Assembly (NCBI GenBank): GCA_009839325.1
Contig: VXPW01000012.1
Span: 1-49,920 of the forward strand
Direction: 5' to 3'
Source: Rhodospirillales bacterium
Lineage (GTDB): Bacteria; Pseudomonadota; Alphaproteobacteria; TMED109
DNA: 49,920 nt
The notes beneath the pieces are model-generated. The model made no database searches. It saw only the letters and a program-made list of their open reading frames with translations, and was not told where the DNA came from. A program made the translations under genes and the position numbers. Below, piece after piece: positions 1 to 49,920 of this stretch (positions within the stretch are counted from its first letter, which is position 1; each line of letters opens with the position of its first letter).

Positions 1-652
1 CGAAAGGCAGCCGAACTTGCCCGCAATGAGTGTGTCCGGCGAACACGATGCCGTCGGAGGCCCGGACAAAGGCTCCGGCCGGATCGTGAGTGAGTGTGAT
101 CTTGACGCTGGTCGAGCAGGCCTCCGGCCAATCGACCCAGCGCAATCTGCCAGTGTAGTAGTCGCCCAACCCCCGCACGCATATCTGAGCATCACCGACC
201 ATCACGGTTGTGACTGCGTTTTCCAAAGCGACAACGCCAGCGCGACGGAAGGCATCCAGCCATTCCTGCCGACCGGTCTGGGTCTCGTAGTTGCCCAGCA
301 CGGCGTAAGTGGGCGCGTGCAGCGAAACTTGCTTGATCATCGATACGATCGGCTGCCGCAGGTGCTCGATCCCCTCTCTGATGTCGGCTGTGTAGTCGCC
401 GACGAAAAGGATGAGGTCGGGATGCTCGGCAACGACAGCGTGCAGCACGCGGCGTAGGACCTCGAGGTCCGTGATGCCGTGCCCCACATGGAGATCGCCC
501 AGAACCGCTACGCGCAGGGGGAGTCCGTTGACCGAATTCGTCGCTGCAATGGGAATATCGACGCGATGGATGGCCACCTGCAGTTCAAACCACAGACGCG
601 CCGCCAAGGCCCCCGCCAGCACCACCGCCAATCCAACAAGACCGATGCGCAT
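1..652 (-). CDS. Calcineurin-like metallophosphoesterase (3' end cut by window edge)
   Basis: Translation from the ATG at 652 runs open to the window edge (217 codons seen). After one N-terminal hydrophobic segment (about residues 4-20) come the metallophosphoesterase blocks in order: GDLH (D53, H55), GDYTAD (D86), GNYE (N121), a histidine before DP (H189) and GHTHCGQ (H207, H209). These residues bind the two-metal centre in this family, which hydrolyses phosphoesters and includes YaeI/LpxG-like inner-membrane enzymes. The usual GNHD/E block reads GNYE, so the histidine next to the metal-binding Asn is tyrosine; aromatic residues occur there in some subfamilies, so this need not mean loss of activity. 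The single membrane segment suggests the catalytic domain is tethered to the inner membrane. The substrate cannot be told. The C-terminus is outside the window. Confidence 0.9.
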   Translation of the reverse strand, partial: MRIGLVGLAVVLAGALAARLWFELQVAIHRVDIPIAATNSVNGLPLRVAVLGDLHVGHGITDLEVLRRVLHAVVAEHPDLILFVGDYTADIREGIEHLRQPIVSMIKQVSLHAPTYAVLGNYETQTGRQEWLDAFRRAGVVALENAVTTVMVGDAQICVRGLGDYYTGRLRWVDWPEACSTSVKITLTHDPAGAFVRASDGIVFAGHTHCGQVRLPF

Positions 653-835
653 CAGCGGCCAAGTACGTTGCATCTCGATGCCTCGCGCCTCAGCGACTGT
701 AAGACCCGCCCTGGCTCCATCCTAAGAACCTGTCCGCGGACCATACCTTCGCCGCCGACCTCGCAGTTCCCCCGGAATGCCCTCTCCGCATTCGTCAATG
801 GACGTCACGCAGACCACCAACCGAAATCCGTCCGC

Positions 836-1198
836 CTACCGCATTTTTTGTTCCGTGCCGTCCCGGAGGTAGACGGATCCGTCAGGGCTCCTGACCAGAT
901 GCGGGTGGGTCAGCGACCGGCAGGACCACGGTGGGCCATCGACCCGCGACATCCGGGTGCGCCTGGTCGTGGGGATCCGATGGACATCGCACCCTTCCCG
1001 CCGGCGCTTGCGGCCGAAGGTCTTGAGTTGGTGGCACTCGACGTGCATCGGCACCGTGTTGCCGCCGTCGTCATCCGCACCGCTGAGCGCCAGTGGCAGC
1101 AGATGGTCGACCTCGAAGGGACCATCGATCGGCTTCTCGCAGTACCCGCAGATTCCGTCGTGGGCCTCGAAGATCCGCTTGCGGTGCGCGGGCGTCAT
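836..1198 (-). CDS. HNH endonuclease domain protein
   Basis: A 120-residue protein with the HNH (McrA-like) layout: CGYC at residues 17-20, FEVDHLLPLALSG with the DH pair at 31-32, an Asn at 47, and HVECH at 52-56. The two cysteines and the later Cys/His probably hold a structural zinc, and the DH...N...H residues form the beta-beta-alpha metal nuclease site that cuts DNA. The rest is short and basic (RKRRR), as expected of a DNA-binding tail. I start at the ATG at 1198. An in-frame TTG at 1237 would add 13 residues, but it lies inside an inverted repeat in the divergent promoter region. The gene is transcribed away from the ATPase gene. It may be a stand-alone homing-type or phage-derived nuclease; its target is unknown. 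Confidence 0.75.
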   Translation of the reverse strand: MTPAHRKRIFEAHDGICGYCEKPIDGPFEVDHLLPLALSGADDDGGNTVPMHVECHQLKTFGRKRRREGCDVHRIPTTRRTRMSRVDGPPWSCRSLTHPHLVRSPDGSVYLRDGTEQKMR

Positions 1199-1231
1199 GG
1201 GGGGGTGCAAATCCGTGGCAGCAAGTGATGC

Positions 1232-1264
1232 GCACAATATGAAAGTACTAGTTGCGGATTGTGC
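1232..1264. promoter_or_regulatory. Inverted repeat in the divergent HNH/ATPase promoter region
   Basis: GCACAAT (1232-1238) and ATTGTGC (1258-1264) are perfect inverted 7-mers 19 bp apart, in the only space between the two divergent genes. This placement fits an operator; no binding protein can be named. Confidence 0.35.
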
Positions 1265-1286
1265 ATCCCCTCGCTAAGCTGCCTTC

Positions 1287-3011
1287 ATGATCGAACGCGA
1301 AATCGCGCCGCGCCTCAAACGGCTCTTCGGGCAATATCCCTTCGTCACCGTTACCGGGCCGCGCCAATCCGGCAAGACCACGCTCTGCCGCGAGACCTTT
1401 CCCGGTCTTGCCTATGTCAATCTGGAAGCACCCGACAATCGGGAATTCGCCGAATCCGACCCGCGCGGGTTTCTCGCCCGACTTGGCGAAGGCGCTATCC
1501 TCGACGAAATCCAGCGCGTTCCAGATCTCGTGTCGTACCTTCAGGTCGTGGCCGACGAAAAGGGTCGGAACGGCCTGTTCGTCCTGACAGGCGGCGAGCA
1601 CTTCAAGCTGTCGGAAGCGATCGGCCAGTCGCTGGCGGGAAGAACGGGCCTGTTACACCTCCTGCCCTTCACGCTTGGAGAGCGCGAACAGACGGGTGCC
1701 AGCGGCACGCTCGACGAAGTTCTCTATTCCGGGTTCTATCCGCGCATTTTCGACCAAGACATCGAGCCGCGACAGGCATTGGGCGACTATTTCGAAACCT
1801 ATGTGGAGCGCGACGTCCGCCAGCTGGGCGAAATTCGCAACGTAGCGAATTTCCGGCGCTTCATCCGACTCTGCGCTGGCCGGGTCGGTCAATTGGTCAA
1901 CTCCGGGTCTCTGGGTTCGGATGCAGGGGTTTCCCACACGACCGTGCGGAACTGGCTGGACCTCCTGGAGAGAAGTTACATCGCCTTCCGCCTGCCGCCG
2001 TTCTACGCAAATCTTCGCAAGCGCCTGGTCAAGACACCCAAGCTCTTCTTCTACGATGTCGGGCTCGCCGCCTATCTCATCGGCATCGAAAGGGCCGATC
2101 AGGTCTCCTCCCATCCCCTGCGCGGTCCGCTATTCGAAAACATGGTCGTCGTGGAGGCTTTGAAGCACCGGTTCAATCGCGGCCGATCTTCGAACCTGTC
2201 CTTTTTCCGAGACAGCCGGGGACTGGAATGCGATCTCCTGCTCAAGACTGCAGCGGGATTCGGCGCCGTCGAAATCAAGTCAGGTGCAACGATCGCTTCG
2301 GACTTTTTCGTATCGCTGGATTCCGTCGCAAGAGCAGTTCCGGACATCACCCTCAAGGCAGTAGTGTACGGAGGCGCGGAACGCCAGTCGCGAAGCGCTG
2401 GCGAGGTTGTGCCGTTCGACGATTTGCACGGCTTCCTCGACCGCTGTGAGGCTGACCCGGAAATGACCGTCTTCGTGGAAGACAGATTGGCTCCTGCGCC
2501 TTCCCAAGGCGACATGGACACTGTCGACAACGTCTACCGGAAACATATTCGCCCTACGATTGATGCACTTGATGGTTCCCTGAAGCATCGTCTGGCTTCG
2601 CTTTTTGCGAGCTTTGGATGGAACGATTTCGTTAAGCCCAGTAGTGGAGGAGGCGTATCAGGAAGCGCACTGGACACTGGTAGTTGGGAACGAACCAAGA
2701 TCCAATACGTAGCGAAACCCGGATTCTCTTTGAGCAATGAGCGCCCACTCACACTAGGCAAGGAATATCGATTAACGAACTACAGCGGCGCCAGAAACCG
2801 TGACTTCAGTATCGTTGTATCCCTCGCGTGGACGCTTGACTCCGAAGGGTTTTCGCGGGCCGCTACGATCAACAAGACGATGCTTGCCAAGCTCGACCGC
2901 CATGTTCGCTATGCCGAAGTCGATACCCGGAGCGCGCGAATCGACAGCACAGTTTCGGCCATCGAGAACGGCGTTAAGGATGAAATCGAGAGGCTATCAG
3001 GCACCCGGTAA
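1287..3011 (+). CDS. AAA-type ATPase with DUF4143 and an extra C-terminal domain
   Basis: The first ~385 residues follow the common AAA_14/DUF4143 design: Walker A GPRQSGKTT (24-32), Walker B AILDE (70-74), a TGGEHFKL sensor-like block (101-108) followed by SLAGRT...LLPFTLGE, then the DUF4143 region. That region has a winged-helix-like part around 190-265 and a nuclease-fold-like end with ECDLLL (314-319) and VEIKSG (328-333). Such proteins usually end near 380-430 residues; this one has 574. The additional ~185 residues (about 390-574) match nothing I recognise and contain alternating hydrophobic strands and a final helix-rich stretch. The gene is monocistronic and divergent from the HNH gene. 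The family is widespread, often accessory, and has no agreed function; a role in defence or conflict is only a possibility. Its start has no strong Shine-Dalgarno sequence. Confidence 0.85.
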   Translation: MIEREIAPRLKRLFGQYPFVTVTGPRQSGKTTLCRETFPGLAYVNLEAPDNREFAESDPRGFLARLGEGAILDEIQRVPDLVSYLQVVADEKGRNGLFVLTGGEHFKLSEAIGQSLAGRTGLLHLLPFTLGEREQTGASGTLDEVLYSGFYPRIFDQDIEPRQALGDYFETYVERDVRQLGEIRNVANFRRFIRLCAGRVGQLVNSGSLGSDAGVSHTTVRNWLDLLERSYIAFRLPPFYANLRKRLVKTPKLFFYDVGLAAYLIGIERADQVSSHPLRGPLFENMVVVEALKHRFNRGRSSNLSFFRDSRGLECDLLLKTAAGFGAVEIKSGATIASDFFVSLDSVARAVPDITLKAVVYGGAERQSRSAGEVVPFDDLHGFLDRCEADPEMTVFVEDRLAPAPSQGDMDTVDNVYRKHIRPTIDALDGSLKHRLASLFASFGWNDFVKPSSGGGVSGSALDTGSWERTKIQYVAKPGFSLSNERPLTLGKEYRLTNYSGARNRDFSIVVSLAWTLDSEGFSRAATINKTMLAKLDRHVRYAEVDTRSARIDSTVSAIENGVKDEIERLSGTR

Positions 3012-3454
3012 GGGGGCCCCATCTGCCGACTTCTCACGTCGCCGCAATTCCAGCGTTGCGGAAGGCGCAGTCGTTCCCGGACGGTGCAACCCGCCCTACT
3101 CCGCCAGGCGCTAGTTGACCCTTCAATTGCGGCGGCAAGTGTTCTCGACCGTGCCGATGACGCCCGGACTGATCTCGCCGGTGCGCCTGACATGGGCGCC
3201 ACGGCCACGCTGGAGATCGACGGGGTTGGTGAAAACACCGACGCACGGCAGGCAGACCGTGCCAGCCCCATCGATGGCTTGACCGGGGGCGTTCGCACCA
3301 GGTATGGCCGAGCGGCCAGTTCTTGGTCGGCCATCCATTCGGCACCGACCGGCTGACCGGCCTCGAGTTCTGCATCGGCCCGCAGCGGGCACCGACGGCG
3401 GGGACCAAGACGCGGGGGCTGCGGGGCCCTCGAACAGCTCCAGCAGGCGCCCGA
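3012..3454. other. Non-coding or decayed stretch after the ATPase gene
   Basis: No reading frame here has convincing composition over its length. On the minus strand a GTG right after the TraV-like stop (GTGA overlap near 3455) opens a frame beginning V-I-G-R-L-L-E-L-F-E-G, which could be the remains of the next conjugation gene, but nothing recognisable follows. I treat it as decayed DNA. Confidence 0.4.
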
Positions 3455-4014
3455 TCACGGGAGCTTCCAGCCGGCCGTTCCAGCACCACGCGCACCCAGC
3501 GGGCCTCGCGGTAGATGCCGTCCGCGTCGACGAAGGGAGCGATCCAGGTGCGACCCAGCACCTCGGGCACGCGGAGGGAGGCGTCGTCCGCAATCGCAGG
3601 GCCGGATGCGCTGGACGGCACCGTTCCGTCCTGGCCGGTCGTGGGAGCTTCCGGCGGCACGCGGGCCGAATCGTCGCTGGCGACCGCCCGGAACAGTGTC
3701 GCGAGCCAGGCGAGCGGCTCGCAATCATCGGCACAGGCTTCGCCCTGGTAGCGCCGGTTGCCAACTCCGGTCCCGTCCGGCTGGCGGTGCGCTGCCGGCA
3801 GCGGATCTCCGAACAGCACGGCCGTGCGGGCGGCAGCGGGAACGGCGGGGTCCGCCTCGGCGACGGTCGCGCAGGAGCTTCCCTGGGCCAGCGGGCACTG
3901 CCACGACTCGCCGACATGGGTGGAGGGCACTGCCCCTTCCGTGTCGATGCAGCCCTTCATGGAGCATGGCCTGAACGTCTCCGTTCCCGGAACGAACTCT
4001 GTGAAGCCCGACAC
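3455..4014 (-). pseudogene. Remnant of a TraV-like type IV secretion lipoprotein gene
   Basis: One minus-strand frame (from 4014) contains a Cys-rich N-terminal block (GCIDTEG... SWQCPLAQGSSCATVAEAD) and, about 120 residues later, LGRTWIAPFVDADGIYREARWVRVVLE. These resemble the two conserved ends of TraV-family outer-membrane lipoproteins of conjugative type IV secretion systems: a CP...CxSVxE block and a WIAPxxDxDG block. After VVLE the frame runs into low-quality sequence, while a one-base shift gives the natural-looking ending AGWKLP and a TGA at 3455. No signal peptide or lipobox lies in frame upstream, so both ends look damaged. No other conjugation gene is intact in the window. The identification rests on remembered family motifs. 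It is the best explanation for this stretch, but a full search is needed before relying on it. Confidence 0.45.
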
Positions 4015-4257
4015 GGTTCTCGGGGGCAGATCCGGGCACCGATTCGCATGGTTCGGAAGCGGGCACGGCGTCGCGACAACGCTGTCCGATCAAGTCCTGA
4101 CTTCTACAGACAGATTTCGTCCTGACTACTTCAGGGCCTGCAACCATGACCTGCTCGGCAGCCCTCGCGCATTAGTGTCGCCAAGTCGTTGCCAGGTTCA
4201 GCGGAATTCGCTCGCCGGCCGGAGGTGAACAAGAGCGGCAAGCGGTACCCGCGTTTC

Positions 4258-4405
4258 TAACCCAAATTCAACGTCAACGAGCTCCCAGTTGCCCTCAAGC
4301 GGCCTGTAGCCGCTTTTCTGCGTAGGACGCTAGGTGGCCTTGTCGACGGTGCCGAACGGCGGCGAATATCAGGTGGTTTCGTACCAGTCGTCGTATTGAC
4401 GCTGC
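4258..4405 (-). pseudogene. Decayed 3'-end copy of the secreted-protein gene at 6054-6782
   Basis: Read on the minus strand from about 4398, the sequence gives DDWYETT-stop-YSPPFGTV-DKAT-stop, then GYRPLEGNWELVDVEF. The intact protein encoded at 6054-6782 ends NDWYETTWYSPELGAV-VKAAW, then GYGPLEGSWELVSVDF. Both internal stops fall exactly where the intact gene has TGG (Trp): one is TGA, the other TAG. Differences elsewhere are mostly conservative, so this was once a functional paralogue. Only the last ~45 codons remain. Confidence 0.85.
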
Positions 4406-4430
4406 CGACATCCCTTCCGCATGCGGCACC

Positions 4431-5915
4431 TTAGCTGCCTTGCGGATTGGAGAGCTGGAGCACGCCGTCGGCGATCGGTGCCCCCTTCAAGGACTTACGG
4501 TCCGCCAGGTAGTCCTGTGTGTTGCGCCAGGGGTCCCGGTCTCCCTGTTTGGGAAACCGATGCATCGCCCGCTGGATGTACCCCGAAGAAAAGCAGTCAA
4601 TCCATGGCTTGAGCGGCATCTCGCGCATGGCCTCTTCCGTAAGACGTGGTGTGGCCTGGCGGTTGCCCGTGCGTTCCAGTTCGTTGACCACTTGACAGGC
4701 GAACTCCGCCGTCAGGTCGGCCCGCAGGGTCCAGCTTGCATTGATGTACCCGAACGTCAGGATCAGGTTCGGCACGTCCGACAGCATCATGCCTTGGTAG
4801 GACAAGTGGTCCGGCGCATTGACCGTTCTTCCGTCCACGCTCAGTGACAGGCCGTTCAACACCTGCAGACGCAGGCCGGTGGCGACGACGATCACATCGG
4901 CCCGCACCACTTCGCCACTGGCGAGTCGGAGACCGTCGTCCGTGAACCGGTCGATCTCCTCGGTTCTGATGCTGGCCTGGCCGCTCTTGATGGCATCGAA
5001 CAGATCATTGTCCGGGATCAGGCAGATACGCTGGTCCCACGGGGCGTAGTGCGGCGTGAAGTGCTTCTCCACGTCGAATTCAGGCCCGAGCGCCTTCCGT
5101 ACCAGCCGCAGCAGCAAGGTCTTCACGCGTTCCGGCTTCCTGCGGGAAATGCGATAGAAGCGGCTGACACGGATCACGTTCTTCCAGCGGGTGATGGCGT
5201 AGGCCAGTCGGTCCGGCAGGACGCGGCGAAGAAAATTGGCGATCTTGTCCCGGCTGGGGAGCGACACGACGTAGGTGGGTGAACGCTGCACCATGACGAC
5301 GTGCCGCGCGCCGCCCATGGCCATCGCCGGCACCAGCGTCATGGCCGTTGCCCCCGATCCGATCACTGCGACCTCACGGTCGCGGTAATCCAGGTCCTCC
5401 GGCCAGAACTGGGGGACGACGACCGTGCCCTTGAAGTCGCGCTCGCCATCCCAGACGGGCCGGTGCGGGTTCTCGTAGTCGTAGTACCCGCCGCACAACA
5501 GGAGCATGTTGCACGCGAACCGCACGACCTTGCCGTCGCAATCGGCCTCCACGGCCCAAGTGGCATCGGCGCTGGACCAATCCGCTTTCCGGACCCGGTG
5601 CCCGAATCGAATGCGGTCCCGAATCCCGTTCTCGTCGGCCGTCTCGTTCACGTATTCCAGGATTGACGGCCCGTCAGCGATGGCCTCGGCAGCCTTCCAG
5701 GGTTTGAAGTTGTACCCCAGCGTGTGCATGTCGCTGTCAGAGCGGACTCCCGGATAGCGGAAGAGATCCCAGGTTCCGCCGATGACATCGCGGCCTTCCA
5801 GGATCACGAAGCTCCTGGTGGGACATCGGTGCATGAGATGGTAGGCGGTGCCTACGCCTGAGAGACCGGCCCCGATGATGACGACATCAAATGTTTCCAC
5901 CGCTCCATTGAGCAT
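4431..5915 (-). CDS. Flavin-containing (Baeyer-Villiger-type) monooxygenase
   Basis: A 494-residue flavoprotein of the EtaA/AlmA-like group. It has an FAD Rossmann motif near the start (VVIIGAGLSGVGTAYHL), a second NADPH Rossmann motif (VAVIGSGATAMTL), the GGTWD...YPGVRSD active-site segment, and an ATG motif (VVATGLR) in the last third. Such enzymes use NADPH and O2 to oxygenate ketones, sulfides or long alkanes. Where the Baeyer-Villiger fingerprint normally has FxGxxxHPQxW, this protein reads FKGTVVVPQFW: the His is Val. That His affects catalysis in characterised enzymes, so oxygenation or coupling may differ here. I start at 5915, where TGAGG lies about 7 bases upstream; an ATG at 5954 has no ribosome site. 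The gene lies 138 bp downstream of the secreted-protein gene on the same strand. The substrate is unknown. Confidence 0.9.
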   Translation of the reverse strand: MLNGAVETFDVVIIGAGLSGVGTAYHLMHRCPTRSFVILEGRDVIGGTWDLFRYPGVRSDSDMHTLGYNFKPWKAAEAIADGPSILEYVNETADENGIRDRIRFGHRVRKADWSSADATWAVEADCDGKVVRFACNMLLLCGGYYDYENPHRPVWDGERDFKGTVVVPQFWPEDLDYRDREVAVIGSGATAMTLVPAMAMGGARHVVMVQRSPTYVVSLPSRDKIANFLRRVLPDRLAYAITRWKNVIRVSRFYRISRRKPERVKTLLLRLVRKALGPEFDVEKHFTPHYAPWDQRICLIPDNDLFDAIKSGQASIRTEEIDRFTDDGLRLASGEVVRADVIVVATGLRLQVLNGLSLSVDGRTVNAPDHLSYQGMMLSDVPNLILTFGYINASWTLRADLTAEFACQVVNELERTGNRQATPRLTEEAMREMPLKPWIDCFSSGYIQRAMHRFPKQGDRDPWRNTQDYLADRKSLKGAPIADGVLQLSNPQGS

Positions 5916-6053
5916 CAATTGCCTCATCAGCTGGTGTACCGGACCAGATCGCATGGAAGAAGTCGGCGGTCACTGCCATCGATCATGCTTCAAGGCTGAT
6001 CTGGCGCCCGCCCGCAGGTCGGGTCCGCATCCCGCGGGCGGGCACCCGCGCTC

Positions 6054-6782
6054 CTACTTGAAATCGACGCTGACCAGTTCCCAGCTACCCTCCAACGGCC
6101 CGTAGCCATTTTCTTGCTTACGGCCCCAAGCGGCCTTGACGACGGCGCCAAGCTCCGGCGAATACCAGGTGGTCTCGTACCAGTCGTTGAATTGCGTCTG
6201 GGTGGTCCCGACCTTGAAGGCCATAAACCGCCCGGCCGGCACGGTCACCTCCTCATACGCCAGGACTTCGTAATCGGCCCAGTACTCGCCACTCCATTCG
6301 GGGCGGAGCACGTGGTCCACCCAGCGAGGCTGCGTGCGCCATGTCTTGCCGACCTGAAGCGGCCACTCGAAGCGGGCGGTGTAGGGCTTGCTTTCGCCAA
6401 GGACTTCGCCGTTGGCCATGCAGCCAGCCCAGTTCTGCGTCTTCGAGTCCCAGAGGGCGTGCGTCTCACCGGCACAGGCCCCACCTGGGTCCGGAGACGC
6501 GGCTGAGTGTTTGTAGACATCAAGCGTTCGACCGTCACGCTCGATCTTCTGAACCATCGTGTCGGTATTGACTCTCGTCTCTCCGTTCACCGTGAGGTTG
6601 CTGACAAACGCAGTGCCGATCCCGTACTCGGACGGGGCTTCCGCCATGGGACCGGCTTCCATTGGCGGCAACTCCGGTGCGTTGGAAGCCGTCTCCGAGG
6701 CAGCCAGAGCCTGCTGCTGGTTGCAGACCGTCATTGTCAAGGTCAAGGCGATCGCCATGATCACCGGGTGGTGGATACGCAT
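6054..6782 (-). CDS. Secreted protein of unknown function
   Basis: A 242-residue protein with a Sec signal peptide (hydrophobic core about residues 8-20, cleavage probably after the ALA near 25-28). GGAG lies 6 bases before the ATG. The mature part begins with a Pro/Glu-rich linker. It has three cysteines, one in the GACAGETH segment, and a C-terminal half of beta-strand character (EVTVPAGRFMAFKV, WYETTWYSPELGAVVKA, WELVSVDFK). The 'VPAGRF ... WYSPELGAVVK' pattern is seen in several periplasmic beta proteins related to DUF3108/TapB-like folds, so a lipid- or polymer-binding periplasmic role is conceivable, but I do not recognise the family. A nonsense-containing copy of its 3' end lies at 4258-4405, with the monooxygenase gene between the two copies. 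The upstream region holds palindromes listed separately. Confidence 0.8.
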   Translation of the reverse strand: MRIHHPVIMAIALTLTMTVCNQQQALAASETASNAPELPPMEAGPMAEAPSEYGIGTAFVSNLTVNGETRVNTDTMVQKIERDGRTLDVYKHSAASPDPGGACAGETHALWDSKTQNWAGCMANGEVLGESKPYTARFEWPLQVGKTWRTQPRWVDHVLRPEWSGEYWADYEVLAYEEVTVPAGRFMAFKVGTTQTQFNDWYETTWYSPELGAVVKAAWGRKQENGYGPLEGSWELVSVDFK

Positions 6783-6968
6783 GCAGCTCTCCAGTTGGAA
6801 TGAACACGCAGAAGGCGGCTACGGATCAGCAAGCAGCCAGCGCCCGTCGAACAGCGCGAACCCATAGCGAGCAGACGAAACCCCGCCACAATGCATGTGT
6901 GCCGACCGTTGCGACCGGCCATTCGACGGTTGGCGAAGCACATCGTCCTACAGGACAAGTATATGAAC

Positions 6969-7027
6969 AGTAGCGCTACTATGGTGTGAATAATTGCATG
7001 ATATATGCGAATATATAGCGAATATTC
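6969..7027. promoter_or_regulatory. Palindrome cluster upstream of the secreted-protein gene
   Basis: AGTAGCGCTACT (6969-6980) is a perfect 12-bp palindrome. Further on, GCGAATAT occurs twice in direct repeat 11 bp apart (7007-7014, 7018-7025), and GAATAT/ATATTC form an inverted repeat with a 7-bp spacer (7009-7027). The same GAATAT/ATATTC arms occur at the 5' end of the neighbouring luxR-type gene (8849-8866), so one regulator may bind both. The cluster lies about 190-245 bp upstream of the gene at 6782. Confidence 0.4.
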
Positions 7028-7544
7028 CACGCTGCCGCTGCCCGTGTGGCGAGTCGAGCCCAAAACAACCGTCGGCATGACACGATGGCCGGCCCTGCCC
7101 GTTTCTCCCCGTCAAGACAGAGAGACCGCGGTGTCCCGGAAGGGGAGCGCTCTCGCTCGCTCAACCCCGGCCTGGTCGTAAAGTGGCTCAGTGGTTCGAT
7201 GCGAGCGCGGTGTCACGCATCTTCAAGGCGACGGTCGAGAGCGCCTGGTTGCGGGACGGGGCCTGAGCGCGGGCTGGGGTTCAGGCGGATTTGCAGCGTG
7301 ATCGCGTTGTAGCCCAAGCGTTTCACACGAGCGACGGCCCGCGGTACACCACCGGCTGCACTGGCTGCGACCGTCCTGTTGAAGCATCGTGCTGGCGATC
7401 ACGCGTCCGTTTCTTCCGGCAGTCCTGAGGTCATTTCGTGCTCGGTACTTCGCTGTCGGTCGCGTATCCGACGGATCCTGACCGGTACCCGATTCAGCGC
7501 GCCTACGGGATACCGGCGAGACGCATTGCGCCGTGAGGCACGAG

Positions 7545-7563
7545 GCGCCGGCGAAGCCGGCGC
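7545..7563. terminator. GC-rich hairpin just downstream of the luxR-type gene
   Basis: GCGCCGGC, GAA and GCCGGCGC form a perfect 8-bp stem with a 3-base loop, 7 bases past the stop of the regulator gene. There is no T-run, so it may slow or end transcription only weakly, or be a dispersed repeat. Confidence 0.4.
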
Positions 7564-7569
7564 GCCCGC

Positions 7570-8718
7570 CTAGTCCCGGGATGCCGGCAGGCTCGACAGC
7601 GCTCGGACGGCTTGCACCACATCGAATTGCCGCGAGCACTCGAGCTTGACGAAGATGTGGCTGAGATGCGTCCGAACGGTGGTGTATCCGCGACCGGTTG
7701 CCGCTGCGATCTGCCGGAGGGTCCGACCTTCCGCGAGCTGCGTCGCGATCGCGGCCTCCGTCGGCGTAAGCCCCAGTGCCGCCTCGACGAGAGCCGGCCT
7801 GATCCGCACCCGCTTCGCGGGGTCGACGATCAGCACGAGCGCGGCCGCGCGCCCGGAGCGATCATCCAACCGTTGATTGCCCAGGGGCTTCACGTGCAGG
7901 CCAAACCTCGGCATTGACCTTCGCCGCACTGTCATCGAGCCGCTCGCACCTTGTTCTCCCAGGCGCGGCAATGCCCGCGCCAGGAGGGCCTGGAGCTTGG
8001 CGTGGTCCTCGGGCCAGGCAGCGCAAAGTTCGCCCTCGTCATCCGACAACCCGTCCTTGCCGCACAGCACGTCCCGGGCGCTGTCGTTCGTCGCCATGAT
8101 CTGCCCGCGTGGGTCCAGCTGGATGACGCCGACCTGAGGATGGTCGAGAAGTTCGATGACCGACGCCCCGAAGGCCTCTGTTTCCTCGAGCGCGGACCGC
8201 ACCCGGACGTACTGGCGAAGGTGCGGCAGCACGCGCGCGATCATCTCGGTCCTGGAGGCAGTCCAGCCGTCGGTGTCCACGGGATCCTTGATGCTCCAGA
8301 CAATGCGGGAGCCGCAGGGTCCGTCCAGACGCACGCTCAAGCCATTCTGAATGCCGTAGCGGGCGTAGACCTCGTTATACGCGTGCGACGTTCGCAGCTC
8401 GCTCTCGCTGAACAGGTCGACGACGGGAACGATCTTGCCGTCAGAGAGTTGCCGCAGGCGCGGGAGATGTTCGTCTGTCGGGTGGTACTGCCGAAAGTAA
8501 TCCCGAAGCTGGGTTGAGCGATCTTCTCCGCGTGCATAGCTTTTCGCGAAGAAGATCCGGACGTTGTTCGCTGGAAGATTCGCGCCGAAGATCAGCGTGT
8601 TGCCCTTGGTCCCGCAGGCCTCATCGATAAGCGCGGAGGCCTCTGGCCAGCGGGTATCGTCGAGCATGGCCTCGTTGAGCAAGGCCACGATGCGTTCGAA
8701 GGTTTCCAACTGGGTCAC
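7570..8718 (-). CDS. LuxR-type transcriptional regulator with a PAS-like sensor region
   Basis: The last ~60 residues are a GerE/LuxR helix-turn-helix: LGLTPTEAAIATQLAEGRTLRQIAAATGRGYTTVRTHLSHIFVKL, with the recognition helix at YTTVRTHLSHIF. The ~320 residues before it hold no receiver domain or autoinducer-binding motif that I recognise. The middle (VIELLDHPQVGVIQLDPRGQIMATNDSARDVL) reads like a PAS fold, so it probably senses a small molecule or redox state. This layout is common in orphan LuxR regulators of Alphaproteobacteria. I start at the GTG at 8718, with AGG 6 bases upstream, giving 382 residues. A frame extension to 8871 is less likely coding. It may control itself and the nearby secreted-protein gene through the shared GAATAT/ATATTC repeats. 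Confidence 0.85.
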   Translation of the reverse strand: MTQLETFERIVALLNEAMLDDTRWPEASALIDEACGTKGNTLIFGANLPANNVRIFFAKSYARGEDRSTQLRDYFRQYHPTDEHLPRLRQLSDGKIVPVVDLFSESELRTSHAYNEVYARYGIQNGLSVRLDGPCGSRIVWSIKDPVDTDGWTASRTEMIARVLPHLRQYVRVRSALEETEAFGASVIELLDHPQVGVIQLDPRGQIMATNDSARDVLCGKDGLSDDEGELCAAWPEDHAKLQALLARALPRLGEQGASGSMTVRRRSMPRFGLHVKPLGNQRLDDRSGRAAALVLIVDPAKRVRIRPALVEAALGLTPTEAAIATQLAEGRTLRQIAAATGRGYTTVRTHLSHIFVKLECSRQFDVVQAVRALSSLPASRD

Positions 8719-9688
8719 TTCACGCCTGCGTTCCCGGTGGTGCTGCCCCCTTGTCGACGGAACGGATTGGGCGGGGTTCGGCCGGAACCGGGCCAATGTA
8801 CTTGCGTTCCGTCCGGCACAGTGTCCCGCGATGGCGGGCAGGAGTGACGAATATCTCCTTATATTCTCCACGTGTTACGTATTATTCTCTCTAAATTCAT
8901 GATACTGCATTTCAATCCCGATCGCAAGTCCATATATTCGTGTTTCTCGTAGTCGTCAGTTGCAACGGCAGGCGCGCGTGCAGGGGGCACCGCAGGTGTT
9001 TCTGCCCGCTGGAGAGCGCGCGATTGCCGTTGATGCGCCACTGCCGAAGGCCAACCTCAAGGCCACGGGTGCCGGAGTCCGCCATGCAAGGACTGAACGT
9101 GCTCTCCATCGGTGTCGGCGCTCGAAGCTCACGCCCTGTCACAATGCTGTGGGATGGGCCTGCGCCGGCTGCGGGGCGCAACGATTCACAGGCATGGCGG
9201 TTGCCCGGAGCCGGCGCCCGCCCGCCAACGCCCCCGACGAGCACGGGATCAGGCGCACGCCCGCCGCGCGCCGGTGAGCCGAGCACCCGACCGATGACAC
9301 GTCGCCCACTGGTCGACGCCCGCGAGCGCGGGCGGTCCCGATCTCGGGCGACTGTCGCGGTGCCGTAGGCCATGCGGGTCGGCGCCCGCTCCCCGGATCC
9401 CACCCAGGGCGGTCTCGAACACAAGTCACTCTCCGTCCCGAGGGAGGGGCCGTGGGGGTGCCGCCGGGCGGGCACGGAACTTCGGAAACCCGGCCGGACT
9501 GGACCCTCAGCAAGATTCTCGGACGGGCAGCAGGCGCCGGGCACAGGTTCACGGGCAGGTCAATCCATCACGCCCAAATGGTTCATCCGGACCATGGCAG
9601 GTGGACCATTCGCGACCGCTTCACTCCGTATTGCGGACGTTCGCAACTGTCTTGCGCGGCCGCGACGACGACCGGAGCGACTCTTCAG
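8719..9688. other. Intergenic region between divergent regulator and dipeptidase genes
   Basis: No gene is supported. The first ~200 bp (8840-8940) are AT-rich and probably carry the regulator's promoter; the remaining GC-rich 700 bp contain only mutually overlapping frames of arginine/proline-rich composition on both strands, typical of chance ORFs. Confidence 0.55.
8849..8866. promoter_or_regulatory. Perfect inverted repeat GAATAT/ATATTC upstream of the luxR-type gene
   Basis: The arms are perfect with a 6-bp spacer and lie about 130 bp upstream of the chosen GTG. The spacer reads AAGGAG on the minus strand, but no start codon follows at a usable distance, so it is not a ribosome site there. 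A related repeat lies at 7009-7027. Confidence 0.4.
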
Positions 9689-11002
9689 ATGACGCGGCAG
9701 GTCGGCAGCGCGCTGCTGACGACCCGACAGCGGGCGTGCCGGCGGATGCCAGTGCCGTCGATCCCGGTGCTCGTACTGCTGGGAATCGTTTTGGCGGCAA
9801 ATCCCGCGATGGCAACGAGTGAGGCCGACCTGCGGGCGAAGGCGACGGCCGTCCATGCCCGCGTTCTCACGATCGACACCCATATCGACATCCCACCCGA
9901 CTTCGGCACCGCGGCCTACGACATCCTTCGGGCGAAGCTCCCCCGCCAGAAGGTGGATCTGCCCGGCATGGAGCGCGGCGGGCTCGACGCCGCCTTCTTC
10001 GTCGTGTTCGTCCCGCAGCGGGACCGCAATTCCCCCGGCTATGCGCGGGCCGTGGCCGATGCGTTCGTCAAGGTGGCCGCCATCCGGCGCATGACCGACA
10101 CCCAGCATCCCGACCGGATCGGTCTCGCGCTCACGGCCGCCGATGTCCGCCGCCTCCACCGCGAGGGGCGCCGCGTGGCCCTCATGGGCATGGAGAACGG
10201 CTATGCCCTGGGCCGCCATCCCGAACTCCTCGATACCTACTACGAGTACGGCGTCCGCTACCTGGGCCTGCTGCACAACGGCCACAACGACATCGGCGAT
10301 TCGGCAGTGCCCAGCCGGCGCCGAGGCGAGCCACAGGCCGAGCACGGCGGCCTCAGCGCATTCGGGCGCGCCGTGATCGCGCGCGCCAACGCCCTCGGGA
10401 TCATGGTCGACATCTCCCACGCGTCGATGCCCACGGCGCTCGATGCCATCCGGACCTCGCGCGCACCGGTGATCGCATCGCACTCGGCGGTGCGCGGCGT
10501 GCGCGACCATCCGCGCAATCTTTCCGATGAAACCCTGGAGGCCCTTGGCCGGAACGGCGGCATGGTCTCCATCGTCGCCTTCGATTCCTACTTGCGGGCG
10601 GTTCCCGAGGAGAAGCAGGACGCCCTTGCGCGGCTCCGGGCCGAGTTTGGTCTCAACGATGCCCTGGACTGGGAGCGCATGAGCGAGGCAGAGCGGGACG
10701 CCTACGTCGCCGGGCGCGTTCGGCTTGACCGAACGTGGCCCAGGGCGTCGGTCGGCGACCTTGTCGATCACATCGACTATGCCGTCGCCCGCATCGGGAT
10801 TGATCACGTCGGCATCACGTCGGACTTCAACGGCGGCGGTGGCATCGAAGGATGGAACCAGGTCGGGGAGTCCCTGAACGTCACGATCGAGCTCGTGCGC
10901 CGGGGATACCGGGAGGACGAGATCGCGAAGCTCTGGGGCGGCAACCTGCTGCGGGTGATGGAGGCAGTGGAAGCCGTCGCCAGCGGTTCACCGGGCAACT
11001 GA
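9689..11002 (+). CDS. Membrane (renal-type) dipeptidase, peptidase family M19
   Basis: The protein has an N-terminal hydrophobic export signal (about residues 24-41, ending NPAMA) followed by the M19 catalytic fold. Zinc ligands are visible: TIDTHIDIP (H65, D67), the bridging glutamate in GMENGYAL, histidines in ISHAS and IASHSAVRG, and the aspartate in GITSDFNGGGG. Family members hydrolyse dipeptides, often those with D-amino acids or dehydropeptides, at a two-zinc centre; the signal places this one in the periplasm or on the membrane. I choose the ATG at 9689 (437 residues, GGAG about 11 bases upstream). An ATG at 9746 gives a shorter, more typical signal peptide and is a real alternative. 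It is the only plus-strand gene between the regulator and the convergent metalloprotease gene. Confidence 0.92.
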   Translation: MTRQVGSALLTTRQRACRRMPVPSIPVLVLLGIVLAANPAMATSEADLRAKATAVHARVLTIDTHIDIPPDFGTAAYDILRAKLPRQKVDLPGMERGGLDAAFFVVFVPQRDRNSPGYARAVADAFVKVAAIRRMTDTQHPDRIGLALTAADVRRLHREGRRVALMGMENGYALGRHPELLDTYYEYGVRYLGLLHNGHNDIGDSAVPSRRRGEPQAEHGGLSAFGRAVIARANALGIMVDISHASMPTALDAIRTSRAPVIASHSAVRGVRDHPRNLSDETLEALGRNGGMVSIVAFDSYLRAVPEEKQDALARLRAEFGLNDALDWERMSEAERDAYVAGRVRLDRTWPRASVGDLVDHIDYAVARIGIDHVGITSDFNGGGGIEGWNQVGESLNVTIELVRRGYREDEIAKLWGGNLLRVMEAVEAVASGSPGN

Positions 11003-11058
11003 GCGCTTGACCGCTGGCGCCGCCTCGGCCCCGGCACCGTCTTCGGCAGGAATGGGCC

Positions 11059-12522
11059 TCAGCGCCTGCCGCCGAAGCCCGCACTCAGGTCCTCGCGAAC
11101 GAGAACGCCCCCCATGCCCTCATGGGACGGACCGAAGATCGCGCCCGTCACCACGCCCGCATCGCCGCCGGTCTGGACGAACGTGTTGCCGCGCACCGCG
11201 ATCCGGTAGCCCAGCCGCCCGTCGCGCCAGGTCGCACCGCTCCCCGACGGTCCCGGTGCCGCGTTGGCGGGCCAGTGTTCGAGCCCGGTAAGGTCCAACG
11301 AGCCGGACATGGTCAGCAAGTCCACGGCCATCTCGGCGCCACCGGCGACGGTCTCCGCTTCCGGCGTGAGCCCCAGCAGCCGGCCCGTCCAGACGACGCT
11401 GCCCGAGAGCGCGGCGTTGTCACCCAAGTCGACAGGCGGGGTCGGCCCGACCGCCCAGGGCTGCGCCAGCCCGTTCCGGAGCGCCGCCCCGAAAGCGATT
11501 TGCTGGTCTCGGATCTCCAGCTCCCCCCGGACGTGCATGGCGGCGTCGGACCACGGTCCCAGCTCGTCCGCGATGCGCTCGGGCGTCGTTCCCGCCGGAA
11601 GGCGGCCGTACACCGCATGCAGCGCCTCGCGATCGAGGCCATGCAGGATGTGTTCCGACAGCGCGTCGCTGCCGCCGGCCACCATGAGGGTCTCCGGAAA
11701 GCGCCCGGGATCCACGTGATTGCGGCCGAGCAGGTGGATGAGCTCGTGCGCGATGACGCCCAGCCGCTCCACCCCCTCGGTCTCCGAGGGGTCCACCCAG
11801 ATCCGGCCTGCGACGATCTCAAGAAGCCAAGGGACCTCCGGGTCGCCCGTCGGCACGACCCCGTATCGCGGCTCCGCGAGTCCAATGTCCGCGTCGCCCG
11901 GCGGTACGGCTTCGGCGGGCCAACTGGCTTGCGGTGCGAAGGTGATCAGGATGATCCCGTCCGCAAGGGCCGGCGTGCCGGCAGCGATGGGGTCGGGGTT
12001 GAACCCCAGCTGCCACGCGGGAGGCAAGGCCGCGTTGATCGCCTGTACCACGCGGACCGTTTCGTCGATCAACTCCGCGGGCGTGCCGGCCGCGACATGG
12101 ACGGTTGGCGGCGTGGCGGCGAAGCGGACAACGAGACCCCCGGGGAGGAGCTGCACATCCGCGCCGTCTCCGTCATCCGGGGCGCCGCCCGCAGCGCCGT
12201 CCGCCTGCAGGTAGGCGATCAGTTCCGCCGCGCCCACCCCGTCGCGGACCGTCCCGTGCGACACGCTCGCATCGCCGTGGACGGCCACAACGGGCAGGGC
12301 CCCGGCCGGCGCGGCAACGTCCGCTCCCGCATGCAACTGACCGTCGAGGTTGATCAACGGAGCCTGATGCGCAAACAGGGCCGTTTGCAGCGGCAGCCCG
12401 GCAGCCTCCCTGACGACTGGCAGGGCGCTCTCGCCGCCGCATGCCATCAACGATGCCGTGAGGCCGGTCAGGAACCATCCCGACACCACCTGCACCGCCG
12501 GCCTTCCGTACCCCCTCACCAT
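11059..12522 (-). CDS. Metzincin-like zinc metalloprotease lipoprotein with a TbpB-like C-terminal barrel
   Basis: This 487-residue protein starts at the ATG at 12522 just after GGAGGGG. It has a lipoprotein signal ending in the lipobox LMAC (Cys28). Mid-protein is a full metzincin zinc motif, HELIHLLGRNH (H259, E260, H263, H269), followed by ETLM as a plausible Met-turn and LDREALHAVYG, as in matrixin-type proteases. The last ~110 residues change character: GLTPEAETVAGGAEMAVDL, LSGSLDLTGLEHW, GLSYR-like strands and the ending GAIFGPSHEGMGGVL. That ending matches the 'G-FFGP-EE-GG' tail of transferrin-binding-protein-like beta barrels found in surface lipoproteins. I infer an outer-membrane lipoprotein carrying a zinc protease, perhaps surface exposed. 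This combination is unusual as far as I know. The gene is convergent with the dipeptidase gene. Confidence 0.8.
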   Translation of the reverse strand: MVRGYGRPAVQVVSGWFLTGLTASLMACGGESALPVVREAAGLPLQTALFAHQAPLINLDGQLHAGADVAAPAGALPVVAVHGDASVSHGTVRDGVGAAELIAYLQADGAAGGAPDDGDGADVQLLPGGLVVRFAATPPTVHVAAGTPAELIDETVRVVQAINAALPPAWQLGFNPDPIAAGTPALADGIILITFAPQASWPAEAVPPGDADIGLAEPRYGVVPTGDPEVPWLLEIVAGRIWVDPSETEGVERLGVIAHELIHLLGRNHVDPGRFPETLMVAGGSDALSEHILHGLDREALHAVYGRLPAGTTPERIADELGPWSDAAMHVRGELEIRDQQIAFGAALRNGLAQPWAVGPTPPVDLGDNAALSGSVVWTGRLLGLTPEAETVAGGAEMAVDLLTMSGSLDLTGLEHWPANAAPGPSGSGATWRDGRLGYRIAVRGNTFVQTGGDAGVVTGAIFGPSHEGMGGVLVREDLSAGFGGRR

Positions 12523-12877
12523 TCCCGCCCCTCCCAACGCCTGCACGCCGGTCCAGCTCCGGCGGGTTTTACGCGACCCTGAGTGTGCACTGCTGCCGGA
12601 CGCCCCGGGGTCGCTGAGAGCGCGCTCCGCACCGGCGAGACCGGCGCGACCACCCGGGTTGGCGGGAGGACGCTACGCCGTCCGAGCACGAACGGGGTAT
12701 CAGCGGTCCGGGCGCGTGCGAATGCCATTTCGCCAACGTCGTCAAACGCCGTGCATCCTTTCTCGAACTTTGATCGAGCGGGTTTCCGTAGAGGTCTTCC
12801 GCGATCATCGCGGCAAGCATGTCAGGAGAATTGCTTCGGACCTGCAGACCCGATTGCCCGACATCCCTGGAAGGGAA
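12523..12877. other. Intergenic region, no gene seen
   Basis: Lies between two minus-strand genes. An 83-codon minus frame (12569-12820) has no ribosome site or recognisable similarity. I see no palindrome beyond short GC-rich stems. Confidence 0.5.
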
Positions 12878-13921
12878 TCAGTTTGCGTGCTCCGCAGCCA
12901 GGAAACGTTCAATGATCCCGACGACTTCAGCAGGATGGGTGTAGTGGGGAAAGTGACCGGCCTGGGCGATGGTTCGCACGTCCGCCGGCCCCCCGAAGGA
13001 AGCGGCATAGCTCTCGGACACATCGAGCGACTGAAGATCGTAGCCGCCATGCACAATCAGAACAGGGCCGCTGTACGACGCCAGGCTGGGCCGCCAGTCA
13101 TGGCTCCTTCCCATGCCGAAGTACTGGGCACGCACGTGCCACACACCCATTTCCACGGCGAACCCGCGGGGCACGGGGCCTGCCGCCTTCTCGAAGAACG
13201 GCAGGAAGGCGCCATCAATGGCCCGCAGTTCCGACGTGCTCCTCTCGAACACCGAGCCCACGTCCAGGTGCTCCGCCAGCCACGCATCGTAGGCCTGGCG
13301 GTCGCTCTTGGGCAGTCGCTCGCGGACAGTGTCGAACAGGGTGCCTTCGGGGGAAGGGAACTCGAGCAGGTTCGCGGGCGCGATCAGAATGAGCCTCTCG
13401 ACGCGGTCGGGGAACTCCGCTGCATATAGGGAAGCGAGCAGGGCGCCGTACGAGTGGCCGACGAGAAACATCCGCTCGTCGCCCAGAATGCGCCGGATGC
13501 GTTCGATGTCGGCGACTTGCTGGGCGATACCCAGCGCGCCCACGAGTGCTTGCACGTTCCTGAACATGCTCGACGAGACAGCGCCCTGGAAGGGCCGGGA
13601 CGACTGGCCCGTACCTCGCTGATCGTAGTAGTGCACGCGATAGCCGCTGAGGTCGAGACCCGGTACGGCGGTCGTCGCGGGGATGCCCGGTCCGCCATGA
13701 ACGTAGAGCAAGTTGCGGCCCGTGCCGCTTGCAAAATGGTGCAGTGAGACGTCCGTGCTCACGTGCCAGGCACCGTCAGCACTGTGGCTGATCGGATTGA
13801 GGTCAAGCTCGGCGCCTTCGCCGGGCGAGTACATGGGATGGCTCGTGATCCAGAACCAGAAGATGACACCGCCGGCGCCGGCAACCAGCACGAATGCTGC
13901 GATCCACTTGATTGCTCTCAT
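12878..13921 (-). CDS. Membrane-anchored alpha/beta hydrolase (proline iminopeptidase-like)
   Basis: A 347-residue alpha/beta-hydrolase. An N-terminal transmembrane helix (about residues 5-25) anchors it to the inner membrane, facing the periplasm. Recognisable elements come in order: the oxyanion segment HGGPG, DQRGTGQS, the nucleophile elbow GHSYGA (Ser), HGGYDLQSLD (Asp) and AGHFPHYTHP (His). HGGPG with DQRG is characteristic of the prolyl iminopeptidase / tripeptidyl aminopeptidase branch (S33), which removes N-terminal proline or other residues. A C-C hydrolase or esterase role is possible. The ATG at 13921 is preferred over an in-frame TTG two codons upstream because GAGG lies about 9 bases before it. 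With the M19 dipeptidase and the metalloprotease this makes three hydrolases in a row, but they are not one operon. Confidence 0.88.
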   Translation of the reverse strand: MRAIKWIAAFVLVAGAGGVIFWFWITSHPMYSPGEGAELDLNPISHSADGAWHVSTDVSLHHFASGTGRNLLYVHGGPGIPATTAVPGLDLSGYRVHYYDQRGTGQSSRPFQGAVSSSMFRNVQALVGALGIAQQVADIERIRRILGDERMFLVGHSYGALLASLYAAEFPDRVERLILIAPANLLEFPSPEGTLFDTVRERLPKSDRQAYDAWLAEHLDVGSVFERSTSELRAIDGAFLPFFEKAAGPVPRGFAVEMGVWHVRAQYFGMGRSHDWRPSLASYSGPVLIVHGGYDLQSLDVSESYAASFGGPADVRTIAQAGHFPHYTHPAEVVGIIERFLAAEHAN

Positions 13922-14271
13922 TGGCAAGGTCCTCGGTTAGCGTCCGTTGCAGTCTGCGTGTCGGATTGGTCTTGGATCGATGAGGTTGCGCGCTCGGAGG
14001 CACTGCCGCCGCTCATGAAATCCAGCGGCGCGAATCCGCTCATACGGATGTACCCGGCAAAGATCTTCACGCTGGGCGACCCTGTCGTTGTTCGTCACAT
14101 CCATTCGCATCAAGGCGATACGAAGCTCCCGATCTCCGCGACGCCCCGTCGGGGCGCCAGCTGGGCAGGTATGCGAATTCGGTCTCCCACATCCCGGGCT
14201 TCAACTCGGGAGTTCTTGCATACCGACCCCCTAACCGCGCAAACTTGCGGCGGAGCCGGGCGACCGAGCCC
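13922..14271. other. Intergenic region with one hairpin
   Basis: Separates the hydrolase gene from the first kinase-regulator gene (both minus strand). It holds the hairpin at 14142-14156 and probably the hydrolase promoter. No gene is supported. Confidence 0.5.
14142..14156. terminator. Hairpin downstream of the first kinase-regulator gene
   Basis: CGCCCC, GTC and GGGGCG form a compact stem about 115 bp past the stop of the gene at 14272. It lacks a T-run; a terminator role is possible. Confidence 0.3.
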
Positions 14272-16542
14272 TCAGGCGTCATCCGCCCGGGCCATGCGGT
14301 AGCCGACGCGCCGCTCGGTGACGATGTAGGACGGCTGGCTGGCGTCGTCGCCGAGCTTCCTGCGGAGCCGCTTGACGTAGGCGCGCACGAGCTTTGCGTT
14401 GGCGTAGGCGCGCCCTGCCCATACCTGCCGCAGCAGCGACGGATAGGTCAAAGCGCGCCCTCCGGCGAGCGAGAGCACGCGGAGCAGTTCGTACTCGGTC
14501 GCCGTCAGCTGCACGACAACGTCGCCGAGCGTCACCCGCCTGTGTGCGTAGTCGATCACCAGTTCACCCAGCACGAACGGCCCCGGCTCGGCCCGGCGGC
14601 GGAGAACCGCGCCGATCCGCGCGGTGAACTCGATCGCCGAGAAGGGCTTGACAACGTAGTCCTCGGCGCCCGCCTTCAGCGCCCGCGCAATGGTCTCGTC
14701 GCGGCCGTAGCCGGACATGAAGATGACCGGAAGGTCTGCCAGCCCGGGTACAGCCTCCATCAGTTCGATGCCGTCGGTTCCTGGCAGGACCAGATCGAGG
14801 AGGACCAGGGCGGGCCTCTCCGTCTCGACGAGATGCCGCAGGTCGCGGTGGTCGGTTGCGATCAGCGGCACATAATCCGCCTCGTGGAGGGCGTCCCGCA
14901 CGAAACTCAGCATCTGCGGATCGTCTTCCAGGACCAGGATGCGTGGCTTTTCCCCGGTTCCCTCCGATGACACGTGCCGGTCCATTGCCTTGCCGGCTCG
15001 GCCGGCGCCTTCCCCGGCCAGGGGTACGGTGAAGATGAACTGCGCCCCCCGGCCCGGCCCGGCGCTTTCGGCCCGGATGTGTCCGCCGTGGGCCTCCACC
15101 AGCCCCTTGCAGATGGCGAGCCCCAGTCCGCTCCTGACGCTGCGCGCACCGCTACCGGTGTCGCCGAGCTTGCGGAACAGCCGCGCTAGTTGCTCCGTAG
15201 TCATGCCTTGGCCCGCGTCCGCGACGGTGATCGCGACGTGCGGGCCATCACGCTCGGCCGTGAGCCGGATCGGGCTGGTCTCGGGGGAATGCCGGGCGGC
15301 GTTGGCGAGCAGGTTGTTCAGCACCTGCACGATGCGCCCTCGGTCCGCCATCACGGTTGGAAGGCCCGCCGGTAGGTCGATCACGACCGAGTGCCGGTAG
15401 CCGACGGACAGGAAGGCGGCCCGCCCCTCCTCAATCAGCTCGCCCACCTCAGTGGGAGCGATCGCGACCGAGAGCATGCCGGTGCCGATCTGCCCGGCGT
15501 CGAGCAGGTCGGTGATCAACGCGCTCATGCGGTCGGCCTGCTCGTCGATGATTCGGTAGAACTGCCGCGTTTCCACCGGCGCGATGCCCTGTGCGGAACC
15601 CAGCAGCGTCGTGGTCAGGCCCTTGATGGCCGCGAGCGGCGTGCGCAGCTCGTGACTGACCATGCCCAGGAATTCCGTGCGCATCCGGTCCAGCGCCGCG
15701 AGCGGCGCGAGGTCCTGCACGGTGACCACCACGGAGTCGACCGCGCCGTCCTCCTGGCGCATCGGGGTTGTGCTGACGAGCGTCGTGATGCTGCGGTGGC
15801 CGGGCGTCGAAAGCACGACCTCCTCGGCGTGCCGCTTCCCTGCACGGCGTAGCGCCCGTGCGAGCGACGGGCGGTCGAGCGCCAGCTCGTGGCCGTCGGC
15901 GACCCGGCACGTCATCCCCTCAAGCGGGTGCTCGCCCGGGCAAGAGTCGCAGAGGCCCTCCAACATTCGCCTCGCCTCGCGGTTGAGCAAGACTGGCCGG
16001 CCAGTCCGTACATCGAACGCTACGACACCGATCGGCGACGTCTCGACCAGGGCCTCGAGGTCGGCGCGGGCGCGCTGCTCGGCCCGATAGGTACGGGCGT
16101 TGACGATGGCGGCGGCCGCCTGCGCGGCGACCGGCGCCAGGATCTCCTCGTCCGCATCGGTGAATTCGGCGCCGCCAGCCTTGCCACCGAAGAAGAGGTT
16201 CCCCACCCGGGCACCGAGATGATGCATCGGGATGCTCATGCAGACCCGGGACGGCACGATGTCCACTGTCACGCCGAATGCAAGCGCGATGTCCGCAAAG
16301 TCTGCGACCCGGAACGGCCCCGGGAGGCTACGGAGCTGCTTGAAGAGCCGTGGCGCATCGGGGCACTCCTCCAGCCGGCGGCGCTCGTCCTCGCTGAGGC
16401 CCGAAGTGACAAAGCCTTCGGGCGTCCCCTGCTCATCGATGGTTGTGATCCAGCCGTAGCGCGCACCCGTAACCGCGCGGGCTTCCTCGACCGCTTCGCG
16501 GAGAACGGTGTCAAAGTCGAGGCTTGCGCTGATCCGCAGCAA
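14272..16542 (-). CDS. Single-chain two-component system: GAF-PAS histidine kinase, receiver and OmpR-type DNA-binding domain
   Basis: All parts of a two-component system are in one 756-residue chain. Domains in order: GAF (about 5-150); PAS-like (165-285); HisKA with the phospho-acceptor His297 in MVSHELRTPL; HATPase_c with N-box NNLLANAARHSP, G1 DAGQG and G2 GLGLAI; receiver (533-648) with acidic ED/D pair (540-541), phospho-acceptor Asp583 and Lys632; and an OmpR/PhoB winged helix (655-750) with TATEYELLRVL and VKRLRRKL...ERRVGYRM. There are no membrane segments, so it is cytoplasmic. The start is uncertain: the listed position is a TTG, and similarity to the paralogue at 17421-19766 continues ~25 codons upstream, but no ATG or GTG lies in that frame before a stop near 16690. 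An ATG after AGGAG (about 16670) is in another frame, which suggests a frameshift or an altered N-terminus. Confidence 0.88.
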   Translation of the reverse strand: MLRISASLDFDTVLREAVEEARAVTGARYGWITTIDEQGTPEGFVTSGLSEDERRRLEECPDAPRLFKQLRSLPGPFRVADFADIALAFGVTVDIVPSRVCMSIPMHHLGARVGNLFFGGKAGGAEFTDADEEILAPVAAQAAAAIVNARTYRAEQRARADLEALVETSPIGVVAFDVRTGRPVLLNREARRMLEGLCDSCPGEHPLEGMTCRVADGHELALDRPSLARALRRAGKRHAEEVVLSTPGHRSITTLVSTTPMRQEDGAVDSVVVTVQDLAPLAALDRMRTEFLGMVSHELRTPLAAIKGLTTTLLGSAQGIAPVETRQFYRIIDEQADRMSALITDLLDAGQIGTGMLSVAIAPTEVGELIEEGRAAFLSVGYRHSVVIDLPAGLPTVMADRGRIVQVLNNLLANAARHSPETSPIRLTAERDGPHVAITVADAGQGMTTEQLARLFRKLGDTGSGARSVRSGLGLAICKGLVEAHGGHIRAESAGPGRGAQFIFTVPLAGEGAGRAGKAMDRHVSSEGTGEKPRILVLEDDPQMLSFVRDALHEADYVPLIATDHRDLRHLVETERPALVLLDLVLPGTDGIELMEAVPGLADLPVIFMSGYGRDETIARALKAGAEDYVVKPFSAIEFTARIGAVLRRRAEPGPFVLGELVIDYAHRRVTLGDVVVQLTATEYELLRVLSLAGGRALTYPSLLRQVWAGRAYANAKLVRAYVKRLRRKLGDDASQPSYIVTERRVGYRMARADDA

Positions 16543-17420
16543 CGCCCCGCTCAGGATGGTGAGCCCGGTCTCGTCGGATATCCGGGCTGCGGCCGTCGGG
16601 TCGCCAAGGGTAATCGTCGGCTGGTCCTCGGCACTGGCCGCCGGGCTGGTCGCTGACGCGGGACATTCTCCTATTTTCGCCTATACAACGATGATTTTGG
16701 CTGCATGTTCGCATATTTGTCCATGGGATCGCAACTTGTCGACGGACAGGCGGCGCACTTGCGCACTGATCGTCGTCTGTCGCCCGGTGTCGTCGCAGTT
16801 GATGTTCCCAAGGCCCCGGGCGGAGACCACCGGCCGCCGGTCGGGCAGGCCCCTGCCCGCCCTTCGGGATCCCGCAGCCGGCGCACTGGGGAGCGGTAGC
16901 GGGCAGCGTCCAACCCCCTTCGATCCCGAACTCTTTTCGTTGTTTCCGGGCCGGGCTCCGTGAGCACGAGCACCGGAAGCCCGGACTGGCGCACGCTGGC
17001 AGCTGCAGGCTGGCCTGCGCCGGGCAGGCCGAGACTGGAAACCGCGCGGATGCACCGACCGTGTCGGTCGGGCTCCGGTCGGCGGGAAGGATCACTAGGG
17101 CGGGCGGCTCATCGACTTGGGTCGCACAAGGCGGGCGCGCGGCCTCGTTCCCAGGGTGTACCGAAAATTCGTACTTTGTTTGCACAAAGTAGCCATTAGT
17201 TCACAATACTATGATGGTAGTACCCAGATCGGTGCACGGTCCGGGTCCTGACTTGCTGACTGCCTGAGGACCGAGGCCTCATATCTGAGATCCGCACCGG
17301 GGAGGGTTGACGCGGTCGTGGATCCCGGGACCCCGCCGGGTTGAACCTATGGCGAGGTCTTCGAGCGGATGGCGGCAGGCGCTAGCTCACAGGCCGGATC
17401 CCTGGCCAGCCATCGACCAC
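16543..17420. other. Region between the two kinase-regulator genes
   Basis: The 3' ~120 bp (16543-16670) still encode, on the minus strand, the N-terminal extension of the downstream kinase, in frame but without a start codon. The rest holds no supported gene; a 224-codon minus frame across it has Arg/Pro/Cys-rich composition typical of chance. An AT-rich patch at 17160-17220 carries an inverted repeat and is the likeliest promoter. Confidence 0.5.
17172..17191. promoter_or_regulatory. Inverted repeat in the AT-rich patch between the two kinase-regulator genes
   Basis: TACTTTG (17172-17178), a spacer TTTGCA, and CAAAGTA (17185-17191) form perfect 7-bp arms. It lies in the likely promoter area of the downstream kinase-regulator gene, about 500 bp upstream of its recognisable coding sequence. 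Confidence 0.35.
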
Positions 17421-19766
17421 CTACGCGTCGTCCTGCCGGGCCATGCGATAGCCGACGCGTCTCTCAGTGAGGATGTAAGTGGGCTGGCTGGTGTCGTCGC
17501 CGAGCTTCCGCCGCAGCCGCTTGACGTAGGCGCGGACGAGCTTCGGGTTGGCGTGGCTGCGCCCGCTCCACACCTGGCGCAACAGCGCGTCATAGGTGGC
17601 GACCCGGCCCGCGTTCAGGGTGAGCACGCGAAGCAGATCGTACTCGGTCGCAGTCAGCGTCACCGGGCGGCCGTCGAGCGTGACTCGGCGGTGGGCGTAG
17701 TCGATCGCGAGCTTGCCCAACACGTACGGATCGGGTTCGGCCCGGCGGCGTAGCGCCGCCCTGATCCGTGCGGTGAGCTCCGTCTGGGAGAAGGGTTTGA
17801 CGACGTAGTCCTCGGCGCCGGCTTCGAGCGCCCGGGCGATCGTCTCGTCGCGCCCGTAACCGGAGATGAAGATGACCGGCAGGTCCGCGAGCCCGGGCAC
17901 CGTCTCCATCAGCTCGATCCCGTCGGTCCCGCGCAGGATCAGGTCGAGTACGACCAAGGCGGGCTTTTCCGCCTCGAGGAGGGCGGGCAGGTCGTGGTGG
18001 TCGCCGGCCACCACCGCGGCATAGCCTGCACCGTGCAGCGTATCGCGCACGAAGTGCAGCATCTGCGGGTCGTCGTCCACCACCAGGATCCGGGGCCGCT
18101 CCCCGATTTGCTGCGCCGCGTGCCGGCTAGGCGCCGCGCCGGCGTTGCCGCCCGCCCCCTCGGCCAGTGGGACGGTGAAGGTGAAGCGCGTGCCCCGGCC
18201 GGGACCGGCGCTCTCGGCCCGGATGCGCCCACCATGCGCCTCCACCAATCCCTTGCAGATGGCGAGCCCCAGGCCGCTCCCGACCCCTGGCTCACCGTCG
18301 GCTCGGTCCGCGTACTTCCGGAACAGGCCCGCCAGGCGCTCGGGCGAGATGCCCTGGCCCTCGTCGGTGACGGCGACCGCGACATGCATGCCGTCGCGAT
18401 CCGCTGAGATCCGAATCGGGGCGTCCTCCGGGGAGTGGCGGGCGGCGTTGGCAAGCAGGTTATTGAGCACCTGCACGATGCGCCCTTGGTCGGCCATCAC
18501 GCGGGGCAGATCCGCCGGGAGGTCAATGAGTACCGTGTGCCGGCTGCCGCCGGAAAGGAACGCGGTCCGCGCCTGCTCAACCAGGTCGCCCACCTCCGAG
18601 GGCTCGGACGCGACCGAGAGCGTGCCGGCGTCGATCCGCCCTGCATCCAGGAGGTCACCGATCAGCGCGCTCATGTGGTCGGCCTGCTCGTCGATGATGC
18701 GGAAGAATTGCCGCGTCTCGGCAGGTGCGAAGCTCTGCGCGGTGCCCAGCACCGTCGTGGTGGAGCCCTTGACGGCGGCGAGCGGGGTGCGCAGCTCGTG
18801 GCTGACCATCCCCAGGAACTCCGCACGCATCCGGTCGAGCGCCTCGAACGGAGCGAGGTCCTGGACCGTCACCACCACGGATTCCACTGTGCCGTCCTCG
18901 GCTCGATTCGGGGTCGAGTTGAGCAACAGGGTGACACTGCGCCCGTCCGGGGTCGAGAGCACGATCTCCTCCGCCCGCAACGTCCTTGCACGGCCCAGCC
19001 TCCGGGACAGCTCGCCAGGGGCGAGCGAGAATTCGGGCTCGTCACCGATCCGGCAGGTCATGACGTCTGGCATGTCCTCGAGCCGGTGGCCGGGTTCGCT
19101 CAGGAGCTCGACCAGACGCCGGGCCTCCCGGTTGAAGACCGCGCAGCTGCCGGTTCGTGCGTCCAGCACCAGCACGCCAATCGGCGAGGTCTCGACCAGG
19201 GTCTCGAGGTCGGCGCGGGCGCGCTGCTCGGCCCGGTAGGTGCGCGCGTTGACGATGGCGGCGGCGGCCTGTGCGGAGAACAGCAGGAGCAACTCCTCGT
19301 CCTCGTCCGTGAACTCGGCTTCACCCTCCTTGCCGCCGAGGAAGAAGTTGCCGACCTGTGCGCCGAGATGACGCAGCGGCGCACACACGCAGACGCGCGA
19401 CGGCAAGATATCCCAGGTGAGGCCGAACGGACGCGCGAAGGCTGTCAGGTCCGCAATCCTGATCGGGCCTGGAAGGTCACGGATGTGCTCGAAGAGCGGC
19501 AGCCCGTCGGACCATTGCCCAAGCAGGCGGTGCTGGTCCTCGGTCAGGCCGGAGGTCACGAAGTCCTGGAGCGTTTTCGTCTCGTCGATGGTGACGATGG
19601 CGCCGTAGCTCGCGCCGGTGAGCTCGCGGGCACCGTCGATCACCTCGCGCAGCACCGTTTCGAGGTCGAGGCTCGCGCTGATGCGCAGCAACGCCTTGCT
19701 CAGGGTCGAGAGGCGCGCCGCATCGGGCGTCGGGTTCGCAGAAGGAGTGTCGGCCGAGGACGTCAT
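17421..19766 (-). CDS. Single-chain two-component system, paralogue of the gene at 14272
   Basis: A 781-residue protein with the same domain order as its neighbour: GAF, PAS, HisKA (His323 in MVSHELRTPL), HATPase_c (NNLLANAARHSP, DEGQG, GLGLAI), receiver (DDD at about 564-566, Asp608, Lys657) and an OmpR-type winged helix at the C-terminus. The start is clear here: ATG 19766 with AAGGA 7 bases upstream. The two proteins are similar along their whole length, strongest in the kinase, receiver and winged-helix parts and weakest in the GAF/PAS sensor region, so they arose by tandem duplication and probably sense different signals. Because phosphotransfer and DNA binding sit in one chain, no separate partner is needed. 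No membrane segment is present. A direct repeat ~100 bp upstream may be its own binding site. Confidence 0.93.
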   Translation of the reverse strand: MTSSADTPSANPTPDAARLSTLSKALLRISASLDLETVLREVIDGARELTGASYGAIVTIDETKTLQDFVTSGLTEDQHRLLGQWSDGLPLFEHIRDLPGPIRIADLTAFARPFGLTWDILPSRVCVCAPLRHLGAQVGNFFLGGKEGEAEFTDEDEELLLLFSAQAAAAIVNARTYRAEQRARADLETLVETSPIGVLVLDARTGSCAVFNREARRLVELLSEPGHRLEDMPDVMTCRIGDEPEFSLAPGELSRRLGRARTLRAEEIVLSTPDGRSVTLLLNSTPNRAEDGTVESVVVTVQDLAPFEALDRMRAEFLGMVSHELRTPLAAVKGSTTTVLGTAQSFAPAETRQFFRIIDEQADHMSALIGDLLDAGRIDAGTLSVASEPSEVGDLVEQARTAFLSGGSRHTVLIDLPADLPRVMADQGRIVQVLNNLLANAARHSPEDAPIRISADRDGMHVAVAVTDEGQGISPERLAGLFRKYADRADGEPGVGSGLGLAICKGLVEAHGGRIRAESAGPGRGTRFTFTVPLAEGAGGNAGAAPSRHAAQQIGERPRILVVDDDPQMLHFVRDTLHGAGYAAVVAGDHHDLPALLEAEKPALVVLDLILRGTDGIELMETVPGLADLPVIFISGYGRDETIARALEAGAEDYVVKPFSQTELTARIRAALRRRAEPDPYVLGKLAIDYAHRRVTLDGRPVTLTATEYDLLRVLTLNAGRVATYDALLRQVWSGRSHANPKLVRAYVKRLRRKLGDDTSQPTYILTERRVGYRMARQDDA

Positions 19767-20403
19767 GGCGTGGTCCTTACTATCGGTTCGCGCACCGAGC
19801 GGCGTGCCCGCAAGGATGGGTGGAAGGACGGAGAAGTCTCCCTGTGTTCATTTATCGTACCGGATTCTTCACGATTCTTTCACTCATGAGCCGTTCTGCC
19901 CACGGCACGTCGAATCGTCGAACCGCGATGGTCGGTGGGCCCACAACCGGGGAGGAATCCTAGCCCCCTGTACTCACCCGCCAACGTTTCGGCAGCAAGA
20001 CGACCCAACACATGCCACTGATTTGCAACAAGAACGCATCATCTTGGCGTCCCGCCTCAGCAGGCTACTGACGCACACCGAAGCGCAATCGGCCGGCACG
20101 ACCACTCGCTGGAGGTAACAGTCTTGTATGGGGAGCGAATCCTGAAGAGCAAGAAGTTGTCGACAGTGGCTTAGGTCAGAATCTTGCCGTTGTTGCGCAG
20201 TTTCTTCGCTTCATGATCGCCAAGTCTTACCGGATGTCCGCCATCAGGGTCGTGAGATCGGCAGCATCTGGTACGCCACCGCGAGCCGTTGCTCGACGCT
20301 CTCGATACCGTCGGCGGAGGATTGCAGAATCCGGCAAGCGCCAAGCGCCTCGAGAACGGCGGCACAGTGGTTGCGGAACAACGGCTCCGTGTGCGCGCAA
20401 AGC
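19767..20403. other. Intergenic region upstream of the second kinase-regulator gene
   Basis: The promoter-proximal part carries the direct repeat at 19863-19883. Beyond it, up to the repeat block at 20404, all frames are short and overlapping with no ribosome sites, and I recognise no gene. Confidence 0.5.
19863..19883. promoter_or_regulatory. Tandem direct repeat upstream of the kinase-regulator gene
   Basis: On the plus strand GATTCTTCAC is followed at once by GATTCTTTCAC, a period of 10 bp, about 100 bp upstream of the ATG at 19766. OmpR/PhoB-type winged helices bind head-to-tail repeats spaced about one helical turn, so this is a candidate autoregulatory site. Confidence 0.35.
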
Positions 20404-20516
20404 TTGGTGGAATTGGAAAGACTGTCAGATCCCGAAATTCCCTTGTTTGCAGGGAATTTCTTGGACGTAGAGAGACTAGCTGGGACAGAGTGGTGGTACC
20501 CAGGGGAGGAATCCAA
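20404..20516 (+). repeat. Degenerate copy of the tRNA-Phe 3' end and its downstream flank (att-like, distal)
   Basis: This block aligns along its length, with roughly three-quarters identical bases by eye, to 22629-22760, the 3' end and downstream flank of tRNA-Phe. The end at 20494-20516 corresponds to the CCA end, acceptor 3' strand and part of the T arm. Inside is a perfect 9-bp hairpin: GAAATTCCC, loop TTGTTTGCA, GGGAATTTC. It marks the far boundary of the AbiE segment. Confidence 0.65.
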
Positions 20517-20736
20517 TCGTAGATCTTAGTTATTGTTTCGTATGATTAACTTGAGAAACTGCAAATTCTTTCTCACGTTCTCCCCACGCGCGTTTGCCGG
20601 CTGCAAGGTGAAAAACGGCGATTTCCTTTCTTCGTCCGGGTCCAGACGACCGCGGGCGGACGATCATGACACCGGCGCCTGGTAATGAGGCCGCATCTCC
20701 CCGGCACCCATATTGGTAGCGCGGCTATTGAAAATG

Positions 20737-20765
20737 TGTCCGTAAAACCCATATATTTCCGGACA
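20737..20765. promoter_or_regulatory. Inverted repeat over the abiE promoter
   Basis: TGTCCG (20737-20742) and CGGACA (20760-20765) are perfect arms; the inner bases extend the symmetry as GTCCGnAAA/TTTnCGGAC. A TATATT -10-like element lies between them, and the ATG of the antitoxin gene follows 15 bp later. AbiEi antitoxins are known to repress their own promoters by binding inverted repeats, so this is a good operator candidate. Confidence 0.55.
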
Positions 20766-20779
20766 AAGAAAGCCCGGCC

Positions 20780-21382
20780 ATGTCGACCACGGAAACCATC
20801 CGCATCCACATCCGTAGGCTGTCGAGAGGACGACCGTTCACGACCTCGCGCTTCGCCGCTCATGGCTCACGCGCTGCCGTCGACCGGGCGTTGTCGCGCA
20901 TCGTCCAAGAGGGTGAGATCGAACGCCTGTCGCGCGGCGTCTTCGTCCGTCCCAGGACGAACCGCTTCGTGGGCGTCGTTCTTCCCGGCGTTACTGAGAT
21001 CGTGCGGACAATAGCCAAGAACAATGGCGAGACCGTCCAAGTGCACGGCGCGGAAGCCGCTCGGCGTTTCGGTCTCAGCACCCAGGCGCCGATGACTCCG
21101 GTCTTCCATACCAGTGCGTCGAGCCGGTCGCTCCGCATTGGCAACACCACCGTCAGATTGATTCACACCTCGAACCGCCGTCGACTCCAGTTCGCGGGAG
21201 AGCCTGCGGGCCTTGCGATTGCCGCCCTCTGGTATCTCGGCAGCGAGAACACGACGCCGGAAACGGTTGCACAGATCGAATCCGCAATCGGTCCGGAAGA
21301 GTTCGGCAAGCTCCGTTCCGCCAACCTGCCGGCATGGATGACGAACATGCTCGGTTCCATGGTGGAGGCCACCCGTGGCTGA
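20780..21382 (+). CDS. abiEi: AbiEi-type antitoxin / autorepressor
   Basis: A 200-residue protein of the AbiEi/DUF6088 type. The N-terminal ~60 residues are a winged helix-turn-helix (PFTTSRFAAHGSRAAVDRALSRIVQEGEIERLSRGVFVRP); the rest (VQVHGAEAARRFGLSTQAPMTPVFHTSASSR...) is the typical antitoxin C-terminal domain. In the characterised AbiE system, AbiEi neutralises the AbiEii nucleotidyltransferase without forming a stable complex (type IV toxin-antitoxin) and represses the operon. Its stop overlaps the start of the toxin gene by 8 bases, so the two are translationally coupled. An inverted repeat over the promoter is the likely binding site. The system is associated with abortive infection of phage in some hosts. 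The pair lies between tRNA-derived repeats, which points to horizontal acquisition. Confidence 0.9.
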   Translation: MSTTETIRIHIRRLSRGRPFTTSRFAAHGSRAAVDRALSRIVQEGEIERLSRGVFVRPRTNRFVGVVLPGVTEIVRTIAKNNGETVQVHGAEAARRFGLSTQAPMTPVFHTSASSRSLRIGNTTVRLIHTSNRRRLQFAGEPAGLAIAALWYLGSENTTPETVAQIESAIGPEEFGKLRSANLPAWMTNMLGSMVEATRG

Positions 21383-22403
21383 CGCCTTCCTGTCGCTTTC
21401 CTCGACCGAGCAGCGGGACATCCTGGAAACCGTTGCAGACCACGCTGGGCGCCCCGCCGTCATCCTGGAGAAGGACATCTGGATCTGCTGGGCGCTGCAG
21501 GTCCTCTTCTCCATTCCGGATCGTCATCCGATGGCATTCAAGGGCGGTACCTCGCTCTCCAAGGTCTTTGGGATCATCGACCGGTTCTCGGAAGATGTCG
21601 ACATCACTCTCGACTACCGGGCGTTCGCGGACGACGTCGATCCCTTCGCGCCGGGAGTGAGCAAATCGCAGATACGGCGCCTCAGCGACCGGCTCAAGGC
21701 TCGCGTCAAGGACTACATCCACGACGTCGTCGGCCCCGCTCTCGAAGCAGAGGCCGCGAAACTGCCGACGTCGGGCCGGCACGCCGTCCGCGTCGGCGAA
21801 GACGGCGAGCGCCTTTGGTTCGCCTTCCCGTCCGCCGTCGAGAATCCCATCGACTACCTAGCCACGGAGGTCCTGCTGGAGTTCGGCGGCCGCAACGTCA
21901 TCGACCCCAACGAGCAGCATGACATCCTCCCCATACTGGCTGAATACACCGACGGCCTCGACTATCCGGCCGCCAACGTGACGGCGCTGTCGCCGGCCCG
22001 CACCTTCTGGGAGAAAGCCGTGCTCATCCATGTAGAGTGCCACCGGCGCCGACTCGCCGTCGGCCCGGAGCGCCTTTCCCGCCACTGGTTCGACCTAGCC
22101 TGCCTCGCCAGGCACGACTTCGGCCGGGCGGCGCTCGCCAACCGCGACCTCCTGGAGGACGTCGTCCGCCACCAGACGGTCTTCTCCAAACGCGGCTATG
22201 CCCATTTCGACCGGTGCCTCAACGGCCGATTTCGGCTCATTCCCGACGCGGACCAGCTTGCCGTGCTCCGCTCCGACTACGACGATATGTGCCGCGCCGG
22301 CTTCGTCGGCGGCGATGCGCCAGTATTCGACAACCTCATGGTCGAAATCCGCGACATCGAGCTTGCAGCGAATCGATCTCCCAGAGATCGAACCGATGTC
22401 TGA
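21375..22403 (+). CDS. abiEii: AbiEii-type nucleotidyltransferase toxin
   Basis: A 342-residue AbiEii/MenT-like nucleotidyltransferase. The signature GGTSLSKVFGIIDRFSEDVDITLD (about residues 56-79) contains the GG(T)S substrate motif and the paired catalytic aspartates in DVD. A lysine-containing helix follows later in SPARTFWEKAVLIH, the conserved 'RTFWEK' block of the family. Such toxins transfer nucleotides, in MenT to the 3' end of tRNAs, which blocks translation. The GTG start at 21375 overlaps the antitoxin stop by 8 bases. The gene looks full length and has no frameshift. Downstream come 225 bp without a gene, then the tRNA-Phe-flanking repeat. Confidence 0.92.
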   Translation: MADAFLSLSSTEQRDILETVADHAGRPAVILEKDIWICWALQVLFSIPDRHPMAFKGGTSLSKVFGIIDRFSEDVDITLDYRAFADDVDPFAPGVSKSQIRRLSDRLKARVKDYIHDVVGPALEAEAAKLPTSGRHAVRVGEDGERLWFAFPSAVENPIDYLATEVLLEFGGRNVIDPNEQHDILPILAEYTDGLDYPAANVTALSPARTFWEKAVLIHVECHRRRLAVGPERLSRHWFDLACLARHDFGRAALANRDLLEDVVRHQTVFSKRGYAHFDRCLNGRFRLIPDADQLAVLRSDYDDMCRAGFVGGDAPVFDNLMVEIRDIELAANRSPRDRTDV

Positions 22404-22628
22404 GCCACGTTCCTGTCCCGTCTGCAACACCTCCTGCAAATCCCGTCCTGTTCGACCGCATGCGCCGCCAACAGCGCCGTCGGATGCGCCGCGGTTCCGA
22501 ACCAAGTCTCAAAGAAGGTAACCAGTACCGGTTGGCTCCGCGTACACATCGTGATACACGGGTTCGCCGGGTTGTGTCCCCACGCCGTCAGCTTGCCCAT
22601 GGCTTTCTCCACGTTTTTCCCCACACCA

Positions 22629-22738
22629 GGACGGGGAAATCTGCAGAATTGGGCGGAACTGGAAAGACCATCAGACCTGGAAATCCCCTTGTTGCAGGGT
22701 CTTTCCAGGACGTAGACGGACCGGCTAGGACAAGATGG
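22629..22738 (+). repeat. Proximal att-like repeat abutting tRNA-Phe, with hairpin
   Basis: Matches the block at 20404-20490. It contains GGAAATCCCC, then TTGTTGCA, then GGGTCTTTCC, an imperfect stem whose loop is nearly the same as in the other copy. The stem bases differ but pairing is kept, suggesting selection on the structure. It could also act as terminator for the tRNA gene, which reads toward it. Confidence 0.6.
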
Positions 22739-22814
22739 TGGTGCCCAGGGGAGGAATTGAACCACCGACACCGCGATTTTCAGTCGCGTGCTCTACCAAC
22801 TGAGCTACCTGGGC
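22739..22814 (-). tRNA. tRNA-Phe (anticodon GAA)
   Basis: The minus strand folds as a standard 76-nt tRNA: acceptor stem GCCCAGG/CCTGGGC, D arm GCTC...GAGC, anticodon stem CGCGA/TCGCG around CTGAAAA (anticodon GAA), T arm with GGTTCAATT, and an encoded CCA. Its 3' end borders the AbiE segment, as is usual where mobile elements integrate. Confidence 0.97.
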
Positions 22815-22866
22815 GCGGCCCCCGTATACGGGATCAGGACGGGTCCTGTCTAGGCCGACGTTCCCT

Positions 22867-23088
22867 TCACGAATCGTCACCCGGGTCGTCGGCGCCCGGG
22901 ATCACGTAGCCGCCGCTCAGCCACCGGTGGAGATCCACCTGGCGACAGCGGACGCTGCAAAACGGGGATTCCCCGGGATCGGCCGGCCGGCGACAGACCG
23001 GACATGGCGGCTGTCGTTGCGGCGCGGCGTGACCAGACCCTCCTCCGCCAACCGGAGCACCGCCGCCCCGCTCGTTCCGGTTGGTCAC
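22867..23088 (-). CDS. yacG: DNA gyrase inhibitor YacG (zinc-finger protein)
   Basis: A 73-residue protein with the DUF329/YacG core: [37 protein letters not shown], with four cysteines (CxxC...CxxxC) binding one zinc. YacG binds the GyrB C-terminal part and blocks DNA binding by gyrase. The GTG start overlaps the maf stop as GTGA, so the two are translationally coupled. The N-terminal 25 residues are a Gly-rich linker, longer than in E. coli YacG. Next to maf and tRNA-Phe this is a familiar alphaproteobacterial arrangement, although an RNase E/G gene often found between maf and yacG is missing. Confidence 0.88.
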
Positions 23089-23687
23089 GTTTCGACCCGC
23101 GCTGGCGGCATCCCGAGCCCCCGCAGCATCAGCTCGGTTTCGGCGACAGGCAATCCAACAACGTTTTCGAATGACCCGTTGATCCCGTGCACGAAAGCGG
23201 CGCCACGACCCTGGATCGCGTAGCTTCCGGCCCGGTTCCGCCATTCCCCGGTCATCAGATAGCCCTCGATCTCGACCGTGCTCAGCCCGCGGAAGCGCAC
23301 CCGGGTGCAGACCACGCGCGCGGCCTCGGCCCCGTCCGGCCCCCGGACACGCACTGCACTCCAGACCCGGTGCGCCCGGCCCGAAAGCATTCGAAGGTGT
23401 CGCCGTGCGACTTCGATTTCTTCCGTTGCCACCAGGATTCGGCGCCCGCAAGCGACCACCGTGTCCGCCACGACGATCCAGTCATCAGGATGGAGCGGCC
23501 CTGCGACGCGCATCTTTTCCTCCGCCATGCGCGCGGTGTAGAGACGCGGCAACTCGCCGGGGGCAGGCGTCTCGTCGATTCCGGACGGCGCGACGACATC
23601 AGGGCGCCGTCCGATTTGCTCAAGCAACGCTGCGCGCGCCGGCGAACGGGACGCGAGGACCAGTTTCGGCGACGGTTGGCTTGGCAT
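23085..23687 (-). CDS. maf: Maf-family nucleoside triphosphate pyrophosphatase
   Basis: A 200-residue Maf protein with the family's hallmark segments: [18 protein letters not shown] near the start, [22 protein letters not shown] (the catalytic Asp), [19 protein letters not shown] and [26 protein letters not shown]. Maf proteins hydrolyse non-canonical or methylated nucleoside triphosphates (dTTP/UTP or m7GTP subgroups) and were first linked to septum inhibition. The gene follows infA by 25 bp on the same strand and overlaps yacG, so it is probably cotranscribed with both. Which subgroup it belongs to is unclear from sequence alone. Confidence 0.93.
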
Positions 23688-23712
23688 GGGCCGACCAGCG
23701 CGCCGAGCAGGC

Positions 23713-23931
23713 TTACTTGTGGCGGTACGTGATCCGACCCTTCGTCAGGTCGTAGGGCGTCATTTCCACGGTCACCTTGTCGCCGGCCAGTACGCGAATC
23801 CGGTTCTTGCGCATGCGCCCGGACGTATGGGCCAGCACCTTGTGCTGATTGTCCAGGGTGACGCGGAACATCGCGTTGGGGAGAATTTCGGTAACCGTAC
23901 CGAAAAACTCCATGAACTCTTCTTTTTCCAT
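23713..23931 (-). CDS. infA: Translation initiation factor IF-1
   Basis: A 72-residue IF-1: [72 protein letters not shown], split here by domain: an S1-like OB-fold whose loop [11 protein letters not shown] contacts the 30S A site. The ATG at 23931 has AGGAG upstream with good spacing; an upstream in-frame start at 23988 is not needed. IF-1 works with IF-2 and IF-3 in initiation. It heads the infA-maf-yacG group. Confidence 0.97.
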
Positions 23932-24078
23932 TGTGTCTCCTCGGGCGGCCGGGACGCGCACCATGCGAGTAGCTGGCGCAGCGGTCAAGCGAAATTCCGG
24001 GACGACGCTCGCTTCCTGGAAGGATTCCTGTTCCCGGCACCCTCCCCGCGCGGTCCCTCAGCTTTGCGAATGTGGCCC

Positions 24079-24624
24079 CTAGCGCGCGCCCGGCCTCGGC
24101 GACAGCCGAATCGGCACAAAGCGCATGTCCGCGGTCAAAAACAGGACCGACAGAAGCGTGAACAGGCGACGCGCCGTATCAAAGTCCGTCCGGATCCGCC
24201 CCTTCAGGCAGTCCGCCAGCAATCCGGCACCTTCGTCGTGCAGCGCCCTTCGCCCCATGTCGATGGCCTCGATCTTGCCCACCGATGCCCGCTGCAGCGC
24301 GTCGTAGTAGCTCTGGCAGATCGCATGGTAGTCGCGGACCAGTCCGGTCAGGTCGGCGACCGGCACCGCCACGCGAAACGGGTCCGAGTCCGTCTCCACC
24401 GGCGTGATCATGAACACCATCCGCTCGCCCTCGAGCGAGATTTCCGCCGCATACGGCCCGGGCGGCGCGTTCTCGGGCGCAAACTGGTTGCTTTCCAGGA
24501 GATCCTGTACCGCCAGTTGCCGCTCGCGGGCAAGTTCAGCCGCGCCGTGAGCGGTACCCGCGTTGCCCAACGTCACCCGCACCAGTTGGTCGGCGGGTGG
24601 CCGCTCAGCGCCCGAGGCGGACAT
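24079..24624 (-). CDS. UPF0262 family protein
   Basis: A 181-residue protein of the UPF0262 family, known mostly from Alphaproteobacteria and without assigned function. Typical segments are LVRVTLGN near the start, ERQLAVQDLLESNQF, GPYAAEISLEGERMVFMI, FRVAVPVADLTGLVRDYHAICQSYYDAL, IEAIDMGRRALHDEGAGLL and DFDTARRLFTLLSVL. No signal peptide or membrane helix. The ATG at 24624 lies inside the 3' end of hisD (20-bp overlap), implying translational coupling. Its fixed place next to hisD across the class hints at a conserved housekeeping role. Confidence 0.88.
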   Translation of the reverse strand: MSASGAERPPADQLVRVTLGNAGTAHGAAELARERQLAVQDLLESNQFAPENAPPGPYAAEISLEGERMVFMITPVETDSDPFRVAVPVADLTGLVRDYHAICQSYYDALQRASVGKIEAIDMGRRALHDEGAGLLADCLKGRIRTDFDTARRLFTLLSVLFLTADMRFVPIRLSPRPGAR

Positions 24625-25897
24625 CGACCGACAGCCGGTGGGCATCCAGCCCCTCGGCCTCTGCCAGGACGGACGCGGAGGGCCCGATGGCGGCCAGCCC
24701 CTCCTCGCTGCATCCAACCACGGAGGTGCGGCGGAGAAAGTCCCGCACCGAGAGGCCCGACGAGAATCGTGCGCTCCGGGAGGTCGGCAACACGTGGCTC
24801 GGGCCGGCCACGTAATCGCCGATCGCTTCCGGCGTGTGCCGCCCCAGGAACACCGCGCCCGCCGTACGAATCGCCCGCATCATCGGCTCCGGGTCCGCAA
24901 CGGAGAGTTCCACGTGCTCGGGGGCGAGCCGGTTGACGACCGCCGGCGCATCCGCCAGGCCGGCAACCACGATCACCGCCCCGAAGTCGCGCCAGCTCGC
25001 CCCGGCAATCGCCCGCCTGGGCAACGTCTCGAGGTGCCGCTCCACCGCGCTCTCGACGGCATCCGCGAACGCGCTGTCGTCCGTCACCAGGACCGCCTGC
25101 GCCGCTGGGTCGTGCTCGGCCTGCGACAGGAGGTCCAACGCCACCCACTCGGGATTGCTGGCCGCATCCGCCACCACGAGGATCTCGCTGGGGCCGGCAA
25201 TGAGATCAATTCCGACCGTGCCGAAGACCTGGCGCTTGGCCTCCGCCACGTAGGCGTTGCCGGGCCCCACGATCTTGTCGACCGGAGCGATCGTGTCCGT
25301 GCCAAAACTGAGGGCGGCGACCGCCTGGGCCCCGCCCACGCGGTAGATCTCCTGGATCCCGGCCAGCTCGGCGGCGGCGAGCACAAGCGGCAGGACCTTT
25401 CCGTCCGGGTGCGGCACGGTGGCGACCAGGCGCGGCACGCCCGCCACCTGGGCCGGAATGGCGTTCATCAGGACGGAGCTCGGATAGCTGGCCGTGCCGC
25501 CCGGGACATACAGCCCCACCGCCTCGACCGGCGTCCAGTACTCGCCGAGCGTGACCCCGCTCTCATCCTGATAGGACGTGTCCTCCGGGATATGTCTCGC
25601 GTGATAGGCCCGGATCCGCTCGGCCGCGTGGGCGAGCGCGTCCAGGGCCTCGTTGCCGCAAGCTGCGCGGGCCTCCGCCATCGCGGCGGCATCCACGCGA
25701 ATCGATTCCCGGTCAATCGGAAACCGGTCGAACTTCCGGGTCAGCTCCAGCAGGGCGTCGTCGCCCCGCTCGCGCACCGTCGCGACGATCTCCCGGACGG
25801 TCTCCCTGACCGATTGCTCGACCGCCCCGCGCGCCGCCAGCAGCGGCGCCAGGACCGTATCGAGATCCTCGATCCGCGCGTCAATCCGGCGCGCCAT
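24605..25897 (-). CDS. hisD: Histidinol dehydrogenase
   Basis: A 430-residue HisD, catalysing the last two steps of histidine synthesis (L-histidinol to L-histidine with 2 NAD+). Conserved stretches include VGLYVPGGTASYPSSVLMNAIPA, VGGAQAVAALSFGT, KIVGPGNAYVAEAKR, GPSEILVVAD, LLSQAEHDP (zinc-binding Gln/His), NRLAPEHVEL (catalytic Glu-His) and GDYVAGPSHVLPT. The ATG at 25897 overlaps the hisG stop by 17 bp; an upstream start at 25930 lies further inside hisG and is less likely. It is part of a hisG-hisD-UPF0262 unit whose genes overlap. Confidence 0.97.
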   Translation of the reverse strand: MARRIDARIEDLDTVLAPLLAARGAVEQSVRETVREIVATVRERGDDALLELTRKFDRFPIDRESIRVDAAAMAEARAACGNEALDALAHAAERIRAYHARHIPEDTSYQDESGVTLGEYWTPVEAVGLYVPGGTASYPSSVLMNAIPAQVAGVPRLVATVPHPDGKVLPLVLAAAELAGIQEIYRVGGAQAVAALSFGTDTIAPVDKIVGPGNAYVAEAKRQVFGTVGIDLIAGPSEILVVADAASNPEWVALDLLSQAEHDPAAQAVLVTDDSAFADAVESAVERHLETLPRRAIAGASWRDFGAVIVVAGLADAPAVVNRLAPEHVELSVADPEPMMRAIRTAGAVFLGRHTPEAIGDYVAGPSHVLPTSRSARFSSGLSVRDFLRRTSVVGCSEEGLAAIGPSASVLAEAEGLDAHRLSVDVRLGR

Positions 25898-26555
25898 CGA
25901 TCGCCTTCCGGAAGCGGTCCACGAGGGCATTGAGAAGGCGCGGTCGAAGCTTCATCGCCGTGCGGTTGACGACCAGCCGTGACGATATGTCGGCAATCTT
26001 CTCCACTTCGACCAGGCCGTTCGCCCGCAGCGTCGAACCCGTGTCGACAAGGTCCACGATGCGCCGGCAGAGGCCGAGTTGCGGCGCGAGTTCAAGCGCA
26101 CCGTTGAGCTTCACGCACTCGGCCTGCACCCCCCGCGCCGCAAAATGCCGCCGGGTCGTCGCCGGGTACTTCGTCGCGATCCGCACATGGCTCCAGCGGC
26201 GCGGGTCGTCGCTCGAAGCGACCTCCGCCGGCTCGGCTACCGCCAGTCGGCAGCGGCCGATGCCGAGATCGAGCGGCAGGTAGAGATCGTCATAGTCGAA
26301 CTCCAGGAGCACGTCGTAGCCCACCACGCCCAGGTCGGCGCCGCCGAACGCCACAAACGTGGCCGCATCGAAGCTGCGGACGCGGATCAGGGACAGGCCG
26401 TCGACGCTCGTCCGGAACGCGAGCCGGCGCGAATCGGGATCCCGGAACGCGGGCTCCGGCTCGATACCGATGTCGGCCAACAGCGGAATGACCTCGCGGG
26501 CGATTCGGCCGCGCGGCACCGCCAGGACGACGTCGTCGGAGCGGTCCCGATTCAC
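25881..26555 (-). CDS. hisG: ATP phosphoribosyltransferase, short form
   Basis: A 224-residue catalytic HisG of the short type, which starts histidine synthesis by joining ATP and PRPP. It lacks the C-terminal ACT-like regulatory domain, so it should need the HisZ subunit, not encoded in this window. Typical segments are VLAVPRGRI at the N-terminus, GGADLGVVGYDVLLE, IATKYPATTRRHFAARG, and LNGALELAPQLGLCRRIVDLVDTGSTLRANGL with the PRPP-binding signature at its end. The GTG start overlaps the stop of the DUF2948 gene as GTGA. Confidence 0.96.
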   Translation of the reverse strand: MNRDRSDDVVLAVPRGRIAREVIPLLADIGIEPEPAFRDPDSRRLAFRTSVDGLSLIRVRSFDAATFVAFGGADLGVVGYDVLLEFDYDDLYLPLDLGIGRCRLAVAEPAEVASSDDPRRWSHVRIATKYPATTRRHFAARGVQAECVKLNGALELAPQLGLCRRIVDLVDTGSTLRANGLVEVEKIADISSRLVVNRTAMKLRPRLLNALVDRFRKAIDGAPD

Positions 26556-27001
26556 GCGAGCCCCCGCCGGTGCCCGGGCACCACGGGCGGCAGCCGTCCC
26601 GGGCGGGTGTCTTCCAGTCGGCACTCGATGCCCTCAATGTCGATCCGGACCGCTGCGCCTTCATCGAACACCAGAAGCAGCGTGCCCGCTTCACACGTGA
26701 ATGACGACAGGCTGAGAATGCGACCGCGAGCCTGCGGCCCCAGACCCGTCTGCGCGACCCGCACGACCCGCTCGATGGTCAGCACGCAGGGAACCTGCTG
26801 CAGACGCGAATCGTCACCGGCCGCCGCCTCCCAGGTAAAGCGTTCCAGCGCCAACACAAAGCGGTTGGCTTCCTGATCAAACCGCATGCCGGCGGCAATT
26901 GCGAGCGCCTCAAACAGGCATTCGGCCAGAACCTCGACCGACTGTTCATCCGCTGCACGCAGGCGCAGCGGATCCACCGGTTCGATCGCATGCGTGCTCA
27001 C
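26552..27001 (-). CDS. DUF2948 family protein
   Basis: A 149-residue protein of the DUF2948 family, found mainly in Alphaproteobacteria between murA and the his genes. Recognisable blocks are LRLRAADEQSVEVLAECLFEA near the N-terminus, NRFVLALERFTWE, SVLTIE-like VPCVLTIERVVRV, LSLSSFTCEAG-TLLLVFDEGAAVRIDIEGIECRLED. Function unknown. Start (GTG at 27001) and stop both overlap neighbouring genes by 4 bp (GTGA), so it is translated as part of the murA-DUF2948-hisG-hisD chain. No membrane segment. Confidence 0.9.
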   Translation of the reverse strand: MSTHAIEPVDPLRLRAADEQSVEVLAECLFEALAIAAGMRFDQEANRFVLALERFTWEAAAGDDSRLQQVPCVLTIERVVRVAQTGLGPQARGRILSLSSFTCEAGTLLLVFDEGAAVRIDIEGIECRLEDTRPGRLPPVVPGHRRGLA

Positions 27002-28278
27002 GTCGATCCGTCCTCGGACGTACGCCTGACGATGGCGCCCACCGCCCGCAACTTGGTCTCAAGCCGGCTGTAGCCGCGGTCAAGATGATAAACCCGGCGG
27101 ATGACGGATTCGCCCTCCGCCGCCAGCGCTCCCAATACCAGAGACAGGGAGGCACGCAGGTCGGTCGCCATGACCGGCGCGGCCAGCAACCGCTGGACGC
27201 CGTCGATCTCAGCGGTCCGTCCCCTGACTTTGATGCGGGCGCCCATGCGGACCAGCTCCGAGACATGCATGAACCGATTCTCGAAGATGTTCTCGACGAT
27301 CCGCGAACGCCCTCCCGCCAGGCACAGCACCGCCATCATCTGGGCCTGCATGTCGGTCGGGAAGGCGGGATACACGCCCGTCTCCACATCCGTTGCAGCC
27401 AGCGTGTCGGAACCGCTGACGACCACGTCATCGGCCGTGATCTCGACCTCGGCGCCGATGGATCGCAGGACGTCGAGCGTCGCGGTCATGGCGTTCGCGG
27501 GGGCACCGGCCAGCCTGAGGCGCCCGCCGGTGATGAGCGCCCCGGCAGCATAACTTCCGGCCTCGATACGGTCCCCGAGGATCCGGTGCGATGCGGGCCG
27601 AAACACGGTGTCGCCCTGGACGTTGAGGGTGCCGGTGCCGAGCCCCTCGATGTGGGCACCCATCGCCACCAGGCACCGGGCGAGATCCGTGACCTCGGGT
27701 TCCCTGGCGGCATTCTCGATGCGGGTCTCACCGCGCGCCAGCACCGCCGCCATCAGGGTGTTTTCCGTGGCGCCCACCGACACGTGCGCAAACCGGACCC
27801 GCCCGCCACGCAGGCCGCGCTGCGCCGCGCGCGCCCGCACGTAGCCCCCCTCCAGCTCGATCGATGCCCCGAGTTCGGTCAAGGCCTTGAGATGCAAGTC
27901 GATGGGCCGGGTGCCGATGGCACAGCCGCCGGGCAGCGATATCTCTGCGTGACCAGAACGGGCGAGAAGCGGCCCCAGCACGAGGACGGAGGCCCGCATG
28001 CGACGCACCAGGTCATAGTCGGCCGTGGTCGATGTGACACTGGGGGTCACCAGGCCCATCGTTCCCGCGCACTTGCCTGGCGTGGTCGCTTCGACCCCCA
28101 GCCGGCGCAGGAGATCCGCCATCGAACGCGTGTCGCCGAGCTGGGGGTAGCGGGACAAGGTGACCGGCTGGTCGGTCAGAAGGGAGGCCGCCATCAGTGG
28201 CAGCGCGGCGTTCTTCGCGCCGTCGATCGCCACCGTTCCCTGGAGCGGTTGCCCGCCCCGAATCCGGATGCTGTCCAC
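26998..28278 (-). CDS. murA: UDP-N-acetylglucosamine 1-carboxyvinyltransferase
   Basis: A 426-residue MurA, the first committed enzyme of peptidoglycan synthesis, transferring enolpyruvate from PEP to UDP-GlcNAc. Key residues are visible: the Lys and Asn in AIDGAKNAALP, the catalytic Cys in LPGGCAIGTRPIDLH (a Cys, so fosfomycin-sensitive in principle), GATENTLMAAVLARGET, EAGSYAAGALITGG and YPAFPTDMQAQMMAVL with the catalytic Asp. I use the GTG at 28278, 4 bp after the dcd stop and about 9 bases past GAGG. The frame can be opened further upstream, but those codons lie inside dcd. Confidence 0.97.
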   Translation of the reverse strand: MDSIRIRGGQPLQGTVAIDGAKNAALPLMAASLLTDQPVTLSRYPQLGDTRSMADLLRRLGVEATTPGKCAGTMGLVTPSVTSTTADYDLVRRMRASVLVLGPLLARSGHAEISLPGGCAIGTRPIDLHLKALTELGASIELEGGYVRARAAQRGLRGGRVRFAHVSVGATENTLMAAVLARGETRIENAAREPEVTDLARCLVAMGAHIEGLGTGTLNVQGDTVFRPASHRILGDRIEAGSYAAGALITGGRLRLAGAPANAMTATLDVLRSIGAEVEITADDVVVSGSDTLAATDVETGVYPAFPTDMQAQMMAVLCLAGGRSRIVENIFENRFMHVSELVRMGARIKVRGRTAEIDGVQRLLAAPVMATDLRASLSLVLGALAAEGESVIRRVYHLDRGYSRLETKLRAVGAIVRRTSEDGST

Positions 28279-28282
28279 CCGG

Positions 28283-28837
28283 TCAGATCCTCGGCAGGGT
28301 GACCTGCAGCTGACCCATGTACTTCCCCTTGCGGTCGGCGTAGCTGACCTCCGGGGACTCAGCCCCCTTGAAGAACACGAACTGGCAAGCACCCTCGTTC
28401 GCGTAGATGCGGGCCGGCAACGGCGTCGTATTCGAGAACTCGAGCGTGACGTGCCCCTCCCACTCGGGCTCGAGCGGTGTCACGTTGACGATGATCCCGC
28501 ATCGGGCGTAGGTCGACTTGCCCAGGCAGATGACCAGCACGTCGCGGGGAATCCGGAAGTACTCGACCGTCCGGGCCAGCGCGAAGCTGTTGGGCGGAAT
28601 GACGCACGTGTCGGCCGTGCGGGCGACGAAGCTCTGATCAGAGAAGTCCTTGGGATCGACCAGCGCGTTGTCCACGTTCGTGAACACCCGGAACTCATCG
28701 GCGACACGGGCGTCATAGCCGTACGAGCTCAGGCCGTACGAAATCACGCCGTCGGTCCGCTGCGCCTCGACGAACGGATCGATCATCCCCTCTTCCAGGG
28801 CCATCGAGCGAATCCAGGTGTCCGGCATCACCGTCAT
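28283..28837 (-). CDS. dcd: dCTP deaminase
   Basis: A 184-residue Dcd of the dUTPase fold. It deaminates dCTP to dUTP, the main dUMP source for thymidylate in many Gram-negatives. Conserved segments: [67 protein letters not shown] and the catalytic glutamate in [20 protein letters not shown]. The ATG at 28837 follows AGGGGG at workable spacing. A second Met three codons on is possible. It is immediately upstream of murA on the same strand. Confidence 0.96.
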
Positions 28838-28888
28838 GGCGACGGCCCCCTGCCGCGGCGGCAATGCGTTGGCGCGACCGGCGCCCGC

Positions 28889-29065
28889 TCAGCCATCGGC
28901 CTTGCGCCCGCGCTCCTTCGCGGGCCGGGTGGGAGCCTCAGCGGCAGCCAGGTCACGCGCCTGTTCCTTGCGCCGCCGCAGGTTCGCGCGCAGCGCCCGA
29001 GCCTCGCGCTCGAAGCGTTCGCCCTGCTTGTCCGCCTTCGGCGTCCGGACGTCACGCCGTGCCAA
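28889..29065 (-). CDS. Small basic protein of unknown function
   Basis: A 58-residue frame of very biased composition: DKQGERFEREARALRANLRRRKEQARDLAAAE followed by a Pro/Lys/Arg-rich tail. The 'RALRANLRRRKEQAR' helix resembles short uncharacterised proteins often seen in Alphaproteobacteria. The start is TTG at 29065, supported by GGAGG 9 bases upstream and by overlap with the end of the ABC exporter gene. It is probably cotranslated with the exporter and cotranscribed with dcd. It may bind nucleic acid, but that is a guess from its charge. Confidence 0.55.
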   Translation of the reverse strand: MARRDVRTPKADKQGERFEREARALRANLRRRKEQARDLAAAEAPTRPAKERGRKADG

Positions 29066-30827
29066 GGGAGCGGTCCTCCGATCGCACGGCCTGGAGCTCG
29101 ACGAGCCGCCGGTACGGCGCCGATTGCGCCATCAGTGCGGCGTGGGTGCCTTGGTCCACGATCGTGCCTCCCTCCATCAGCAGGATCCGGTCGGCGCGCA
29201 CCACCGTCGATAGCCGGTGGGCGATGGTAATGGTTGTACGTCCCGCCGTCAGGCGGCCGAGCGCCTCCTGAATGCGATGCTCGGATTCGGCATCGAGCGC
29301 GCTGGTGGGTTCATCCAGGATCAGGACGGCCGGATCGCGCAGGATCGCCCGGGCCAGCGCGACACGCTGCCGCTCGCCGCCGGACAGCCGGTCACCCTGG
29401 TCACCGACCACGGTATCGAGGCCATCGGGGAGGGTGTCGACGAAGTCCGCCGCGGCCGCCAGCAGGGCCTCACGAATGGCCGCGTCGCCGGCCCCGGGTC
29501 GGCCCATCTCCACGTTGTCGCGAAGCGAGCCGTGAAACAGCGTAGCCTCCTGCGCCACCAGCCCGAAGTGGCTTCGCAGCGACTCGAGGGTGAATTCCCG
29601 GATATCGGCGCGGTCCAGCAGGATCCGGCCCTCGCTGGGGTCGAACATGCGCAGCACCAGGTTGATCAGGGTGGTCTTGCCGGCGCCGCTCGGCCCGACC
29701 AGCGCGACGCGCTCGCCGGGTCGGATCACGAGGTTCACATCCCGGAGGACCGATCCGCCTTCCGTGTACCGAAAGCCGACGTTCTCGAAGCGGATCTCGC
29801 CCTCGGGCCGCGGACAGTCCCGGGCATCGGGGCGATCGACGAGACCGGGTGGCTGCTCCAGCTTCTCGAACACGCGCTCGGCGGCGGAGGCCGCCTGCTG
29901 GAACGTCACGCTGAAGTCCGCGAGCGCCCGGGCCGGACGCAGGGCCAGCAGCACCGCGCTCACGAAGCCCGAGAACGCTCCGATCGTGCTGCTGCCCTCC
30001 AGAATGCGCCAGCCCGCGACCACGATGATGAGAGCCACGACCACCCCGCCCCCGAACTCGAGGAGTGGCGACAACTGCGCCCGGCGGCGCTCGATCGCGT
30101 ACTGCAGCGCGTACAGCCGCTCGATCAGGGACTTTCCCTGCTGGCTCCGCGCGGTTCCGAGGTTGAACGCCCGCACCGTCCGCATGCCCTGGAAGGTTTC
30201 GGCCAGAAAGGAGGACAGGGCGCCGTAGTGCGCCTGCACGTCGGTGGTGGTGCTGCGTGTCCGGCGGCCGATCGACAGCACCGGGCGCACGTTGATGCCG
30301 TAGACGGCGATCACGATCAGCGACAGCACCCAGTCGAGGTAGATCACGGATCCCAGCAGGGCCGCGCACGTCAGCGCGTCCCGGGGGACCCGCCCCGCCA
30401 TCTGGGTAAGGGAGGCGTTCAGGAGGTTCGTATCGTGGAGGACCCGCGCCTGGAGACTCACCGCGCGATCGCCGGCCAGCACGCCGAGGTCGAACCGGAG
30501 AATCGCCGTGTAGAGATCGGCCCGGATGTCCGCGATCATTCGCTGTGCGATGCGGCTGACCAGCACGGTCTGCGCGTAGAGCGCAGCCCCTTTGGCAAGC
30601 GTCAGCAGCAGCACCGCGATCGGGACCGTGACCAGGACGAGGCGCTCGCGCGCCTGCAATGCGTCGACCAGGTAGTCGATCAGCAGCGGGTACCCGGCGG
30701 TCGCACCGGCGATCACGACCACCAGCAGGTTCGCGATGACGAAGGTGCGCGCGTGTTTCGGCCCCCAGCGCTGGATCAGGCGACGGATGGGATGCCGCGC
30801 GGGCACGGGAGGCGCGCTGGTCACCAC
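29052..30827 (-). CDS. ABC exporter, MsbA-like, fused membrane and ATPase domains
   Basis: A 591-residue half-transporter. The first ~320 residues form an ABC type-I exporter membrane domain with about six helices (for example FVIANLLVVVIAGATAGYPLLI, VPIAVLLLTLAKGAALYA, LLGSVIYLDWVLSLIVIAVY, GGVVVALIIVVAGW). The ATPase domain follows: Walker A GPSGAGKTT, Q-loop VAQEATLF, signature LSGGERQR, Walker B AVLILDEPTSAL and the switch His in IAHRLS. It acts as a homodimer in the inner membrane. MsbA-type exporters flip lipid A-core or other lipids; a multidrug or lipid cargo is possible. The GTG start lies 10 bases after GGAGG. It overlaps the small basic protein gene downstream. Confidence 0.92.
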   Translation of the reverse strand: MVTSAPPVPARHPIRRLIQRWGPKHARTFVIANLLVVVIAGATAGYPLLIDYLVDALQARERLVLVTVPIAVLLLTLAKGAALYAQTVLVSRIAQRMIADIRADLYTAILRFDLGVLAGDRAVSLQARVLHDTNLLNASLTQMAGRVPRDALTCAALLGSVIYLDWVLSLIVIAVYGINVRPVLSIGRRTRSTTTDVQAHYGALSSFLAETFQGMRTVRAFNLGTARSQQGKSLIERLYALQYAIERRRAQLSPLLEFGGGVVVALIIVVAGWRILEGSSTIGAFSGFVSAVLLALRPARALADFSVTFQQAASAAERVFEKLEQPPGLVDRPDARDCPRPEGEIRFENVGFRYTEGGSVLRDVNLVIRPGERVALVGPSGAGKTTLINLVLRMFDPSEGRILLDRADIREFTLESLRSHFGLVAQEATLFHGSLRDNVEMGRPGAGDAAIREALLAAAADFVDTLPDGLDTVVGDQGDRLSGGERQRVALARAILRDPAVLILDEPTSALDAESEHRIQEALGRLTAGRTTITIAHRLSTVVRADRILLMEGGTIVDQGTHAALMAQSAPYRRLVELQAVRSEDRSLGTA

Positions 30828-31163
30828 GTGAATTCAACCTCCGCTGTTGCAACCACCGCTGTCCGCAGTCTGAATGCGCAACGTCTCGCAAAAGGATAGA
30901 GCGAGTTTCGGGCCTACGGTTCGCGGCCTGACCGGCCCCGGCTCGAGGGCCCGCGGAGGGGTCCAGCGGCGGCCCGTCCCCGTCTGAGCGCGCCCCGGGG
31001 CCCAGGGCGGAGGCTGCCGACGGCCCGCGAAGCCAGCGGTCGCCTGGGGCGATCACCACGCCGTGGTGTCCGGGGAAGCACCGGACGCCATCGCTCCGGC
31101 CACGACGCTACGAGCTAGTATCAAAAGCGGCCGACCAGGCCGACCCGAACGCAAGGTGCGACC
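30828..31163. other. Divergent promoter region between exporter and amino-acid importer genes
   Basis: 336 bp without a supported gene. It should hold the promoters of both divergent units, but I see no clear palindrome or -10/-35 pair. Confidence 0.5.
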
Positions 31164-32003
31164 GTGACTCCTGACGCGGGCCCGCGCGAGGCCGCACTTC
31201 GCGTGACGAACCTCCACAAGGCATTCGGCTCACTCGATGTCCTGCGGGGAGTCTCGCTTGCGGCGCACGAACACGACGTCATCGCCGTCATGGGGGCCAG
31301 CGGTTCCGGCAAGAGCACCCTGCTCCGGTGCATCAACCTCCTGGACATCCCCGACGCCGGGGAGGTTCATGTCGGGGGGGAACTGATCCACATGGGCTTC
31401 GACAGGCGCGGTCAACGCACCCCGGCGGATCCGCGCCAAGTCGACCGGATCCGCACCCGCCTCGGGATGGTGTTCCAGCGGTTCAACCTGTGGTCCCACA
31501 TGACCGTACTGCAAAACATCGTCGAGGCGCCCATCCGCGTACTCGGTGTCCCGCGCCGCCGGGCGATGGAGCAGGCCGACCACCTCCTGCGCAAGGTCGG
31601 TCTGTACGACAAGCGCGACGACTTCCCGGCCTACCTGTCCGGGGGCCAGGAGCAACGGGCGGCAATCGCCCGTGCACTGGCGATGGAACCGGAGGTCCTG
31701 CTGCTCGACGAGCCGACTTCGGCTCTCGATCCCGAATTGGTCGGAGAGGTCCTCAAGGTCATCGACGACCTGGCCGCAGAAGGGCGCACGATGCTGATCG
31801 TGACGCACGAAATCGGCTTCGCGCGGGCGGTGTCGTCCCGCACCATCTTTCTGCATCAGGGTATGGTCAGCGAGCAGGGGCCGTCGCGGCAGGTCCTGGA
31901 CGAGCCGCGCTCCGAGCGGTTCAGGCAGTTTCTCTCGGGCGGTGACTGGGGTCGTTCCGCCCTGACCACACCCAGCCAGTCTGGAGAGAACGAATCACCA
32001 TGA
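31164..32003 (+). CDS. Polar amino-acid ABC importer, ATPase subunit
   Basis: A 279-residue HisP/GlnQ-type ATPase. Motifs in order: Walker A GASGSGKST, the family-specific CINLLD after it, Q-loop GMVFQRFNLW, signature LSGGQEQR (usually LSGGQQQR), Walker B LLLDEPTSALDP and the switch His in VTHEIGFAR. It powers uptake of a polar or basic amino acid with the binding protein and two permeases that follow. The GTG start at 31164 has AAGG about 9 bases upstream. Its stop overlaps the next start (ATGA), so the genes form one operon. Confidence 0.95.
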   Translation: MTPDAGPREAALRVTNLHKAFGSLDVLRGVSLAAHEHDVIAVMGASGSGKSTLLRCINLLDIPDAGEVHVGGELIHMGFDRRGQRTPADPRQVDRIRTRLGMVFQRFNLWSHMTVLQNIVEAPIRVLGVPRRRAMEQADHLLRKVGLYDKRDDFPAYLSGGQEQRAAIARALAMEPEVLLLDEPTSALDPELVGEVLKVIDDLAAEGRTMLIVTHEIGFARAVSSRTIFLHQGMVSEQGPSRQVLDEPRSERFRQFLSGGDWGRSALTTPSQSGENESP

Positions 32004-32773
32004 GGAAGCTCTTACTCGCCGCCGTCTGTGCGGCCGCAACCATCACCTTTCAAGCGACTGCCGACGAGCGCACGACCGTCAGGCTGGGCACCGAGGGCGC
32101 CTATCCGCCGTTCAACTGGATCGACGAAAACGGGGACCTCCAGGGCTTCGACATCGAGATCGGCAACGCGATCTGCGCCGCCGCCGGCTTCGAGTGCACG
32201 TGGGTGGTCCAGGATTGGGACGGGATCATTCCCGGTCTGCTGGCCAAGAAATACGACGCCATCGTCGCCTCGATGTCGATCACTGAGGAACGCCGGCAGA
32301 AGGTGGACTTCACGGCCAAGTACTACAACACGCCCGCCAAGTTCGTCCGCAAGAAGGGATCGGGGATCGAGATTTCAAGGGCCGGACTGGACGGGAAATC
32401 GGTCGGGGTGCAGCGCGCGACCGTCCATGAGAACTTCCTGCACGACAACTACGGTGACATCATCTCGATCAAGGCCTACGCCACGCAGGTCGAGGCCAAT
32501 CTGGACTTCATGGCGGGCCGGGTCGATCTCGTGCTGGCCGACTCCCTCGTCTTGCTGGAAGGACTGCTTGGTACCCCGGACGGCGCCGATGCGGAATTCG
32601 TGGGGCCGGACTTCACCGATCCCCGCTGGTTCGGCGAAGGCGTTGGAATCGCCGTGCGCAAGGAGGAGGACATCTTGGCCGCGCTTAACCAGGCGATTGC
32701 CGACATCCGGTCGGACGGCACCTATCAGCGGATCAACGACGCCTATTTCGCCTTCGACGTGTACGGCGACTGA
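32000..32773 (+). CDS. Amino-acid ABC importer, periplasmic binding protein
   Basis: A 257-residue SBP_bac_3 protein with a Sec signal peptide (MRKLLLAAVCAAATITFQATA). The mature part starts with VRLGTEGAYPPFNWIDENGDLQGFDIEIGNAI, the family hallmark, and contains WDGIIPGLLAKKYDAIVASMSITEERRQKVDFTAKYY, where the Arg and Asp bind the ligand's amino-acid group. Sequence is closest in style to lysine/arginine/ornithine and histidine binders. Specificity is not certain from sequence. The start overlaps the ATPase stop by 4 bp. Confidence 0.95.
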   Translation: MRKLLLAAVCAAATITFQATADERTTVRLGTEGAYPPFNWIDENGDLQGFDIEIGNAICAAAGFECTWVVQDWDGIIPGLLAKKYDAIVASMSITEERRQKVDFTAKYYNTPAKFVRKKGSGIEISRAGLDGKSVGVQRATVHENFLHDNYGDIISIKAYATQVEANLDFMAGRVDLVLADSLVLLEGLLGTPDGADAEFVGPDFTDPRWFGEGVGIAVRKEEDILAALNQAIADIRSDGTYQRINDAYFAFDVYGD

Positions 32774-32838
32774 CGGGCTCCTGATCTCAACCGGAAACGG
32801 CCGACGGCAGTCGCCGGCGGCGTCCTTCCGGGCTGGCC

Positions 32839-33534
32839 ATGGTGACACTCGACCTCCACGGCTACGGGTGGATGCTGTGGCGGGGGCTGGGACTGACGAT
32901 TCTGGTCGGCCTCGGCGCCATGGCCCTCGCGGTGACGTTCGGCCTGCTCGGAGCGTGGGGCAAGCTCTCTCGCTATCGCGCCGCGCGCGGGCTTGCCGGC
33001 ACCTACACGACCGTCATTCGCGGCGTGCCGGAACTGATTCTGATCCTGCTCGTCTACTACGGCGTTCCGACCCTGATCCAGGATCTCGCAGCCCGCGCCG
33101 GCCATGACCTTCGGGTCGACCTCAATCCGTTCGTCGCCGGAATTGCCACGATCGGCCTGATCTACGGCGCGTTCGCCACCGAGGTCTTTCGGGGCGCGTT
33201 TCAGGCCGTCCCGCGCGATCAGGTCGAGGCTGCCCGGGCGTTCGGAATGGGCCGCGCACTGATGCTTCGCCGCATCCTGCTTCCGCAAATGTGGCGGTTC
33301 GCCCTACCCGGCCTCGGGAACGTTTGGATGGTCCTGATCAAGGCAACGGCGCTCATTTCGGTGATCCAGCTCGAGGAGCTGATGCGGAGCGCCGATATCG
33401 CCGCCCGGGCGACGCGGTTGCCGTTCACCTTCTTCTTCGCTGCCTCTCTGTTTTACCTGGGTATCACGATCGTATCGATGGTGATCCAGGGCCGGATCGA
33501 GTCGTGGTCGTACCGCGGCGCACAGCGCGGGTAG
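32839..33534 (+). CDS. Amino-acid ABC importer, permease subunit 1
   Basis: A 231-residue HisQ-type permease with about five membrane helices (LWRGLGLTILVGLGAMALAVTFGLLG at the N-terminus; FFFAASLFYLGITIVSMVIQG near the end). The ABC coupling loop is clear: EVFRGAFQAVPRDQVEAARAFGMGRALMLRRILLPQMWRFALPG, the EAA motif that docks on the ATPase. It forms a heterodimer with the next gene's product. It follows the binding-protein gene by 65 bp and precedes the second permease by 7 bp. Confidence 0.94.
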   Translation: MVTLDLHGYGWMLWRGLGLTILVGLGAMALAVTFGLLGAWGKLSRYRAARGLAGTYTTVIRGVPELILILLVYYGVPTLIQDLAARAGHDLRVDLNPFVAGIATIGLIYGAFATEVFRGAFQAVPRDQVEAARAFGMGRALMLRRILLPQMWRFALPGLGNVWMVLIKATALISVIQLEELMRSADIAARATRLPFTFFFAASLFYLGITIVSMVIQGRIESWSYRGAQRG

Positions 33535-33541
33535 AGCTGAG

Positions 33542-34264
33542 ATGGATCTCGCCATCGTCTGGGAAAGCCTGCCACGCCTGCTGGAGGGCGCCGTACTCAC
33601 GCTCGAAATCACATTTGTCAGCCTGCTGGCCGGTCTCTGTCTGGCCGTGCCTGTGGCCATCGCCCGCCTGTCCCATCGCCGAATTCTCTGGATGCCGGCC
33701 TACGGGTACATGCTGTACTTCCGGGGCACGCCGCTCCTGGTGCAGCTCTTTCTCGTCTACTACGGCTCGGGCCAATTCCAGCCGCTCCTCGACCAGGCGG
33801 GCGTCTGGTTCCTGTTCCGGGAGGCCTACTTCTGCGCGGTGTTGACGCTCACGCTGAACACCGCGGCGTACACCGCGGAGATCCTGCGGGGAGCCATCAT
33901 TGCGGTGCCGCGCGGCGAGATCGAGGCGGCGCGGTCCGTCGGGATGTCCGGTCTGCTGCTGTACCGCCGGATCATTCTCCCCAAGGCTTTCCGCCTGGCC
34001 CTGCCCGCCTACACCAACGAAGCGGTGTTCCTGCTGCAGGCGACATCCCTGGTCTCGATCATCACCCTGCTGGACCTGACCGGCGTCGCCCGCATCATCG
34101 TGGCCCGGAGTTTCGAGCCCTACAAGCTCTATATCGCGGCCGGCCTCATCTACCTGGTGATCACCTACACCTTCGTCCTGGTGTCTCGTCGCCTCGAGCT
34201 CCGCCTGTCCGGCCACCGACGTGAACAGCCGGTGGGGGGCGTCGGCAGCGCGTCGGGGCGCTGA
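33542..34264 (+). CDS. Amino-acid ABC importer, permease subunit 2
   Basis: A 240-residue HisM-type permease. The N-terminal hydrophobic helix (LLEGAVLTLEITFVSLLAGLCLAVPVAIA), the segment YMLYFRGTPLLVQLFLVYYG typical of HisM/GlnP, and the EAA coupling loop EILRGAIIAVPRGEIEAARSVGMSGLLLYRRIILPKAFRLALPAY are all present. It completes the four-gene importer (ATPase, binding protein, two permeases) in the order seen here. No terminator with a T-run follows. Confidence 0.94.
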   Translation: MDLAIVWESLPRLLEGAVLTLEITFVSLLAGLCLAVPVAIARLSHRRILWMPAYGYMLYFRGTPLLVQLFLVYYGSGQFQPLLDQAGVWFLFREAYFCAVLTLTLNTAAYTAEILRGAIIAVPRGEIEAARSVGMSGLLLYRRIILPKAFRLALPAYTNEAVFLLQATSLVSIITLLDLTGVARIIVARSFEPYKLYIAAGLIYLVITYTFVLVSRRLELRLSGHRREQPVGGVGSASGR

Positions 34265-34674
34265 GACAGAGCCCGGACGGACGGCTCCGAAGAGAGCGGG
34301 TCAGCAGCGGACCGGATATCGCCCTTCCGACCGCACCGTCCCTGCGACCGGGGAACCGTCGCTGATCCCGTCCCGCATGGGGATTACCAGCCACCCAACC
34401 GCTCCGAGACCACTCGAGATCAACGTCCTAACACCTCTCAAGCGGTCTCCGTCCCACATCCAAGGGTCTTCACTTACGGGGCACCAGCTTGGTGCGCGCA
34501 GCCAAGCCCGCGCGGCCGGACGCTGGAACTCCCGTTGCCAGCTCGAGTGGCCGGTTGCCGAACTCTGGAACCCGGCCTGTGTGATCGGGGTAGGCACACC
34601 CATTCGGCACGGCCCGTGCCGCGCCGACCGTTGGCCGGCCAATCCCAGTGGCCATTAGCGTTAGCGGCGCGGAT

Positions 34675-34705
34675 CTGGAGATGTTCGCCGGGGTTCAATC
34701 TCCAG
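34675..34705. repeat. 8-bp perfect hairpin CTGGAGAT/ATCTCCAG
   Basis: Perfect arms with a 15-base loop, about 410 bp past the importer operon and 75 bp before the antitoxin gene. It could be a weak terminator or a mobile-element end. The bases at 34693-34712 resemble the last ~20 bases of the tRNA-Thr gene at 38955-38976 with a 3-base gap. Confidence 0.3.
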
Positions 34706-34726
34706 CGGCACCGCAATCACGCTTGC

Positions 34727-34748
34727 TTAGCCTGTTCAATATAGCTAA
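34727..34748. promoter_or_regulatory. Inverted repeat TTAGC/GCTAA at the phd promoter
   Basis: TTAGC (34727-34731) and GCTAA (34744-34748) are 12 bp apart, with TATAGCT as a possible -10 and TTGCTT as a possible -35 nearby, about 35 bp before the ATG. Phd antitoxins repress their own promoters through palindromes, so this is a plausible operator. Confidence 0.4.
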
Positions 34749-34781
34749 CTTAGTCCTCGCCGTATTCGAAGGGCATCCGAT

Positions 34782-35108
34782 ATGATCCAAGCTACCATCT
34801 CTCAAGTGAAAAACAGCCTGAGCGCTTATCTTCGGCGGGTCCGTTCCGGGGAATCGGTGCTGGTCCTCGACCGTAAAACTCCGGTCGCGCGCATTATCCC
34901 GGTCGGACGGGGTCAGGGAAGCACGCCTGAAGCAGACGATGTCGACGAAAGTGCGAGGATCGCTCGGTTGGAACGCGCCGGAATCCTGTCGCGGCGCAGT
35001 CACGAGAGTCCCTTGAACGTACTTGGCGAACCATTCCCTTCGGGCGCCCGGATCCTGGACGCCCTGCTCGAAGAGCGTGCCGAGGAACGGAGAGACGGTC
35101 GCCGGTGA
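34782..35108 (+). CDS. Phd/YefM-type antitoxin
   Basis: A 108-residue antitoxin. The N-terminal part (MIQATISQVKNSLSAYLRRVRSGESVLVLDRKTPVARIIPV) is the Phd/YefM DNA-binding and dimerisation fold. The C-terminal half (ESARIARLERAGILSRRSHESPLNVLGEPFPSGARILDALLEERAEERR) is the toxin-wrapping tail common with PIN partners. AAGGG lies 8 bases before the ATG. The end overlaps the toxin start by 4 bases (GTGA). It should bind VapC, block its RNase site and repress the operon. Confidence 0.92.
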   Translation: MIQATISQVKNSLSAYLRRVRSGESVLVLDRKTPVARIIPVGRGQGSTPEADDVDESARIARLERAGILSRRSHESPLNVLGEPFPSGARILDALLEERAEERRDGRR

Positions 35109-35530
35109 ACTTCTGGGACACTTCCGCACTCGTCGCTCTTGAGGTTGATGAGCTTCACCGAAAGCCCGCCGTCCGTCTGCTGGAGCAGGACGACCGAATG
35201 GCGGTGTGGTGGGGCACATCAGTCGAGTATGTCGCGGCGCTTGCTCGACGGGAACGCGAGGGAAGTCTCACGCCAGCCGACGTTTCGAGCATCGTTGAGC
35301 GTCTCCGGGCGTTGTCGCGAACTTGGTACGAGGTCCGGCCGGACCAGCGAGTCAAGGACGTCGCTGGGCGGTTGCTTCGAGTTCACCCGCTCCGCGCTGC
35401 CGACGCCCTCCAGCTGGCCGCCGCGCTGGCAGCTGCTGATGACGATCCAGGCAACATCGGCTTCGTCTGTTTTGACACACGCTTGAACGAGGCCGCCTCC
35501 CGTGAAGGGTTTGCAATTCTCGGTCGCTGA
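35105..35530 (+). CDS. vapC: VapC-type PIN-domain ribonuclease toxin
   Basis: A 141-residue PIN domain. The acidic metal site is complete: Asp in FWDTSALVALE near the N-terminus, the Glu in SVEYVAALAR, the Asp in LRAADALQLAAAL and the Asp of CFDTRLNEAA. PIN toxins cut tRNA or rRNA with Mg2+ or Mn2+ and stop translation. The GTG start at 35105 is coupled to the antitoxin gene. The gene appears intact, so this is a complete type II toxin-antitoxin module. Confidence 0.92.
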   Translation: MNFWDTSALVALEVDELHRKPAVRLLEQDDRMAVWWGTSVEYVAALARREREGSLTPADVSSIVERLRALSRTWYEVRPDQRVKDVAGRLLRVHPLRAADALQLAAALAAADDDPGNIGFVCFDTRLNEAASREGFAILGR

Positions 35531-35614
35531 ACCCCCGCTTCCGTCCGACCACGCTCAGGCGTCAATGTCCACCGGAGTATCAGCCGGCGGAGAGTCGACC
35601 CCGGGAACCGGCGA

Positions 35615-36412
35615 CTACCTGCGCCACTTCCGGAAGCCGGCCCAGTTGACGATCCCGGTTGCGACCAACACGAGCAAGAGAATTGCAGCCGCATCCATCA
35701 CGGCTGCCCCGACAGATCCGAACAGCCGACCCGAGTGCAGGTCAAGCAAGACGCGGCTGAGCGGCAATCCCTGCCCTCGGTAAGCTGCCAGCTGGCTCTC
35801 CAACACGGCTTCGGTCGGAGTTCCGGTCTGGGACCAGACAACTTCGTCCTCAATCGGGCTCCATGCCAGTAGATCCGAATCGCTGGCGTACTGACCTTCC
35901 GGCGTGCGAATGACGATCCGATCCTTGGATGCCGTCGTCCCGACACGTGCGATCGCGCCAGGCAGGAAGGCCGCGCCCAGCCGTTCGACAAGCTCTCCTT
36001 CGCCGGTGAAGACGATCACGGCCTCCGATGTCGCCATCGCGACCAGCGAGTCGAACTCAAGGGCACCGCGTGGTGCTCCCCTGGCCTCACCAACCCGTCT
36101 TCCGTTCGCGTAGACGGCGCCGTCGATCCAGCTCACCCAATTGTTGCCGGCACGAAAGTGAACGGGGTCTTCGACTGGCGTCAGCCCGTACCAGTCAACC
36201 ACCCAGCCCGTCACAATGTTGGTGCGATCAAGGCCCAGACGGTCGCTGTGGTTCAGCAGCAGCCCGGTGATTGCCAAGACCGCCACGAGTACCGCCACCA
36301 GCAGGCCAACGCGACGATGCCAAGTCCGTGCCGTCGTCGCCCACCGACGCCAGCGCTTCCTCAAGTCTGCCCTGGCTTCCCTAGCCTCCGGCATCGGCGG
36401 CAACTCGCGCAT
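35615..36412 (-). CDS. PepSY-associated membrane protein
   Basis: A 265-residue protein with two transmembrane helices framing a ~165-residue periplasmic domain: WHRRVGLLVAVLVAVLAITGLLLNHSD near the N-terminus and AVMDAAAILLLVLVATGIVNWAG at the C-terminus. The 'WHR-G ... TGLLLNH' start and the 'LDLHSGRLFG ... GIVNW' ending are the marks of PepSY-associated TM proteins, a group found next to iron-uptake and ferric-reductase genes. The periplasmic part has no Cys or heme motif. It overlaps the FMN-binding gene by 32 bp and is the third gene of the operon. A start at 36394 is possible. Confidence 0.75.
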   Translation of the reverse strand: MRELPPMPEAREARADLRKRWRRWATTARTWHRRVGLLVAVLVAVLAITGLLLNHSDRLGLDRTNIVTGWVVDWYGLTPVEDPVHFRAGNNWVSWIDGAVYANGRRVGEARGAPRGALEFDSLVAMATSEAVIVFTGEGELVERLGAAFLPGAIARVGTTASKDRIVIRTPEGQYASDSDLLAWSPIEDEVVWSQTGTPTEAVLESQLAAYRGQGLPLSRVLLDLHSGRLFGSVGAAVMDAAAILLLVLVATGIVNWAGFRKWRR

Positions 36413-36953
36413 CCAAAAACAGGGCGAGAGCGGCTAGGCGGGTGATCGAAGAAACCGACAGCGTGGCGCCGGAGATTCCGTCGATGGGTCCGGTCAAGCG
36501 CCGATTCTCGTTCAGCTCGAGGCCTCGGAACTGATCGGTAAAGAACGGATACCGAACCTCCCAGCCATGGGATTCACGATAGATGAGGATTCGGATTTCG
36601 GCGAGCTTGCCACTGTCCACGATGAAGCCTGCAGTGATCGGCTCGTACTTCCCGATCTCCTCCAGGATCCAGGCGGTGCGGCCTCCCTCCCGCCAGTACT
36701 TGATCCGCAACCCGCCGTATCGGTGCCCCATGATGGTCGTGATGTCGTCCTGGATGCCGCCCCTCAGCCAGAGGTTCTTGCTGGCGGGCGGCTCGCCATC
36801 GAACGCCAGGTCCACGAAGTCAGCGGGCGGGAGATAGATTTCTTCGGCCAAAGCCTGCTGGCTGACCGTAAGCAAGATTCCGACAGCAAGCGAATACGCA
36901 ATCAGGAGCAGGGACAACGGCCCGCAGGCCAAGCCGCGGGCCGTCATACCCAT
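36381..36953 (-). CDS. Exported FMN-binding domain protein
   Basis: A 190-residue protein with an N-terminal signal or anchor (LACGPLSLLLIAYSLAVGILLTVS) and a C-terminal FMN-binding domain. The motif DGISGATLSVSSI contains the SGAT(L) sequence at which ApbE attaches FMN covalently to a Thr in RnfG/NqrC-type proteins. The middle holds the typical WILEEIGKYEPITAGFIVDSGKLAEIRILIYRES segment. It is therefore a periplasmic electron carrier. No apbE gene lies in the window. Position between a porin and a PepSY-type membrane protein behind a Fur-like box suggests a role in iron or flavin-linked electron transfer. Confidence 0.8.
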   Translation of the reverse strand: MGMTARGLACGPLSLLLIAYSLAVGILLTVSQQALAEEIYLPPADFVDLAFDGEPPASKNLWLRGGIQDDITTIMGHRYGGLRIKYWREGGRTAWILEEIGKYEPITAGFIVDSGKLAEIRILIYRESHGWEVRYPFFTDQFRGLELNENRRLTGPIDGISGATLSVSSITRLAALALFLDARVAADAGG

Positions 36954-36957
36954 TTGC

Positions 36958-38208
36958 CTAGAACTGGTAACCGACGCCGAGGCTCAGCGTCTTCGCGTCA
37001 TCTGATCCGGGCTTCTCGTGCGTCACGTAGTCGGCCTTCAGCACGGCGTTGGGGTGCAGCCAGTAGTTGACGCCCACGACCCATTGGTTCTCCTCGGTGT
37101 CGGCGCTGTTGCCGGCCCTGGTGTCCCACGTCTCATAGCGGGCAAAGAAGCCGACCGACTCGTCGCCGCCAAGAGCCATCCGGACCGAAGGCTCCAGGTA
37201 CCAACCGTTCTGGGAGTCGGCCCCAAGCGCGGCCGCATCATCGCCGTCGATGTCCCATCCCGCGTAGAGCGCCCGCAGCCCCAACGACATCGACTCGGAG
37301 ATCGGCCGGGTCACGGCGGCATTGGCCACGATCAGGGTGCCGCTCGCGTCGTCGCCCTGCGTGAGGTCTGCCTGATGCTGCAGTGCGGCAGCCAGTTCGA
37401 CCCCGGGCATCCCCGTGTAGCGGATCCGCCCGGTCACTGCCCCTTCCTCGAAGTCGTGGTTCGCGACCTTTCCGCGACCGCTCCGGATCTTGAAGCTGTC
37501 CGTCGGCACATCGAGGCCGCTGTGGAGCATGACATCGACCTGGATGCCGGCTTCGGTGGTCATCGTGCCGGAGACGCCCGCCTCCCACCAGGTGGTCGGG
37601 ACGATGACGTTCTCGATCTTGTTGCGCTCGACGCCGTAGAAGGTCGGCGGCTCGTGAACCTCATTGAGGAGCCCGATGGGCATCAGCATGATGCCTGCCC
37701 GGCCGGTGACCGAGTCGCTGAAGTCGCGCTCGATGTAAGCCTGCTCCAGCTCAACCTCGCCCGGCTTGCCCTCGCCGGCCAGCGAGTGTTCCAGCTCGAA
37801 TTCCGAGAACATCCGGGTCGTTGCGTTGAAATCGTGGCCGAAGAACAGGACGTAGCGATGAAAGTCCACCCTGTCCTGTGAGTTCTCCTTGATGTTGTAA
37901 TGCAGCTCGCCGTATCCCCCGATCTGGGTACGGTCCCACCAACCAGTTCCCGTCGTCCTGGCATCCATGGACTCGACCACGGCCTCGACAGCCATCGCCG
38001 TTTCCTCAGCCACCGCCTCGCCCGCGCCGATCCGTTCCTTGAGCGCTTCGATTTCTCGCTGCTGTTCCTGGATGACTTGCCACATCTCTTCCGGTGACGG
38101 CATTTCTTGAGCTGCGACGCTGCCCGCCGTGACCGCAATACAAGCAGTACATACGGCGCCAACCACTACGCCGCGGCGCGCAACGGCGGAGAACTGACTG
38201 ATGCTCAT
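36958..38208 (-). CDS. Outer-membrane porin (OprO/OprP-like beta barrel)
   Basis: A 416-residue porin with a signal peptide (GVVVGAVCTACIAVTAGSVAAQ) and a short coiled coil after it (MWQVIQEQQREIEALKERIGAGE), typical of trimeric porins. Then come beta-barrel strands rich in alternating hydrophobic and aromatic residues (GGYGELHYNIKE, MFSEFELEHSL, ELEQAYIERDF) and a final strand LSLGVGYQF ending in Phe, the outer-membrane assembly signal. GGAG lies 8 bases before the ATG at 38208. It resembles phosphate-selective O/P-type porins, but the solute is not predictable. First gene of the operon; the Fur-like palindrome upstream suggests iron control. Confidence 0.88.
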   Translation of the reverse strand: MSISQFSAVARRGVVVGAVCTACIAVTAGSVAAQEMPSPEEMWQVIQEQQREIEALKERIGAGEAVAEETAMAVEAVVESMDARTTGTGWWDRTQIGGYGELHYNIKENSQDRVDFHRYVLFFGHDFNATTRMFSEFELEHSLAGEGKPGEVELEQAYIERDFSDSVTGRAGIMLMPIGLLNEVHEPPTFYGVERNKIENVIVPTTWWEAGVSGTMTTEAGIQVDVMLHSGLDVPTDSFKIRSGRGKVANHDFEEGAVTGRIRYTGMPGVELAAALQHQADLTQGDDASGTLIVANAAVTRPISESMSLGLRALYAGWDIDGDDAAALGADSQNGWYLEPSVRMALGGDESVGFFARYETWDTRAGNSADTEENQWVVGVNYWLHPNAVLKADYVTHEKPGSDDAKTLSLGVGYQF

Positions 38209-38275
38209 GTTGGGACTCCGAAGATAAGAGTGCGACTGCCTCGCATTCGCATCGATCATTAGCACGCCATTAATG

Positions 38276-38292
38276 AGAATGCAACGCATTCT
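38276..38292 (-). promoter_or_regulatory. Fur-like palindrome upstream of the porin operon
   Basis: AGAATGC, AAC and GCATTCT form a perfect 7-3-7 palindrome, flanked by AT-rich sequence containing TTAAT elements, about 70 bp before the porin ATG. GCATTCTCATT-type words are typical of Fur sites in Gram-negatives. Irr/RirA-type control cannot be ruled out. Confidence 0.5.
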
Positions 38293-38674
38293 TAATTCTG
38301 TCCTAAAGTTCGAGAGGCCGACGTCACGAACCCGGCATACTTTCGCTGTGATCCGTTCCGAGGATCGATATGCGAGCGAGGGTCCAGATGCTCTATCCGC
38401 TCGCCGTAAGCTGGCCCCGGAGGAGGCAAGTGCCCCACATGCAGACTCGGGGCACCAGCCTGCCAGCTGATCTCCGAAGCCCCTAACCTTCCGGCAATGA
38501 TGCGATCTGCGGCGCACGGACAGGAAGTTCCGCCCGCCCGATCACGTTTCGTACCGGACACCAGGCTGCTTGCCGCCAGGTCCGGTGAATCTGCGGGAGC
38601 CCGGCTGTATGACGACGACGGCCGTGCCATGGTAGGTTTGACGATGACTGCGGGTCGTAGCGCCCGCTGTCACT
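38293..38674. other. Intergenic region between the porin operon and tRNA-Thr
   Basis: 382 bp with no supported gene; only short overlapping frames. It should contain the tRNA-Thr promoter, but no clear element stands out. Confidence 0.5.
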
Positions 38675-38977
38675 GCCGCCGTAGCTCAGTGGTAGAGCAC
38701 ACCCTTGGTAGGAATTGCCTGCCCGGCGAGAAATCGCCGGGGCTGAACCGCTCAAATTCGGGGAACGCTGCGGGCCGGGAGGCCCATGCCAATCCCGAGC
38801 CAAGCTCGCGTCCGCGCGGGAAGGTGTAGAGACCAGACGGGCGGGACCCTTCGCGGGTCAAGGGATGGTCCGGACCACCAAACGCCAGCTGCGCCCCGAT
38901 GGGCACCGCCGGCGGCCGCGAAAGCGGTAGTGGTGCGAAGGGTGGGGTCGAGTGTTCAATTCACTCCGGCGGCACCA
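38675..38977 (+). tRNA. tRNA-Thr (anticodon GGT) interrupted by a group I intron
   Basis: The 5' exon (38675-38709) gives acceptor GCCGCCG, D arm GCTC...GAGC and anticodon-stem CACCC followed by TTGGT. The 3' exon (38938-38977) gives AA, GGGTG, variable loop GGGTC, T arm GAGTG-TTCAATT-CACTC, acceptor CGGCGGC, discriminator A and encoded CCA. Joined, they fold as a perfect 75-nt tRNA with loop TTGGTAA and anticodon GGT (Thr). The intron lies between U36 and A37. Unspliced, the tRNA cannot function, so splicing is needed for this ACC/ACU decoder. Confidence 0.95.
38710..38937 (+). ncRNA. Group I (IC3-like) self-splicing intron, 228 nt, no ORF
   Basis: The upstream exon ends in U, and the intron ends in G, as group I splicing requires. 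GCC at 38717-38719 can pair with exon GGU in P1, with the required U-G pair at the splice site. P2 is a perfect 8-bp stem CCCGGCGA/TCGCCGGG closed by a GAAA tetraloop. The core words CTCAAATTCGGGGAAC (38751-38766), CCGAGCCAAGCT (38795-38806) and GGTGTAGAGACCAGACGG (38823-38840) match the P3-P8 core remembered from the Azoarcus tRNA-Ile intron. A GAAA-capped stem (CCGC/GCGG) lies near the 3' end. No homing endonuclease is encoded. Confidence 0.93.
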
Positions 38978-39118
38978 CCGCTCCGGTGAGTCGGAAACCA
39001 TCGTCCGGGACACACCTCCCAAACTGACGCGGCTTCTTTAGCCATGCCGCCTTGTCCGATCGCTGTAACCGAAGGCCGGCCAGCCACCTCCGTCGGCACG
39101 TCCCAGAAGGAACACGCC

Positions 39119-39514
39119 ATGCAACTCTCGTCCGGGCAATGCGAACGGCTCGAGCGCAGGGCGCAGCAGGATCGGCTGGAACGGGAGCGCGCGGGCCACC
39201 AGCCGGGACATCCCGAGATCGACCGGAGAGCGCTGGCGCTCACCCGTCTCGCCGTCGCCCGGATTGACGGCAATCCACGCCTCGTGCAGGTGGGACTCGA
39301 CAACATCGAGCGGTGGACGCGGCAGAACGGCGGCTACCTGTCGCCAGCCCACGCCGAATGGAAAGCGTTGATCGAACAGCACCCGTGGCAACAGCTGCGC
39401 AGGATCCTCCTCGAGGACTCCGACGAGGGGCAGCGACTACGAAGCTCACACCCCTTCAAAGGCATCATCACGCCCGAGGAGCGGACACGCGTCTATGCAG
39501 CGCGAGGACCTTGA
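39119..39514 (+). CDS. Hypothetical protein paired with the DUF6036 nucleotidyltransferase (probable antitoxin)
   Basis: A 131-residue, mainly helical protein. It has a helix-rich basic N-terminus (LERRAQQDRLERERAGHQPGHPEIDRRALALTRLAVARIDGNP) and a C-terminal segment LSPAHAEWKALIEQHPWQQLRRILLEDSDEGQRLRSSHPFKGIITPEER. That ending is seen in small proteins regularly encoded just before DUF6036 nucleotidyltransferases. The ATG at 39119 follows AAGGA by 7 bases. It overlaps the next gene by 20 bp, so the two are coupled, as in toxin-antitoxin pairs. The antitoxin role is inferred from context only. It is the first gene downstream of the intron-containing tRNA-Thr. Confidence 0.75.
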   Translation: MQLSSGQCERLERRAQQDRLERERAGHQPGHPEIDRRALALTRLAVARIDGNPRLVQVGLDNIERWTRQNGGYLSPAHAEWKALIEQHPWQQLRRILLEDSDEGQRLRSSHPFKGIITPEERTRVYAARGP

Positions 39515-40061
39515 ACACATCATCTGTGCCGCTGCCGCCCTGACCAAGGAAAGCGACTTCATCATCATCGGCAGCCAGGCAATCCTCGGGCAGTATCCAG
39601 ACGCCCCGCAAGCGTTGCGGGTGTCGATGGAAGCCGACATCTACCCGCGCGACAGGCCGGAACTTGCCGACCAGATCGACGGAAGCTTGGGCATGGATTC
39701 ACCCTTTGACGCCACGTTCGGTTACCACGCCGACGGCGTCAGTCCCGGAACCGCCACCCTGCCGAACGGCTGGACCCGACGGCTCACCCCGATCTGCAAC
39801 GCGAACACCAATGGAGCCACTGGCTGGTGCCTGGAGGTCCACGACCTGGCGATCGCGAAATACGCGGCCGGCCGCGAAAAGGACCTCCGCTACACGGCTG
39901 CGCTATTGAACGCCGGATACCTTGATCCGGCCACACTGGACCAGCGACTGCGAGACACGGCTATCGACCATGAGGTCCGGAACCTCATCGCCGCCAGAAT
40001 CCGCCGTGACCAAGCGCGACGCCGCGACAGCGACCGCAGGCCCGGCGACCAGGACGGCTAA
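39495..40061 (+). CDS. DUF6036-type nucleotidyltransferase (probable toxin)
   Basis: A 188-residue protein of the DUF6036 group, distant relatives of AbiEii-type nucleotidyltransferases. It starts EDLEHIICAAAALTKESDFIIIGSQAILGQYP, where IIGSQ is the GS substrate motif, and continues with SMEADIYPRDRPELADQIDGSLG, where EADIYP holds the catalytic acidic residues. The conserved middle block TGWCLEVHDLAIAKYAAGREKDLRYTAALL follows. The C-terminal ~25 residues are highly charged. It is coupled to the preceding gene. The reading frame looks intact. Expected action by family is nucleotidylation of an RNA or protein; the target is unknown. Confidence 0.8.
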   Translation: MQREDLEHIICAAAALTKESDFIIIGSQAILGQYPDAPQALRVSMEADIYPRDRPELADQIDGSLGMDSPFDATFGYHADGVSPGTATLPNGWTRRLTPICNANTNGATGWCLEVHDLAIAKYAAGREKDLRYTAALLNAGYLDPATLDQRLRDTAIDHEVRNLIAARIRRDQARRRDSDRRPGDQDG

Positions 40062-40166
40062 CCTGTCACCAGGGCATGCCGCAGGAGACAGAACCGGGAC
40101 AAGGTACACGATGGCACCGATACTCGGCCAATCGGATCACATCTGTGGCACCTCGACATTTCCGCA

Positions 40167-40424
40167 CAAAGTCTCAGTGATAGGCAAACTGAACGTAAAC
40201 CCCGCGCAAGGCAAAATGTCATTCTTGAGCTGGGCTTCTTCCTCGGAAAGCTCGACCGGCAGTGGGTCTGCCCCCTTGTCAAAGGCGATATGGAAACACC
40301 TTCGGACTACGACGGAGTCGTCTTTACCAGGCTGGACGATGTGGGCGCCTGGAAGATGCAACTCGTTCAGGAAGTGAAGGCCGCCGACTTTGATAACGAC
40401 GCCAACAAGTTGATTCAGACATGA
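40167..40424 (+). pseudogene. C-terminal fragment of a TIR-like nucleotide-binding protein
   Basis: In one plus-strand frame the sequence reads ...RKPRARQNVILELGFFLGKLDRQ, then WVCPLVKGDMETPSDYDGVVF, then LDDVGAWKMQLVQEVKAADFDNDANKLIQ and stop. This is the distinctive C-terminal half of the predicted nucleotide-binding TIR-like family (COG4271-type, Tir-like domains also used in anti-phage systems). The N-terminal half with the glycan/NAD-binding start is missing, and no ATG, GTG or TTG precedes the fragment in frame before the upstream gene's stop. Its TGA overlaps the ATG of mntA (ATGA), so it was once the gene directly upstream in the same operon. Confidence 0.7.
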
Positions 40425-40726
40425 ATGTACGACTGTCCATCGCCAAGTCCGAACTGGCCAATTTCTGCCAAGCGCACGGCATCCTGCGTCTGGCAATTTT
40501 CGGCTCGGCGTTACGGGCCGATTTCGGCCCCGAAAGCGATATAGACGTGCTGGTCGAATTCGCGCCTGGTCGCGCACCCGGCCTGTTGGGCGTGGCCGGG
40601 TTGGAGATCGAGCTGTCGCCTCTGTTCGGCGGCCGCAAGGTGGATCTGCGAACCCCTGAGGATCTGAGCCGGTATTTCCGCCAGGAAGTCCTCAACACGG
40701 CGGAAGTCCAGTATGCGCAAGAATGA
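40421..40726 (+). CDS. mntA: MntA-type minimal nucleotidyltransferase antitoxin
   Basis: A 101-residue minimal nucleotidyltransferase with the full signature FGSALRADFGPESDIDVLVEF: GS, Arg and the DxD pair. The later acidic residue lies in KVDLRTPEDL. In studied MntA/HepT modules, MntA adds AMP to the Tyr in the HEPN toxin motif RX4HXY and so silences the RNase. The ATG overlaps the stop of the TIR-like fragment. Its end overlaps the HEPN gene by 14 bp. This antitoxin gene looks intact, whereas its toxin partner is frameshifted. Confidence 0.9.
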   Translation: MNVRLSIAKSELANFCQAHGILRLAIFGSALRADFGPESDIDVLVEFAPGRAPGLLGVAGLEIELSPLFGGRKVDLRTPEDLSRYFRQEVLNTAEVQYAQE

Positions 40727-41074
40727 CGAAATCCGTTTGCTGCACATGCTGGACGCTGCGCGGGAGGCGGTGGCTTTTGCTCGGGGACGGACGCGCGGCG
40801 ACCTCGATAACGATCGCCAACTGGTCCTTGCACTGTTAAAGGATGTCGAGATCGTCTGCGGGCGGCAACGCAGGTCACCAAGTCCACACGCCAACACTTG
40901 CCGGATATACCATGGGAGCGGATCGTCGGAATGCGTAATCGACTCGTCCACGCGTATTTCGACATAAACCTCGACATCGTCTGGGAAACGGTTCGGGGAG
41001 ACTTGCCGGAACTGATCTCTCTCCTCCAAGCGGCCATTCCGCCGGAGCGCGGTCCTACGCCGGAGGCTGAGTAG
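40713..41074 (+). pseudogene. hepT: HEPN-domain RNase toxin gene (HepT-like) with a frameshift
   Basis: The frame from 40713 reads MRKNDEIRLLHMLDAAREAVAFARGRTRGDLDNDRQLVLALLKDVEIV, a normal HepT N-terminus, then becomes nonsense after about codon 48. A shift of one base near 40860 restores AATQVTKSTRQHLPDIPWERIVGMRNRLVHAYFDINLDIVWETVRGDLPELI to a TAG at 41074. The restored part holds the catalytic and AMPylation motif RNRLVHAY (RX4HXY). The span is one base short of a multiple of three, so a single deletion explains it. Either the toxin is dead while the antitoxin persists, or there is a sequencing error or recoding site. Confidence 0.85.
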
Positions 41075-41407
41075 CAGCGCGCGCAACCATTGAGCGCCCG
41101 GCTGTCAATTCTCTCTACGAGGAGCCGGCGTGCCATTGGTGCTACGGTCGGACGGCCCACCCGTTCGCTCTCGTGGAAGGCTGGCGGAATATGTGGTCGC
41201 CTCTCCGGCCTCAAGGGCACGACCGACTGCTTGAATTCCTTTGACCCCGCCCTGATCGCTCCAGGTGTCCTGGCGCGCAGCGCACCATGCGCAATCGGCG
41301 AGGAAGCCAGCAAGTGCCCTGAGCGGAAGCATGCCCCCTCGCGGGACCTTTATCTGGAACTAGGCGCCCATGACCTTTGCACGGCCTGCGGAGCGCCGTC
41401 GCTGGGG

Positions 41408-41440
41408 GCCTCCCGCTTACTTCGCACGATAGTGGGAGGC
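41408..41440 (+). terminator. Possible terminator downstream of the mntA/hepT locus
   Basis: GCCTCCC and GGGAGGC form a perfect 7-bp stem with a 19-base loop, followed by TTTAGG. The loop is long and the T-run short, so it would be weak. Confidence 0.3.
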
Positions 41441-41588
41441 TTTAGGACAAGTCGCTTCAGGAATGACAAACTTTGGTGCAATAGCGATCCATCACCCGTT
41501 GCCGGCGCACGCCAAAATTGACAATCCTTGGGTATCCGCCGACGACAATTTTCGTGCGTTTTCCAGCCACTGGCACACGCACCAATAG

Positions 41589-41661
41589 TTGTCACAAATT
41601 GACAAACATCAGTGGTGCAACTTCCGGGGAGCCGGTCAGCTTGAATTGGCAACTTGCCAAT
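41589..41661. promoter_or_regulatory. Two palindromes upstream of the small membrane protein gene
   Basis: TTGTCA and TGACAA form an inverted repeat with a 5-bp spacer (41589-41605). ATTGGCAA, C, TTGCCAAT is a perfect 17-bp palindrome (41645-41661). A further TTGACAA lies at about 41517. They sit 110-190 bp before the ATG at 41775, a likely multi-site control region. Confidence 0.45.
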
Positions 41662-41774
41662 CAACAAACCCTAGCCATTGATGCAGGGAGCGTCAGTACA
41701 CGGTGGTGCGAGCATGTGGCCTATCATGCTCAATGGGCGCAGACCGTCGCTCCCGCCCACGCCGGAGGTCCACC

Positions 41775-41924
41775 ATGTTTGACGCGTACACCAAAGCCGT
41801 TCTCACTGTCATCGCGGTCGCGCTGTGCGCGATTGCCGTTCAGGGCGCTGTGGGCGATGCTGATGCGGTGGACGCGGGATGCGGCGATATTTTCAATCCA
41901 TGTTTCGTGCGAGTAGTCGACTAG
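41775..41924 (+). CDS. Small membrane or secreted protein (49 residues)
   Basis: Encoded right after a textbook ribosome site (GGAGG, 6 bases before the ATG). The N-terminus MFDAYTKAVLTVIAVALCAIAVQGAVG is one hydrophobic helix that could be a signal peptide or membrane anchor. The short tail DADAVDAGCGDIFNPCFVRVVD has two cysteines nine... positions apart in CGDIFNPC, able to form a disulfide outside the cytoplasm. I recall similar short proteins (TKAVLTVIAVAL start, GCG..PC tail) from other Proteobacteria, always uncharacterised. The elaborate palindromic upstream region suggests it is regulated. Confidence 0.75.
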   Translation: MFDAYTKAVLTVIAVALCAIAVQGAVGDADAVDAGCGDIFNPCFVRVVD

Positions 41925-42586
41925 CGGCGTTCCCCGCCCACGCAAATACAGCGTCGGTGCGGTGGACGGTGTCTGCCGCGCGGGCTCCGTCAGCTCCGTA
42001 GATATTTCCGTCCACTGTGCTTGCGTCGCCGCCCGTTCGAATGAAACCGTCGAGCGGCCACACGATGGCGTAGGGAAGCTCGTTGAAGGCACTCCCGAAG
42101 CACGCCAGCGCGAAGCTGCGGCCAAACGTTTGCAGGTCAAGCGACAGGGAATCGTCGCCCTGTCGCCCGTAGCGACCGCATAGACGCGACCATTGGATGT
42201 CGCGCGCCCGGGCGTGCCGATATCGGCAGGCGCGCCGCGATGGGCGTCGGTGTGGACGGTGGCAAGGATCATGCCGTTGCGGCTTCGAAGTCCAGTTCGA
42301 ACGCACCTCTGTAGGTCGCGCCGTGGACGAAGGCGTTCGTGCTCCACCGGCCCAGGTCGTCCGGCCTGTCGCCTTCGGACAGGCGGTGGCTGAACAGGGC
42401 AAGCAGCGCGTCGCGCTCCAACGCGTTCAGCCGGGCGTAGAGCTGGACGGTGCCGTGCATGATGTATTGCGGATCCGGCAAATGTGCCTGCACGGCAAGG
42501 ATGTGCCGGATATCGTGCGTCATCAGCGCGGCGTTGCGGAAGAGTGGGCCGTACCAGACCTTGCCATGGTCGCTGTAGGTCAGATC
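41893..42586 (-). pseudogene. Broken gene of unknown family
   Basis: Natural-looking protein sequence appears on the minus strand in consecutive frames: GKVWYGPLFRNAALMTHDIRHILAVQAHLPDPQYIMHGTVQLYARLNALERDALLALFSHRL (from 42586 to a stop at 42269), then in another frame MILATVHTDAHRGAPADIGTPG, then in a third GRSFALACFGSAFNELPYAIVWPLDGFIRTGGDAS and a stop at 41893. No frame has a ribosome site, and the first part begins right after a stop without a start. I read this as one decayed gene with at least two frameshifts; I do not recognise the family. Its 3' end overlaps the small membrane protein gene on the other strand. Confidence 0.4.
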
Positions 42587-42615
42587 TCACCTGCTCCCGG
42601 AGGGTGGTCCACAGA

Positions 42616-43485
42616 ATGACGGAAGAATCCACGACCGCAACACCACACAGGACTGAAGGACTAGGCACGGACCCGGTCACGGCGCTCCCCGAGAAGATGG
42701 CGACAGGCCCGACCGCAGCCATCTTTGCTGAGATACGCAAGGTCATGCAGATCCCGCTGCTGACCTCGATTTGGCGCACGCTGGTGAGCATCGACAGGGG
42801 GTTGCCGACGGTCTGGGCGGCCACCAAGCCGATTTACCTGTCTGGCCTGCCGGATGCAGCGCTCGGCCGTCTATCGCGTGCCGACATCTTCCCGGTGCCG
42901 GCGCCCTTGGGGGCCGATCAACTGGCCGACGCCGGCATGGACGCCGAGGAGTTGCGAGCCGCACTCGGCATCATTGATGCGTATACCCGGTCCAATAGCC
43001 TCAACATGATGGCGTTGAGTGGCCTGGTGCTGTCGCCGGTCGGCCCGAGCCCGGCCGATTCGATCCCGGCGACGGCGCCGGTCCTACCGAACCCGCCGGA
43101 GCTACTCGAAAAATCCGAGATCGCTCCCGACGTCTGGATGCGGTTGGAACGGGTGAACCGTCTCGGCGCAGGCGCAAACTCCCGCGGTGTGGCGACCCTG
43201 TGGCGCCACCTCGCGCACTACCCCGGCCTGCTCCGGCTGATCAACCACGCCTTCGCACCATTGCAAACGAATGGAACGATCGACCGCGCCATGCAAGAAG
43301 TCTTTGAGCAATCGCAAGCTGAAGGCGTCCGACTTGCCCATTTTCGGGGCGATATCAACGTGATTCCCGAACCTGCGACGGAAATGGTCGCCACCTACGT
43401 GGCTGGCCCGAGCGGCGTCGGGCGCATGGTCACCCTCGGACACGGTCTAGCCCGGTGGTTGCGGCAATCGGAGCCGGCTGGATAG
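42616..43485 (+). CDS. DehI-like (group I haloacid dehalogenase family) protein
   Basis: A 289-residue, all-helical, cytosolic protein. The segment FAEIRKVMQIPLLTSIWRTLVSIDRGLPTVWAATKPIYLSG, and later LADAGMDAEELRAALGIIDAYTRSNSLNMMALSGL, follow the two pseudo-repeat helices of DehI dehalogenases (E-I-xxxL-(V/I)P...FP..LP..W and L..AG.....L......Y...N...L). DehI removes halogen from D- and L-2-haloacids through an activated water. The similarity is pattern-level from memory, and I cannot confirm the catalytic Asn/Asp pair, so the activity is unproven. ATG at 42616; GGAGGG lies ~13 bases upstream, a little far. It sits alone among decayed genes. Confidence 0.55.
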   Translation: MTEESTTATPHRTEGLGTDPVTALPEKMATGPTAAIFAEIRKVMQIPLLTSIWRTLVSIDRGLPTVWAATKPIYLSGLPDAALGRLSRADIFPVPAPLGADQLADAGMDAEELRAALGIIDAYTRSNSLNMMALSGLVLSPVGPSPADSIPATAPVLPNPPELLEKSEIAPDVWMRLERVNRLGAGANSRGVATLWRHLAHYPGLLRLINHAFAPLQTNGTIDRAMQEVFEQSQAEGVRLAHFRGDINVIPEPATEMVATYVAGPSGVGRMVTLGHGLARWLRQSEPAG

Positions 43486-44003
43486 CGACGTTCGCTCAAT
43501 CCGATTCGCACGAACCCGTTGTCAATAGTGCAGTAGTGGGCAGGCCGCACAGTGGCCTCACCGGCAAATCGAGTGCTTGGTCGAAACCTTGCCGACCAAG
43601 GAGTGAATTCCCGTGCCAACAGGTAAGGGCCCTCTGCCCCACCGTGGCAGGTTGCGAGATCCTTGCCGAGGTCCGAGAGGCGTATCCCAGCGTGTGGCAG
43701 GTGCCGGCGATGCTACCGCCGTCTAGAAATCGGTCGAAGTGGCGGTCAGGGACGCTGCTACCGCCAAACCTACTTACGACCCGTGCGATAGGAACGATTA
43801 GGCCCTTGGGCCGCGAGGGACTTACTGGTCAGAAACCTTCCTCGAAACCCTCTTCCTCAGAGGACATCGTCCGGGGCGTACTAAGTGGGCAGTTGGTGTA
43901 ACAGGCAATCAGCCTCTGGCGCTGGCTGTTCGTTGTTTGGTTTAGGATGCCGTTACTTGGTATATGCCGTATTTGTCATCTATTATGAATTGAGACGACA
44001 AAT
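43486..44003. other. Region before the HipB-like gene
   Basis: No supported gene between the DehI-like gene and the HTH gene; a 148-codon plus frame has unnatural composition. The last 40 bp contain the operator-like repeat listed next. Confidence 0.5.
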
Positions 44004-44010
44004 ATGGCAT
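43964..44010. promoter_or_regulatory. Long inverted repeat at the HipB-like gene promoter
   Basis: ATGCCGTATTTGTC (43964-43977) and GACAAATATGGCAT (43997-44010) match as inverted arms at 13 of 14 positions, with 19 bp between them containing TATTAT as a possible -10. The right arm overlaps the ATG at 44004. HipB-type regulators repress their own operons through such palindromes. Confidence 0.6.
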
Positions 44011-44393
44011 TTTCGATGAGATCCCAGCGTGCACAACGAGCGTTACGCCAGGTGGGTGAGAACCTGAAGACCGCACGGCTAAAGCGCAGAATGGCCATCA
44101 AGGATTTTGCGGACCGAGTCGGCGTGTCAGCACGAACAATCATGCGCCTCGAAAAGGGCGATGCCGGCGTCGGCACCGGAACGCTGGCCATGGCGTGTCT
44201 CGTTCTGGGCGGGATTGATCGGCTCAGCGATCTGTTCGATCCTGCTTCGGACGGCACCGGGTTGCTGCTGGAGCGCGCCTCGCTGCCAAAACGAATCGTG
44301 CGAAGACGGAACAAGGCAAGCGGTCGATCCACGTCAGCGGATAAAGAGAACTGGACAGGCGGCCAATCGGATGATGAAGGCATGGGCTTCTAA
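44004..44393 (+). CDS. XRE/HipB-type DNA-binding antitoxin
   Basis: A 129-residue HTH_3 protein: LRQVGENLKTARLKRRMAIKDFADRVGVSARTIMRLEKGDAGVGTGTLAMACLVLGGIDRLSDLFDP is a standard Cro/C1-type five-helix domain of the kind that precedes hipA. The C-terminal ~45 residues are basic and disordered-looking (KRIVRRRNKASGRS), longer than in HipB. Start ATG at 44004; a second ATG at 44016 would free the operator's right arm. It is followed at once by a hipA fragment, so the regulator outlived its toxin. Confidence 0.88.
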   Translation: MAFSMRSQRAQRALRQVGENLKTARLKRRMAIKDFADRVGVSARTIMRLEKGDAGVGTGTLAMACLVLGGIDRLSDLFDPASDGTGLLLERASLPKRIVRRRNKASGRSTSADKENWTGGQSDDEGMGF

Positions 44394-44629
44394 GGCCCGA
44401 GGCCGTCGTCGCACTGGGCCAGGCGAAGCGTGTGGTTGGCCGGCTGCGTTTCGAGAGTGATGGCCGGCGACAGCATTCCCAGTTCGAATACGACCGCGAA
44501 TGGCTCAGTTCGGAAGACAGCTTCCCGCTTGCGCCCGGACTGCCGCTCCGGACGGGAGGCTTCTTTGCCGCCGCGCGGCATTCAGCGCACCCGATCCGCG
44601 AGTTTCCAACAGCTGGAACTGATGCGTGA
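44382..44629 (+). pseudogene. hipA N-terminal fragment
   Basis: In one frame from about 44398 the translation reads PEAVVALGQAKRVVGRLRFESDGRRQHSQFEYDREWLSSEDSFPLAPGLPLRTGGFFAAA, the N-subdomain of HipA-like Ser/Thr kinases (ending in the 'PLRTG..' block). It lacks an in-frame start, since the likely ATG at the end of the hipB-like gene is one base out of frame, and it stops at TGA 44627-44629, before any kinase domain. About 80% of the gene is missing. Confidence 0.75.
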
Positions 44630-44774
44630 CCGGCAGCGCGGGAACCTCCCCGCAGGGAAGTCCGGCAATTCCATTCCAAAGTGGGGATCAGGTCAGAGGC
44701 CTGGGTAAACGGGTATACGATCCCCTAGGTAAAGGCGGGCGGGCCGGCAATCTAGCGATGCGGAGGAAAGAACC

Positions 44775-45758
44775 TTGAGCAAGACGACCGTCAAGGCAAT
44801 TCGAATTCACCAGACGGGTGGGCCGGACGCCATGCGCTGGGAGGATGTCGCCGTCGGCGCTCCGGGCGCGGGCAAGGTGCGTCTCCGGCATACCGCAGTC
44901 GGGCTGAACTACATCGATGTTCAGCAGCGGTCCGGCGGCTATCCGATGAAGGACTTGCCGGTCGTCCTAGGCATGGAAGGTGCCGGCGTTATCGAAGAGG
45001 TCGGGCCCGGAGTGACCGGTTTCGTTGCCGGCGACCGCGTGTCCTACTGCATGGAGCGCGGCAGCTATTCCGAGCGACGGGTGATCGGCGCCAAGTGCTT
45101 GATAAGGCTGGACGACAAGACGACCGAAGAGATCGCCGCTGCCGCCACGCTCCAGGGGCTGACCGCGCATTACCTGGTGCGCGACCTGTACAAGGTGAAA
45201 CCCGGTGACATCGCGCTTGTCCACGCTGCTGCCGGCGGTGTCGGGCTGCTGGTCTGCCAGTGGGCGAAGCATCTCGGCGCGACGGTGATCGGCACGGTCG
45301 GGACCAGGGAAAAGGCCGCGCTGGCCGAAGCTCACGGATGTGACCACCCGATCCTCTATCGCGAGGTCGATTTCGGCGAAGCGGTGCTTGAACTCACCGA
45401 CGGAAAGGGCGTCAACGTCGTCTACGACTCGGTCGGCAAGGACACGTTCGACAGAGGCATCGACATATTGGCCGAGCGCGGCTGGATGGTGTCCTTCGGC
45501 CAGTCCTCGGGCCCGGCCCCGGCTCTGAATACCGCCCGTCTGGCGATGAAGGCGCAGCATGTGACCCGCGGTGGCCTGTACTATTTCGTCAAGGACCCCG
45601 AGGTCCGTGCGCGAAACGCTGCGGAACTGTTCGGCCTGATCGCCGACGGAGTCCTGAAAGTCGAAATCAATCAACGCTACCAGCTGAGCGATGCAGCTCA
45701 GGCCCACACCGACCTTGAAGCACGCAGGACCACCGGCTCAACGATTCTGACGCCCTAA
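44775..45758 (+). CDS. NADPH:quinone oxidoreductase (zinc-free MDR family)
   Basis: A 327-residue quinone oxidoreductase (zeta-crystallin/QOR type) of the medium-chain dehydrogenase superfamily. Visible features: MRWEDVAVGAPGAGKVRLRHTAVGLNYIDVQQRSGGYP at the N-terminus; LGMEGAGVIEEVGPGVTGFVAGDRVSY without the structural zinc cysteines; and the cofactor loop VHAAAGGVGLLVCQWAKHLGATVIGTVG. It reduces quinones or acts as an enoyl reductase with NADPH. The TTG start is well supported by GGAGG 8 bases upstream. It is the first intact metabolic gene after the decayed accessory region. Confidence 0.95.
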   Translation: MSKTTVKAIRIHQTGGPDAMRWEDVAVGAPGAGKVRLRHTAVGLNYIDVQQRSGGYPMKDLPVVLGMEGAGVIEEVGPGVTGFVAGDRVSYCMERGSYSERRVIGAKCLIRLDDKTTEEIAAAATLQGLTAHYLVRDLYKVKPGDIALVHAAAGGVGLLVCQWAKHLGATVIGTVGTREKAALAEAHGCDHPILYREVDFGEAVLELTDGKGVNVVYDSVGKDTFDRGIDILAERGWMVSFGQSSGPAPALNTARLAMKAQHVTRGGLYYFVKDPEVRARNAAELFGLIADGVLKVEINQRYQLSDAAQAHTDLEARRTTGSTILTP

Positions 45759-45883
45759 GCGACCCTGCCGGTCTGCGCACGAAGCTGTCTGCCCCTGCGC
45801 GACGGCGGCGCACAGAGGCCGGCCGCGAATGTCAGCACGGCGACGCTACGAACGGATCGCACCCGTGCTTGGAGAATTTGATC

Positions 45884-46672
45884 ATGCCGCCAGACGCCTT
45901 TGATGTAACCGACAAGGTGGTGTTCATAACCGGCGCAGGACGGGGCATCGGCAAGGGCATTGCCCAGGTCCTCGCCGAGGCGGGCGCCGACGTCGCCGTC
46001 AATGCCCTGACCCCCCGCCACGTCGAGAGCGTCGCGGCCGAGACCGCCGGCGCCAGTGGTCGACGCGTGGTTCCCGTGATCGCGGATGTCACCAAGAATG
46101 ACGGCGTGGAGCAGGCGGTGGGTGCCGTCATGGATGCCTTCGGACGGATCGACGTGCTGATCAACAATCTGGGAGACGCCATTCGCAAGCCGCTGGTGGC
46201 CCTGCCCGGGAAGGAAACTTCCGCACTGACCGACGAGGAACTCGACCTCGTCATGGACGTCAATCTGACCGAGGCGATCCTGTGCACGCGAGCCGTGGGG
46301 CCGCACATGCTGGCGCGGCGTTCCGGCAAGGTGATCAACATCTCGTCCTGGACCGCCCGGCAGGGCGGGGGCGACATGGTCGTTTACTCGATTGCCAAGA
46401 CCGGCCTGGCGGGCTTTACCCGGGCGCAAGCGCTCGAATGGGCGCCATATGGCGTGCACGTGAACAGCATCGCGCCAGGCATCTTTCCGGATCCGGTAAC
46501 GGTCGGCGACGATGGCGTGCAGCAAGCCAGGGACATGGCCGCCCGGAGCGTTCCCTTGGCACGTCCCGGTGAGTTGCGCGAGGTGGGCTATCTCGCGCTC
46601 TATCTCGCCTCCGCCGCGTCAAACTACATGACCGGACAGACCATCTTTCTTGATGGCGGCATGAGTCTGTAG
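45884..46672 (+). CDS. Short-chain dehydrogenase/reductase
   Basis: A 262-residue classical SDR: cofactor motif TGAGRGIG, NNLG in place of the usual NNAG, the catalytic Ser in INISSWTARQGG, and YSIAK (Tyr, Lys). The ending LASAASNYMTGQTIFLDGGMSL is the usual one for glucose-dehydrogenase/FabG-like members. ATG 45884 follows GGAG by 9 bases; an in-frame TTG at 45869 is less likely. The substrate is not predictable. It follows the quinone oxidoreductase gene by 125 bp on the same strand. Confidence 0.93.
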   Translation: MPPDAFDVTDKVVFITGAGRGIGKGIAQVLAEAGADVAVNALTPRHVESVAAETAGASGRRVVPVIADVTKNDGVEQAVGAVMDAFGRIDVLINNLGDAIRKPLVALPGKETSALTDEELDLVMDVNLTEAILCTRAVGPHMLARRSGKVINISSWTARQGGGDMVVYSIAKTGLAGFTRAQALEWAPYGVHVNSIAPGIFPDPVTVGDDGVQQARDMAARSVPLARPGELREVGYLALYLASAASNYMTGQTIFLDGGMSL

Positions 46673-46803
46673 GTCGCTGCGCTGTCCGAAGATTGAACCC
46701 GCAGACGCGACCGGCGTTCACGACCAGCCCCGCCGCTACCGTGGGAGTATTAGACCTCCGGGCGGATATGGCGGCCAGCTAGCGCGCCCCGACCGGGAAC
46801 AGG

Positions 46804-46846
46804 GCCACGGCCAGGACCGCCATCCTCCGCGGCCATTGGCCGTGGC
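46804..46846. terminator. Long hairpin between convergent SDR and FAH-family genes
   Basis: GCCACGGCCA and TGGCCGTGGC form a perfect 10-bp stem around a 23-base loop that can itself pair. It lies between convergent genes, where a bidirectional terminator is expected; there is no T-run. Confidence 0.4.
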
Positions 46847-46865
46847 GTGTTCGTCCGAGGCGACC

Positions 46866-48038
46866 CTAATTCACGTCGCCGGCGATCGGGACGATCTCGA
46901 CCTGGATGCTGCCGAGATAGGTCCCGGAAGCGTCGATCCGATCACCGACCTTGAGGTAGGTGCCTGCGGCTCGTTGCGAGTCGGCCCAGGCCTCGACCGC
47001 GGCGCGGATGTCGGCCGCGCTCATGGCGGCGGGGTCATCGGGCGGCGCTGGCGCGCGAAAGGCGGTGCCGGACGGTGTGCCGGTGAGCAGCACCATTCCA
47101 GGCTCCCAGGCGCCGCGCGGCAGCAGGCGTATCGGTGCACCGCGGTAGGAAAAGTTGCGGCGCTCTTCGGCGGTCAAGGATCGGCGGATCAGCGCGTCGG
47201 CGTCTTCGGTCATGCTGCTGACCCGTTCCTGCTGGCGGGTCTCGCCATTGACGGCAAGGCGAATCTCGACCTGGTCCTGGAAAGCAGACCGGTCAAACGG
47301 CACCACGACGTAATTTGCCATCTGCATGCGGTCGGGGGCGCTCTTCGCGATGGCCAACGAGGCGACTCCCGCATCGCTCTTAACGACCCCCGGGTACAGA
47401 TTGCCGACCAGGCTGTAGCGGTCGGTCATGTCCGTGACCAGGACGAAACCGATCACTGCGTCGTCGAGATCGGCCGCCGAGGCGATCGGCCGGTCCACCA
47501 CCACGCCGAGCTCGACCTCGTAATCGAGCAGGCCGCCCGGCGTGTTGGCTGCTTGTGCGACCGACGGTCCGCCGGGAGCGAATTTCGCGAACAGGAACGG
47601 CTGTCGCGGGGGCGCCCCGGCCTCGACCGCATGGGCCGGGTAGTTGACCGCGGTCGCGACGTGCTGTCCCCGCGTGTCCAACGGTCTGATCAGGTCGGAC
47701 TTGGCAAGGTCGAACGCCTGGCCGCTGCTGACCGCATCGCCGACCAGCTTGACCAACTCGCTCAACGAGGTTCCGGCAAACAGGTCCAGCGGCTGGCTCG
47801 GGTAGATGGCGAGGGCAACACTCAGGTCGACTGCCGTTACGGTCTCTCCAGCGTCCCGTACCACCGCGAGCACGTGCGGCCCGCCTTCGACCATCGTCCG
47901 GGCCAACGTGAGTCCTTGATCGAGCGGCAGGATCCTGGCGTCATCCTGTGCGGAGACCGCAGTCGGACCAACGCAGACCGCAATCACGAAAATCGATGAG
48001 AGCTTCACGAGGTCTCTGACGATCGATAGGCGGCGCAT
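46866..48038 (-). CDS. Exported fumarylacetoacetate hydrolase (FAH) family protein
   Basis: A 390-residue protein. After a Sec-type signal peptide (LVKLSSIFVIAVCVGPTAVSAQ) it has an N-terminal ~100-residue domain and a FAH catalytic domain: LDYEVELGVVVDRPI with the metal-binding Glu pair, GFVLVTDMTDR with Asp, LLTGTPSGTAFRAP, and YLGSIQVEI. Family members cleave C-C bonds in 1,3-diketo acids or act as decarboxylases or isomerases with Mg2+ and are normally cytoplasmic; a signal peptide is unusual. The ATG at 48038 lies ~8 bases after a G-run. It is divergent from the marR-type gene, which may regulate it. Confidence 0.85.
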   Translation of the reverse strand: MRRLSIVRDLVKLSSIFVIAVCVGPTAVSAQDDARILPLDQGLTLARTMVEGGPHVLAVVRDAGETVTAVDLSVALAIYPSQPLDLFAGTSLSELVKLVGDAVSSGQAFDLAKSDLIRPLDTRGQHVATAVNYPAHAVEAGAPPRQPFLFAKFAPGGPSVAQAANTPGGLLDYEVELGVVVDRPIASAADLDDAVIGFVLVTDMTDRYSLVGNLYPGVVKSDAGVASLAIAKSAPDRMQMANYVVVPFDRSAFQDQVEIRLAVNGETRQQERVSSMTEDADALIRRSLTAEERRNFSYRGAPIRLLPRGAWEPGMVLLTGTPSGTAFRAPAPPDDPAAMSAADIRAAVEAWADSQRAAGTYLKVGDRIDASGTYLGSIQVEIVPIAGDVN

Positions 48039-48320
48039 CTTCCAGTCCCCCCAACAGTGAGCCACAGCGACGGCCTGACGTTTAGTCGCGCGAAGGAGAG
48101 TGTCAAGTTACAGCGGCACTGCCTTTCGACCTGGGCCAGTTGCCGGCCGCCGGCACCGAAACGTCTGCCGGAAGTCTGGTTCCTGAAGCGCCGTCGCCCC
48201 ACCGATGGCTAGGTCTCCCGACGCGAACCCGGCCGCGGTCATCTCGACTCGCGTGCCGGCCGATACGCGCCCGCGTGTATAGTTTTGGGGGCTAGTGACC
48301 GTGTGCGAGGACATGACTCG

Positions 48321-48785
48321 ATGGGCACGAAACCGCCCGGAAGCAGGGAGACTGCGGACTTCGACCTTCACTCGTTCTTTCCCTATCTCGTCCGCATCTA
48401 CTACCGCGCAGTCAGCTCGTCGATCACCGACATCTACGCTTCCCGCTACGGTCTATCCGTCTCCGAGTGGCGCACCATGGCAGTCCTCGGAACCGATCGG
48501 ATCTCCGCCACTGACATCGTCGCTCGGTCCAGCATGAACAAGGTGAATGTCAGCCGCGCCATCAACGGGCTGCGCGAGGCGGGTTACCTGCGTCGCGAAA
48601 TTGACGACAGTGATCGGCGCCGGGCAGTACTTCGCCTCACGGACGACGGCCTCGACGTGCTCCGCACCCTGATCCCGCTGGTGCGTGAACGTGAGGCACA
48701 GCTGTTGAGTGGATTGACCGACGCGGAACGGACCGCCTTGGTGCGGCTCATGGAGAAAGTACGCAGCAACGCCGCGGCTCTTTGA
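48321..48785 (+). CDS. MarR-family transcriptional regulator
   Basis: A 154-residue MarR protein. The winged helix spans YGLSVSEWRTMAVLGTDRISATDIVARSSMNKVNVSRAINGLREAGYLRREIDDSDRRRAVLRLTDDG, with the wing DSDRRRAVLRLT being the family signature. GAGGA lies 9 bases before the ATG at 48321. MarR regulators typically repress divergent neighbours until an aromatic acid binds; the FAH-family gene upstream and the fumarylacetoacetase nearby make an aromatic or homogentisate signal plausible. No clear palindrome was seen in the 255-bp divergent region. Confidence 0.93.
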   Translation: MGTKPPGSRETADFDLHSFFPYLVRIYYRAVSSSITDIYASRYGLSVSEWRTMAVLGTDRISATDIVARSSMNKVNVSRAINGLREAGYLRREIDDSDRRRAVLRLTDDGLDVLRTLIPLVREREAQLLSGLTDAERTALVRLMEKVRSNAAAL

Positions 48786-48786
48786 G

Positions 48787-48803
48787 GCGAAGCCCGGCTT
48801 CGC
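48787..48803. terminator. Hairpin after the marR-type gene
   Basis: GCGAAGCC, C, GGCTTCGC is a perfect inverted repeat 2 bp past the marR-type stop, between it and the convergent VOC gene. No T-run follows. Confidence 0.45.
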
Positions 48804-48955
48804 ACCTCGGGACTGGAACATCACCCATCGCCGTTTCTGCGCTGACGATCGCCCGGGGTCTCGAGGGCGGAGGCAGGGGATCGGTTAGACGGGAACGGGA
48901 ATCAGCGTTGCACCTGATGTCCGGCCACGGCTAGGGAGCTTGGCGAGGCCGCCGA

Positions 48956-49498
48956 TCAGTCGTCCTGGAACTCGGCCTGGTGCAGCCACGCGGCATGTTG
49001 CGGGGCGCGGCGGGTTTCGGACCACTCCTCCAGCATCGCCCATTTGACGGCGTCGAGCCTGGCCAGCTTTTTCCCTTCGTCCGGATCCGGACAGGCAAGT
49101 TCGATCCGGTGGCCGTTCGGATCGAAGAAGTAAATCGAATGGAACAGCGAATGGTCGGTGACCCCGAGAACCGGGATGCCGTTCGCCTCCAGACGACTCT
49201 TGAAAGCGAGCAGGGTCTCGTAGTCCTTGACCTTGAACGCGATGTGCTGGACCCACTCGGGGGTATTGGGATCACGCCCCATCTGCGGCTTGGTCGGCAG
49301 CTCGAAGAAAGCGAGGACATTGCCGCCGCCCGCATCGAGGAAGACGTGCATGTACGGGTCCGGTTCGTGCGTCGAAGGCACGCGGTCTTCCGCGATCGCC
49401 AAGACGAAGTCCATGTTCAGGTTCGCGACGTACCAGTCGACGGTCTCCTTGGCGTCGTTGCAGCGATAGGCAACGTGGTGGATATGCTCAACGTTCAT
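48956..49498 (-). CDS. VOC-superfamily (glyoxalase/dioxygenase fold) protein
   Basis: A 180-residue VOC protein with two beta-alpha-beta-beta-beta modules. Metal-ligand candidates: His in IHHVAYRC (N-terminal strand), His in VQHIAFKV (second module) and Glu in NGHRIELACPD (last strand). Such proteins include glyoxalase I, extradiol dioxygenases and epimerases. GGAGG lies upstream of the ATG at 49498. It lies next to a fumarylacetoacetase gene on the same strand, so a step in aromatic-ring or 2-oxo-acid catabolism is plausible, but it is much shorter than HPPD and is not that enzyme. Confidence 0.9.
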   Translation of the reverse strand: MNVEHIHHVAYRCNDAKETVDWYVANLNMDFVLAIAEDRVPSTHEPDPYMHVFLDAGGGNVLAFFELPTKPQMGRDPNTPEWVQHIAFKVKDYETLLAFKSRLEANGIPVLGVTDHSLFHSIYFFDPNGHRIELACPDPDEGKKLARLDAVKWAMLEEWSETRRAPQHAAWLHQAEFQDD

Positions 49499-49624
49499 GG
49501 TTCATCCTCCGCCGGACGGCTTGCCCGCCCGGCTGCGTGCTGAGACCGACACTCCCGGGGGTTCGCTCCAGAGTGCGCCGCCGCACCAGCGGCCGACGGT
49601 CGATTGCCGAACGGCCGCGGCACG

Positions 49625-49920
49625 TCAACAGCCCCACGCCGCCCTGCGGGGGGCGGGGTCGATCTTGCCCGTACATTCGCCGAAACCGACCCGGTAGCCG
49701 TCGCCCTGTGCCCAGCCGGTGAGCGTCAGCGTGTCCCCGTCCTCGATGAACGTGCGCGTCTCGCCGGTGTCCAGCTTGAGCGCTTCCGTCCCTCCCCAGG
49801 TAATCTCCAGGAGCGATCCGTACTGGTGTTGCTCCGGTCCCGAGATGGTACCGGAGCCCAGCAGGTCACCCACGTTCATGCGGCAGCCGCCCACTGCGTG
49901 ATGCGTGAGCTGCTGTGCGG
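49625..49920 (-). CDS. fahA: Fumarylacetoacetase, C-terminal part (5' end outside window)
   Basis: The frame is open to the right edge and reads AQQLTHHAVGGCRMNVGDLLGSGTISGP, then GSLLEITWGGTEALKL, GETRTFIEDGDTLTLTGW and GDGYRVGFGECTGKI before the stop at 49625. This is the conserved C-terminus of fumarylacetoacetase (long FAH form), including the GSGTISG loop and the RTFLEDGD/GYRIGFG segments. The enzyme cleaves fumarylacetoacetate to fumarate and acetoacetate, the last step of tyrosine/homogentisate degradation. Only about 98 residues lie in the window. The VOC gene follows 126 bp downstream on the same strand. Confidence 0.93.
   Translation of the reverse strand, partial: AQQLTHHAVGGCRMNVGDLLGSGTISGPEQHQYGSLLEITWGGTEALKLDTGETRTFIEDGDTLTLTGWAQGDGYRVGFGECTGKIDPAPRRAAWGC

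Follow-up and report, generated by a model that had tools for sequence, protein, structure and literature searches.

We found that a tRNA-Thr(GGU) gene (38675-38977, forward strand) in the window, i.e., the whole 49,920-nt stretch of DNA that was analyzed, is split after U36 by a 228-nt insert (38710-38937), and that this insert is a group I intron. We consider it very probable (roughly 0.9) that the cell's tRNA-Thr(GGU) is interrupted here by a small, endonuclease-free intron of the IC3 subgroup, which most likely belongs to a Thr(GGU) lineage shared by several groups of Alphaproteobacteria and would remove itself by two transesterifications. What is new is the host tRNA, Thr(GGU); the mechanism and the insertion site are as in known relatives. 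Thr(GGU) extends the short list of tRNAs usually given as hosts of group I introns in bacteria, namely Leu(UAA), Ile(CAU), Arg(CCU), and fMet. Only an interrupted copy of the gene was detected, so that splicing by a ribozyme would be needed to read a core sense codon, and default tRNA and Rfam searches can miss this tRNA.

The two exons (Table 1) join into a 75-nt tRNA that ARAGORN names Thr(ggt), and the unspliced stretch receives the same name and coordinates when introns are allowed. This agrees with the initial annotation, which had read the exons as a tRNA-Thr(GGT) with an encoded CCA and had placed the insertion after U36. In default mode, ARAGORN reports no tRNA at 38675-38977, and the Rfam tRNA model gives no match at its cut-off over the split gene. 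Besides the encoded CCA, the joined tRNA has seven acceptor pairs, a five-pair anticodon stem, and a five-pair T stem; U36 (U38709) directly precedes the insert, whose last base is a G (G38937). Across all seven genomes of the window's genus the 5' exon is 97-100% identical, and the 3' exon, which starts with AAGGGTGGGG and ends with GGCGGCACCA, is identical (100%).

Other splits of the insert also give back a 7-nt anticodon loop when scored. One of them, an Arg(GCG) split, was ranked top by a looser scoring and was rejected, later scoring placing GGT (34.5) above GCG (33.5). We preferred the Thr(GGT) split because of U33, A37, the U before the intron, the terminal G, the aligned guide, and the ARAGORN name, and also because the 40 tRNAs above the Rfam cut-off in the genome include Arg(ACG), Arg(CCG), Arg(CCT), and Arg(TCT) and no Thr(GGT). 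The scripts that call splits favor a U before the intron, a G at its end, and any guide, so these features are partly built into the calls.

Table 1. Coordinates of the interrupted tRNA-Thr(GGU) gene and of the predicted elements of its intron, in window positions.
Feature	Position	Strand	Remarks
tRNA-Thr(GGU) 5' exon	38675-38709	+	acceptor strand, D arm, anticodon 5' strand; ends CACCCTTGGT
Anticodon GGU, tRNA positions 34-36	38707-38709	+	end of 5' exon
Group I (IC3-like) intron	38710-38937	+	228 nt; covariation, R1/R2 models, helix list
Internal guide GCC	38717-38719	+	pairs with GGU 38707-38709 (P1); U:G at splice site
P2, 8 bp, GAAA cap 38730-38733	38722-38741	+	pairs intact in 6/6 genus sequences
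P3 5' strand, partner 38839-38844	38748-38753	+	5/6 pairs with both-side changes in 37 sequences
P4-P5 domain	38757-38799	+	P4 is 38757-38763 with 38793-38799; covariation
P6	38805-38820	+	4/4 modeled pairs with both-side changes
P7 5' strand GACCA, partner 38866-38870 TGGTC	38831-38835	+	2/5 pairs covary, 3 invariant
P3 3' strand	38839-38844	+	covariation
P8 hairpin	38845-38859	+	covariation, helix list
P7 3' strand TGGTC	38866-38870	+	covariation
P9.0/P9 region, names tentative	38874-38934	+	hairpin 38915-38928, GAAA cap 38920-38923
Terminal G of intron (omega G)	38937	+	sequence
tRNA-Thr(GGU) 3' exon	38938-38977	+	A37 onward, T arm, acceptor strand, A73, encoded CCA

The insert was confirmed as a group I intron by dedicated covariance models. 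The first of these (R2), built from 25 introns of which one (L061) is a Thr(GGT) intron and none comes from the window's genus, scored 104 bits (E = 2.6e-26) and gave this single match at E ≤ 10 in the 49,920 bases with default filters; the other (R1), built from 37 related introns including the window's copy, scored 109.1 bits. A match to the general Rfam model Intron_gpI (RF00028), which the initial annotation had proposed as a check on its reading, was not obtained at the gathering score (20.7 against 50 bits, E = 0.0042 for 451 bases). Since the two dedicated models score so highly, they outweigh this result and we did not take the RF00028 miss as a refutation; we attribute the sub-threshold score to the limited reach of the general model, whose cut-off serves detection and does not define group I introns. 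A plastid ycf2 5' UTR match from Rfam on the reverse strand (38912-38975, 24.6 vs. 65.7 bits), which covers the intron's 3' end together with the T arm, is probably due to chance.

A short size, GAAA-capped P2 and P9, and characteristic core words mark subgroup IC3, and all are present here, the core words being AAATTCGG ... GTGTAGAGAC. The IC3-like (Azoarcus-type) assignment is based on these features. The Azoarcus-like group I reading proposed at the outset is supported by the held-out model, the covarying P3-P8 elements, the GAAA-capped P2, and the guide-anticodon match. No ORF of at least 100 aa lies inside the intron, the only frames being those that run over its 5' border; it is too short for an endonuclease gene and is not of the homing endonuclease-coding type.

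The predicted P3-P8 fold, including the P7 pseudoknot, is supported by covariation in an alignment of 37 sequences, from which a structure of 31 pairs (P3, P4, P5, P6, P8, and the P7 pseudoknot) was modeled. In these pairs 98.8% of the cells are paired, compared with 82.0% in shuffles, and 19 pairs change on both sides, compared with 12.7 in shuffles that keep sequence relatedness in the data and of which none in 500 reached as high; in a control with partners slid by one to three columns, 29-47% were paired. P7 is the guanosine-binding helix of group I introns, and one of its pairs is C-G in 4 and U-A in 33 of the 37 sequences, while the next is A-U in 29, U-A in 6, G-C in 1, and unpaired in 1. 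Within the genus, six full-length sequences could be aligned (95% mean column identity; the seventh copy is split over contigs), and pairing is preserved throughout the six at 8 of 9 variable pairs, where 6.0 would be expected. Of 116 paired columns 10 vary, compared with 20 among 113 unpaired ones (Fisher p 0.05), and there is no compensatory double change among these six sequences; the small excess mildly suggests that pairs are being kept. A side hairpin at 38893-38904 has one pair broken in three of the six. Single-sequence folding gave a z-score of -2.35, with a minimum other than the group I structure.

P1 is short, consisting of three pairs followed by a U-U mismatch, and exon U38709 pairs with guide G38717. 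In the aligned guide columns, GCC is found in all 15 Thr(GGT) rows, GGG in all nine Arg(CCT) rows, GCG in all three Thr(CGT) rows, and GAG in 39 of 40 Leu(TAA) rows, the remaining one having GGG. Guide and anticodon match after U36 in every Thr(GGT) (15/15), Arg(CCT) (9/9), Thr(CGT) (3/3), and CAT (1/1) row, which upholds the earlier statement that the site is shared with Arg(CCU) introns. Overall, 83 of the 86 introns, which cover 11 host/site classes, have an aligned guide that pairs with their own exon, against a mean of 42.1 and a maximum of 53 in 2000 permutations, or 76 when G-U pairs at the two variable places are excluded; the misses are one Lys(CTT) and two Leu(CAA) introns. When rows other than Leu(TAA) are taken alone, 43 of 46 pair with their exon (permutation mean 14.7, maximum 25). 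The match is partly favored by the caller, which gave a bonus for any guide early in the intron; calls were made without the fixed column. Retargeting and reverse splicing become testable with the natural guide-exon pairs GCC:GGU, GGG:CCU, GCG:CGU, and GAG:CUU.

Based on these elements, the transcribed intron would fold into its P3-P8 core with GAAA-capped P2 and P9, and the guide 5'-GCC-3' would pair with the anticodon GGU, the U:G pair of U36 marking the 5' splice site. With a guanosine bound in P7, the RNA would be cut after U36, and the freed 3'-OH of U36 would attack the bond that follows the terminal G and thereby ligate U36 to A37. The product would be a mature tRNA-Thr reading ACC and ACU. 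We infer the splicing chemistry, its protein-free course, and its essentiality by analogy. Alternatively, efficient splicing in the cell may depend on a protein cofactor, which we regard as unlikely: the shortness of P1 would fit such a need, and some group I introns require helpers, e.g., CYT-18 and CYT-19, according to an excerpt of PMC3984707. Against it stand the core, the GAAA-capped P2 and P9, and the size, which are of the Azoarcus type, and the eight neighboring ORFs, four of which match Pfam families that are neither maturases nor endonucleases and four of which match nothing, although a helper encoded elsewhere in the genome is possible. Introns of the Azoarcus type self-splice, and self-splicing remains our preferred reading.

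Two further observations concern the surroundings of the gene. An ORF near it (39495-40061, forward strand) matches DUF6036, a family of nucleotidyltransferases whose function is unknown. ARAGORN also calls a 92-nt tRNA-Gln(ctg) at 44170-44261 (forward strand), which is probably false because it has no Rfam tRNA match and Gln(CTG) and Gln(TTG) genes are present elsewhere.

The Thr intron was found by BLAST in all seven genomes of the window's genus (G000, G022-G027), the other six copies being 91-98% identical to that of the window, and on this presence it is a settled resident of the genus. The window's genome carries a second intron outside the window, in a tRNA-Leu(UAA) gene (C99:96990-97301; L032, L039) that is the only Leu(UAA) gene detected there. 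This intron is 225 nt long, lies after U34, has the guide GAG, is 79% identical to the Thr intron over 135 nt, and was found by BLAST in six of the seven genus genomes. In G022 (93% complete), and in no other genome of the genus, Leu(TAA) was found neither interrupted nor intact. Neither intron was detected by BLAST (E ≤ 1e-4) in 21 genomes, many of them incomplete, of the family's other genera, and a model search of 21 genomes at least 70% complete gave 7/7 inside and 0/14 outside the genus.

Empty Thr(GGT) sites occur in five sister genomes of one genus (G009, G011, G013, G014, and G015, by pattern and ARAGORN), the intact gene of G011 being cut at a contig end; the other 16 of the 21 sister genomes yielded neither an intact nor an interrupted Thr(GGT). 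A pattern search for intact Leu(TAA) succeeded in 14 of the 21, and ARAGORN confirmed 13 of these. Given this presence pattern, both introns were either gained in the line of the genus or lost elsewhere. Contiguous matches to the spliced Thr gene in sister genera were considered as empty sites and rejected, as ARAGORN names them tRNA-Gly(GCC).

Beyond the genus, we surveyed 386 genomes drawn evenly from the class at E ≤ 1e-6, with stricter filters by which weak matches may be lost, and obtained 58 intron matches in 49 genomes. Fifty loci were placed: 17 Leu(TAA) plus a cut one read by eye, 10 Arg(CCT), 5 Lys(TTT), 4 Lys(CTT), 3 Thr(GGT) plus a cut one (L383), 3 Thr(CGT), 2 Leu(CAA) (one without a guide), and 4 ambiguous. 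The remaining eight matches belong to the window's genus (3 Leu, 4 Thr) or are the second piece of one Lys locus. The Thr(GGT) intron is thereby present in 8 of the 386 genomes (G000, G022, G023, G027, G137, G183, G268, and G104). Host labels of nine loci (L327, L333, L336, L338, L371, L370, L386, L378, and L384) were set by hand where the preferred split tied with the top one or, in L384, scored 2 lower, and seven loci that were ambiguous, cut, or guideless (L334, L337, L380, L383, L388, L389, and L391) were kept out; the ten Arg(CCT) examples comprise four named directly and six by hand.

A pattern scan of named genomes gave at least 118 stretches, of which 80 loci were examined; its pattern, TTGGT, is also found in the D loop of other tRNAs, among them Leu (e.g., GAATTGGTAGAC). 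Among these 80 loci, 78 were named as 10 Thr(GGT), 52 Leu(TAA), and 16 others, of which L076 and L140 look spurious, and L074 is without a host name. The complete Thr(GGT) cases among the 80 are L061, L072, L075, L105, L109, L122, L128, L132, L135, and L137, to which L133, with its Thr(GGT) gene truncated at a contig end, is added. Alphaproteobacteria appears in the title of 5 of these 11 records, and the others name Magnetovibrio, SAR116, Acuticoccus, Rhodobacteraceae, Hyphomicrobiales, and Pseudaestuariivita, which we take to be Alphaproteobacteria as well. Survey and scan overlap (L135/G024, L128/G183, and L133/G104), and the intron of L135 is identical to that of G024 from the window's genus, may come from the same assembly, and was not counted as independent.

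The initial annotation had suggested looking for the insert in other alphaproteobacterial tRNA-Thr genes, and at least 11 complete cases are now known outside the genus: nine scan loci, L341 (G268), and L370 (G137), two of these cases being in named strains, Acuticoccus mangrovi B2012 (L075) and Pseudaestuariivita rosea H15 (L132). Thr(GGT) introns range from 193 to 267 nt. The window's intron most likely belongs to a Thr(GGU) intron lineage that several alphaproteobacterial groups share.

The collected loci also include other hosts, each with a possible guide matching its own insertion site in a free guide search: Thr(CGU) (L382, L386, and L387), Thr(UGU) (L091, L118, and L119), Lys(CUU) (L315, L325, L331, and L392), Lys(UUU) (L376-L378, L381, L385, L067, and L094), and Leu(CAA) (L063, L082, L093, and L375). 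Some of these labels were set by hand. We know of no report of any of these five as a host.

The main tree comprised 86 introns and 207 columns with the guide columns removed, after 42 of the 128 introns collected had been dropped (mostly near-copies and some long branches), and its bootstrap had not settled. It placed 11 of 15 Thr(GGT) rows in one group (87/91), with L075 and L122 branching beside it and L105 and the very long L072 elsewhere; within the group, the window's Thr intron clusters with introns from a Hyphomicrobiales MAG and G268 (100/91). The Leu introns of the genus instead cluster with five introns from other families, one Leu and four Arg (85/77). In an earlier 62-row tree, the window's Thr intron grouped with L128 (90/97), its nearest relative in both trees, close to L132, L109, and L072, and L137, L122, L075, L061, and L105 were scattered with weak support. 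The best tree of a re-test on 53 of the 86 rows (33 more dropped) held 13 Thr(GGT) rows together, i.e., all but L105, with L072 left out; a free search on the 53 rows ended 2.3 units below it.

These trees bear on the rather improbable alternative that the Thr intron is a copy of the Leu(UAA) intron of the same genome, which in the genus ancestor would have moved after U36, through reverse splicing or recombination, with its guide changing from GAG to GCC. The joint occurrence of both introns in six of the seven genus genomes, their absence from what was found in sister genera, some of which have empty sites, and their 79% identity would all fit such a move. Holding the Thr and Leu introns of the genus together costs 18.8 log-likelihood units relative to the best 53-row tree and survives the AU test (p-AU 0.082), as it did in an earlier run (p-AU 0.469), in which the free tree was poor and was beaten by held trees by up to 20 units. 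In that same run, with its poor free tree, placing all after-U36 introns in one clade was 47.7 units worse (p-AU 0.074). Against the copy stand this cost and the two placements in the main tree, in which the window's Thr intron lies among other Thr(GGT) introns and the Leu introns of the genus lie with those of other families. Descent from the genus's own Leu intron is thus disfavored, and the tree leans toward the shared Thr(GGU) lineage as a preference rather than a proof. Reverse splicing may be a route of spread; direct evidence for reverse-splicing mobility is described as wanting in an excerpt of PMC3984707. More tentatively, and with less than even confidence, anticodon loops may be the shared target of one small-ribozyme family that is retargeted via two guide bases and reaches its hosts by reverse splicing and by phage or plasmid carriage.

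The assembly (2.73 Mb in 111 contigs) is 92.4% complete, and an intact Thr(GGU) copy could be missing from it. All 40 tRNAs above the Rfam cut-off in it were named by ARAGORN; neither Thr(GGT) nor Leu(TAA) is among them, and the genome has Thr(UGU) and Thr(CGU) genes. The second tRNA-Thr(GGT) gene that the initial annotation had advised looking for was not found in this assembly by tRNA naming and pattern search, and pattern searches found no intact Thr(GGT) in the seven genus genomes or in the 11 intron-bearing genomes tested. A few pattern matches in intron bearers were rejected because ARAGORN names no tRNA there, and so was a match in G023, the lone one of a stricter pattern in 25 genomes, again with no tRNA by ARAGORN. 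In 29 mechanically chosen ORFs of the window, ACC is the commonest Thr codon (274 of 633), and ACC and ACT together account for 324 of the 633. With no intact copy found and with these counts, it is plausible that splicing may be essential for reading ACC and ACU.

The presence of the Thr(UGU) and Thr(CGU) genes would allow for the gene being a decayed, unspliced pseudogene, with another tRNA, e.g., Thr(UGU), reading ACC and ACU. We consider this very improbable, given that the exons and core are kept in all seven genomes with mostly pair-keeping changes, that ACC is so frequent, and that the insertion recurs in other alphaproteobacteria. An assembly or binning artefact, for which one might point to the 111 contigs and to G027, where the gene is split over two contig ends, is the least probable explanation of all, as the gene is also present in six further genomes of the genus and lies on a single contig in five of these.

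Among known systems, the closest is the IC3 intron in tRNA-Ile(CAU) of Azoarcus, which reportedly has the same size class, core words, GAAA tetraloops, and position after U36, and a three-base guide-anticodon pairing with the guide GUG. The intron described here differs in its host, Thr(GGU), and in its guide, GCC instead of GUG. Crystal structures of the Azoarcus intron are mentioned in an excerpt of PMC3984707. The alphaproteobacterial Arg(CCU) intron likewise lies after U36, with its guide GGG pairing with CCU in all nine rows; it differs in guide and host, and its rows stand apart from the window's Thr intron in the tree. The Leu(UAA) intron of cyanobacteria, plastids, and Proteobacteria has the same fold, and differs in lying after U34 with the guide GAG.

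In the literature, an excerpt of the tRNAscan-SE 2.0 paper describes Ile2 and fMet tRNAs that were overlooked in annotation through group I introns (PMC8450103), the hosts named there being fMet and Ile2 and the host here being Thr. Inserts in the anticodon loops of cyanobacterial tRNA-Arg, -Gly, and -Lys have been described as group I introns (PMC5733544); one length, 49 nt, is given in the excerpt, compared with 193-267 nt in the Thr(GGT) introns, and Thr is not among the hosts that it names. That tRNAs in particular are invaded is stated in an excerpt of PMC8172020 on the basis of a private communication, and excerpts of two other papers concern group I introns in tmRNA (PMC11915505) and archaea (PMC6125680). 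The usual list of bacterial hosts finds partial support in these papers. The initial remark that a Thr host was unfamiliar fits with our finding no report of a bacterial Thr(GGU) intron among the listed matches in open-access full text, a body that leaves most subscription papers outside.

Relatives of the intron also occur on mobile elements. Among 72,556 plasmid records, 1261, mostly enterobacterial, match part of the intron with 60-80% identity, and in the three records opened aac(3)-IId is within about 1 kb of the match. In pCTX-M3, positions 2455-2753 of L300 read as an intron-bearing, alphaproteobacterial-like tRNA-Leu(UAA), a possible hint as to where that DNA came from. The core pattern is present in at least 120 stretches of viral contigs, for which 80 loci (L179-L258) were examined. 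In these 80 loci, 49 of 81 places lie in a recognizable tRNA, the hosts being mostly Leu(TAA) and CAT, with Lys(TTT), Arg(TCT), Asn(GTT), Thr(TGT), Ser(TGA), Ala(TGC), and others. None of these 80 loci (of at least 120 stretches) has a Thr(GGT) host, and one exact Thr(GGT) pattern matched no stretch of the viral contigs. Four phage records (H21-H24) from two phages, Gordonia phage Daredevil and Synechococcus phage S-CBWM1, match the intron; the Daredevil match has 69.5% identity over 53% of the query, and that of S-CBWM1 falls in its annotated psbA group I intron.
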